Position numbers and translations under genes: made by a program
Origin: Bacteroidales bacterium
Lineage (GTDB): Bacteria; Bacteroidota; Bacteroidia; Bacteroidales; P3
Direction: 5' to 3'
Length of the DNA stretch: 41,098 bases
Assembly: GCA_017542345.1 (NCBI GenBank)
Contig: JAFXXI010000030.1
Location: forward strand, 1-41,098
Shown here: one piece after another, positions 1 to 41,098 of the stretch
How the letters are laid out: every line of letters starts with the position of its first letter
Numbering within the stretch: position 1 is the first letter of the stretch
The notes under the pieces: generated by a model
Seen by the model: only the letters and a program-made list of their open reading frames with translations
Databases searched by the model: none
What the model was told of the DNA's origin: nothing

Positions 1-1
1 C

Positions 2-805
2 CGGCTGAACTCCTTCACCAAGAAAGAGGAGAACATGTTGCCCGACACGGTGACGCTGTTCGACTATTATGTGGCCGACGGCTATATAAGCCCCGCCGAG
101 GCCAACGGTGGCTCTCACCCCTACCTGCACGGCGGCGTCACGTACGACACCCGCGACCGCTTGCAGAACCCCACCCGCGGCATCCACACCGACGCCTTCC
201 TCACCTACTACGCCGGCCTGGGCGACATGAGCGACTACAACAACCTGAAGTTCAACTTCAACTTCCGCCAGTATCTCTCGCTTTATACCGACCGTATCAT
301 CTTCGCCTACCGCGTGGGCACCCAGCTCAACCTGGCCGGCGACAGCCCCTTCTACCTCAACACCTACCTCAACCAGCTCTACATGCAGCGCGTCATCTAC
401 GAGGGTCTGGGCGGCGCCAACTCGGTGCGCGGTATCATGCGCAACCGCATCCTCGCCCCCGGCGTGGCCTTCGCCAACGTCGAGCTGCGCACACGCGTGG
501 CAAGCCTGAAAGTGGGAAAGAATATGTTCTACCTGGGTCTTGTCCCTTTCCTCGACGCAGGTATGGTGGTGCAGCCTTACCGCATGGTGTCGCACAACCC
601 GCACATAGGAGCACCCGTGACCGACGACATGACCAATATCGATAATGTCAATAGACTTTATCGTCCCCACCTGGGCGGTGGATTGGGCCTCAAGGTGGCC
701 ATGAACGACAACTTCGTCCTCTCGGTCGACTGGGCCACGGCCTTCGACAAGCAGGACAACGGCAAGTTCAGCAACCTCTACATCAAGATGGGTTACATGT
801 TCTAA
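2..805 (+). CDS. Omp85/BamA-TamA family outer-membrane barrel protein, C-terminal part
   Basis: The frame is open from the left edge (R-L-N-S-F-T-K-K ahead of the first Met at 35), so the gene is truncated by the window and the Met at 35 is internal. What remains is the C-terminal half of a D15/Omp85 barrel. Visible marks are the D-R-x-x-N-P-x-x-G strand motif, a G-G-A-N-S-V-R-G segment matching the conserved VRG loop-6 motif of Omp85 proteins, alternating aromatic strands, and a terminal strand ending in Phe (NLYIKMGYMF), the usual signal for insertion by the BAM complex. The family inserts or moves proteins or lipids at the outer membrane. Because the POTRA region is off the window, BamA, TamA and other Omp85 paralogues cannot be separated. 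A strong terminator follows. Confidence 0.85.
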   Translation, partial: RLNSFTKKEENMLPDTVTLFDYYVADGYISPAEANGGSHPYLHGGVTYDTRDRLQNPTRGIHTDAFLTYYAGLGDMSDYNNLKFNFNFRQYLSLYTDRIIFAYRVGTQLNLAGDSPFYLNTYLNQLYMQRVIYEGLGGANSVRGIMRNRILAPGVAFANVELRTRVASLKVGKNMFYLGLVPFLDAGMVVQPYRMVSHNPHIGAPVTDDMTNIDNVNRLYRPHLGGGLGLKVAMNDNFVLSVDWATAFDKQDNGKFSNLYIKMGYMF

Positions 806-835
806 GCCTAAATCACAACGCCATATACATAAGAC

Positions 836-875
836 AAAAACGGCTGCCGCAAGGAAATGCGGCAGCCGTTTTTTT
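836..875. terminator. Bidirectional rho-independent terminator
   Basis: A perfect 10-bp stem (841-850 with 859-868, CGGCTGCCGC and its complement) encloses an 8-nt loop. It is preceded by five A and followed by seven T, so it can work on both strands. It lies between the convergent Omp85 gene and the minus-strand alcohol dehydrogenase. Confidence 0.93.
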
Positions 876-889
876 ATTCTTAATAAAAC

Positions 890-2056
890 TTACATGCTTT
901 CCCGCAGTATCTCCACCACCTCGTCGCGGGTCAGCGTACGGTAGCCCACGGGGAGAATCAGGACGGCGTCGGCCACCTGCTCCAGGTTCTCTTCGCAGAC
1001 GCCCAACTCCTTGGAGTGCATCACCACACCGATTTCCGTCATCCACGCCTCCAGGCAGGCCAGGCCTTCCTTGGCCACCTGCTCGTCGCTCTTGCCTTCG
1101 GGACGGACGCCCCAGACATTGACTGCGAAGCGCTTGAACTGGTGCAGCCCGTCGTGCATCACGTGGCGGTAGTAAGGCAACGAGACGCTGGCCAGCGTCA
1201 TGCCGTGCGTGGCATCGGTGACGAGACCTATGGCATGGCCTATCTGGTGAACCTCCCAGTCGCCACCCTTGCCGCATTTCAGCAACGTGTTGAGCGCCCA
1301 GGTGGCCGTCCACATGATGTTGGCGCGGGCCTCATAGTCCTGCGGGTTCTTGGCGGCGATGAGCGAAGCATGTATCAGCGACCGCATGAGGCCCTCGTTG
1401 ATATAGTCGGTGGTGCAGTCGGCCATGCCGGCAAAGTACTGCTCCATCAGGTGACTCATGATGTCGAAAAAACCCGCCACCATCTGGTACTGCGGTACTG
1501 TCATGGTGAAGCGCGGGTTGAGGATGGCGAACTTCGGGAACAGCGCGGTGCCAAACACCTTGCCCCTCTTGAATCCCTCTTTTCTGTTGGTAATTACGCT
1601 ACCGCCGTTCATTTCCGAACCGGTACCCACCATCGTCAGCACAGCACCCACGGGAACCGTCTTGCTGTCGGGACTCTTCTGGTTTACCCAGTATTTCTGC
1701 CAAGCATCTTCTTCGCAGTAAGCACTGGCACTGACGGCCTTGGCATAGTCGATGGTGCTACCGCCACCCACCGCCAGGATGAGGTCGACCTTGTGGTCGC
1801 GCACCTTTTGGCAGCCCTCCATCACCTTCTCGTAGGTGGGGTTGGGCATCACGCCCGGGTCCTCGACCACCGTTTTGTCAGCCTCCTTCAAGGCAGCCGT
1901 GACGGCGTCGTAGATGCCGTTGCGCTTGATGCTTCCGCCGCCGTAGCTGAGCATGACGACGGGACCGTATTTCTTCAGTTCTTCGGCCAGATGGCCCATG
2001 GCGTCCTCACCAAAGTAGAGCTTGGTGGGGTTGTGGTAGGTGAAATTGCCTTGCAT
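890..2056 (-). CDS. Iron-containing alcohol dehydrogenase (YqhD/butanol dehydrogenase type)
   Basis: A 388-residue protein of normal length for the Fe-ADH family, cytoplasmic, expected to interconvert aldehydes and alcohols with NAD(P)H. The N-terminal nucleotide-binding half has GGGS at about 39-42 and GGGSTIDYAK at about 97-106. The C-terminal helical half has the four metal ligands with family spacing: Asp198 and His202 (FDIMSH) and His270 and His284 (VHQIGH ... ATHGM). Spacings of 4 and 14 match YqhD-like enzymes. It lies 39 bp downstream of the IgGFc-like gene on the same strand, and I see no TAnnTTTG promoter in that gap, so co-transcription is possible although the two have no obvious shared function. 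Its physiological substrate cannot be read from sequence. Confidence 0.93.
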   Translation of the reverse strand: MQGNFTYHNPTKLYFGEDAMGHLAEELKKYGPVVMLSYGGGSIKRNGIYDAVTAALKEADKTVVEDPGVMPNPTYEKVMEGCQKVRDHKVDLILAVGGGSTIDYAKAVSASAYCEEDAWQKYWVNQKSPDSKTVPVGAVLTMVGTGSEMNGGSVITNRKEGFKRGKVFGTALFPKFAILNPRFTMTVPQYQMVAGFFDIMSHLMEQYFAGMADCTTDYINEGLMRSLIHASLIAAKNPQDYEARANIMWTATWALNTLLKCGKGGDWEVHQIGHAIGLVTDATHGMTLASVSLPYYRHVMHDGLHQFKRFAVNVWGVRPEGKSDEQVAKEGLACLEAWMTEIGVVMHSKELGVCEENLEQVADAVLILPVGYRTLTRDEVVEILRESM

Positions 2057-2095
2057 GATGTATGTCTTTTGTGTAATTGTCGCTCTGTGCCGCGC

Positions 2096-4759
2096 TTATC
2101 TCAGCAGCAGCACCGTGCCGGTACGGCTCTGTGTCTCCGTGGGATGCAACTCGGTGCGGTAGGTCAGGGTCCACACATAGGCTCCCTGGGTGCAGGGGCG
2201 TCCGTTGTGGGTGCCGTCCCAGCCCTTGGCGGGGTCGTCGGTGCGGAACATCAGCAGTCCCTCGCGGTTGTAGATGCTCATCTCGGCCCCCTCGATTTCC
2301 TGCATGACGATGCGGAAGTAGCTCGCTTCGTCACCGGTGGGGGTGAAGGCTGTGGGAATCCACACCGTGGCGTGGCTCACCGGCAACACCCGTACCGTGC
2401 TGTCGGTACAAGTGCCGTTGTACACCGTCAGCCCTATCACCACGCTGTCGACCGACGGATCCACCGCGCCGTGCAGGTGCACCAGTTCGCCGGCGTATTC
2501 GCCGTCCACCGTCCATACGCGGCTGATGTTGTTATGGGTGATATCGTAGGCGTCGAAGGAGGAGTGGTCGTAGGTCAGCACATCGGGGTTCACCTCCATC
2601 TTCGCTTCGGGCCATTCGGGCGGCTCCAGCAGCATCTTGGTGTCGAATTCGCACCCGTGGTAGCGGTAGCGCAGTGTGTAGAGGGTGGCAACCTCGGGAC
2701 TCACCTCGGGCGACGGCGCTGTGGGATGGCCTTCGAGCACAGTGTCGGGCGGCACGGACAGCCAGCGGAAGGCGTCGCTCGACGCCAGCAGCGTGCTGTC
2801 GACATGAAGGGTGTAGCGTTTATGGAGGCAGTCTGACTCATAGCGCATCGCCCCGCGCAGCGGCATCACCTCAGTCAGGGTCAGTATCACCGTTGAGTCG
2901 CACCCCGCCGATGAGGTGAAGGTCGCCTCGTATTCGCCTGGGCTGTTGAGTATGCGGTCGTGCCAGATGTAGTCGCGTCCATGGCACATACTGTCGGCTA
3001 TCCGCTCGGGGTCCGATGTCTGTACATGCAGGTTCAGCACCGCCGTGCTGTCGCAGCCGTTGGCGGCGCGGAACACCTCGGGATAGAACCCTTCTGTGTC
3101 ATAGTTCTTGCCGTTCCAAGTGTATGTTTCGTTGATGCAGATGCTGGCTTTTACTGTGTCGCGTGGCGAGTCAAGCACATATACCGTCGCTGACAGCGTG
3201 TCGCACCAGGAGAGCACCACGGCCAACACGTCGTGGCGCCCTGCGCTGTCGAACACCTGCGTGATGCGTTTCTGGTTGTTGGTCAGCCACACCCCGTTGT
3301 CCCACCATTCTGCACGGGCTGTCGTGTCGTGCGACACCACTTCGAACACCACCGTGTCGCCCACGCACGCCGTCAGCGAGTCGCTGATGGTACGCTCGTC
3401 CACGCCGTTCACCAGCAGCTGGTTGTTCAGATTGCGCAGCGCCATGCCGGCGATGTAGGCGTAGCTCTCATACTCACCTAGGCCGTAGAACCAGGCCACG
3501 AAAGAGCCTACGCTGTTGCGCAGCGTGTGGTTGCCGGGCGACACCGACAGCTGGGCATAACTATAGCCGTTGTTCAGGGCTGTGAAGGCATTGTCTATGG
3601 GATTGTTGTCGATGGACATGCCCCTTACTTGGTGGGTGCGGGTCACGATATTTACATAGTGGGCTGTGGTACGGTCGGTGTTGAGGGCCTGGAAGGTTAC
3701 CTTTTTCAGTCCCTGCTCCACTGGCGGCACCGTCACCGCCGCTGGGTCGCCCGGTTGGCCGCCGCAGCCGGCACCCTTCAGCATCAGCTGCACCATCGAG
3801 GGCTTACTGGTGTTCAGTTGGTGGGCCGCGCCGCTGGGCATATTCAGTTCGTGGGTCTGTCCGGCCTGCAGCGTCGCCACCACCGTGCCGTCGTAATTTA
3901 TTGTGTTGTTGTTTTCCGACGAAGTCACTATCACTACGTCACCTCCTGTGCGCACGGCCGTGGGTATCAGCACAAAGGTACGGCCCCAGTTGTTGCGGGG
4001 CAGCATCTGCTCGTAGACGTGGTCGCAAGCTGAGCAGCTAGTCGTCGGCACATTGGCGCAGTTGTGCCCGACAAACATGGCGAAGGGGCGACTGTTTGAC
4101 GTCACCACCATGCCAGAGAAACTTTGGCCCGCCTGTGCCGACATCTGGAAGGTCTGCCCCCGCATCAGCATCTGCGTGATGGTAGTGCCGGCACTATGGC
4201 TTGGTGCGCTAGTCGCGCAGGGCAGCGTCATGGTCAGCTCCGTGCTGTCGTCGGTAGCCACAAATCCCACCTCGGCGCCGCCCGCTGCACCGTTCGGCCA
4301 GGTCTGCACCATGTACTCAATGCCCAGTGTCGACGTGGGCAATATGGTGGCTATGTCGAAAGTGGCACTGCCAAAATTCGAGGCGTAGAGCGATATGTCG
4401 CGTGTCGAGGTCACCAGGAGGCCGAAGTCCTGCACCTGGCCATTGGCCTGGGAGTAGCCGTAGGTGGCGCTGATGTCGAAGCTCACCACGCCGCTGCTGC
4501 CAATTATTTTCATCTGGTTCAGTCCCAACCGCTGGTTGCGCACACGCACCTGCGCGCCGACAGGCCCCGTGGCTACCAACGAAAGGCCGTCGTTGATGGA
4601 GTAGTTCTGGAGGAACATCACCCAGAAGTCGCGTCCCGAGGTCGACCAGTTGGGACATTGCGCCTCTGCCGGCTGCCACAGCAGCGAAGCCAGCAGGCAC
4701 AGCAGTGCCGCACACCGTGCGGTCTGTCGCCTCCATCTGTATCCAATCCGACCGTCCAT
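2096..4759 (-). CDS. IgGFc-binding-like surface protein with T9SS type B sorting domain
   Basis: An 887-residue secreted protein. A basic N-terminus and hydrophobic stretch (AALLCLLASLLW) ending near AEAQ look like a Sec signal peptide. Residues from about 40 (GRDFWVMFLQNY) to about 430 resemble the IgGFc-binding N-terminal domain found in many Bacteroidota surface proteins. A middle region carries repeated Cys-containing segments of the form GCDST(A/V). The last ~85 residues, starting VWIPTAFTPTGDE and running through YNREG, GWDG and GAYVWTL, are the gliding-motility-associated C-terminal domain used as a T9SS type B sorting signal. It should cross the outer membrane through T9SS. No enzymatic motif was seen, and the ligand is unknown. 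It has a well-formed promoter at 4822-4853. Confidence 0.88.
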   Translation of the reverse strand: MDGRIGYRWRRQTARCAALLCLLASLLWQPAEAQCPNWSTSGRDFWVMFLQNYSINDGLSLVATGPVGAQVRVRNQRLGLNQMKIIGSSGVVSFDISATYGYSQANGQVQDFGLLVTSTRDISLYASNFGSATFDIATILPTSTLGIEYMVQTWPNGAAGGAEVGFVATDDSTELTMTLPCATSAPSHSAGTTITQMLMRGQTFQMSAQAGQSFSGMVVTSNSRPFAMFVGHNCANVPTTSCSACDHVYEQMLPRNNWGRTFVLIPTAVRTGGDVVIVTSSENNNTINYDGTVVATLQAGQTHELNMPSGAAHQLNTSKPSMVQLMLKGAGCGGQPGDPAAVTVPPVEQGLKKVTFQALNTDRTTAHYVNIVTRTHQVRGMSIDNNPIDNAFTALNNGYSYAQLSVSPGNHTLRNSVGSFVAWFYGLGEYESYAYIAGMALRNLNNQLLVNGVDERTISDSLTACVGDTVVFEVVSHDTTARAEWWDNGVWLTNNQKRITQVFDSAGRHDVLAVVLSWCDTLSATVYVLDSPRDTVKASICINETYTWNGKNYDTEGFYPEVFRAANGCDSTAVLNLHVQTSDPERIADSMCHGRDYIWHDRILNSPGEYEATFTSSAGCDSTVILTLTEVMPLRGAMRYESDCLHKRYTLHVDSTLLASSDAFRWLSVPPDTVLEGHPTAPSPEVSPEVATLYTLRYRYHGCEFDTKMLLEPPEWPEAKMEVNPDVLTYDHSSFDAYDITHNNISRVWTVDGEYAGELVHLHGAVDPSVDSVVIGLTVYNGTCTDSTVRVLPVSHATVWIPTAFTPTGDEASYFRIVMQEIEGAEMSIYNREGLLMFRTDDPAKGWDGTHNGRPCTQGAYVWTLTYRTELHPTETQSRTGTVLLLR

Positions 4760-4821
4760 ATTGCAATTATTTTCCAGAATACCAGTCTGCTAGGTGTTTC
4801 GTTGGAATATGTTTCTGTGTG

Positions 4822-4853
4822 CAAATATAGGGATAATTTCCGACTTTTGCAAA
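4822..4853 (-). promoter_or_regulatory. Bacteroidota-type promoter of the IgGFc-like gene
   Basis: Read on the minus strand, TTTG (complement at 4850-4853), exactly 20 nt, then TATATTTG (complement at 4822-4829). This matches the -33/-7 consensus of the Bacteroidota housekeeping sigma factor. It leaves a leader of about 60 nt before the ATG at 4759. Confidence 0.78.
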
Positions 4854-4879
4854 TTTTTTTTCCGGCCACCTTCCTAATG

Positions 4880-5031
4880 GCCACTCCCACAGCATCCTGA
4901 AGGGTATTTCTACGCTCCTTCTACGCTCCTTCTACGGTCGTTTAACGGTAAAAAACCGTAGAACGAGCGTTAAACGACCGTAGAACGACCGTAGAACGAG
5001 CGGAGGGGAAGCGGAGGGGAAGCGGAGGTGA
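4880..5031 (+). repeat. 152-bp intergenic dyad array, copy A (11-bp units)
   Basis: Fills most of the 421-bp gap between the divergent IgGFc-like and M16 genes. Order: a 26-bp lead block (GCCACTCCC..AGCATCCT.., 4880-4905); four 11-bp units of type CSTTYWACGST (4906-4949, first unit degenerate); AAAAA (4950-4954); four inverted units of type ASCGTWRAACG (4955-4998); three G-rich units of type AGCGGAGGGGA (4999-5031). The unit phase never slips. A second copy with identical length and order is at 23158-23309. The 11-bp period excludes a coding repeat. The remainder of the gap, 5032-5156, is purine-rich and then AT-rich, with no gene seen. Confidence 0.92.
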
Positions 5032-5156
5032 AAGGTGAGTGGAGAGAGGTGAAAGGAGGAAGTCCGGGAGTGCGTGGAGTGGGGATGTATGTGTATTATA
5101 ATCAGGAGATTAGTCTGTAAATAGTAAATTATATTATAGATGTGTAAAAAAAGTTG

Positions 5157-5179
5157 TATCTTTGCACCTTATTAGGTGC
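5157..5179 (+). promoter_or_regulatory. -7 box and overlapping dyad ahead of the M16 gene
   Basis: TATCTTTG at 5157-5164 matches the TAnnTTTG box; no clear -33 TTTG is visible 19-20 nt upstream. Immediately downstream, GCACCT-TATT-AGGTGC (5164-5179) is a perfect 6-bp inverted repeat covering the expected transcription start and the very short leader before the ATG at 5181. It could be an operator or a start-site hairpin. Its position rules out the upstream in-frame ATG at 5154 as the start. Confidence 0.55.
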
Positions 5180-5180
5180 C

Positions 5181-6449
5181 ATGATTGAGTATGTGAAACA
5201 CATATTATCCAATGGGTTGACGGTGCTGACGCACGAGGCGTGGGACACGCCGATGGCGACGGTCAACATGCTCTATGCGGTGGGTTCGCGCAACGAGGAC
5301 CCGCAGCGTACAGGGTTTGCCCATCTGTTTGAGCACCTGATGTTTGGCGGTACACGGCAGGTGCCCGACTTCGACCGTGTGGTGAGCAGCCTGGGGGGCG
5401 AGAGCAACGCCTTCACCAACTGCGACTACACGAACTATTATGTCACCCTACCCGTCGACGGATTGAAGACGGCGCTATGGCTTGAGGCCGACCGTATGGG
5501 CGGTTTAGAGTTGACGCAGAAGGCATTGGAGGTGCAGCAGCATGTGGTGACCGAGGAGTACAACCAGCGCTATATGAACCAGCCCTATGGCGACAAGTGG
5601 CTGCTGCTGCGGCCGTTGTGCTATAAGGTGCACCCCTACCGCTGGCCGACCATTGGCGCCGACATACGGCATGTGGCGGAGGCCAGCCTGGACGACGTAG
5701 TGGACTTTCATCGCCGCTGGTACCGTCCCGATAACGCCATCCTTGCCGTAGCGGCCCCGATGAAGCATGAGGACCAGCTGGCGCTGGTCAATGATGAATT
5801 CGGAATGATGAATGATGAATCACGAACCCCGGACTCCCATTCATCATTCACCATTCATCACTCATCATTACCTGTGGAGCCTGTGCAGCAAGAGGCACGG
5901 CATCTGACGGTGCGGCGCAATGTACCGCTGCCGATGGTGACGTTGGCCTGGCCGATGTGCGGCAGTGGCGATGCGATGTTCAGGGCCTGCGACCTGGTGA
6001 GCGACGTGCTGGGCAACGGCGAGTCAAGCCGACTAGTGCGCCGGCTGGTGCACGAACGGGGCTTGTTCAGTGAGGTCGACGCCTGTGTCACGGGCGAACG
6101 CGACCCGGGCTTGATGGTGTTGAGTGGCAAGTTGCGCGAGGGTGTCACTACCGACGAGGGCGCCGAGGCGCTGCGCACCGAAGCCCGCCGCCTGGCCGAA
6201 GAAGGTGTGGGAGAGTACGAACTGCAGAAAGTAATCAACAAATACGAGAACACGTTTGTCTACAGCCAGTACAAGGCTGCCGACCGCGCCCTGGGGCTGT
6301 GCTACTACACATGGCTGTGCGACACGGAGCTGGTGAACCGCGAGCCGGAGGAATACCGCCGCGTCACCGCTGTCGACGTGCAGCGTGCTGCGCAGGCAAT
6401 CTTTGTTCCCGAACATGAAAACAGATTGGACTATGAGTGCCAAGGATAA
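5181..6449 (+). CDS. M16 family zinc peptidase (pitrilysin-like)
   Basis: A 422-residue single-chain M16 peptidase. The inverted zinc motif HxxEH is H48-L-F-E51-H52, and a downstream VTEEYNQ segment supplies the usual third ligand region. The C-terminal half ends in FVPEHENRLDYE, typical of the family. The start is set at 5181 because the promoter box covers the earlier ATG. Residues 204-230 (NDEFGMMNDES...HHSSLP) replace a normally short linker between the first M16 domain and the next strand, and are encoded by an 80-bp imperfect palindrome. The gene opens a long same-strand run and overlaps the following channel gene by 17 bp. There is no obvious signal peptide, so it may be cytoplasmic or exported by another route. 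Confidence 0.9.
   Translation: MIEYVKHILSNGLTVLTHEAWDTPMATVNMLYAVGSRNEDPQRTGFAHLFEHLMFGGTRQVPDFDRVVSSLGGESNAFTNCDYTNYYVTLPVDGLKTALWLEADRMGGLELTQKALEVQQHVVTEEYNQRYMNQPYGDKWLLLRPLCYKVHPYRWPTIGADIRHVAEASLDDVVDFHRRWYRPDNAILAVAAPMKHEDQLALVNDEFGMMNDESRTPDSHSSFTIHHSSLPVEPVQQEARHLTVRRNVPLPMVTLAWPMCGSGDAMFRACDLVSDVLGNGESSRLVRRLVHERGLFSEVDACVTGERDPGLMVLSGKLREGVTTDEGAEALRTEARRLAEEGVGEYELQKVINKYENTFVYSQYKAADRALGLCYYTWLCDTELVNREPEEYRRVTAVDVQRAAQAIFVPEHENRLDYECQG
5790..5869 (+). repeat. In-frame palindromic element inside the M16 gene
   Basis: Two 31-bp arms (5790-5820 and 5839-5869), built from AATGATGAAT-type and ATTCATCATT-type words, are complementary at about 26 of 31 positions around an 18-nt loop (5821-5838). 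The arms start exactly on codon 204 and add a Ser/His/Asn-rich linker without shifting the frame. Confidence 0.88.
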
Positions 6450-7392
6450 AATAAAGAGCCTATTTGGGCGTGTGTATCGGTGGATTGTCGAGGCCGACTG
6501 GCGTGGCATGGGCCGCAAGGTCATCAACTTCATCGGCGCCGTGATGCACAAGATCCTGTTCGGCTTGCTGCTGCCCAAACGCTACCGCAACATCAAGAAG
6601 CAGCGGATTTATGAGATTATCTTCAAGAGCGACACGCCTGCCGGCAAGCGCTTCGACGTGTGGTTGCTGGTGCTGATATTGCTTAATATCGTGCTGCTGG
6701 TGGTGGACAGCCTGATGGGTACCACGACCACCATGACGGGGAGGGCGCACCTGTCGGTGTCGTACCTCGTCTTCAAGGTGTTGGAGTGGGGCTTCACCCT
6801 GATATTCACCTTCGAGTACTATCTGCGCGTCTACTGCCTCAAAAAGCCATGGAAGTATGTCTTCTCGTTCTGGGGCATTATCGACTTCCTGAGCATCTTC
6901 CCTGCTTACCTGAGCATCTTTGTGCCTGCCACGCAAGCGCTGACAGTGCTGCGATTGCTGCGAGTGATGCGTATTTTCCGAATCTTCAAGATGAAGCATT
7001 TCCAGGAGGAGTCCATACATCTGCTGGTGGCGATGCGCAACAGTGCCATCAAGATACTGATATTTATGCTCTTTGTGTTGGTGGCATCGGTGATACTGGG
7101 CACTCTGATGTTCAGTTTCGAGAGCGACCAGAACGAGGCCTTCGACAGCATTCTGACGGGCATCTACTGGGCGGTGGTGACTATCACCACGGTGGGTTAC
7201 GGCGATGTGGCCCCTGTTACAGGAGGAGGCCGCTTCCTCGCAGTGCTGGTGATGCTGCTGGGTTACTCTATCATAGCTGTGCCCACAGGTATTGTGGCAG
7301 GCGAGACGCTGCGCGAATACAAGCGCCCCAAGATTCTCCGGAACCATGATCCCGAGCCGGACGACGACGAGGATGAGGCGGTGAGAAACTAA
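6433..7392 (+). CDS. Voltage-gated potassium channel (ion transport family)
   Basis: A 319-residue inner-membrane protein with the six-segment Kv layout. S1 is around WLLVLILLNIVLLVV. S4 reads LTVLRLLRVMRIFRIFKMK, with Arg/Lys at every third position, the voltage-sensing pattern. The pore helix is followed by the selectivity filter T252-T-V-G-Y-G-D258 and a long S6. The C-terminus is short and acidic (DPEPDDDEDE) and lacks a TrkA/RCK domain. The ATG at 6433 is preferred: it overlaps the M16 stop by 17 bp, implying translational coupling; ATGs at 6385 and 6415 are also in frame. Role: K+ conductance across the cytoplasmic membrane. Confidence 0.9.
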   Translation: MSAKDKIKSLFGRVYRWIVEADWRGMGRKVINFIGAVMHKILFGLLLPKRYRNIKKQRIYEIIFKSDTPAGKRFDVWLLVLILLNIVLLVVDSLMGTTTTMTGRAHLSVSYLVFKVLEWGFTLIFTFEYYLRVYCLKKPWKYVFSFWGIIDFLSIFPAYLSIFVPATQALTVLRLLRVMRIFRIFKMKHFQEESIHLLVAMRNSAIKILIFMLFVLVASVILGTLMFSFESDQNEAFDSILTGIYWAVVTITTVGYGDVAPVTGGGRFLAVLVMLLGYSIIAVPTGIVAGETLREYKRPKILRNHDPEPDDDEDEAVRN

Positions 7393-7453
7393 GGAGTGCA
7401 AGGAGTATAAGGAGTTCAGGGAGTTCAGGGAGTTCAAGGAGTTCAAGGAGATT
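7391..7453 (+). repeat. Seven tandem 9-bp AAGGAGTTC units
   Basis: Seven 9-bp units run from the stop of the channel gene to just before the TonB receptor ATG: AAGGAGTGC, AAGGAGTAT, AAGGAGTTC, AGGGAGTTC twice, AAGGAGTTC, AAGGAGATT. Five of the seven contain AAGGAG, an anti-Shine-Dalgarno match, and the last lies 13 bp before the start codon. It may simply be a microsatellite, or it may act in translation initiation. Confidence 0.9.
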
Positions 7454-7457
7454 AAGA

Positions 7458-9869
7458 ATGATGAGATATAGATTGGGGTTGCTATTGGTGCTGTGCACCG
7501 TTTGGCTGTGGCCGCTGTCCCTCTGGGGGCAGACGGTGAGCGGGACGGTGACCGACGCCCAGACGGGCGAGACGCTAATCGGCGCCACGGTGGTCGACAT
7601 GGCCAGCGGCAAGGGTACCGTCACCAACGCCTATGGACGCTACACGCTGACCTTGAAGGCGGCTTCGGCCGACCTGCGGGTGACCTACATCGGCTACCAG
7701 CCCCATCGGCAGACGGTGAGCCTGGAGGGCAACAGCAAGGTCAATGTGGCGCTGGAACCTGCGCTGGAACTTGAGGAGGTGACCATCACGGCCGAGCGAA
7801 TGAACAGCCCCAAGGTGAGCCAGATGAGCGCCATCGAGGTGCCGGTGGAGCAGATCAAGCTGGTGCCTGTGATGTTCGGCGAGGCCGATGTGCTGAAGGC
7901 CGTGCAGCTGCTGCCGGGCGTGCAGAGCGGCACCGAAGGCACCAGCGGCATCTATGTGCGTGGCGGCGGGCCCGACGAGAACCTGTTTCTGCTGGACGGC
8001 ATACCGCTCTACAACGTGAACCACCTCGGGGGCTTCTTCAGCGCCTTCAACAGCGATGCGCTGAAGAACGTGACCCTCTACAAGGGCAGCTTCCCGGCCC
8101 ATTTCACGGGACGCATATCCAGCGTGCTCGATATCACCACCAACAACGGCAACGACAAGGAATGGCACGGCGGCGCCACGCTGGGCCTGCTGGCCGCCAA
8201 GGTGAGCGTGGAGGGTCCGGTGATAAAGGAGAAGACCACGCTGAGCCTCTCGGCACGCCGCACCTACGGCGACCTGCTGATACAGCCGATTCTGATGCTT
8301 GCGGCGTCGCAGTCGGAGGGGCTGAAGAACCTCAGCGCGGGCTACTACTTCTATGACTTGAATGCCAAGGTGACGCATCGCTTCAGCGACCGCAGCCGCC
8401 TCTACGGCACTTTCTATATGGGCGACGACAAGCTGTTTCTGCGTGCCAAGATGGGCGAGAGCGGCGACGACAGCTACAACGCATGGCTCAAGCTGGGCTA
8501 CAACTGGGGCAACCTGGCTACGGCCGTGAGGTGGAACTATGAGCTTAGCCCCAGGCTGTTCATGAACCTCTCGGGCTCGTACACACGCTACCGCAACGAC
8601 CTTTCGCTGGGAACCGAGGACGAGATGCACTATGGCTACCACATGAGCCAGCTTCAGACGAGCAAGATAGAGATGGACTATAACAGCGGTATCCACGACC
8701 TCACGGCGCGAGCCGACTTCGACTATACCCCCGCGCCGGAGCACAGCATCCACTTCGGCACGTGGATGACACACCATATCTTCACCCCCGAGGTGCTGGG
8801 AGCCAAGTTGGCCTTCAGCGACACGGACACCACGGTGAGCCAGGACACCACCTTCGGCCAGAGCCGCGTCAGGGCGCAGGAGATGGTGCTCTATGCCGAG
8901 GACGACTGGGCGCTGACCGACGCCTTGAAAATCAACGCGGGGGTGGCGCTGAGCGGCTTCGCGGTGCAGGGCGTCTTCTACCCCTCGGTGCAGCCGAGAC
9001 TGAGCGGCCGCTTTATGGTGACCGACGACATCTCGGTGAAGGCCGGCTACAGCTACATGACACAGTATCTGCACCTGCTCTCGAGCAGCAATATCAGTCT
9101 GCCCACCGATCTGTGGGTGCCGGTGACGGCACGCATAGCGCCGATGAATAGCCGCCAGGTGGCGCTCGGCGTGTTCTACGACTGGCGCAGCTTGGTGAAT
9201 TTCAGTATCGAAGGCTACTACAAGAATATGGACAACCTGATGGAGTACAAGCCCGGAAGCTCGTTCTTCGGCACCAGCTCCAACTGGGAGGACAAGGTGT
9301 GCCTGGGCCGCGGGTGGGCCTACGGCGTGGAGTTTTTGGCGCAGAAGAGTGTGGGCAACCTCACGGGCTGGTTGGGCTACACCTGGAGCCGCACCTGGCG
9401 CCAGTTTGATGAGCTCAACGACGGAGCCGCCTTCCCGGCCAAGTACGACCGCATCCACGACCTCTCGCTGACGCTACAGTATCGGCCTAACGACCGCTTC
9501 GACTGCGGCTTGACATGGGTCTATAGCACCGGCAATACCGCCACGCTGGCCTACCACCGCTTTGAGACCGAGGCGCCGGAGGACGTCTACTACTATCCCA
9601 GCTCGGCCTATTTCGTTGAACAGCGCAACAACTACCGCCTGCCGGCCTACCATCGGATGGATTTGAGTTTCAACTTCCACCGTAAGTTTACCCGTGGCAG
9701 CCGCACAATCAATGTGAGTGTGTATAACGCCTACAACCGGCAGAACCCGTTTATCATATACCCCAGCACGAAGTACTACTCCAGCGACGGCAGCGAGTAC
9801 AAGACGGTGCTCATGCAGCGTTCGCTGTTCCCGATACTGCCGTCGGTATCGTATACCTACAAATTCTGA
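7458..9869 (+). CDS. TonB-dependent receptor with carboxypeptidase-like regulatory domain
   Basis: An 803-residue outer-membrane receptor. A signal peptide (about 1-25, ending LWGQ) is followed by a CarboxypepD-reg-like domain (VSGTVTDAQTGETLIGATV, about 26-110). The plug (about 115-230) has IYVRGGGPDENLFLLDG and YKGSFPAHFTGR, and a 22-strand-type barrel ends SVSYTYKF. Barrel strands are rich in Tyr and Trp. Together with the next gene it forms the common Bacteroidota TonB/DUF4249 pair thought to import an unidentified substrate. It is not a SusC homologue with a SusD partner, since no SusD follows. Start alternatives are ATG at 7458 or 7461. Its stop TGA directly abuts the next ATG. Confidence 0.93.
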   Translation: MMRYRLGLLLVLCTVWLWPLSLWGQTVSGTVTDAQTGETLIGATVVDMASGKGTVTNAYGRYTLTLKAASADLRVTYIGYQPHRQTVSLEGNSKVNVALEPALELEEVTITAERMNSPKVSQMSAIEVPVEQIKLVPVMFGEADVLKAVQLLPGVQSGTEGTSGIYVRGGGPDENLFLLDGIPLYNVNHLGGFFSAFNSDALKNVTLYKGSFPAHFTGRISSVLDITTNNGNDKEWHGGATLGLLAAKVSVEGPVIKEKTTLSLSARRTYGDLLIQPILMLAASQSEGLKNLSAGYYFYDLNAKVTHRFSDRSRLYGTFYMGDDKLFLRAKMGESGDDSYNAWLKLGYNWGNLATAVRWNYELSPRLFMNLSGSYTRYRNDLSLGTEDEMHYGYHMSQLQTSKIEMDYNSGIHDLTARADFDYTPAPEHSIHFGTWMTHHIFTPEVLGAKLAFSDTDTTVSQDTTFGQSRVRAQEMVLYAEDDWALTDALKINAGVALSGFAVQGVFYPSVQPRLSGRFMVTDDISVKAGYSYMTQYLHLLSSSNISLPTDLWVPVTARIAPMNSRQVALGVFYDWRSLVNFSIEGYYKNMDNLMEYKPGSSFFGTSSNWEDKVCLGRGWAYGVEFLAQKSVGNLTGWLGYTWSRTWRQFDELNDGAAFPAKYDRIHDLSLTLQYRPNDRFDCGLTWVYSTGNTATLAYHRFETEAPEDVYYYPSSAYFVEQRNNYRLPAYHRMDLSFNFHRKFTRGSRTINVSVYNAYNRQNPFIIYPSTKYYSSDGSEYKTVLMQRSLFPILPSVSYTYKF

Positions 9870-10844
9870 ATGCCGATGAAAAAGAAGATATATGTGCTGA
9901 TTGCCGCCGCCCTGCTGTGGACGGGATGCGAGAAGGAGATACCGCTCGACACCGACGGCATTGTGCCCAAGCCGGTGGCTATGGGCATGGTGGAGGAGGG
10001 CGACACCCTCAGCGTGAGGCTCACCTACAGCCACTTGATATACGGATGGCATGACGCATCCGACAGTTACTTCACCCCTATTGATAACGCCGCCGTGGGG
10101 CTGACGGTCAACGGTGCGGTGCAGGGGGTGGTGACGGTGAACGACAGCGGGACCTATGTGACGGGCTATGTGCCGCAGGTGGGCGACAAGATTGACCTGA
10201 AGGTGACCGTGCCGGGGCATGAGGTGCTGACGGCCAGCACAGTGGTGCCGAAGAAGCCGGCACTGTCGGGAGTGCGAGTGATAGAAGGTGCCACGGTGAA
10301 CGGGAACACCACCTATGACATACGCTTCACCTTGGCCGACCCAGCGGGCGAGGCCAACTACTATGCGGTGAGGCTGTATCAGTATGACACGGCGATGTTT
10401 ACCTATACCGACGGCAACGGGAACGAGGTGATTGACACCATGGGCACCGGTCCTGAGCTTATGCTGTTTGGCTGCAACGACGCCGCCATCAGTTCGTTTT
10501 CGGTGACCGATGTGGACATCGAGGGCGGTGTGGACGCCAACATGGTGGAGCTCTATTTCACTGACGAGAACCTGGACGGTGAGCACCACGAGATACGCCT
10601 CACGGGAAGTAGCAGCACCTACGACGACGAGACGGGCCTCACTATTCATAAGTATGTCGAGGTGGAGGTGGTGGCGCTGTCGCGCGACAGGTTCCTCTAC
10701 GAGCAGAGTGTCGAGATGGCGCGTGACGACGGAGACGACTTCTTCCAAGAGCCCACCCAGGTGCACTGCAATGTGAAGAACGGGATAGGAGTCTTCGCCG
10801 CGCTGTCGAGGGTACGGTTCAAGACAAAAGTGAACGGAAACTGA
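9870..10844 (+). CDS. DUF4249 family lipoprotein
   Basis: A 324-residue lipoprotein. The N-terminus MPMKKKIYVLIAAALLWTGC has a lipobox with Cys20, followed by EKEIPLDTDG. Charged residues follow the Cys, as is common for Bacteroidota lipoproteins that reach the outer membrane or surface. The body is beta-rich and matches the DUF4249 pattern seen directly downstream of TonB receptors, and it is probably an accessory to receptor-mediated uptake. The ATG at 9870 begins immediately after the receptor stop; an ATG at 9876 (MKKKIY) is an equally good start. No catalytic motif is visible. Confidence 0.85.
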   Translation: MPMKKKIYVLIAAALLWTGCEKEIPLDTDGIVPKPVAMGMVEEGDTLSVRLTYSHLIYGWHDASDSYFTPIDNAAVGLTVNGAVQGVVTVNDSGTYVTGYVPQVGDKIDLKVTVPGHEVLTASTVVPKKPALSGVRVIEGATVNGNTTYDIRFTLADPAGEANYYAVRLYQYDTAMFTYTDGNGNEVIDTMGTGPELMLFGCNDAAISSFSVTDVDIEGGVDANMVELYFTDENLDGEHHEIRLTGSSSTYDDETGLTIHKYVEVEVVALSRDRFLYEQSVEMARDDGDDFFQEPTQVHCNVKNGIGVFAALSRVRFKTKVNGN

Positions 10845-10851
10845 CGGAGAG

Positions 10852-11784
10852 ATGATGAAAATCCTCATAGCGGACCGCACGCACGACGTGCTTGAGAAAA
10901 GGCTGCAAGAGGCAGGCTTCGAGGTCAGTGTGGAACCCGACCACGACTACCAATCGCTGGCGCAGGCAGCGCAGGGCTGCGTCGGGCTGGTGGTGAGGAG
11001 CAAAGTGAATATCGACAAGGCTTTCATCGACGCTGTGCCGTCGCTGCGCTGCATCGGCAGGGTGGGGGCCGGGATGGAGACTATCGATGTCGACTATGCT
11101 GAGGCGCACGGGGTGCGTTGTCTGAATTCGCCCGAGGGCAACCGCGATGCGGTTGGAGAACACACGGTGGGTCTGCTGCTGGCGCTGCTTGACAACATCG
11201 CCCGCGCTGATGCCGAGGTGCGGAAGGGCATGTGGCAGCGTGAGGCCAACCGCGGCCGCGAACTGGGTGGCTTGACAGTGGGCATCATCGGTATGGGCAA
11301 CATGGGACAGGCCTTCGCACGGCGACTGACGGGCTTCGGCTGCCGGGTGATGTATTATGACAAGTATCGTGAGGATGAGGTAAAGGGAATAGAGCAGGTG
11401 ACGTTAGAGAGATTGCAGCAGGAGGCTGATGTGGTGAGTTTCCATGTGCCGCTGACCGACGAGACACATCACTACCTGGACGCCACCTTTATCGAGGCTA
11501 TGGCTAAGCCGTTCTACCTACTCAATACCTCTCGCGGGGCGGTGGTTGACACCGAAGCCCTTGTGGCGGGATTGGAGAGTGGCAAGGTGCTCGGCGCAGG
11601 CCTGGACGTGCTAGAATATGAGAACATGCAGGCTGACGGATTGGGAGAGGTGCCGGAATCGGTGCAGTATCTGATGGAATGCCCACACACCGTGCTTACC
11701 CCGCATGTGGCGGGCTGGACGGTGGAGTCGAAGTATAAACTGGCTGCGGTGCTGGCCGATAAAATGATAGAGGTACTGAAATGA
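10852..11784 (+). CDS. NAD-dependent D-2-hydroxyacid dehydrogenase (SerA-like)
   Basis: A 310-residue cytoplasmic oxidoreductase of the D-isomer-specific 2-hydroxyacid dehydrogenase family. The catalytic domain is split around a Rossmann domain with GIIGMGNMGQ at about 142-151. The catalytic triad is visible: Arg in NTSRGAVVD, Glu in LDVLEYEN, His in LTPHVAGW. It is shorter than full phosphoglycerate dehydrogenases and lacks the ACT domain, so the substrate (3-phosphoglycerate, glyoxylate or another) is undecided. ATG at 10852 or 10855. Its last codon overlaps the next gene by 4 bp, indicating an operon with DUF3109 and lspA. Confidence 0.9.
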   Translation: MMKILIADRTHDVLEKRLQEAGFEVSVEPDHDYQSLAQAAQGCVGLVVRSKVNIDKAFIDAVPSLRCIGRVGAGMETIDVDYAEAHGVRCLNSPEGNRDAVGEHTVGLLLALLDNIARADAEVRKGMWQREANRGRELGGLTVGIIGMGNMGQAFARRLTGFGCRVMYYDKYREDEVKGIEQVTLERLQQEADVVSFHVPLTDETHHYLDATFIEAMAKPFYLLNTSRGAVVDTEALVAGLESGKVLGAGLDVLEYENMQADGLGEVPESVQYLMECPHTVLTPHVAGWTVESKYKLAAVLADKMIEVLK

Positions 11785-12317
11785 TTGTCGTTGGGAATAG
11801 CATAGTGAGCGATGACATAGCCGACTGCCGGTTTGCATGTGACCTGTGTGTGTGCAAGGGCGCCTGCTGTGTGGAGGGCGATAGTGGCGCACCGTTGCTG
11901 GAAGAGGAAGTGGCGAAACTGGAGCGGGTGTTGCCCGAGGTGCTGCCGCAGCTCACTCCGGAGGGACGTGCGGCAGTGGAGGCACAGGGCGTGGCGGTGC
12001 GTGACAAGGACGGCGACTTGGGGACGCCGCTGGTTGACGGCGGAGCCTGCGCCTATATCACCTATGGCGACAACGGCTGTGCGCTCTGCGCCTTGCAGGG
12101 ATTGTACAAGCCGATGAGTTGTCATCTCTATCCCATACGCGTGGAGAACTACGGCGAATTCACGGCCGTCAACTACCACCAATGGGATATCTGTCTTGCC
12201 GCCAAGGGCAAGGGTGAACCTCTGTATGTGTATCTGAAAGAGCCGCTCGTCCGTCGATTCGGTCAGGAGTGGTACGACGAACTGATAGAACAAATTAATC
12301 AAAGAGAGAAAAGATGA
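11781..12317 (+). CDS. DUF3109 family cysteine-rich protein
   Basis: A 178-residue protein with the DUF3109 layout. A Cys cluster C-D-L-C-V-C-K-G-A-C-C lies at about 18-30, followed by G-A-C-A-Y, N-G-C-A-L-C-A-L-Q, S-C-H-L-Y-P-I-R and D-I-C-L-A-A. The CxxxCC-like spacing suggests a bound metal or Fe-S centre, but the biochemical role of this family is not established. It overlaps the dehydrogenase upstream by 4 bp and lspA downstream by 4 bp (ATGA), so the three are translationally coupled. Confidence 0.88.
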   Translation: MIVVGNSIVSDDIADCRFACDLCVCKGACCVEGDSGAPLLEEEVAKLERVLPEVLPQLTPEGRAAVEAQGVAVRDKDGDLGTPLVDGGACAYITYGDNGCALCALQGLYKPMSCHLYPIRVENYGEFTAVNYHQWDICLAAKGKGEPLYVYLKEPLVRRFGQEWYDELIEQINQREKR

Positions 12318-12967
12318 ACAAAAAGAAACAGGCGTGGCTGCTGTCGGTGATGGTGGCAACACTTTTGGTGGTGGACCAGGTGGTGAAGATACTGGTGAAG
12401 ACGAATATGTACATCGGCCAGGAGTACAATGTGCTGGGGAGCTGGTTCCGCATACACTTCGTGGAGAACGAGGGCTTCGCGTTCGGTATGTCGGTGGGCG
12501 GTGAAGTCGGAAAGTTGATACTGACGCTGCTGCGGTTGGTGGCGTCGATACTGGTGGCATGGTATGTGGTAAAGCTTGTGAAGCGTGAAACACGCTTGTC
12601 GCTGACGATTAGCTTGTCGCTGATCTTTACCGGAGCAGTAGGCAACCTGATTGACAGCTGCTTCTATGGGTTGATATTCAGCGAGAGCGAGTATTCTGTT
12701 GCCATGCTCTTCCCGCCTGAAGGGGGCTATGCACCACTATTCTTTGGCAAGGTGGTGGATATGTTCTATTTTCCTCTGTTTGAGTTTGATTGGCCGACTG
12801 CTATGCCGTTGGTTGGAGGACAGCACTTCGAATTCTTCAGCGGCATCTTCAATGTGGCCGATGCAGCTATCACAATTGGTGTTTTCTGGCTCTTGATTGA
12901 CCAAATTTTTATCTCTACAAAACACAAGAAATCAGAAGAGAAGGTTGTGGATGGAGCTGAGGGGTGA
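12314..12967 (+). CDS. lspA: Lipoprotein signal peptidase (signal peptidase II)
   Basis: A 217-residue inner-membrane aspartyl peptidase that cleaves prolipoprotein signal peptides ahead of the lipidated Cys. Four hydrophobic segments are visible. The catalytic pair is Asp149 in GKVVDMF and Asp183 in FNVADAAI; ENEGFAFGM matches the conserved N-terminal box. As in other Bacteroidota it has a longer loop before the first catalytic Asp. It should process the lipoproteins seen here (GldJ, BamD, DUF4249). It closes the plus-strand run; the tRNA-Phe promoter begins within 8 bp of its stop. Confidence 0.95.
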   Translation: MNKKKQAWLLSVMVATLLVVDQVVKILVKTNMYIGQEYNVLGSWFRIHFVENEGFAFGMSVGGEVGKLILTLLRLVASILVAWYVVKLVKRETRLSLTISLSLIFTGAVGNLIDSCFYGLIFSESEYSVAMLFPPEGGYAPLFFGKVVDMFYFPLFEFDWPTAMPLVGGQHFEFFSGIFNVADAAITIGVFWLLIDQIFISTKHKKSEEKVVDGAEG

Positions 12968-12974
12968 AAAAAAA

Positions 12975-13006
12975 TTTGGCCAGTTTCCGAAAAGTTAGTA
13001 ATTTTG
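12975..13006 (+). promoter_or_regulatory. Promoter of tRNA-Phe
   Basis: TTTG (12975-12978), 20 nt, TAATTTTG (12999-13006). The match continues outside the core: TTTGGCCA at the -33 side and GCACCCG after the -7 box also occur in the tRNA-Pro promoter at 37493-37524. Confidence 0.87.
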
Positions 13007-13036
13007 CACCCGATTTTGAGAGTTGAATCGTCATTT

Positions 13037-13112
13037 GGCGTCGTAGCTCAGTTGGTAGAGCGAAGGACTGAAAATCCTTGCGTCACTGGTTCAAATCCAG
13101 TCGATGCCACCA
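13037..13112 (+). tRNA. tRNA-Phe (anticodon GAA)
   Basis: A complete 76-nt cloverleaf. The acceptor stem GGCGTCG (13037-13043) pairs with CGATGCC (13102-13108) with one G-U. The anticodon stem AAGGA/TCCTT encloses CTGAAAA, anticodon GAA at 13070-13072. The T-arm is ACTGG-TTCAAAT-CCAGT. The 3' CCA is encoded (13110-13112). A terminator follows within 8 bp. Confidence 0.97.
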
Positions 13113-13119
13113 CAAAAAA

Positions 13120-13147
13120 AGAGACTCAAACGAGTCTCTTTTTTTTG
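13120..13147. terminator. Terminator between tRNA-Phe and the M14 gene
   Basis: Stem GAGACTC (13121-13127), loop AAAC, GAGTCTC (13132-13138), followed by a long T run and preceded by an A run, so it can serve both the tRNA and the convergent minus-strand gene. Confidence 0.93.
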
Positions 13148-13151
13148 TTTG

Positions 13152-14888
13152 TTATTGTTTCACGACCTTAATTGTCGCGCCTCCGCATCGCAGTATGTAG
13201 ATTCCTTTAGCGTGACCGGAGAGGTCTATGGTGTTGTCGCTGTTGGACAGTTGTTTGCGCAGTAGTAGGTGTCCTGTAATATCGTATATTTCGGATGTGC
13301 CATCGTTGCAGTTGATGGTGATGCGGTCGGTGGCGGGGTTGGGGTAGACTGTAGGGCTTGTGACGTCGACTGTGGTAATGCTGACGGGTGGATTAGGTGG
13401 ACTCGGTGGGTCAGACGGACTGGTTGAGTCAGGCAGGCTTACGGGGTAGATGCTGTCGGTCCAGACATAAGTGTAGTTCCAGCAGATGCTGTCGTCATTC
13501 CAGATACTGTCGGCTAATACGGCTGCGCTAAGGTCGCCCCATTTGATGAGGTCTCCGTAGCCGAGGCGTGTGGACATGCCGTTGGCAGTATGACCGTTGA
13601 GCAGGCATTGCCATTGATAGCCAGGGGTGATGTGCAACGTGTCGGTGGAGTCGGCATAGAGGATGTCAATGGCCGAGGAATCAAAGCTGAAACGCCAGTC
13701 GTGGGTGGCAATGGTGTCCAGGGCCTGTCGTGCAGTGATAGAGTCTTGCGCGAAGCGGATGCCCCACGCCAGAGCGCTGTCGGCCCAATTGATGGCTACG
13801 ATAGCACTGTTATCGCCGCTGCCAGCCCAGTATAGGATGTCTCCGTAGGTAATGGTGGCGTCTTCGATGGTGTTGTGGGGGAACAGGGTGTGAATCTCTT
13901 CAATGTAGTTGACCAGTGAGTGTTGGAGGAAATTCCAGTAGGTGGGCAGTTGGGTGCTACTCAGCTTCTTGGTGGTGGATATCTCCATAGTGAGCTCGAG
14001 GCAGTTATAGTAGTAGTTGAAGTAGTCCTGGCGGCCGCCGGTGATGACGTACCAGTCGCCACCAGCGGTATATCCGCAACTGTAGGTGTCATTGAAATGG
14101 TTGGAATTATAGGTGCGGCTAGTGTCGACAAAGCGACGGCATACATCAACCCACCAGGCCGACATTGGGTGGGGAAGTTGGGCCGAAGTATAGGTGTCCC
14201 AGGGATAGTTCATCACTTCGGCGCCGCCATGGAGGTTGGCGCTGAGGCGGAAGTTGTGACGGTCGAAGTAGGATATCATGGCCGCATTCTCCTGTTGCAG
14301 TGTCTCTTTTGCACTGCTAAAGGGATTGGGGTAGTTGCGGTTGAGATCGACGTTGTTGGCGTTATAGCGGCGTGAGTTCTGTACAGTGTTGTCGCCCCCG
14401 TAATAGGTGCCGTCGGGATTGGCCAGGGGGTTGATGCAGATGCGGGTGCGGTTGATGAGGCTGGTGTATTGTGGATTGCTGCCGTAGCCGTGCAGGAGCG
14501 TGTCTATCAGGCGCAGCATCATGACGTAGCCCGTGATTTCGTCGCCGTGGATGGTGGAGGAGTAGAAGAACTCTGGTAGGGTCGGGTTGGTGGGGTGAGC
14601 AGTGATTTCGAGGCTCAGTATCAGACGGCCGTTGATGCTGGTGCCAATGGTGTCGAGGCGGCAAAGGTTGGGATATGCTGTTGCCCATTCCTGCATCATT
14701 GAGAGATAGACGGAATAGGTTGGGTAACGATTCCAGGATGCCATCTGCTCGACAGAGGTGGCCATATTCAACACTTTGCTTCCGAGTGGCTCTTCTTCCG
14801 GCGGGAAGGCGTCGGGGCGTGGCTTGAGCTGTGCAGTGGCAGTGGCTGCGACAAGCAGGACGGAGAGCATAACGAGGATCTTCTTCAT
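13152..14888 (-). CDS. M14 family zinc carboxypeptidase with T9SS type A sorting domain
   Basis: A 578-residue secreted carboxypeptidase. The signal peptide is MKKILVMLSVLLVAATATAQ. The M14 domain (about 55-330) has zinc ligands H114-G-D-E117 and His220 in SANLHGGAE, the substrate motif NPDGTYYGG, NVDLNRNYPNPF, and the catalytic Glu in LELTMEIS. After a Pro/Ser-rich linker (about 480-500), the last ~75 residues (VYPNPATDRITI ... GIYILRCGGATIKVVKQ) form a type A T9SS sorting domain. It is therefore expected to be exported through T9SS and attached to, or released from, the cell surface, where it would trim peptides. Its promoter is at 14916-14945. Confidence 0.94.
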   Translation of the reverse strand: MKKILVMLSVLLVAATATAQLKPRPDAFPPEEEPLGSKVLNMATSVEQMASWNRYPTYSVYLSMMQEWATAYPNLCRLDTIGTSINGRLILSLEITAHPTNPTLPEFFYSSTIHGDEITGYVMMLRLIDTLLHGYGSNPQYTSLINRTRICINPLANPDGTYYGGDNTVQNSRRYNANNVDLNRNYPNPFSSAKETLQQENAAMISYFDRHNFRLSANLHGGAEVMNYPWDTYTSAQLPHPMSAWWVDVCRRFVDTSRTYNSNHFNDTYSCGYTAGGDWYVITGGRQDYFNYYYNCLELTMEISTTKKLSSTQLPTYWNFLQHSLVNYIEEIHTLFPHNTIEDATITYGDILYWAGSGDNSAIVAINWADSALAWGIRFAQDSITARQALDTIATHDWRFSFDSSAIDILYADSTDTLHITPGYQWQCLLNGHTANGMSTRLGYGDLIKWGDLSAAVLADSIWNDDSICWNYTYVWTDSIYPVSLPDSTSPSDPPSPPNPPVSITTVDVTSPTVYPNPATDRITINCNDGTSEIYDITGHLLLRKQLSNSDNTIDLSGHAKGIYILRCGGATIKVVKQ

Positions 14889-14915
14889 GGTGGTTTACTT
14901 GCTGTTTACGGGCTG

Positions 14916-14945
14916 CAAAATTATTAAAAATATCGCATATAGCAA
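14916..14945 (-). promoter_or_regulatory. Promoter of the M14 carboxypeptidase gene
   Basis: On the minus strand, TTG (complement 14943-14945), 19 nt, TAATTTTG (complement 14916-14923), then about 27 nt to the ATG at 14888. The same 86-bp divergent gap holds AAAAATAT (14926-14933) and ATATTTTT (14945-14952), an 8-bp dyad inside the spacer that could be an operator shared with the response-regulator gene on the other strand. Confidence 0.7.
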
Positions 14946-14974
14946 TATTTTTTATCTTCCAGCGTTGTTAAAGT

Positions 14975-15583
14975 ATGACACGGATATTGGTTGTAGACGA
15001 CGAGGAAGACCTGCGTGAGATACTGCGCTTCAATCTGGAGGCCGAGGGCTTCGAGGTGGAGACGGCGGCCAGTGCGGAGGCGGCACTGGGCATGCTGGGT
15101 ATGCGCTTCGACCTTATTCTGCTGGACGTGATGATGGACCGCATGTCGGGCTTTGAGATGTTGGAGGAGATGAGGCGATGTGGCGACAATACACCGGTCA
15201 TCTTCCTTACTGCCCGCGACGCACATGATGACCAGTTGCAGGGTTTCGGCATCGGGGCCGACGACTATATTACCAAACCCTTTTCCTTTGACACTGTGTT
15301 GGCGCGAGTGAAGGCGGTGCTGCGTAGGAGTGCTGGTTCAAGTGATACAGGATTATCTAGATATCCTAGCCTTACCAGGAGGGAACATCTTATCTTTGAC
15401 CTCTTTCGACAGCATCCGGGACGCTTCTTCTCAAGGGAAGAGATATTGGAGGCTGTGTGGCCCGACGACACGCTTGTGGGAGAGCGTTCGGTGGATGTGC
15501 ATATCGCGCGTTTACGCAAGAAATTAGGCGCCGAGGGTCAGCGTATTGTAAACAAAACAGGTTTCGGTTATGGACTGGTCTGA
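14975..15583 (+). CDS. OmpR/PhoB-type response regulator, shortened DNA-binding domain
   Basis: A 202-residue regulator. The receiver domain (1-120) has the acidic pair in VVDDEED, phospho-acceptor Asp51 in ILLDVMM, Thr in FLTARD and Lys101 in YITKPFSF. The C-terminal winged helix starts directly at SLTRREHLIFDLF and runs through VWPDDTLVGERSVDVHIARLRKKLG to the wing NKTGFGYGLV. The four-stranded beta platform that normally separates receiver and recognition helices (about 25-30 residues) is missing, so it is shorter than the usual ~230 residues. The linker DNA (15350-15368) is AT-rich and almost palindromic. It overlaps the kinase gene by 14 bp. Confidence 0.92.
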   Translation: MTRILVVDDEEDLREILRFNLEAEGFEVETAASAEAALGMLGMRFDLILLDVMMDRMSGFEMLEEMRRCGDNTPVIFLTARDAHDDQLQGFGIGADDYITKPFSFDTVLARVKAVLRRSAGSSDTGLSRYPSLTRREHLIFDLFRQHPGRFFSREEILEAVWPDDTLVGERSVDVHIARLRKKLGAEGQRIVNKTGFGYGLV

Positions 15584-16400
15584 CATCATTCTGCTTATCC
15601 TTGTAGTCCTTATTTTGGTGCTCTATATCCGCCTGATGTTGAAAAACAAGCGGCTGCGGCAGATGGCCGATGAAGCCAATCGGCTGCGTCATGAAGCCGA
15701 GGCGGCCTGGCAGCGCAACCGGCAACTCAAGCAGGAGATGACATCCAACATCGCCCATGAACTGAAGACACCCGTGAGCTCTATCCGTGGCTATCTTGAG
15801 ATTCTGCTTTCAGACAAGCCAGTTGATGATGAGCGCCGCCGCTACTTTCTCGACCGTTGCTTCCGTCAGACATTACGCTTGAGCGACCTGATTCAAGATG
15901 TCTCCATCATTAACAAGCTGGAGGAGAGCGCCGACCTCTTCCCGCGTGCGGAAGTGGATGCTTCCAATGTGGCTGTCGAGGCCATTGGCGACCTTGCTGA
16001 TAAGGCTGCTGCAGCCAGTATCACAGTGAGAAATAGCCTTCCTCCCATGCCGCTCAATGGCAACCACGAACTGCTTTATTGTATCTTCCGCAATCTGGTG
16101 GAGAACACTATAGCCTACGCCGGCACAAATATTAATATAGTATTAGAGACCTACAAGGAAAGCACCGACCATTATTTTATTCATTATTACGATACGGGCA
16201 AGGGGGTGGCTGACGAGTATTTGTCGCGCCTCTTCGACCGCTTTGTGCGCATCGATGAGGGTCGCTCGCGCCAGAACGGGGGCACTGGCCTCGGCCTTAG
16301 TATCGTCAAGCACGCAGTGCTTTTCCATGGCGGCGAGATTTATGCCAAAAACAGAGCCGAGGGAGGCCTCGAGTTCTTCTTCTCACTGAAAAAACAATAA
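15570..16400 (+). CDS. Sensor histidine kinase, short form
   Basis: A 276-residue partner of the upstream response regulator. One transmembrane segment (about 6-24, IILLILVVLILVLYI) is followed by a short coiled stretch and the DHp domain with His63 in NIAHELKTP. The ATP-binding domain has N-box RNLVENTIAYAG, G1 DTGKGV, F-box LFDRFVR and G2 GGTGLGLSIVKHA. There is no periplasmic loop, PAS or HAMP domain, so signal input must come through the membrane segment or a partner protein. Its start lies inside the regulator gene. The system controls unknown targets. Confidence 0.93.
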   Translation: MDWSDIILLILVVLILVLYIRLMLKNKRLRQMADEANRLRHEAEAAWQRNRQLKQEMTSNIAHELKTPVSSIRGYLEILLSDKPVDDERRRYFLDRCFRQTLRLSDLIQDVSIINKLEESADLFPRAEVDASNVAVEAIGDLADKAAAASITVRNSLPPMPLNGNHELLYCIFRNLVENTIAYAGTNINIVLETYKESTDHYFIHYYDTGKGVADEYLSRLFDRFVRIDEGRSRQNGGTGLGLSIVKHAVLFHGGEIYAKNRAEGGLEFFFSLKKQ

Positions 16401-16403
16401 TCC

Positions 16404-16790
16404 ATGCACAAGACACCGATACAAATTCGCTTCAACGACGTTGACCAGATGGGACATGTCAACAATGCTGTTATCATGGAGTATCTCGACCTGGGCAAAG
16501 ACGCTTTCTTTTCGGGACGTGGCCTGTCACCCACCAAGAGTGACTTCACAGTCATGGTGGTGCACTACGATGTTGACTTTCGCAAACAGATACACTATCA
16601 TGACCAGATAGAGGTCACCACCGAGGTGGAGAAGATAGGCAACAAGAGCATCACCGTCCTTCAGCGTGTTGTCAATACCGAGACCGGCGACATCTGTGTC
16701 GAGTGTCGCACCGTCATGGCTGGTTACCGCCGCAGCACCTCCAGTTCCGAGGTCATCCCCCCCGAAGTCCGTGCATGGCTCACGCGCTAA
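16404..16790 (+). CDS. Acyl-CoA thioesterase (YbgC/FadM-type hot-dog)
   Basis: A 128-residue single hot-dog domain protein. The N-terminal motif IRFNDVDQMGHVNNAV carries the conserved Asp and the HVNN of 4-hydroxybenzoyl-CoA thioesterase relatives. The central strand VVHYDVDFRKQIHYHDQIEV and the closing CRTVMAGY also fit. It is cytoplasmic and hydrolyses acyl-CoA or acyl-ACP thioesters; the actual chain is unknown. It sits 3 bp after the kinase stop and 11 bp before uvrA, so it is probably co-transcribed with both. Confidence 0.9.
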   Translation: MHKTPIQIRFNDVDQMGHVNNAVIMEYLDLGKDAFFSGRGLSPTKSDFTVMVVHYDVDFRKQIHYHDQIEVTTEVEKIGNKSITVLQRVVNTETGDICVECRTVMAGYRRSTSSSEVIPPEVRAWLTR

Positions 16791-16801
16791 AAAGGTACAC
16801 G

Positions 16802-19657
16802 ATGAACGACAATAGCATCAAGATATTAGGCGCGCGGGAGCACAACCTTCAGAACGTGGACTTGGAGATTCCGCGGGGAAAGCTGGTGGTGTTCACCGGA
16901 CTGAGCGGCAGCGGCAAGTCGTCCCTGGCTTTCGACACCATCCACGCCGAGGGCCAACGTCGCTACATGGAGACCTTCTCGGCCTACGCCCGTCATTTCA
17001 TCGGCAATATGGAGCGGCCCGATGTGGACCTCATCGAGGGCCTCTCGCCCGTCATCTCCATCGAGCAGAAGAGCACTAACAACAACCCGCGCTCGACGGT
17101 GGGCACGCTGACCGACACCTATGACCTGCTGCGTCTGCTCTACGCCCGCATCGGCAAGGCCTACAGCACCGTCAGTGGCAAGCCGATGGTGAAGTACAGC
17201 GAGGAGAAGATTCTGGAGATCATCACCTCGGAGTACGGCAGCCGCGACATCTTGATTCTCGCCCCGCTGGTGAAGGGCCGCAAGGGCCACTACCGCGAGC
17301 TATTCGAGCAGGTGGCCAAGAAGGGCTTCCTTAAGGTGCGCGTCGACGGCGAGGTGAAGGAGATTACCTACAAGATGCAGGTGGACCGCTACAAGGTGCA
17401 CGACATCGAACTTGTGGTCGACCGTCTGCGTGCCAACCGCAGCGCCACCCGTCTCCGTGAAGCTGTCCAGACCGCCTTCCGTCAGGGTAAGGGCATACTG
17501 ATGATACTGAACAACGAAGACGGCAGCATCCGCTATTTCAGCCGCATGCTGATGGACCCCGACAGCGGCCTCTCTTACCCCGAGCCGGAACCCAACACCT
17601 TCTCGTTCAACTCGCCCTACGGCGCCTGCCCCCATTGCAACGGCCTCGGTGAGGTGGCGCAAATCGACATGCAGAAGCTCATCCCCGACCCGAAACGCAG
17701 CATCCGCGATGGTGCCATCGAGGTTCTGGGCAAATACTCGCCTACCAACTACGTCTACCGCAAGCTGGAGCTCATGGGCAAGCACTATGACTTCACGCTC
17801 GACGACCCCGTGGAGGCCATCAGCGAGGAGGCTATGAACGCCATACTTTATGGCAGCAACCACTTCGCTGGCATCGAGGACCCCGAGGACCCAGGCTACC
17901 TCAGCGAGTTCCAGGGCATCGTGAACTACATCACCGAGATGGCCGGCGACGAAAGCCCCGCCAGCCTGCAGAAGTGGGCGGCCTCGTTTATGAATACCGT
18001 GCCGTGCCCCGAATGCCACGGGCATCGTCTGAAGGCCGAGAGCCTCGCCTTCCGTATCCTCGACAAGAACATTGGACAGCTGGCCGACATGGACCTGCTG
18101 GAGTTGGAGGAGTGGCTGCGAGCACTGGAGCCGCAGCTCGACGAGCGTGACCGCAAGGTGGCACATGAGGTGCTCAACGAGATATTGAAGCGCCTATCGT
18201 TCCTCAACAATGTGGGCGTGGGCTACCTCTCGATGAACCGTAGCGCCAAGTCGCTCTCTGGCGGCGAAGCACAGCGCATCCGTCTGGCTACGCAGATTGG
18301 CTCGCAGCTCACCAACGTCCTCTATATCCTTGACGAACCCAGCATCGGCCTCCACCAGCGCGACAACCAGCGCCTCATCGAGAGCCTCAAGCAGTTGCGT
18401 GACCTGGGCAACAGCATCATCGTCGTCGAGCACGACCGCGACATGATGCTCGCCGCCGACTACCTCGTCGACATCGGTCCCGGCGCCGGCATCCACGGCG
18501 GCAAGATACTCTTCGCCGGCAACCTTAAAGACCTTAAGGGTCCTAAGGGATTTAAAGACCTTAAGGATCCTTCGCTGACGCTGCAGTACCTCTCGCGGAA
18601 GCGCGATATCGCCCTGCCGGAGCGGCGGCCCAATGTCGGTCGCGAGCATATCCTCCTTCGCGGCGCCACTGGAAACAATCTTAAGTCAGTCGACCTCGAC
18701 CTGCCGCTGGGCCTCTTCGTCTGCGTGACGGGTGTCTCGGGCTCAGGCAAGTCGACCCTCATCAACGACACCCTCCAGCCCATCCTCAGTCAGCATTTCT
18801 ACCACTCACTCCGCGCCCCCCTGCCTTATGAATCGATAGAGGGGATAGAGTCGATAGATAAAGTCATCCAGATCGACCAGAGCCCCATTGGCCGTACGCC
18901 GCGCTCCAACCCTGCCACCTACGCGGGCTTCTTCGACGACATCCGGCGCCTCTTCGCCGAACTGCCGTCGGCACGCATCCGTGGCTACAAGCCCGGACGC
19001 TTCAGCTTCAACGTCAGCGGCGGCCGCTGCGAGCACTGCAAGGGTGCCGGACTCCGCACCATCGAGATGAACTTCCTGCCCGACGTCTATGTGCAGTGTG
19101 AGGTCTGCGGCGGCAAACGCTACAATCGCGAGACGCTGGAGATACGCTACAAGGGCAAGTCCATCGCCGACGTGCTCGACATGACCGTCAACGAGGCCGT
19201 CGACTTCTTCGACGCCCACCCCAAGCTGCGGCGCAAGCTGCTGGCCCTCCAGGATGTGGGCCTCGGCTATATCACCCTCGGCCAGCAGAGTACCACCCTC
19301 AGTGGCGGCGAGGCTCAGCGCGTCAAACTCGCCACCGAACTCAGCCGCACCGATACCGGCCGCACCCTCTATATCCTCGACGAGCCCACCACAGGCCTCC
19401 ATTTCGAAGATATCCGCATCCTCCTCGGCGTGCTGCAGAAGCTCGTCGACCGCGGCAACAGCGTCCTCGTCATCGAGCACAACATGGATGTCATCAAGGT
19501 GGCCGACTGGGTCATCGACCTCGGCCCCGACGGTGGCCGTGCCGGCGGCCAAATCACCTTTGCCGGCACCCCCGAAGACCTAGCCCAGCAAAAAGACAAC
19601 TTCACCGGCCAATATCTAGCCGCTGAACTTGTTGCCATGAAAAAAAGAAATCATTAG
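16802..19657 (+). CDS. uvrA: Excinuclease ABC subunit A
   Basis: A 951-residue DNA damage-recognition ATPase of nucleotide excision repair. ABC half 1 has Walker A GLSGSGKSS (33-41). Zinc-binding Cys pairs are CPHC and CPEC, and later CEHC and CEVC. Signatures LSGGEAQRIRLATQ and LSGGEAQRVKLATE each precede a Walker B (LYILDEPSIGLH, LYILDEPTTGLH). The start at 16802 gives the family N-terminus MNDNSIKILGAREHNL; an upstream in-frame ATG at 16703 lies inside the thioesterase gene. Residues 574-591, between the two ABC halves, are a tripeptide repeat ending in Lys encoded by a 9-bp tandem repeat. It overlaps the convergent transglycosylase gene by 4 bp, with no terminator seen between them. Confidence 0.97.
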   Translation: MNDNSIKILGAREHNLQNVDLEIPRGKLVVFTGLSGSGKSSLAFDTIHAEGQRRYMETFSAYARHFIGNMERPDVDLIEGLSPVISIEQKSTNNNPRSTVGTLTDTYDLLRLLYARIGKAYSTVSGKPMVKYSEEKILEIITSEYGSRDILILAPLVKGRKGHYRELFEQVAKKGFLKVRVDGEVKEITYKMQVDRYKVHDIELVVDRLRANRSATRLREAVQTAFRQGKGILMILNNEDGSIRYFSRMLMDPDSGLSYPEPEPNTFSFNSPYGACPHCNGLGEVAQIDMQKLIPDPKRSIRDGAIEVLGKYSPTNYVYRKLELMGKHYDFTLDDPVEAISEEAMNAILYGSNHFAGIEDPEDPGYLSEFQGIVNYITEMAGDESPASLQKWAASFMNTVPCPECHGHRLKAESLAFRILDKNIGQLADMDLLELEEWLRALEPQLDERDRKVAHEVLNEILKRLSFLNNVGVGYLSMNRSAKSLSGGEAQRIRLATQIGSQLTNVLYILDEPSIGLHQRDNQRLIESLKQLRDLGNSIIVVEHDRDMMLAADYLVDIGPGAGIHGGKILFAGNLKDLKGPKGFKDLKDPSLTLQYLSRKRDIALPERRPNVGREHILLRGATGNNLKSVDLDLPLGLFVCVTGVSGSGKSTLINDTLQPILSQHFYHSLRAPLPYESIEGIESIDKVIQIDQSPIGRTPRSNPATYAGFFDDIRRLFAELPSARIRGYKPGRFSFNVSGGRCEHCKGAGLRTIEMNFLPDVYVQCEVCGGKRYNRETLEIRYKGKSIADVLDMTVNEAVDFFDAHPKLRRKLLALQDVGLGYITLGQQSTTLSGGEAQRVKLATELSRTDTGRTLYILDEPTTGLHFEDIRILLGVLQKLVDRGNSVLVIEHNMDVIKVADWVIDLGPDGGRAGGQITFAGTPEDLAQQKDNFTGQYLAAELVAMKKRNH
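18521..18574 (+). repeat. In-frame 9-bp tandem repeat in uvrA
   Basis: Six 9-bp units (AACCTTAAA, GACCTTAAG, GGTCCTAAG, GGATTTAAA, GACCTTAAG, GATCCTTCG) encode N-L-K, D-L-K, G-P-K, G-F-K, D-L-K, D-P-S. It replaces the usual short loop (typically GTPEEV...) between the first ABC half and the SLTGQYLSG-like segment, and keeps the reading frame. Confidence 0.9.
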
Positions 19658-20628
19658 ATGCTCTCAATCACCGTGGGGTCGTGTTTTCCGCGGGTGATGG
19701 TGTTGTATTCGGTGCCTTTCTTGGTGGGGATGTGCACCTTGTAGGTCTTATCAGCTTTGTTCTTCAGTTTGTCGGTGGTAATCCACGGATTGTAGGTGCG
19801 CAGCATCTTATAGGTGGTGCCGTTGTCGACGGCGAACTGCACGAGGTCGACATCCTTGCCGCTGAGTTCTACTTCGGTGTAGGGCAGCTCGGGGTAGGTG
19901 TCGCAGCGCCGCACGGTGTAGCCGTAGTCCTGTGGATGCTGCATGATGAGCTTCAGTGCCAATATTCTGTAGACATAGCGCTGTGTCTCCTTGTTGAGGT
20001 ATAGCTCGTAGTAGCTCTTCTGGCGCTGGTTGCCGAGGCGTTTCTCCAATCCGTTCTCGCCGCAGTTGTAGGCTGCGGCAGCCTCAGTCCATCCACCGAA
20101 CTGCGCCTTCAGCGCTTTCAGGTAGCGGCAGGCGGCACGCGTTGAGGCTTCGAGGTTATTGCGCATGTCTATCTCATCGGTTATCTCTAGCCCATATTTC
20201 TGCCCTGTGGACTTCATGAACTGCCAGTAACCTTGGGCGCCGGCGGGCGAGGTGACGCATTGCAGGCCACTCTCGATGACGCAGAGGTATTTCATGTCCT
20301 CTGGCACCTTCTCCTCCTTGAGGATACGTTCGATGGTGGGGAAATAGCGGGCGGCACGCTTGATGTTGAAGAGGGTGCTGCTTTGGTAGTACATGTTACT
20401 CACCAACTCGCGGTCGAGTCCCTCGCGGACATACCACAGGTTCATCGGCACCCGTTCGCCGCAGAAATAGAGCGTGTCGGGGATGGTGGGGGCATAGACG
20501 TGGTAGTCGGCCTTAATGACGCGGGCGTGCAACTCCTCGCTGTCCTCTTTGCGGGTGGCGAAAATAAAGGCCTCGCCGGCAAGAGCCACGGAGGCCAGTA
20601 TGATAGCGATGATGCTTAACTTTTTCAT
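19654..20628 (-). CDS. Membrane-associated lytic murein transglycosylase (SLT domain)
   Basis: A 324-residue envelope enzyme that cleaves the MurNAc-GlcNAc bond with 1,6-anhydro formation. The N-terminal hydrophobic segment (KKLSIIAIILASVALAG) is a signal peptide or anchor. The SLT domain (about 105-225) has catalytic Glu119 in CVIESGLQC, then GAQGYWQFM and AAAYNCGENGL. The C-terminus (about 260-310) resembles a degenerate LysM module (VQFAVDNGTTYKMLRTYNPWI). The ATG at 20628 is preferred over the in-frame TTG at 20637. It lies last in the bamD-rpoZ-coaBC series, the place where many Bacteroidales have DUF4835 and recN. Confidence 0.9.
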   Translation of the reverse strand: MKKLSIIAIILASVALAGEAFIFATRKEDSEELHARVIKADYHVYAPTIPDTLYFCGERVPMNLWYVREGLDRELVSNMYYQSSTLFNIKRAARYFPTIERILKEEKVPEDMKYLCVIESGLQCVTSPAGAQGYWQFMKSTGQKYGLEITDEIDMRNNLEASTRAACRYLKALKAQFGGWTEAAAAYNCGENGLEKRLGNQRQKSYYELYLNKETQRYVYRILALKLIMQHPQDYGYTVRRCDTYPELPYTEVELSGKDVDLVQFAVDNGTTYKMLRTYNPWITTDKLKNKADKTYKVHIPTKKGTEYNTITRGKHDPTVIESI

Positions 20629-20635
20629 GGGAGAC

Positions 20636-20675
20636 AAGGAGATAAGGAGTTAAGGAGATAAGTAGTTAAGACGTT
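20636..20675. repeat. 8-bp tandem repeat AAGGAGAT at the coaBC 3' end
   Basis: Five 8-bp units on the plus strand: AAGGAGAT, AAGGAGTT, AAGGAGAT, AAGTAGTT, AAGACGTT. They fill the gap before the transglycosylase gene and run into the coaBC stop codon (20666-20668). On the transcribed strand they are pyrimidine-rich, so here they cannot act as ribosome-binding sites. Confidence 0.85.
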
Positions 20676-21838
20676 ACCTCCTGTACAATCAATTTGGCGA
20701 TGTCCTGCTTCGACATCAGCGGGCTTTCCGTGCGGCTTCCGTCGCGGCCGAGGATGGTTACCTTGTTGGTGTCCACCCCGAAGCCGGCGCCTTTGTCGCG
20801 CAGCGAGTTGAGGACGATATAGTCGAGGTTTTTCTTCTCCAGCTTGTGCTGGGCGTTAGCTTCCTCGTTGTCGGTCTCCAGGGCGAAGCCCACGAGGGTC
20901 TGCCCATCGGTCTTCATGCCACCGAGGGTGGCCAGTATATCGGGGTTCTGCACCAGCTCCAGCGTCATGCCCTCCGTGCCGTTCTTCTTCAACTTGTGGT
21001 CGGCCGTCTCTGCTGGACGGTAGTCGGCCACGGCGGCCGAGAGGATAGCCCCTTGGCACTGCGGGAACAGCTCGGTGGCGGCGGCATACATTTCACGGGC
21101 GCTTTCGACGCGGTGTATTTTGATATGTTGATACGATGATACGTCGAGCGCAGTGGGACCTGTCACCAGCTCCACTTCGGCTCCGACGTCGGCCAGCGCC
21201 TGTGCCAGTGCGAAGCCCATCTTGCCACTGCTGTAGTTTCCTATGAAGCGGACACTATCGATGCGTTCGTAAGTCGGCCCTGCTGTCACCAGCCACCGCT
21301 GACCGCTGACTGCTGGCTGCTGGCTGCTGCAAATCGCAGCTGCGATTTGATCAGGTTCCGCCATGCGGCCCACGCCGCTTACGCCGCAGGCCAGCTCGCC
21401 CTCTTCGGGGCCTACCATGCGGATGCCCCAGCCCTTGAGGGTCTCGATGTTGCGCTGCACGGCGGGGTGCGCCCACATCTCGCAATTCATGGCGGGCGCC
21501 ATCACCACGGGCTTGCCTGAGAAGGCCAGCAGCAGGGTGCTCAAGGCGTCGTCGGCGATGCCCGACGCCACCTTGCCGATGATGTTGGCCGTGGCGGGCG
21601 CCACCACCAGCATCTCGCCCCAGTCCTTGAGCGAAATATGCTCGGTGCGGCCGGAGGCGAATAGGTCGCAGTACAGCGGGTTCTGGCTCACTGTCTCCAG
21701 CGTGGTGCGGGTGACGAACTCCAGCGCGTGCTCCGTGGCGGCACAGCGCACCTCGTGCCCCTGCTTCTTCAGCAGACGCACCAGCTCGGGCGCCTTATAG
21801 GCCGCGATGCCTCCTGTGATGCCGACAACGATGCGCAT
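20666..21838 (-). CDS. coaBC: Bifunctional phosphopantothenoylcysteine decarboxylase/synthetase
   Basis: A 390-residue cytoplasmic enzyme of coenzyme A synthesis. The CoaC flavoprotein half (1-165) has GITGGIAAYKAPE, the active-site His in TEHISL, PAMNCEMW and the Cys in LACGVSGVGRMAEP. The CoaB half (about 183-390) has VTAGPTYERID, RFIGNYSSGKMG, AAVADYRP and the Lys-rich DHKLKK. The join between them (about residues 164-181) is encoded by a perfect 20-bp palindrome plus a 7-bp tandem repeat. The start codon directly abuts the rpoZ stop. Confidence 0.96.
   Translation of the reverse strand: MRIVVGITGGIAAYKAPELVRLLKKQGHEVRCAATEHALEFVTRTTLETVSQNPLYCDLFASGRTEHISLKDWGEMLVVAPATANIIGKVASGIADDALSTLLLAFSGKPVVMAPAMNCEMWAHPAVQRNIETLKGWGIRMVGPEEGELACGVSGVGRMAEPDQIAAAICSSQQPAVSGQRWLVTAGPTYERIDSVRFIGNYSSGKMGFALAQALADVGAEVELVTGPTALDVSSYQHIKIHRVESAREMYAAATELFPQCQGAILSAAVADYRPAETADHKLKKNGTEGMTLELVQNPDILATLGGMKTDGQTLVGFALETDNEEANAQHKLEKKNLDYIVLNSLRDKGAGFGVDTNKVTILGRDGSRTESPLMSKQDIAKLIVQEVTS
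21295..21349. repeat. 7-bp tandem repeat and perfect 20-bp palindrome in the coaBC linker
   Basis: Plus-strand reading: ACCGCTG twice, ACTGCTG, GCTGCTG twice (21295-21329), then CAAATCGCAGCTGCGATTTG (21330-21349), a perfect palindrome with no loop. In the gene it encodes Q-I-A-A-A-I-C followed by a Ser/Gln/Pro linker, exactly at the CoaC-CoaB boundary. Confidence 0.92.
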
Positions 21839-22213
21839 TTACATCTCCTTGATGACCTCGTTCTCCAGGGCTTCCAGTTTGCGTTTCTGCTGGTCCTCCT
21901 TGGCGGGGTTGCGGTAGTAGATGTCGCCTTCCAGATACTCTTCCGTAGCCTCGAGGGTGGGTTTGGGCATCTGCTCGTAGCGGCGCACAATCTCAATCTG
22001 CTCGCGGTTCTCGAACATCTCGTCCAGGGCGTCGCTGTTGCTCTTGAAGTCGTCAATCTTGTTGTGCAGCTCCTTCTTCTCCTCGGCGGCAATCTGGTTG
22101 GCTCGTTTGGTGAGCACGGCCACGGTCTCGTAGATGTTGTCGGTCATCTGGCTGAAGTCAGCCGTGTTGCGTGTGATGGTGGTGTTCGACACCTTCTTCT
22201 TCTTTTCTTCCAT
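21839..22213 (-). CDS. rpoZ: DNA-directed RNA polymerase omega subunit (Rpb6 family)
   Basis: A 124-residue small basic/acidic protein. The segment DNIYETVAVLTKRANQIAAE (about 25-44) matches the omega/Rpb6 core helix motif (NIYEAV.V..KRA.QI). The remainder is a longer Glu/Lys-rich C-terminus than in Proteobacteria, as is usual in Bacteroidota. Omega aids assembly of the beta-prime subunit. The location between bamD and coaBC is the standard Bacteroidales order and supports the call; sequence alone would be weaker because omega is poorly conserved. Confidence 0.82.
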   Translation of the reverse strand: MEEKKKKVSNTTITRNTADFSQMTDNIYETVAVLTKRANQIAAEEKKELHNKIDDFKSNSDALDEMFENREQIEIVRRYEQMPKPTLEATEEYLEGDIYYRNPAKEDQQKRKLEALENEVIKEM

Positions 22214-22254
22214 GGATTATTATTGCTTTGTTTTGTTTCTTCGGGTTGTGGGGT

Positions 22255-23067
22255 TTACTTGCCCTGCTCGTCCATGCGGGCCAGGGCGGCGCGGGTCTTG
22301 GTGTAGATGTTCTGCGCCTCGCTGATGTATTTGTCCTTCTTGAGGCTGCTGCTGTAGCGCTCGAAGTCGGCCAGCACCTGCTGCAGGCGCTCGCGCTGCT
22401 TCTCCTCGCGGCTGCCGAGGGCGTAGAGGTAGCCCGACCGCAACTGGTAGAACATGGCGTCCTCGCGCATCGGCGCCTCGGGGTAGAGGTTGATGAAGTT
22501 CTTCAGGCTCTCATAGGCGGCGTGGTATTCCTCGATGTAGTAGTATCCGTAGGCGTTCTCGTAGTCTTTCTTCATCAGTTTCTCGCGCATCTCGTCGATA
22601 TAGTGGTTCACCTCGGGCATGTGCGTGCTCCGCGGCCATCGCTCCGAGAAGGTCTCGAACTCCTCAATGGCTTCGCGGGTCAGGCTCTGGTCGAGCGAGT
22701 AGGTGGGTGAGTCGATGTATTTGCAGTAGGCCGACAGGAAAGCCGCCTCCTCGACGCGCTCGCTGTAAGGGAACTGCCGTGCGAAGCGCTTGAACTGGTA
22801 GCCGGCGGTGTAGTAGTCCTTCTCCTTGTAGAGCGCCTGGGCATAGTACCAGGCAATCTCCTCGGCATTCTCCTTGCCGCGGTAGTGCAGCGTCAGATTT
22901 TCGAACAACTGGATAGCCTTCGAATAGCTGTTTTCGTTGTAGTATCGCATCGCCGCAGCGTACTTGGCTTCATAATCGTTGCTCTTGAGTAGCTTGTCGT
23001 AGCCGTTGCAACTTGTTAGCAATAAGCACACTGCGAAGATACTTAGGGTGATTTTCGCACATTTCAT
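22255..23067 (-). CDS. bamD: Outer-membrane protein assembly factor BamD
   Basis: A 270-residue lipoprotein of the BAM complex. The start at 23067 gives a clean lipoprotein signal MKCAKITLSIFAVCLLLTSC with Cys20; a longer in-frame extension upstream would run through the promoter. The mature part is made of TPR-like helices: AAMRYYNENSYSKAIQLFENL, AWYYAQALYKEKDYYTAGYQF, FSERWPRSTHMPEVN and YYIEEYHAAYESLKNF. BamD docks unfolded barrel proteins onto BamA. The -7 promoter box ends only 6 nt before the ATG. Confidence 0.92.
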   Translation of the reverse strand: MKCAKITLSIFAVCLLLTSCNGYDKLLKSNDYEAKYAAAMRYYNENSYSKAIQLFENLTLHYRGKENAEEIAWYYAQALYKEKDYYTAGYQFKRFARQFPYSERVEEAAFLSAYCKYIDSPTYSLDQSLTREAIEEFETFSERWPRSTHMPEVNHYIDEMREKLMKKDYENAYGYYYIEEYHAAYESLKNFINLYPEAPMREDAMFYQLRSGYLYALGSREEKQRERLQQVLADFERYSSSLKKDKYISEAQNIYTKTRAALARMDEQGK

Positions 23068-23073
23068 AGCGTG

Positions 23074-23081
23074 CAAAAATA
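23074..23081 (-). promoter_or_regulatory. -7 box immediately upstream of bamD
   Basis: TATTTTTG on the minus strand. Its last base lies at 23074 and the ATG begins at 23067, so transcription would start within a few nucleotides of the start codon (leaderless or nearly so). No convincing -33 TTTG is visible. Confidence 0.5.
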
Positions 23082-23157
23082 CGCATTTTTTTGAAATTGG
23101 AAGAAAATATTTTAATTTACGCTCCCTTTCGCCCCTTTTTTCGTCCACTTTCCAACC

Positions 23158-23309
23158 GCCAATCCCTTAGCATCCTAACAGGTTGTTCTACGGTCGTTTA
23201 ACGCTCCTTCTACGCTCGTTTAACGGTAAAAAACCGTAGAAATACCGTAGAACGAGCGTAGAACGACCGTAGAACGAGCGGAGGGGAACCGGAGGGGAAG
23301 GGGAGGAAA
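23158..23309 (+). repeat. 152-bp intergenic dyad array, copy B (11-bp units)
   Basis: Lead block GCCAATCCC..AGCATCCT.. (23158-23183), four 11-bp units (23184-23227), AAAAA (23228-23232), four inverted units (23233-23276), three G-rich units (23277-23309). Aligned base for base with copy A at 4880-5031, I count 129 identities in 152 positions and no gaps. It lies in the 529-bp gap between divergent bamD and the PorP/SprF gene. Confidence 0.92.
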
Positions 23310-23324
23310 AAGTGTGAAGTTGAA

Positions 23325-23374
23325 GGTCGGAAATTGGGGGTCGGAGGTCGGGGGTTGGAAATTGGTGGTCGGAG
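23325..23374 (+). repeat. 22-bp direct repeat pair upstream of the PorP/SprF gene
   Basis: A 22-bp word at 23325-23346 (GGTCGGAAATTGG...) recurs at 23353-23374 with two changes (20 of 22 identical). The surrounding 23310-23430 is strongly G-rich on the plus strand. From 23440 to 23596 the sequence turns AT-rich; a weak TAATATTG (23566-23573) is the only promoter-like word I see before the PorP/SprF start, and no gene is apparent. Confidence 0.8.
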
Positions 23375-23596
23375 AGGGAGCGTCGGGGAGGGGGTGGAGG
23401 GGATTTGGAGGGGTCGCGTCGGAGGGGCGAAAAATGCAGAAAAGGGCCTGTCAGAGAGCGATTTTGGAGGTGTGAAACGGCTTTGGGTGTAAAAATTATA
23501 GCACTGATAACGAGGTGGTTGTAAATTATTTTTAAGAAAAAAGACGTTATTTGAAAAAATATTCGTAATATTGCCATTTGATTATAGGCCTGTAAT

Positions 23597-24610
23597 ATGA
23601 TAAAAAGACAGTTGAAAGGGAAGCTGAAAGGCGTGCTGCTGGGTGCGATGCTGACGGTGTCGGGCATGGCGGCTGCGCAGGACATCGGTTTCTCCCAATT
23701 CTATGCCAATCCGCTCTACCTGAACCCCGCATTTGCAGGTTCGGCGGTGGCCCCCCGCTTCTCCATGGTCTATCGCGGACAGTGGCCCGGACTTGTGAGC
23801 GCATATACTACAGTTTCGGCATCATACGACCAGTATATCAACGATATGCACGGCGGCATCGGCGTGCTGGTGATGACCGACCGCGTCGGTGACCACGGCG
23901 CCCTGTCGACCAACCATCTGGGTCTGATGTATGCCTTCAACTTCCGCGCCGGCCGCACGGTCAATGTCAGCCTCGGCCTTCAGGCGTCGGTGGTGAACAC
24001 CAACCTGCGGTGGGACGACTACTTGCGTTTCCCCGACCAGATTGACCCCACGTTGGGTTTCACCTACCAGACCAACGCCCAGGCACCTGACAAGCTGAGC
24101 CAGTGGGCCATCGACTTCAACGCCGGTGCCCTGGTCTACAGCGACAAGTGGTATGCCGGCTTGGCGGCGTCGCACCTGACGCAGCCCAATGTGGCCTTCT
24201 ATTCGGAGGACCGCGTGCCGATGAAACTCACCGTCCATGGCGGCGGACTTATCAATGTGGCCGAGGAGCAGCGCCGTCAGTCGTCGCTCGGTCTCGGCTC
24301 ACCCATCATCTCGCCCAACGTGGTGTACCAGTATCAGGGCGGTCTGCACTACTTCAACTATGGTGTCTATCTGGATTGGATGCCTTTCCTGGTGGGCGTG
24401 TGGCTCCGCAACGGAGTGGAGAATGTGGATGCTTTCATCTTCCAGGTGGGTGTGAAACAGGAATATTTCAGAGTGGGCTACAGTTACGACGTGACAGTGT
24501 CGAAGCTGGCCAACAGCACCGCCGGTGCCCACGAAATCACGGTGGGTGTGGTGCTGCCCGCGCCGGACTTGAGGAAGAAGGTTCGCGCCATCAGCTGCCC
24601 GTCGTTCTGA
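23597..24610 (+). CDS. PorP/SprF family T9SS outer-membrane protein
   Basis: A 337-residue predicted outer-membrane barrel. The signal peptide (about 1-28, ending MAAAQD) is followed by the family hallmark IGFSQFYANPLYLNPAFAG and beta strands such as FSMVYRGQWPGL and DQYINDMHGGIGVLVMTDRVGDHGALSTNHLGLMYAF. A C-terminal VGYSYDVTVSKL...GAHEITVGVVLP fits. Family members anchor or serve the T9SS machinery and sort particular cargo. Here it is followed by gldJ rather than by the gldKLMN genes, so it is a SprF-like paralogue and not clearly the core PorP. Confidence 0.9.
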   Translation: MIKRQLKGKLKGVLLGAMLTVSGMAAAQDIGFSQFYANPLYLNPAFAGSAVAPRFSMVYRGQWPGLVSAYTTVSASYDQYINDMHGGIGVLVMTDRVGDHGALSTNHLGLMYAFNFRAGRTVNVSLGLQASVVNTNLRWDDYLRFPDQIDPTLGFTYQTNAQAPDKLSQWAIDFNAGALVYSDKWYAGLAASHLTQPNVAFYSEDRVPMKLTVHGGGLINVAEEQRRQSSLGLGSPIISPNVVYQYQGGLHYFNYGVYLDWMPFLVGVWLRNGVENVDAFIFQVGVKQEYFRVGYSYDVTVSKLANSTAGAHEITVGVVLPAPDLRKKVRAISCPSF

Positions 24611-24688
24611 TAAGTTAAATGTTCCTAAAGGCGAAACAAAAACAACGAACCCACGTTAATAGGTTAGAATAATACAAAAAAAGTATAT

Positions 24689-26269
24689 ATGAAGATTCTG
24701 AAATTTTCATGTTTGGCCGCGGCAGCACTGATGATGCTTGCCTCTTGCGGTAATTCCGGTCGTTCGACGGCCACTGGTTGGAACTACAATGACCCCAAGT
24801 GGGGTGGCTACGAGGTGTCTGGCGATGGCGAGCAGGGAACGGCTCCCGGCTTGGTGTTCATCGAGGGCGGCTCGTTTGTCATGGGCCGCGTGGGTGAGGA
24901 TCCGCGCTATAAATGGGACAATCCGGCCCATACCGTCACCGTGTCGTCGTTCTATATCGACGAGACCGAGGTGAGTAACCGCATGTATCGCGAGTTTGTC
25001 TACTGGATGCAGCGTGCCTATGGCGAGGAGTATCCCGAGAAAGTGCGTGCCATCTATCCCGACACCGCCGCCTGGCGCGACCGCTTGGCCTGGCGCGAGA
25101 GCTTCGTGGAGCACTATTTCCAGAGCCCGTCGTATGACGAATATCCCGTGGTGGGTGTGACCTGGGAGCAGGCTCAGGCCTACTGCGTGTGGCGTACCGA
25201 CCGCGTGAACGAGAAGATTCTCGTCGACCGCGGCATCATCGCACTTGACCAGGAGAACCTCGGTACCACGGCCTTCCAGACCGATGTGTACCTGGCTGGT
25301 AAGTTCGAAGGCGAGACCCGTGGCGGTCTGAAGAACTACGACCCCGCCGCCGGCGGTGAGGAGCGTCAGGTGAAAGCCACCGACGGTATCCTGTATCCCT
25401 ACTACCGTCTGCCGACAGAGGCCGAGTGGGAGTTTGCCGCTCTCGGTCTGATCGGCAACACCTACGACGAGCGCGTCGTGGAGCACAAAGTGTATCCTTG
25501 GGCCGGCCAGAGCCTGCGTTCGGCCAACAAGAAATACTATGGCCAGTTCCTTGCCAACTTCAAGCGTAGCCGCGGCGACGCCATGGGCGTGGCCGGCAAC
25601 CTGAACGACGGCTGGGACTACACCTGCCCCGTGAAGTGGTACTTCCCGAACGACTACGGCCTCTACAACATGGCCGGCAACGTGAGCGAGTGGTGCATGG
25701 ACGTGTATCGTAAGGTGGTCAACCCCGTGGGTGCCGACGACATCGATCCTTTCCGTGGTAACATCTACCGCACCTACGAGGTCGACGAGGACGGCGAGGT
25801 GATGGTGGGCGAAGACGGCCAGATTGTCCGCAAGGAGGTCGACCCCGACTTCAACCGTCGCAACTACCGCCAGGCCAACAACGTCAACTACCTCGATGGT
25901 GACCGCGCTTCGAACCTCAGTCAGGACAACTGGCTTGAGAAGAAGGCTAACGCCGAGGAAGGCGAAGAGGAAGAGTACAGCGAGGAAGGTGAAGAAGGCG
26001 AAGAGGGCGAGGAGACCAGCGACAACGGTCCGGTGCTCACCGGCGAGGACCTGAACACCAACCTGATGTACACCCGCGAGGCCGCCGACAAGTCCACGAT
26101 CTCGTCGCTGGTGAACAACAAGGTGCGTGTGGTCAAGGGTGGCAGCTGGAACGACCGCGCCTACTATCTGCAGGCCTCGACCCGTCGCTACTACGATCAG
26201 GATAGGTCCACCTCCTGGATAGGATTCCGCTGCGCCATGGACCGTCTCGGTTCACGCGTTGCCAAGTAA
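24689..26269 (+). CDS. gldJ: Gliding motility/T9SS lipoprotein GldJ (FGE-sulfatase fold)
   Basis: A 526-residue lipoprotein with signal MKILKFSCLAAAALMMLASC (Cys20), then TGWNYNDPKWGGYE, the opening typical of GldJ. The formylglycine-generating-enzyme-like domain includes GLVFIEGGSFVMG, YIDETEVSNRMYREF, PVVGVTWEQAQAYC, YRLPTEAEWEFAA, YNMAGNVSEWCMDVY, VVKGGSWNDRAYY and WIGFRCA. GldJ is a structural T9SS partner, not an active sulfatase modifier. GldK is the closest alternative, but the N-terminus and absence of gldLMN downstream favour GldJ. Residues 423-442 are almost pure Glu/Gly, an acidic low-complexity insert. Confidence 0.87.
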   Translation: MKILKFSCLAAAALMMLASCGNSGRSTATGWNYNDPKWGGYEVSGDGEQGTAPGLVFIEGGSFVMGRVGEDPRYKWDNPAHTVTVSSFYIDETEVSNRMYREFVYWMQRAYGEEYPEKVRAIYPDTAAWRDRLAWRESFVEHYFQSPSYDEYPVVGVTWEQAQAYCVWRTDRVNEKILVDRGIIALDQENLGTTAFQTDVYLAGKFEGETRGGLKNYDPAAGGEERQVKATDGILYPYYRLPTEAEWEFAALGLIGNTYDERVVEHKVYPWAGQSLRSANKKYYGQFLANFKRSRGDAMGVAGNLNDGWDYTCPVKWYFPNDYGLYNMAGNVSEWCMDVYRKVVNPVGADDIDPFRGNIYRTYEVDEDGEVMVGEDGQIVRKEVDPDFNRRNYRQANNVNYLDGDRASNLSQDNWLEKKANAEEGEEEEYSEEGEEGEEGEETSDNGPVLTGEDLNTNLMYTREAADKSTISSLVNNKVRVVKGGSWNDRAYYLQASTRRYYDQDRSTSWIGFRCAMDRLGSRVAK

Positions 26270-26272
26270 GCC

Positions 26273-27781
26273 TTGAGAAGAGGTTTCATACTGCTTGCGC
26301 TGATGATGCTTGCCGCCACGGCGGGCGAAGCGCAGAAGCTGATAGAATATACGTCAGGCATGGGGTCGCGCGACCCCATGTCTCCGTCAATATGGATACT
26401 CTACCAGCACGTGGAGGCCACACATGAGGGTATGACCCTCACGGCCGACTCGGCCCACTACAACACGGAAGCCAACAGCTTCACCGCATTCAGGCATATC
26501 AATATTCAGCTGTCGGACTCGACGTTCATCTACGGCGACCGGCTCTACTATGACGGCAACACGAGGGTGCTTGACATCTGGGCCGACACGGTGGTGTTTA
26601 TCGACGGCGGCACGACGTTGCACGCCAACCACCTGACCTACGAGCGCAACCGCTCGACGGCCTACTACACCCTGTGGGGCCACGCCACCAGCGAGGACCG
26701 CACGCTCGACAGCCGTCAGGGGCAGTATAACTCCACCCGCAAGGAATTCTATATCTATAATGACGTGCACCTGCGCGACTCGACGATGCTGCTGGTCACC
26801 GACACGCTGATATACAATACCGGCACCAAAGTGGCGCATTTCGTCAGCCCGACGCGCATCTACAGCGACTCGTCGACCATCTACAGCGAGAACGGCAACT
26901 ACAACACCGACACGCGGTTTGCCATCTCGTTCCGTCGGTCGCATGTCGACAACCAGGGGCGCATGATTGACAGCGACACGCTCTACTATGACGAGGTGGC
27001 CGAATACGGCCGCGCCTTCGGACATGTGAAGATAGTGGACTCGGTGAACAACATCACCTGCACGGGCCGCTACGGCGAGACGCACCAGCAGCGCCGCTTC
27101 TCGTTCGTCACCGACAGCGCGCATGTGCTCTTTGTGGATGCCGGCGACTCGCTTTTTATGCATGGCGACACCATTTATGTGACCACCGACAGCACACACA
27201 ACCTGTCGACGGTGAGAGCGAACTACAAGGTCAAGGTGTTCCGCCGCGACGCGCAGGCCATGTGCGACTCGGCCTACTATTCAGCCAGCGACTCGGTGCT
27301 GACGCTCTACCGCACCCCCGTGGTGTGGTATGACCACTACCAGTGCACGGCCGATACCATCGAACTGCACCACGACACCAGCGGCATCAACCGAGCCTAT
27401 CTGCGTACCGACTGCTTCGCCGTGCAGCAGGTGGACCGGGAAAAATTTAACCAGCTGAAAGGCAAGCAGGGCATCGTCTACTTCAAGCATGGCGAACCCG
27501 ACTATGCGGATGTACTGGGCAACGCCCAGATGGTCTATTACATCACCGAGGAAGGCCCCGACGGGCAGCCCCAACTGGTGGGCGCCAATCTGGGCATAGG
27601 TACCGACATGCGCATCTATTTCGACAGTACGCGTGCCGCCGCACGGGTGGTGACATTCGACAAACCTGACATGAAAACCTACCCTGTCATGCAGGTGCCA
27701 GAAGAGCTCAAGCAACTGGCAGGCTTCCAGTGGCTGTCGCCGCAACGTCCCCGCAAGCCGGAGGATGTCTTCGTGTGGTGA
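26273..27781 (+). CDS. OstA/LptA-like LPS transport protein
   Basis: A 502-residue periplasmic protein. Starting at TTG 26273 gives a proper signal peptide, MRRGFILLALMMLAATAGEAQ. The next in-frame codons upstream are the spacer GCC and the gldJ stop, so no longer start is possible, and the first ATG (26303) would cut the signal. Repeated strands such as LTADSAHYNTEANSFTAF, GDRLYYDGNTRVLDI and LHANHLTYERNRSTAYY are the OstA/LptA jelly-roll repeats that carry lipopolysaccharide across the periplasm. It is much longer than E. coli LptA, as is usual for Bacteroidota OstA-like proteins. Confidence 0.87.
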   Translation: MRRGFILLALMMLAATAGEAQKLIEYTSGMGSRDPMSPSIWILYQHVEATHEGMTLTADSAHYNTEANSFTAFRHINIQLSDSTFIYGDRLYYDGNTRVLDIWADTVVFIDGGTTLHANHLTYERNRSTAYYTLWGHATSEDRTLDSRQGQYNSTRKEFYIYNDVHLRDSTMLLVTDTLIYNTGTKVAHFVSPTRIYSDSSTIYSENGNYNTDTRFAISFRRSHVDNQGRMIDSDTLYYDEVAEYGRAFGHVKIVDSVNNITCTGRYGETHQQRRFSFVTDSAHVLFVDAGDSLFMHGDTIYVTTDSTHNLSTVRANYKVKVFRRDAQAMCDSAYYSASDSVLTLYRTPVVWYDHYQCTADTIELHHDTSGINRAYLRTDCFAVQQVDREKFNQLKGKQGIVYFKHGEPDYADVLGNAQMVYYITEEGPDGQPQLVGANLGIGTDMRIYFDSTRAAARVVTFDKPDMKTYPVMQVPEELKQLAGFQWLSPQRPRKPEDVFVW

Positions 27782-27830
27782 CAAAATGGCAGTTTGGCAG
27801 TCTGAACTGCCACTGGCAACATTTTTGATA
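27779..27830 (+). promoter_or_regulatory. Composite regulatory element upstream of grpE-dnaJ
   Basis: TGACAAAATGGCAG (27779-27792); a perfect 7-bp dyad TGGCAGT-CTGA-ACTGCCA (27795-27812); and TGGCAACATTTTTGA (27814-27828), which resembles a sigma-54 -24/-12 core (TGGCAC-N5-TTGC) except that GA replaces the -12 GC. The dnaK leader has the complementary first word and a similar core with almost the same spacing. The first word overlaps the last codon of the OstA-like gene. Confidence 0.55.
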
Positions 27831-27859
27831 CAAGCAGGGTACCATTATATATATTAGAC

Positions 27860-28417
27860 ATGAGTAAGAAAGGACACAATACCGCCGAGGCGGAAGAAGA
27901 GAACATCGACCTGCAGCCCGAGACCGAGGAGACGGAAGCCGTGCAGCCCGAAGAGGCAACGACAGAGGCCACCGAGGCACCGGAAGAGGACAAGGTGCAG
28001 GAATTGGGCGAGAAACTGGCCACGCTGAACGACAAATACCTGCGCCTCTATTCGGAATACGAGAACTACCGCAAACGCACCAACCTGGAGAAGGCTGATC
28101 TGCTGCTCAATGGGAGCCGCGAGATGATGAAGGCCATCCTGCCTGTCATCGACGACTTCGAGCGCGCACTGGCCGCCACGGGCGACGACGAGGGCGTGAA
28201 GCTGATATACAACAAGCTGATGAAGATTCTCGAGCAAAAAGGGCTCAAGGCCATGGAGGTCAAGGGCGAGAAATTCGACGAGAATCTGCATGAGGCTATC
28301 ACACAGATACCCGCGCCGAGTCCCGAGCAGAAGGGCTTGGTGATGGATGTGGTGGAGAAAGGCTACTACCTGAACGACAAGGTGCTGCGCTACGCCAAAG
28401 TGGTGGTGGCATGTTGA
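27860..28417 (+). CDS. grpE: Nucleotide exchange factor GrpE
   Basis: A 185-residue co-chaperone that releases ADP from DnaK. An acidic, disordered N-terminus (Glu-rich, about 10-50) is followed by the long dimer helix (ELGEKLATLNDKYLRLYSEYENYRKRTNLEK) and the beta domain, with the family signature around ILPVIDDFERAL and GEKFDENLHEAI. It is followed 30 bp later by dnaJ. The gene has its own regulatory leader shared with dnaK. Confidence 0.96.
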   Translation: MSKKGHNTAEAEEENIDLQPETEETEAVQPEEATTEATEAPEEDKVQELGEKLATLNDKYLRLYSEYENYRKRTNLEKADLLLNGSREMMKAILPVIDDFERALAATGDDEGVKLIYNKLMKILEQKGLKAMEVKGEKFDENLHEAITQIPAPSPEQKGLVMDVVEKGYYLNDKVLRYAKVVVAC

Positions 28418-28447
28418 GTGTTAAGTGATTAGATAGGAGGATTAACG

Positions 28448-29596
28448 ATGGCAAAGAGAGACTACTATGAAGTGCTGGGCGTTGGGAAGAACGCCACTCC
28501 GGAAGAACTGAAGAAGGCCTACCGCAAGTTGGCCTTGCAATATCATCCCGACCGCAACCCGGGCGACAAGGAAGCCGAGGAGAAGTTCAAAGAGGCTGCC
28601 GAGGCATACGATGTGTTGAGCAATCCCGACAAGAAGGCCCGCTATGACCAGTATGGCATGGCCGGCATGGATGGCGCCTACAGCCAGGGTGGCATGAATA
28701 TGGATGATATCTTTTCACAGTTTGGAAGCATATTCGGCGATCTCTTCGGAGGCGGATTCCGAACGGGCTTCAGCGGTTTCAGCGGTGGCGGTGGCGCACG
28801 GCGTGTGCTGCGCGGCACCAACCTGCGCATCAAGGTGAAACTCACGCTGGAGGAGATAGACCGCGGCTGCGATAAGAAAATCAAGGTGAGCAAGTATGTG
28901 CCCTGCAAGACCTGCGGCGGCAGCGGCGCCAAAGACGGGAAGTACGAGACCTGCAGCCACTGCCACGGTTCGGGCATCGTCACCGAAATCAAGCGCACCA
29001 TCCTCGGCCAGATGCAGACGCAGAGCGCCTGCCCCCACTGCGGTGGCGAGGGACGCATCATCAAGGACAAATGCCACGACTGCCACGGCGACGGCATTGT
29101 GAAGAGCGACGAGATTATCACCATCAACATACCCGCGGGTGTGCAGGACGGGATGCAGTTGGCCATGCAGGGGCAGGGCAACGCAGCACCCCACGGCGGC
29201 ATCGCGGGCGACCTCATCGTGCTTGTCGAGGAGTTGGAACACGACACCTTCGAGCGTCAGGACGCCAACCTCTACTATAACGCCTTCATCACCTTCAGCC
29301 AGGCGGCACTGGGTGCCTCGATAGAGATACCGACGCTGAGCGGCAGGGTGAAGATTAAGATAGACCCTGGTACGCCGTCGGGGCGCGTGGTCAGGCTGCG
29401 CGGCAAAGGACTGCCGGTGGTGAACGGCTACGGCCGTGGCGATCTGCTGGTGAGCCTCAACGTGTGGGTGCCAAAGAACCTCAACAAAGAGGAGAAGAAA
29501 CTGCTTGAGGAGCTGGATAAGCACGAGAACTTCCAGCCTAATCCCACCAAACAGGAGCGCGGATTCTTTGACAAGATGAAAGAAATGTTCAACTGA
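28448..29596 (+). CDS. dnaJ: Chaperone protein DnaJ
   Basis: A 382-residue class A J-protein that stimulates DnaK ATPase. The J domain has H33-P-D35. A Gly/Phe-rich stretch (about 75-115) precedes the zinc domain with four CxxCxGxG repeats ([32 protein letters not shown]). C-terminal substrate domains end in the dimerisation tail. An exact AGGAGG (28435-28440) lies 7 bp before the ATG. Such canonical Shine-Dalgarno sites are uncommon in this phylum and absent from most genes here, so dnaJ may be translated strongly. Confidence 0.97.
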
Positions 29597-29610
29597 CCCT
29601 GCGACAAACG

Positions 29611-30891
29611 ATGACAGAGTCATTCCTGCACTATGTATGGCAACATCAGTTGCTGAGCGGCGGGCTGACCACTACGGATGGCCAGCCTGTCGTCGTGTTG
29701 CGTGCAGGTGACCTGAACCACGACGCAGGCCCCGATTTCTTCAACGCGCGTCTGCGGATAGGGGAGATGGAGTGGGCCGGAAATATCGAGGTGCATGTCC
29801 GCACTTCGGACTGGAAATTGCACCGACACACACAGGATGCGGCATATAACAACATCATACTGCATGTGGTCTATGAGCACGACTGCGACATAGTGTTGCA
29901 GAACGGCGAGGCGCCGCTCACGCTGGAACTCAAGCCGTGGTTGCATCCGTCGCTAATAGCCAATTACGACAGCCTGATGGCGCCGACGACGGGGAGCGAC
30001 ATCCCCTGCAGGCACAGGCTTGGCGACGTGCCTTCGTTTGTGGTGAACTCTAATCTGGAGCGGCTCGTCGTTGAACGGATAGAGGCCAAGTCGGAGACGG
30101 TGCGGCGCATGCTTGGCGAAAGCCATGGGGGATGGGAAGATACCTGCTATTGGCTTATGGCTCGCTATTTCGGCGGCAAGGTCAATGCGCTCGCCTTCGA
30201 GTTGCTCGCCAAAGCCACCGACCAGCGGCTGCTGGCGCGGTGGAAGGACAATCCGCAGCGGACGGAGGCCCTCTTGATGGGACAGGCGGGGTTGTTGGAC
30301 GGATTCTTCGCGGATGACTATCCCCGTCAGCTGCAGGCCGACTACGTGGCGCTCAAGACGGGTGCGGGACTCAAGCCGATGGACGGCTACCTGTGGAAGT
30401 TCCACCGCCTGCGGCCGTCGAACTTCCCCACGATACGCATCAGTCAGTTCGCCCGCCTGGTGTCGGAATCATCGAACCTCTTCTCCACGCTGCTGGAATT
30501 GACCGACGTCAAGCAGATAGAGCGCCTCTTCAACCAGCAGGCGGCCGACTACTGGAAGAACCACTACCAGTTTGACCGGGTGGCGGCCAAGTCGATGGTG
30601 AAGCGTGTTGGCAGGATGCAGGCCGACCTGCTGATTATCAACGCCTGGGTGCCGCTGCTGTTTGTCTATGGCTGTGAGCATGGAAGTCAGGCTCACAAAG
30701 ACCAAGCCGTCGGCCTCCTCTCCCAGTTGCCGCCGGAGGACAACGCCATTATCCGTGTCTGGCGTCAGGCGGGCATCGAGCCAACCAATGCCGCCGAGAG
30801 CCAAGCCTTGCTGCATCTGTATAACAACTATTGCCAGAATCGCCGTTGCCTTGATTGTCGCATCGGTTTCCATATATTGAAACGTGTATGA
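29611..30891 (+). CDS. DUF2851 family protein
   Basis: A 426-residue protein matching the DUF2851 pattern: an N-terminal MTESFLHYVWQHQLL, then NHDAGPDFFNARLRIGEMEWAGNIEVHV and LHVVYEHD, and a Cys cluster at the very end (NYCQNRRCLDC) that could bind metal. The family is common in Bacteroidota and has no established function. The ATG is 14 bp after the dnaJ stop, and its stop overlaps the murF-alr start (ATGA), so it is likely co-expressed with both. Confidence 0.85.
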   Translation: MTESFLHYVWQHQLLSGGLTTTDGQPVVVLRAGDLNHDAGPDFFNARLRIGEMEWAGNIEVHVRTSDWKLHRHTQDAAYNNIILHVVYEHDCDIVLQNGEAPLTLELKPWLHPSLIANYDSLMAPTTGSDIPCRHRLGDVPSFVVNSNLERLVVERIEAKSETVRRMLGESHGGWEDTCYWLMARYFGGKVNALAFELLAKATDQRLLARWKDNPQRTEALLMGQAGLLDGFFADDYPRQLQADYVALKTGAGLKPMDGYLWKFHRLRPSNFPTIRISQFARLVSESSNLFSTLLELTDVKQIERLFNQQAADYWKNHYQFDRVAAKSMVKRVGRMQADLLIINAWVPLLFVYGCEHGSQAHKDQAVGLLSQLPPEDNAIIRVWRQAGIEPTNAAESQALLHLYNNYCQNRRCLDCRIGFHILKRV

Positions 30892-33368
30892 AAGCATCGT
30901 CATTGTCTGAAATCATCCGTCCCGTCGATTGCCGCACGGCGACACCCGAGGCCGATATAAAGTATCTGCTTACCGACAGCCGTCGCCTGTCGGAGCCGCA
31001 GGGGACTCTCTTCTTCGCCATTCCCACCGGACGCAATTCGGGAGAGCGCTATATAGACGCACTATACCAAGAGGGTGTGCGCTCTTTTGTGGTGCCTGCC
31101 GGCTGCGAGGTGGATTATGAAGATGTCAATCTGTGGCGAGTGGAGCATGTAGTGGATGCTTTGCAGCGACTGGCGGCATACCACAGAAAAGCGTACGATA
31201 TACCGGTGGTGGGTATCACCGGCAGCAACGGCAAGACCATCGTCAAAGACTGGCTGGTGCAGTTGCTTTCGCCCGACCGCAGGGTGGTGGCCAGCCCCAA
31301 GAGCTACAACTCACAGATTGGCGTGCCGCTGTCGGTATGGCAGATGTCCGAGGGTGACCAGCTGGCACTCATCGAGGCCGGTATCTCGGAGGCTGGCGAG
31401 ATGACGCACCTGCAACGCATCATACAGCCTACCATAGGCATCTTTACCAATATAGGGCAGGCGCATGACGAGAACTTCCTTACCCGCGGGCAGAAGATTG
31501 CCGAGAAGCTGCAACTCTTCACCCACTGTGAGACGTTGATTTACTGCACCGACCACAAAGACATACACTCGGCTGTCAGTGGCATAGAGAGCTTCCGTGA
31601 TGTGCGGTGCTTCACCTGGGGTACGTCGGACGAGAACGACGTGCAGCTGGTGGAGGTCGCTACCGGCGAGGAGAGCACACGGTTGACTTATCGCGTCAAA
31701 GCGACGGCTGCGGTAGAGGAGGCGAACATCCCCTTTGTGGATCGCGCGTCGATAGAGAACGCCATGCACTGCCTGACATTCATGGTTTACCTCGGCTACG
31801 ATGCAAAGACTATCGCCCAGCGGCTGAAAGAACTTACGCCAGTCGAGATGCGCTTGGAGATGAACGAGGCCATCGGCAACAGCCTGCTTATCAACGACAG
31901 CTACTCCCTTGACCTGAATTCCCTTACCATTGCCCTCGACTACCTCGGAAGCGTCCGCCAGCACTACAACAAGACGCTTATCATGAGCGACATGATGCAG
32001 ACGGGCGTGCCCGACCGCGAGCTATATTCTCAGGTAGCGGCCCTCATTGCTTCGCGTGGAATCACCCGCTTTGTGGGTATCGGTCCTGCTCTGGAGCGGT
32101 GCCGCCAATGCTTCGGTGACCTTGAGGCCACATTCCATCCTTCGACGCAGGACTTCATCGACACCTTCAATCCTGCGCTGTTCACTGACCAGACCATCCT
32201 CCTCAAAGGTGCCCGTGTATTTGCCTTCGAGCAGATTGCCAAGTTGCTGCAGCGCAAGAACCATGAGACGGTGATGGAGGTGAACTTGGATGCATTGGTG
32301 GATAACCTCAACTTCTACCGCTCGCATCTGCGTCCGGGTACCAAACTCATGGCGATGGTCAAAGCGTCGTCCTATGGCGCCGGGCGTGTGGAGGTGGCGT
32401 CGGTGCTGCAGTTCAATCATGTGGATTACCTCACGGTGGCCTATGCCGACGAAGGCGTGGAGCTACGCCGCGGCGGCATCACCTTGCCTATCATGGTCAT
32501 GAACCCCGAGGAGGCTTCGTTTGACGACATCATCCGCTACAATCTTGAGCCTGATATCTATAGTTTTCGCATCCTTGACCTTTTCGCCGACCGTGTCAGA
32601 GTTTATGCCGGACAGACGTCGGAGGGAAGGCTGTCGCCATTCCCCATCCATATTGAGTTCGATACGGGCATGCATCGGTTGGGCTTCAATGGCGACGACG
32701 TGGCGCGGTTGCAGGAGCGTCTGACGGCACTCTCCGGCCTGCTGGAGGTGCGCAGTGTCTTCTCCCACCTCGCCTGTGCCGACGACCCCGAGATGGATGA
32801 CTTCACGCGTCGGCAGATTGCACGGTTGCGTGAGTGGGGACAGCCGTTCCCCGGCCTCAAGCATATACTCAACTCGAGCGGCATCACACGTTTCCCCCAG
32901 GCACAGATGGATATGGTGCGACTCGGTATCGGCCTTTACGGCGTCAGCCCCGAGCCCGACGTGCAGTCGCATCTGCGGCAGGTGAGCCGTCTGGTGACCC
33001 GCATATCACAAATCAAGGATATCCCAGAAGGGGATACTGTGGGTTACAACTGTCGTTGGCGGGCCACACGTCCGTCACGCATCGCCATCCTTACTATCGG
33101 TTATGCCGACGGCTTGCACCGCGGTCTCGGCTACGGCCGCGGCCGAGTGGAAATTGCGGGAGTGGAATGTCCCGTGGTGGGCAGTGTCTGCATGGACATG
33201 TGCTTCATCGACGTCACGGGCGTCGACTGCGCCGAGGGCGACCGTGCGGTGGTCTTTGGCGATTCCGACCTGCTGCAGCGCAATGCCGCCGCCGCCAACA
33301 CTATCCCCTACGAACTGCTCACTTCCGTATCTCCCCGTGTCAAGAGGATATACTACCACCAATCGTGA
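30888..33368 (+). CDS. Fused MurF ligase-like / alanine racemase
   Basis: An 826-residue fusion found across Bacteroidota. The MurF-like half (about 1-455) has a P-loop GITGSNGKTIVKDW, NIGQAHDENF and NDSYSLDLNSL. The alanine racemase half (about 460-826) has the PLP Lys492 in MAMVKASSYGAG and the second-half motif VVGSVCMDMCFIDVT. Together they would make D-Ala from L-Ala and add D-Ala-D-Ala to UDP-MurNAc-tripeptide. The MurF half departs from the stand-alone enzyme at several conserved positions, so the racemase half is the safer functional assignment. ATG at 30888 overlaps the DUF2851 stop; earlier in-frame ATGs lie within that gene. Confidence 0.93.
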   Translation: MKASSLSEIIRPVDCRTATPEADIKYLLTDSRRLSEPQGTLFFAIPTGRNSGERYIDALYQEGVRSFVVPAGCEVDYEDVNLWRVEHVVDALQRLAAYHRKAYDIPVVGITGSNGKTIVKDWLVQLLSPDRRVVASPKSYNSQIGVPLSVWQMSEGDQLALIEAGISEAGEMTHLQRIIQPTIGIFTNIGQAHDENFLTRGQKIAEKLQLFTHCETLIYCTDHKDIHSAVSGIESFRDVRCFTWGTSDENDVQLVEVATGEESTRLTYRVKATAAVEEANIPFVDRASIENAMHCLTFMVYLGYDAKTIAQRLKELTPVEMRLEMNEAIGNSLLINDSYSLDLNSLTIALDYLGSVRQHYNKTLIMSDMMQTGVPDRELYSQVAALIASRGITRFVGIGPALERCRQCFGDLEATFHPSTQDFIDTFNPALFTDQTILLKGARVFAFEQIAKLLQRKNHETVMEVNLDALVDNLNFYRSHLRPGTKLMAMVKASSYGAGRVEVASVLQFNHVDYLTVAYADEGVELRRGGITLPIMVMNPEEASFDDIIRYNLEPDIYSFRILDLFADRVRVYAGQTSEGRLSPFPIHIEFDTGMHRLGFNGDDVARLQERLTALSGLLEVRSVFSHLACADDPEMDDFTRRQIARLREWGQPFPGLKHILNSSGITRFPQAQMDMVRLGIGLYGVSPEPDVQSHLRQVSRLVTRISQIKDIPEGDTVGYNCRWRATRPSRIAILTIGYADGLHRGLGYGRGRVEIAGVECPVVGSVCMDMCFIDVTGVDCAEGDRAVVFGDSDLLQRNAAAANTIPYELLTSVSPRVKRIYYHQS

Positions 33369-33450
33369 ACCGAAAACCACACACCCATACGCAAGTATTT
33401 TTATATTAGACGAAACTTTTTGCGGCCTTTTGCGTTTATAGGAATGTACT

Positions 33451-35943
33451 ATGAAGAAGAATGTGAAACTGGATGAACTGGGCGAGATGTTCGCCCGGGG
33501 AATGAACATACGTGCCGATATTGTCCCTGTGATTGACGAGAGCGACGAGGATCTACTGCTGCGCGACGATGGCATAGAAAGCGAGATGCCCGTGTTGCCG
33601 GTGATGGATCAGGTGCTCCTGCCGGGTGTGCTGCTGCCTATTGCGGCACGCCGAGAGAAGAGCCGTCGCCTGCTGGACGACGTGAAAGGCACAGGAAAGC
33701 ATATACTGGTGTTTACCCAGCGCAACGATGCCGAAGACCCCATTGACCTTGACCTCTATCCCGTGGGCGTTGTGGCAAAGGTGCTGAAGGTGTTTGAGGT
33801 GAAGAACAACATCTCTGTGGCGGTGCTGCAGGGTGTCACCCGCTGCCATTCGCTCCTGCTGAGCCGCATGGAACCCTATATGGTGGGCCGTGTGACGCTG
33901 GCGCCGGAGAGTGACGAGGGAATGCAGTCGGTGCATTTCAAGCGCAAAATCAAGAAACTCCGCACGCAGTATGCTGAGTTGGTGAAAGTACGCACTCAGG
34001 ACGACGAACTCGGCTCGATGCTGAGCGCAATCGGCAGCGACAAGATATTCGTCAACTTTGCCGCTTCGCACATGGAGATAGATGTGGAGGTGAAATATGA
34101 GATGCTGGCATGCGACAACTACCTCACCCGCGTGGAGAAGATGCTCGAGCAGATGAGCACACTGAAAGGGCTGGAGGAATTGCGCCGCGAGATAGACAGC
34201 AAGACGCAGGATGTGATTGGCAAGCAACAGCGTGAGTATTACCTTCGCCACCAGCTGGATGTGATACAGGAGGAACTGGCCGACAATGGCAGCGACGAGA
34301 CGACGTGGGGCAAAAACCCCGATGTCGAGGAGCTGCGCCAGCGTTCGCAGAACGCCACCTGGGATGAACCGGTGAAGGCGCTCTTCGAGAAGGAACTGCG
34401 CAAACTGGCCCGCCTGTCGCCCATCTCGCCCGACTACTCGATGCAATACACCTATCTTGAGACGCTGGTCGACATGCCGTGGCATGTGATGGCGGACGAG
34501 AAGATGGACATCGCCAATGCGCGCCGCGTGATGGATGCCGACCACTATGGCATCGTGAAGGTGAAAGAACGCATCATAGAATATATGGCGGTGATGAAAC
34601 GCCGCCGTGAGCGCAATATACCCAGCACCAGCGCCAACGTGCTCTGCCTGGTGGGCCCTCCGGGCACCGGTAAGACGAGCATCTGCCGCAGCATCGCCAC
34701 CGCTATGGGACGCCCCTATCGCCGTGTGGCATTGGGCGGCATGCACGACGAAGCCGAAATCCGTGGCCACCGCCGCACCTATGTGGGCGCTATGCCGGGA
34801 CGCATCGTGCAGGAGATTATGAAGGCGGGTTGCAGCAACCCGGTCTTTGTGCTCGACGAAATCGACAAGGTGCAGCATGCCTCTTTCAGCGGCGACCCCA
34901 CGTCGGCCTTGCTCGAGGTACTCGACCCCGAACAGAACAGCCATTTCCACGACAACTACCTGGGCGTGGATGTGGACCTTTCGAATGTCTTTTTCATCGC
35001 TACGGCCAACAACCTCGGCGAGGTGCACCCGGCACTGCTCGACCGCATGGAGATAATCGAGTTCAGCGGCTATGTGCTGGAGGAGAAACTCGAAATTGCC
35101 AAGCGCCACCTGCTTCCGCACATCATGAACGATAACATGGTGGACCGTCGCAGCATGCGCATCACCCCCGAAGTCATCACCAAAGTCATCAACGAATACA
35201 CCCGCGAGGGTGGCGTGCGCCAGCTGGAGAAACAGTTGGGTAAATTGGTGCGCCACCGTGTGGTGCTGGCAGAAACGGGCAAGAAGGCTCCGGCTGCGGT
35301 GAGCAGCAGCGAAGTCAAGGAAGTCCTCGGCTTGCCAATACACGATAGCTCGCGGCGGCAGAAAGAAGCCCGAGAGGGCGTGGTGACGGGCTTGGCTTGG
35401 ACGCCTGTGGGAGGCGAAATCCTCTTCATCGAAGCTTCGCTGAGCAAGGGCAAGGGCATCCTGACCTTGACGGGCAATTTGGGCGATGTGATGAAGGAAT
35501 CGGCCACCTTGGCATTCGAATACCTCAAGTCCAACTGCACCCGCTTCGGCATCGAGCGCAAGCTGATGGAGACAAGCAATGTGCATATCCATGTGCCCGA
35601 AGGCGCCACTCCCAAAGACGGTCCCTCGGCGGGCATCACGATGTTCGTGGCGCTGGTGTCGGTCTTCACCCACCGCAAGGTGAACCCCCTCGTGGCTATG
35701 ACGGGCGAGATAACGCTTCGCGGCGACGTTACGCCGATTGGCGGTGTGAAGGAGAAGATACTGGCCGCCAAGCGGGCCGGCATCACCGACCTGATCCTTT
35801 GCCGCGACAACCGCCGCGATGTTGAGGACATCGAGCAGGACTACCTGACAGGACTCACGTTCCATTACATCGACAGCATGAGTGAGGCCTTGCCCATAGC
35901 GCTTGAGAAAGTCAAAGAGGGCCGGAAAAAGAAACAGGAATAA
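33451..35943 (+). CDS. lon: ATP-dependent protease Lon
   Basis: An 830-residue cytoplasmic protease that degrades misfolded and regulatory proteins. The N-terminal LON substrate domain (about 45-240, starting MPVLPVMDQVLLPG) is followed by a coiled region and the AAA+ module with Walker A GPPGTGKT (402-409) and Walker B VFVLDEIDK. The protease domain has the Ser726 (PKDGPSAG) and Lys769 (GVKEK) dyad, 43 residues apart as in E. coli Lon. In the 82-bp gap upstream (33369-33450) I see no TAnnTTTG box and no copy of the grpE/dnaK motif. Confidence 0.97.
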   Translation: MKKNVKLDELGEMFARGMNIRADIVPVIDESDEDLLLRDDGIESEMPVLPVMDQVLLPGVLLPIAARREKSRRLLDDVKGTGKHILVFTQRNDAEDPIDLDLYPVGVVAKVLKVFEVKNNISVAVLQGVTRCHSLLLSRMEPYMVGRVTLAPESDEGMQSVHFKRKIKKLRTQYAELVKVRTQDDELGSMLSAIGSDKIFVNFAASHMEIDVEVKYEMLACDNYLTRVEKMLEQMSTLKGLEELRREIDSKTQDVIGKQQREYYLRHQLDVIQEELADNGSDETTWGKNPDVEELRQRSQNATWDEPVKALFEKELRKLARLSPISPDYSMQYTYLETLVDMPWHVMADEKMDIANARRVMDADHYGIVKVKERIIEYMAVMKRRRERNIPSTSANVLCLVGPPGTGKTSICRSIATAMGRPYRRVALGGMHDEAEIRGHRRTYVGAMPGRIVQEIMKAGCSNPVFVLDEIDKVQHASFSGDPTSALLEVLDPEQNSHFHDNYLGVDVDLSNVFFIATANNLGEVHPALLDRMEIIEFSGYVLEEKLEIAKRHLLPHIMNDNMVDRRSMRITPEVITKVINEYTREGGVRQLEKQLGKLVRHRVVLAETGKKAPAAVSSSEVKEVLGLPIHDSSRRQKEAREGVVTGLAWTPVGGEILFIEASLSKGKGILTLTGNLGDVMKESATLAFEYLKSNCTRFGIERKLMETSNVHIHVPEGATPKDGPSAGITMFVALVSVFTHRKVNPLVAMTGEITLRGDVTPIGGVKEKILAAKRAGITDLILCRDNRRDVEDIEQDYLTGLTFHYIDSMSEALPIALEKVKEGRKKKQE

Positions 35944-35948
35944 TCGAA

Positions 35949-37445
35949 ATGAAAGAGAAGACTATGATACAACGGAACACTACGAAGACGGCAGCCCTGA
36001 TGCTTGCCCTCCTCCTTTGTCCGCTCACCTTGATGGCACAACAGTCGGCCTTCAACGCCAACCACCAGAAGATGGCGCTGCTGCCGGGCGAGGTATACAA
36101 TGTGTCGGTGGTCGACGGCAAGCTCTATTGCTATGCCTCCGACGTACTGCTGGTGGCTCAACGCAGCGGCGAACAGCTTCTCGGCTTCTGGGCCGACACC
36201 ACCTATGTGCGCATCGCCGAAGGCGTCAACTATGTGGTGCGCCATCCCTCCACAGGCGACCTCTATTTCACGAAGACCGACAAGCGCGGGAACTCCGTTC
36301 TCTATTGCTATAAGGAAGCCGACGGCAAGAAGGGCAAGATGAAGAAGGTGCGCATGGGCGGCATGGATGTGGAGCATCCCACATTCTCTACCGACGGACG
36401 CATCATGATTTTCTCCTCGAACGAACGTCGCCACAGCTATGGCGGCGACGACCTCTGGTATTCGCTCTACGAGAACGGGAAATGGAGCCGCCCCTTGAAT
36501 CTCGGCAACCGCATCAACACCTCCTACGACGAGGTCACGCCTTCCATCTACCGCGACTGCCTGCTCTTCTCCTCCAACGGCCACAGCGACGACCACGCCT
36601 ATCTCGATGTCTGCTCCTCGCGTCTGGTATCGACCAGAGTCATCGGCGACACCGTGGGCATGCTCCAGATTGGCCGCTGCCGTGTGCAGCGTCTGCCCGA
36701 GCCGCTCAACAGTTCCGACGCCGACGATTTCGATATGGCTATCGACACGCTCCACAACTGCGGCTATTGGGTCTCCAAGCGCGTCGAGAGCGACAGCGAC
36801 TCGCAGCTCTATTCCTTCAACGGCTCCCTCGACGGCGTGCTGCTCTGGGGTCGTGTGATGGATGAATATGAAAACGCCCTCGGTGGCGTGCGTGTGACTG
36901 CCCGTCAAATCGGTGTGCCGGTATGCAACACCGTGACCGACGACGAGGGCTTCTACCGCCTCTATCTCCAGTGCGACCAATACTATGAGCTCCTCTACCA
37001 GACAGACGACTACTTCGTCGCCTCGGAGTCAATCAATACCGCCAAGCCCGATGAGGAATACCTCATCGCAGAGACACGCCTCGATGTGACGCTCGACAAG
37101 CTTCTGCTCGACGAGCGCATCTATTACTCCGACCTGTTCGGACACAATGTGGATATCGAGTTGAGCGACTACGGGCGCGAACAGCTTTCCCCGCTGGTGC
37201 GCTTCCTCAACGACAATCCCAATATGAATGTGTGGCTCTCCCTGACCAACGACCTGACCGCCGACGAAAACTTCAACCGCCTGCTGACGGAACACCGCAT
37301 CCAGACGCTTCAGAGCTACCTCTACTCTGCGGTTCCCTCGTCGGTTCAGATGTTGTTTGAGAATGCTTGCCAAGGTAGCGAAAACTGCTCCACCGGCAGC
37401 GGCCTCTCCCGCCTTTCGGTCATCATCAGCAAGCCCGAGCGCTGA
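35949..37445 (+). CDS. PorE-like protein: PD40 propeller, regulatory domain, OmpA-like end
   Basis: A 498-residue exported protein (signal ending TLMAQQ). A beta-propeller of PD40/WD40-like blades (GDDLWYSLYENGKWSRPLNLG, about 175-200) is followed by a carboxypeptidase-type regulatory domain (LWGRVMDEYENALGGVRV ... DDEGFYRLYL, about 300-350). Last comes a degenerate OmpA C-terminal domain (about 400-498). The usual GHTD and LSxxRA signatures are altered, but Asp435 and Arg450 keep the 15-residue spacing of the peptidoglycan-contacting pair. This order resembles PorE, which ties T9SS to peptidoglycan, but without its N-terminal TPR. It follows lon by 5 bp. A start at ATG 35964 is also possible. 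Confidence 0.68.
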   Translation: MKEKTMIQRNTTKTAALMLALLLCPLTLMAQQSAFNANHQKMALLPGEVYNVSVVDGKLYCYASDVLLVAQRSGEQLLGFWADTTYVRIAEGVNYVVRHPSTGDLYFTKTDKRGNSVLYCYKEADGKKGKMKKVRMGGMDVEHPTFSTDGRIMIFSSNERRHSYGGDDLWYSLYENGKWSRPLNLGNRINTSYDEVTPSIYRDCLLFSSNGHSDDHAYLDVCSSRLVSTRVIGDTVGMLQIGRCRVQRLPEPLNSSDADDFDMAIDTLHNCGYWVSKRVESDSDSQLYSFNGSLDGVLLWGRVMDEYENALGGVRVTARQIGVPVCNTVTDDEGFYRLYLQCDQYYELLYQTDDYFVASESINTAKPDEEYLIAETRLDVTLDKLLLDERIYYSDLFGHNVDIELSDYGREQLSPLVRFLNDNPNMNVWLSLTNDLTADENFNRLLTEHRIQTLQSYLYSAVPSSVQMLFENACQGSENCSTGSGLSRLSVIISKPER

Positions 37446-37492
37446 TTTATGGTGCTGTGGGATAGTGAGATGAGAGAAAAAGTAAAAAAATA

Positions 37493-37524
37493 TTTGGCCA
37501 TATCGGAAAATGTGTGTACTTTTG
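37493..37524 (+). promoter_or_regulatory. Promoter of tRNA-Pro
   Basis: TTTG (37493-37496), 20 nt, TACTTTTG (37517-37524). It shares TTTGGCCA and GCACCCG with the tRNA-Phe promoter. A leader of about 75 nt precedes the tRNA; nothing further was recognised in it. Confidence 0.87.
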
Positions 37525-37604
37525 CACCCGTTTTGAAAGGAAAATTTTAGGGTTGAGAAGTAGATTCTCGGAAGTCAAAGTTCAGAATTCAAAACAAAAT
37601 TGTT

Positions 37605-37678
37605 CGGGGTGTGGCGCAGTTGGCTAGCGCACTTGCATGGGGTGCAAGGGGTCGAAAGTTCGAGTCTTTTCACCCCGA
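37605..37678 (+). tRNA. tRNA-Pro (anticodon GGG)
   Basis: Acceptor CGGGGTG (37605-37611) pairs perfectly with CACCCCG (37671-37677). The anticodon stem CTTGC/GCAAG encloses ATGGGGT, giving anticodon GGG in the same loop as E. coli proL. The T-arm is GAAAG-TTCGAGT-CTTTT. The discriminator is A, and the 3' CCA is not encoded (CAA follows), unlike the tRNA-Phe gene in this window. Confidence 0.95.
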
Positions 37679-37686
37679 CAATCTTT

Positions 37687-37725
37687 AAAAAGGGGAGGGT
37701 TCCAATCGGAATCCTCCCTTTTTTT
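37687..37725. terminator. Bidirectional terminator between tRNA-Pro and murF
   Basis: Stem GGGAGGGTTCC (37693-37703) and GGAATCCTCCC (37708-37718), loop AATC, one G-U pair, flanked by A and T runs. It serves the tRNA and the convergent murF. Confidence 0.93.
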
Positions 37726-37750
37726 GTCTATCGTCTCTCGCTGCGAGTCG

Positions 37751-39031
37751 CTACAGCAGCTCTTCCAACGTCCACAGCCGATTGGTGTTCGAGCCTTTGA
37801 CCAGGATGGTGGCATCGCTCACGGGGTGCTCCTGCAGCCAGGCGCGCACCGCCTCGGTGTCGGGGAACCGCAGCATGTTCTCCGGCAGGCTCATCCCGTC
37901 GAACTCGGGACCTACCAGCAGGCACCGCTCAAGCCGGCAGTCATCCAGTTGCGCCACCAGCCGCTCATGCTCCTGCCGCTCGTCGGCACCCAACTCATGC
38001 ATGCCTCCGATAACGGCCATCGTGCCTTTCATTGAATTGAATGAGGCGATGGCGGCTGCCATCGACGAGGGGTTGGCGTTGTAGCAGTCGAGGTAGAGGC
38101 GGTTGCCGCGTGCGGTCTCCTTGAATTCGGAGCGCTGGTTCGACGGCACATAGGCCTCGATGGCCTCCTTGATGTCCCACGGCTCCACGCCGAAATGCAA
38201 ACCCACGGCCACAGCGGCCATGCAGTTGTCGAAGTTATAGCCGCCCAGCAGGTGCGTCTGCACGGTGTAGACGTTGTCCTGCACCTCAAAATAGAATTTC
38301 ATAAACGGGGTGTCGGCCACATGGCTGCCGCGCACCTTGGCCCCTTCGCTGCGGCCGTAGGTGACGCTCTTCTCCATCCCTGCGGCCTCATGCATCAGGC
38401 GCTCGTTGTCGGCATTGACAAACACCAAGCCGTGCTTGCCAGCCAGGTGGCGATAGAGCTCCGTCTTGGTCTTCACCACCCCCTCGAAGCTTCCGAATCC
38501 CTCCAGATGGGCCCGCCCCACGTTGGTAATCAGGCCGCAGTCGGGGTCGGCGATGCCGCACAGGAACTCTATCTCGCCCGGGTGGTTGGCGCCCATCTCC
38601 ACGATGGCAATCTCCGTCTCTTCGGGGATGGACAGCAGCGTGAGCGGCACACCCAGGTGGTTGTTGAAGTTGCCCTTGGTGGCCGAAGCCTTGTAGCGTT
38701 TGGCCAACACCGCATGAACCAGCTCTTTGGTGGTGGTCTTGCCGTTGGTGCCGGTGATGCCGATGACGGGGACGGTCAGGTGGCGGCGGTGCTCCCGTGC
38801 CAGCTCCTGGAGCGTGGCGAGCACATCGTCGACCACCACACAGCGCTCGTCCACAGCGTATTGTGCGTCGCTGATGACACACATGGCGGCTCCCTGCTCC
38901 AGCGCCGTCGGCGCGAATGCGTTGCCGTCGAAATGCTCGCCCTTGAAAGCGAAGAAGATGCAGCCGGGGGTGATGGCCCGCGAGTCGGTGGTCACCTTCC
39001 GTGAGCGCAGATAAGTTTCGTAGAGGTTCAT
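37751..39031 (-). CDS. murF: UDP-MurNAc-tripeptide:D-alanyl-D-alanine ligase
   Basis: A 426-residue stand-alone MurF, cytoplasmic, completing the UDP-MurNAc-pentapeptide precursor. It has all family motifs: the N-terminal DSRAITPGCIFFAFKG, P-loop VIGITGTNGKTTTKE, VEMGANHPGEIEF, ITNVGRAHLEGFGSFEGVVKTKTEL (which carries the Lys that is carbamylated in Mur ligases), and LDCYNANPSSM. These are closer to the consensus than the MurF half of the fusion at 30888, so this gene is the better candidate for the working ligase. No clear promoter was found in the upstream gap; TTAATTAA at about 39058-39065 is a short dyad. Confidence 0.94.
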   Translation of the reverse strand: MNLYETYLRSRKVTTDSRAITPGCIFFAFKGEHFDGNAFAPTALEQGAAMCVISDAQYAVDERCVVVDDVLATLQELAREHRRHLTVPVIGITGTNGKTTTKELVHAVLAKRYKASATKGNFNNHLGVPLTLLSIPEETEIAIVEMGANHPGEIEFLCGIADPDCGLITNVGRAHLEGFGSFEGVVKTKTELYRHLAGKHGLVFVNADNERLMHEAAGMEKSVTYGRSEGAKVRGSHVADTPFMKFYFEVQDNVYTVQTHLLGGYNFDNCMAAVAVGLHFGVEPWDIKEAIEAYVPSNQRSEFKETARGNRLYLDCYNANPSSMAAAIASFNSMKGTMAVIGGMHELGADERQEHERLVAQLDDCRLERCLLVGPEFDGMSLPENMLRFPDTEAVRAWLQEHPVSDATILVKGSNTNRLWTLEELL

Positions 39032-39186
39032 CGTCTTGGGTTTGTTGTTCTGATATGTTAATTAACGTGAAAAGCCCTCCGAAAGTATGCCGCTTCCCCT
39101 CTTTTCTTACCACACGCATCCCCAGCCCCTTGTCTCCATACTCTTCTTATCCTCTTCTCACCCCCTCCCCATCCGCTGGCATTTTG

Positions 39187-39241
39187 ATAGGAGGGGGAGC
39201 GGAGGGGGACCGGACCGGGACCGGAGGGGAACCGGAGCGGA
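39187..39241 (+). repeat. Partial third copy: G-rich 11-bp units
   Basis: Five in-phase 11-bp units: ATAGGAGGGGG, AGCGGAGGGGG, ACCGGACCGGG, ACCGGAGGGGA, ACCGGAGCGGA. They match the G-rich tail units of the 152-bp element copies. The dyad part and the AGCATCCT block are absent. The 293-bp gap 39032-39324 otherwise holds a C-rich stretch (39090-39180) and a 15-bp near-repeat at 39075-39089 and 39246-39260 flanking the array. Confidence 0.8.
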
Positions 39242-39292
39242 ACACCCCTCGGAAGGTATGAAATTATTTTTTCGCGTGTCGGGAAAAATTCG

Positions 39293-39300
39293 TAATTTCG
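39293..39300 (+). promoter_or_regulatory. Possible -7 box of the M6-like gene
   Basis: TAATTTCG differs by one base from TAnnTTTG and lies 24 bp before the ATG. A T-rich stretch around 39268-39272 is at about the right distance for a -33 element but lacks a clear TTTG. Confidence 0.38.
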
Positions 39301-39324
39301 CATCTCCAAAAGACTATTATAATA

Positions 39325-40845
39325 ATGATGAAAGGAATATATAGCACGCTGATTTGCATGGCATTCGCCGTGCTGATGACGGTTCCCTGCGGGGTGAAAG
39401 CCCAGGACGAACCCCAGGAATTGACCAATCTGGTCATCTTTCTCCGCTTTGCCGACGACGAGGAGATCACCCATCCCTTCGCCGAGATCGACTCGATGTT
39501 CAACGGCCGCAGGCCGGGCACCCTGAGCGTCTACAATTTCTACGACGCCCTCACCTACGGCCGGCTGCACTACAACACCGTCTATACCAACAACATCCAA
39601 AACGGCGTGATTGTCTCCTACCGCGACCCGATGCCGCGCTGCCACTTCCAGCCCTACGACAGCCTCTCGAACCCCGACGGCTACCACCCCTGGGAGCAGC
39701 CCTTCATGGGCGTCTCGACCCGCGAGGCGCAGCTGCTGGGTCGCGCCGTCCGCTACATCGACTCGATGCATCTGGTCGACCCCGGCGTGGTGCTCGACGG
39801 CAACGGTGACGGCGTGATAGACAACCTCAGCTTCATCGTCAAAGGCGGCACCGGCGCATGGGCCTCCATCCTCTGGCCCCACATGGAGTATTTCCCCCAC
39901 GACTCGCTCGATTACACCGTTACCCTCAACGGGGTGCGCCCCAACACCTTCAACTTCGAGTTCGAAGGCGCCGGCCAGAGCTACTTCTCGGCCCATGTCT
40001 TCCGCCACGAGATGGGCCATTCGCTGAACCTGCCCGACCTCTACCACTATCTCAACTACAGCAATGTGATGCCCGCCGGCATGTGGGACATGATGCACTA
40101 CAACTACGCCCCCAACCATACGGCCGCCATCTACAAGAACAAAATCCTCCACGTTTCGGACGACCCGATAGAGATCACCGCCGACGGCGACTACACGCTG
40201 CGCAGCGTGGGCTCCAGCCCCTCGCGCAACTGCTACTACATCCGCTCATCCATCGACCCCACGCAGTGGTTCCTCTTTGAATACCGCCGTCAGGCCGACC
40301 CCTTCGAGGACGGCATTCCCGGCACGGGCCTCATCGTGGCACGCTGGAACGACACCGTGTCGCTCGATTACAACGGCATGTTCGCCAACGCCTTCTTCGA
40401 CTTCTACACCCAGGCGCACCAGTACTGGATTTTCCGTCCGGGGAGCGCCATCGACACGGTGCCCGGCAACATCTACCAGGCGTTCTTCAGCCAGGCTTCA
40501 GGCCGCACCACGTTCGGCCCCGACACCGACCCGCACCCCTACCTCACCGACGGCACCCCCGACACGAGTTTCGTGATTACCGACATCCGTGAGAACGGCA
40601 ACCAGCTCACCTTCCATGTGCACTTCCTCGTTCCGCGTGAGGGCATCGACGAGGTCGGCGGTCAGCAGCCGCAGGTCACCGTCTTTGCCGACAACGACCG
40701 CGTGGTGGTGCGTGGCGCCGAGGGCGAGACGGTGAATGTCTACGACATGATGGGCCGCAGGGTACAGAACAGCGCACTTCCCGCCGGCGTGTATGTCGTC
40801 AGAGTCGGCGACAACATAGTCCGCCGCATCGTGGTAGTCAGATAA
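39325..40845 (+). CDS. M6-like secreted metalloprotease with T9SS type A sorting domain
   Basis: A 506-residue secreted protease. The signal peptide (about 1-30) ends GVKAQ. The zinc motif is H228-E-M-G-H232 followed by SLNLPDLYHY, the extended form seen in M6/immune inhibitor A-type enzymes, with the downstream Met region MPAGMWDMMHYN. The last ~70 residues (VTVFADNDRVVV ... VNVYDMMGRRVQ ... LPAGVYVVRVGDNIVRRIVVVR) are a type A T9SS sorting domain. It is expected to be exported by T9SS. ATG at 39325 or 39328. The partial 11-bp repeat array lies 84 bp upstream. Confidence 0.9.
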   Translation: MMKGIYSTLICMAFAVLMTVPCGVKAQDEPQELTNLVIFLRFADDEEITHPFAEIDSMFNGRRPGTLSVYNFYDALTYGRLHYNTVYTNNIQNGVIVSYRDPMPRCHFQPYDSLSNPDGYHPWEQPFMGVSTREAQLLGRAVRYIDSMHLVDPGVVLDGNGDGVIDNLSFIVKGGTGAWASILWPHMEYFPHDSLDYTVTLNGVRPNTFNFEFEGAGQSYFSAHVFRHEMGHSLNLPDLYHYLNYSNVMPAGMWDMMHYNYAPNHTAAIYKNKILHVSDDPIEITADGDYTLRSVGSSPSRNCYYIRSSIDPTQWFLFEYRRQADPFEDGIPGTGLIVARWNDTVSLDYNGMFANAFFDFYTQAHQYWIFRPGSAIDTVPGNIYQAFFSQASGRTTFGPDTDPHPYLTDGTPDTSFVITDIRENGNQLTFHVHFLVPREGIDEVGGQQPQVTVFADNDRVVVRGAEGETVNVYDMMGRRVQNSALPAGVYVVRVGDNIVRRIVVVR

Positions 40846-40858
40846 TCGTTCTTTCCGA

Positions 40859-40911
40859 CTGCCATTTTGTCAGCATCCGTGTCAGTCTGCGCGACTGGCA
40901 CGGATGTTGTT
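40859..40911 (+). promoter_or_regulatory. Composite regulatory element upstream of dnaK
   Basis: CTGCCATTTTGTCAG (40859-40873) is an inverted-repeat word (CTGNCA-N3-TGNCAG) whose complement occurs before grpE. After 22 nt comes TGGCACGGATGTTGTT (40896-40911), close to the sigma-54 consensus TGGCACGNNNNTTGCW. The core lies within the right arm of a long hairpin. It ends about 75 bp before the dnaK ATG. I see no TAnnTTTG box in 40912-40986. Confidence 0.55.
40874..40910. terminator. Long hairpin, possible terminator of the M6-like gene
   Basis: CATCCGTGTCAGTC (40874-40887) pairs with GACTGGCACGGATG (40893-40906) with a single G-U, loop TGCGC. The following TTGTTAT is a weak T tract, so termination is uncertain. 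The same DNA carries the sigma-54-like core. Confidence 0.5.
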
Positions 40912-40971
40912 ATATGAGGGGTGTCGGTCGCAATGGACCGGCGGAACAATCAAAGTAGTAATCAAAAATAA

Positions 40972-41098
<127 letters not shown>

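Follow-up and report, generated by a model that had tools for sequence, protein, structure and literature searches.

The window (the whole stretch of DNA that was analysed, 41,098 nucleotides of a Bacteroidales genome) contains two copies of a 152-base intergenic element, both read on the forward strand. Copy A (4880-5031) and copy B (23158-23309) are identical at 129 of 152 positions without a gap and have the same build, exactly as an earlier note on this DNA had stated. In copy A, a lead block of the ACTCCCACAGCATCCT... type (4880-4907), delimited in an alignment of 11 copies, is followed by a left arm of four 11-bp units, the last of which is cut by the loop (4908-4949), by the loop AAAAA (4950-4954; left arm and loop were both read from the sequence and the 11-copy alignment), by a right arm of four inverted 11-bp units (4955-4998) and by three G-rich 11-mers (4999-5031) that resemble units of a second letter class. 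The dyad scores 28 in copy A (10 for the best of 20 shuffles) and 23 in copy B (9.5 for shuffles), where the loop occupies 23228-23232. When copy A was scored against the window, the median score was 39 on the forward and 38 on the reverse strand, and the remaining top scores were shifted or reverse-strand registers of the two copies themselves. In the window, CGTWRAACGA with at most one mismatch has 27 matches where 6.08 would be expected, and none of 100 shuffles came to 27. A scan for self-similarity at a distance of 11 bases (lag 11) located a third array, made of GGAGGGGGACC-type units (39183-39247), the dyad of which shows no excess over its own shuffles (9.5 versus 10).

Copy A lies between a reverse-strand gene (2096-4759, an open reading frame with a Pfam IgGFc_binding domain and a CHU_C type IX secretion signal, the start of which is placed at 4618 by a codon-usage gene finder) and an M16 peptidase gene (5181-6449, forward strand). 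Each of these genes is faced by a TAnnTTTG motif read from the sequence (TATATTTG at 4822-4829, reverse strand, and TATCTTTG at 5157-5164, forward strand), which we take to be the Bacteroidota -7 element. Copy B is similarly flanked by a gene for a YfiO-type outer-membrane lipoprotein (22255-23022, reverse strand) and a PorP/SprF gene (23597-24610, forward strand), and the third array by a Mur ligase gene (37751-39031, reverse strand) and a gene for a DUF6383 protein (39325-40845, forward strand), all assigned by Pfam, like the peptidase. The window also carries two tRNA genes (13037-13109 and 37605-37678).

Further copies were found throughout the genome to which the window belongs (1,257,704 bases in 37 contigs, 69.67% complete). 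There are 11 near-complete copies of the same letter class (class 1), copies A and B included, with flanks that are unrelated to each other, and one shortened copy (C2:68153-68204) that retains the lead, about one unit and the G-rich right end but has lost the palindrome centre, and that looks as if its palindrome had collapsed. In the alignment the lead block and the G-rich tail are common to all 11 copies; other letter classes differ in these blocks. The 11-bp units abut without spacers in copies A and B and in the other class-1 copies, by which a CRISPR is ruled out, as the earlier note had said. A covariance model built from the 11 copies also matched all 11 on the opposite strand, as expected of a dyad.

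The weak matches of this model turned out to be 11-bp arrays spelt differently, and we therefore scanned 1,029,864 of the 1,257,704 bases in a letter-blind way, by self-similarity at lags 5 to 25. At a threshold of 26 matches in 33 positions, lag 11 gave 64 segments and lag 22 gave 45, with at most 11 at any other lag, none at lags 10 and 13 and one at lag 23; a looser setting (22 in 30) gave 73 at lag 11, 57 at lag 22, 29 at lag 7 and 28 at lag 9. The lag-11 segments merge into 60 loci, most of them with CCCCTCCGGTC/GGAGGGGGACC units and smaller groups with other units, and units with unlike letters all keep the 11-bp step. Single linkage at 9 of 11 positions sorted 107 unit stretches into 9 clusters, one with 97 members and 8 small ones, so the independent spellings in this genome are fewer than they look, and classes 1 and 2 may, judging by their letters, be one drifting family. 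The earlier note had thus caught part of the pattern, with 11 near-complete copies in the genome and a third array in other letters inside the window itself.

Several details were seen beside these arrays. Two spellings adjoin at C22:28004-28210, where an array of TCGGAGTTTAC-type units comes after a class-1 copy. An extra block, CAAAACGCTGTTTTT, stands just outside arrays at C2:32558, C10:54110, C28:6567 and C31:29967, and another, CTGGTTTTCAGCATATTG, does so at loci L245-L253 of a same-genus genome (G029, see below); this outer block could be a repeat in its own right, or else mark where a longer element really ends. At L016, the sequence next to the copy at C14:13240 resembles a cobalamin riboswitch.

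Among relatives, the class-1 pattern (one mismatch allowed) is present in 3 of 59 same-genus genomes, and this one spelling had no match in viral contigs. The letter-blind scan reached further. One stretch of 2.3-20 kb from each of 20 of the 58 other same-genus genomes (298,976 bases) gave lag-11 arrays in 9 of the 20 genomes, at 13 loci, several of them barely above threshold (a stricter setting left 6 segments, versus 9 for lag 7). A second sample, 30 Bacteroidales records around the orthologue of the M16 peptidase gene next to copy A (a Gemmatimonas record was dropped), which need not all belong to the genus, gave arrays in 17 of the 30 records, at 18 loci in 303,539 bases. At the same threshold, 12 genomes of the family's other genera gave 2 lag-11 segments, both AT-rich, in 300,084 bases, 12 genomes of other families of the order gave none in 203,502 bases, and 8 genomes of other orders or classes gave one in 125,144 bases. 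Within the sequences sampled, then, the 11-bp arrays are for the most part restricted to a single genus of gut Bacteroidales.

These genomes also have short periods other than 11 bp. Segments at lag 7 versus lag 11 numbered 12 versus 13 in the genus sample and 53 versus 19 in the peptidase-locus sample, where lag 7 outnumbers every other short lag. Long hairpins (28 of 36 positions paired) numbered 17 in the window's own genome, with lag 11 as the best lag in 13, but 4 in the peptidase-locus sample (lag 11 in none) and 3 in the genus sample (lag 11 in 2). In L137, L138, L148 and L156, at the orthologue of the gene at 7536-9869 of the window, 7-bp repeats of the TTTCAAT or CTTTCAC kind appear to code for the start of the protein, where they would supply the hydrophobic stretch of a signal peptide. 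The spelling of the 11-bp unit often differs between same-genus species, and its length stays 11. Comparison of 41 distinct units from 48 arrays with shuffled units gave a mean match of 5.84 versus 5.72 of 11, and 61 of 820 pairs matching at 8 or more of 11 positions versus 28, suggesting that some unit spellings are related and that most are no more alike than shuffled ones.

The richest genome was G029 (same genus, 2.1 Mb, 97% complete), in which the element end has 211 matches (104 on one strand and 107 on the other); if an element gives no more than two of them, the genome carries about 106 or more elements. Together with the copies described above, this supports the suggestion in the earlier note of a dispersed non-autonomous repeat, for which finding no further copies in the genome or in relatives had been named as the refutation. 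End-to-end spacings in G029, measured for 25 pairs among the 100 places listed, were 85 (17 pairs), 74 (5) and 96 (3), so lengths change in steps of one 11-bp unit. All 12 copies that were read fit two inverted arms around a 5-nt loop, with 8 loop spellings and A or T at 53 of 60 loop letters; the dyad program placed a loop of 5 in 7 of them, of 3 in 3 and of 14 in 2. Dyads exceeded 20 shuffles at 39 of 60 loci in the window's own genome and at all loci examined in G029 (12), G002 (6) and G042 (2). The arrays of G001 are mostly one-armed, and the dyad exceeded shuffles in 3 of 9.

Taken together, we favour, with moderate confidence, the view that the element belongs to a family of dispersed repeats that neither code for protein nor move on their own, namely palindromic minisatellites of 11-bp units, usually built as two inverted arms with a short loop between them, that act as DNA and are spread by copying. 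The same spelling at scores of scattered sites within a genome, and a spelling that often differs between species, point to copying of whole elements; action at the DNA level is suggested by the fixed step, the whole-unit length changes, the lack of covariation between arms (see below) and the fact that arrays often lie outside transcription units. Some trans-acting enzyme would copy the whole DNA element into other intergenic places, units would be gained and lost singly, and the letters would drift or be replaced as the step stays. What keeps the step may be that the array functions at the DNA level, each unit spanning one helical turn and being read by a protein: repeated contacts would then lie on one face, for that enzyme or for another protein. 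This helical-face idea, which the earlier note had put forward, draws support from the 11-bp step being kept by units with unlike letters. As for traces of such copying, the ends of class-1 copies are by eye not inverted repeats and the palindrome in G029 extends a little past the units, no target-site duplication was seen by eye around arrays, the ends of which are not exactly defined, and at the gap orthologous to window positions 7393-7535 the three array-bearing species and the array-free ones were too diverged to be joined. A plain mobile repeat does not by itself explain the fixed 11-bp step or the placement of the copies in the window's own genome, and the mostly one-armed arrays of G001 and the presence of other short periods also count against this reading.

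That placement was assessed on a map of 806 genes predicted by the codon-usage gene finder, which are predictions and not annotations. No predicted gene contains the centre of any of the 60 loci, and two loci overlap gene ends, by 3 and 8 bases. The loci lie in 36 divergent, 20 tandem and 2 convergent gaps, with 2 at contig edges, so that arrays occupy 36 of the 76 divergent gaps, 20 of the 627 tandem ones and 2 of the 78 convergent ones (p = 6.5e-26; 36/76 versus 22/705 for divergent against all others). The bias holds after matching for gap length: among gaps that measure 100 bases or more once the array is subtracted, 36 of 68 divergent ones contain an array versus 19 of 163 others (p = 1.2e-10), and at 250 bases or more 25 of 39 versus 13 of 56 (p = 1e-4). 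Class-1 copies are in divergent gaps in 10 of 11 cases. Of 72 divergent sides, 49 have a TAnnTTTG motif directed toward the gene in the space that separates it from the array (control pointing away, 5 of 72); the motif is present on both sides of 17 of the 36 divergent loci and on at least one side of 32, and among tandem loci it is found on the downstream side in 11 of 20. In 50 records of other species, pooled, arrays occupy 15 of 42 divergent, 13 of 361 tandem and none of 19 convergent gaps (15/34 versus 12/87 for gaps of at least 150 bases, p = 6e-4).

These observations are what would be expected if the arrays were selected boundary elements. Phased 11-bp units would then keep two divergent promoters apart, either because a protein binds them on one face or because they bend and are extruded as a cruciform by the negative supercoiling that arises there. 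Curved DNA lying upstream of promoters has been reported to pin supercoils (PMC6301789), and the predicted bend of the arrays is modestly raised (22.8 versus 17.8 degrees). But it exceeds the 95th percentile of the array's own shuffles in only 17 of 60 arrays, and in fewer with underwound twist, so that predicted curvature backs this explanation weakly. The bias is missing from the richest genome: 20 loci of G029 comprise 10 tandem, 6 divergent and 4 convergent ones, and the non-edge loci of G001 (3 divergent, 5 tandem, 1 convergent), G002 (1, 3, 2) and G042 (0, 3, 0) show no clear orientation bias. At C1:63440, L148, L152 and L156, arrays stand between the promoter-like motif and the gene, downstream of the motif, and there is no significant association between dyad strength and divergent placement (p = 0.10). 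We regard selection as boundaries as possible rather than probable.

Upstream of the M16 peptidase gene, 6 of 30 species have an array, 3 with a tandem and 3 with a divergent neighbour, so that this gene alone gives no orientation rule. In the gap orthologous to 7393-7535, arrays are present in 3 of 20 resolved species (L148, L152 and L156) and in none of the other 17, and the letters in L152 differ from those in L148 and L156. Between the sample and the window's own genome no syntenic divergent pair was found; all 150 syntenic pairs were tandem, with an array in 3 on the sample side and in none on the own-genome side. If the elements are copied, their concentration in divergent gaps of the window's own genome might come from being least harmful in such places or from serving a use in them, and the bias may reflect boundary selection or the survival of older copies where the DNA is untranscribed. 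The near-perfect, young-looking copies of G029, which lack the bias, fit survival somewhat better. A step of about 11 bp is commonly tied to negatively supercoiled DNA (PMC4132750), and the bending argument for it is disputed in another paper (PMC7537859). A combined form, a genus-wide DNA element that keeps its step and leaves its letters free, acts as a supercoil- or protein-based boundary upstream of divergent promoters and spreads by copying, seems to us rather doubtful.

Growth in place, by 11-bp tandem duplication through replication slippage or strand switching without mobility, would account for several unrelated spellings that are every one 11 bp long and for the whole-unit length changes, and the same genomes do carry other short-period repeats; with identical letters at scores of scattered sites per genome, and with class 1 sharing its lead and tail as well, it is improbable. 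Still less probable, in our view, is a role of the element in transcribed form, with a long hairpin in RNA leaders or 3' ends serving as terminator or RNase target. The dyads above shuffles are in line with such a hairpin, as are the few arrays downstream of a promoter-like motif, and 83.8% of cells would pair between the arms in the 11 copies. But with shuffled partners the figure is 84.5%, and pairs changed on both sides number 1 versus 2.6, a comparison of limited power because the copies are close. The view in the earlier note that variation looks constrained is upheld only in part: the C/G and CT/TA variants are present, and no covariation is seen between the arms. Furthermore, Rfam at gathering score found the two tRNAs in the window and nothing else, convergent gaps of the genome, where terminators would be expected, hold arrays in 2 of 78 cases, G001 has one-armed arrays, and a promoter-like motif lies between array and gene on most divergent sides. 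On covariation, Rfam and position we reject the RNA hairpin that the earlier note had considered, the arrays downstream of a promoter-like motif being the exceptions. REP/BIME-type repeats mobilised by a Y1 (RAYT) transposase, also considered there, would likewise be palindromic, intergenic and many-copied, and Y1_Tnp is frequent in the order (45 of 60 genomes), but a search of the own genome, the order, the family and six selected genomes found none in the own genome (70% complete), in G029 (97% complete, about 106 or more elements) or in G042, and an array within about 3.3 kb at only 2 of 12 Y1 loci in G001, G002 and G012, which makes this the least credible explanation.

Repeat families are normally recognised by their letters, and here the spacing outlasts the letters, so sequence-similarity searches would miss the family (3 of 59 genomes, versus 9 of 20 in the letter-blind scan). 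In open-licence literature, subscription papers and preprints aside, we found no account of 11-bp dyad arrays in Bacteroidales. Should the 11-bp step be under selection, the arrays would be a natural test of how bacteria use helical phase and supercoiling between divergent promoters; should they be purely selfish, they would be a clear example of a repeat whose geometry persists as its sequence is replaced.

Among known systems, parC of plasmid R1 and other ribbon-helix-helix operator arrays have 11-bp direct repeats bound on one DNA face. parC is a single plasmid site with ParR/ParM genes, whereas here there are dozens of chromosomal sites, mostly inverted and with letters that vary between species. 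REPs measure 20-40 bp, and the arms described here, arrays of about 40-50 bp with an 11-bp step, form a longer build. REP/BIME repeats also have their RAYT transposases, whereas the Y1 transposase is absent from the window's own genome and from G029; like the arrays, they are short, palindromic and intergenic, with many copies (PMC3733652). The intergenic TAACTGA direct repeats of Beggiatoaceae likewise form many sets per genome, but their unit has 7 bp and fixed letters (PMC4679880). The nearest in working appears to be the BrickBuilt MITE of Porphyromonas gingivalis (PMC4596501), which has 19 copies in one genome, a 23-nt unit and, like the 11-bp arrays, an intergenic place in Bacteroidales, tandem minisatellite repeats that vary in number between copies, leader and tail blocks and no transposase of its own. 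We indeed found a comparable common lead and G-rich tail in the 11 class-1 copies. The 23-nt unit is absent here (64 segments at lag 11, one at lag 23), and BrickBuilt has direct repeats in place of two inverted arms of 11-bp units, terminal inverted repeats reported for part of its copies, whereas the class-1 ends are by eye not inverted, and a range of one species in place of a genus with changing letters. By this analogy the arrays would join the small dispersed intergenic repeats, with the 11-bp step as their unusual constant.
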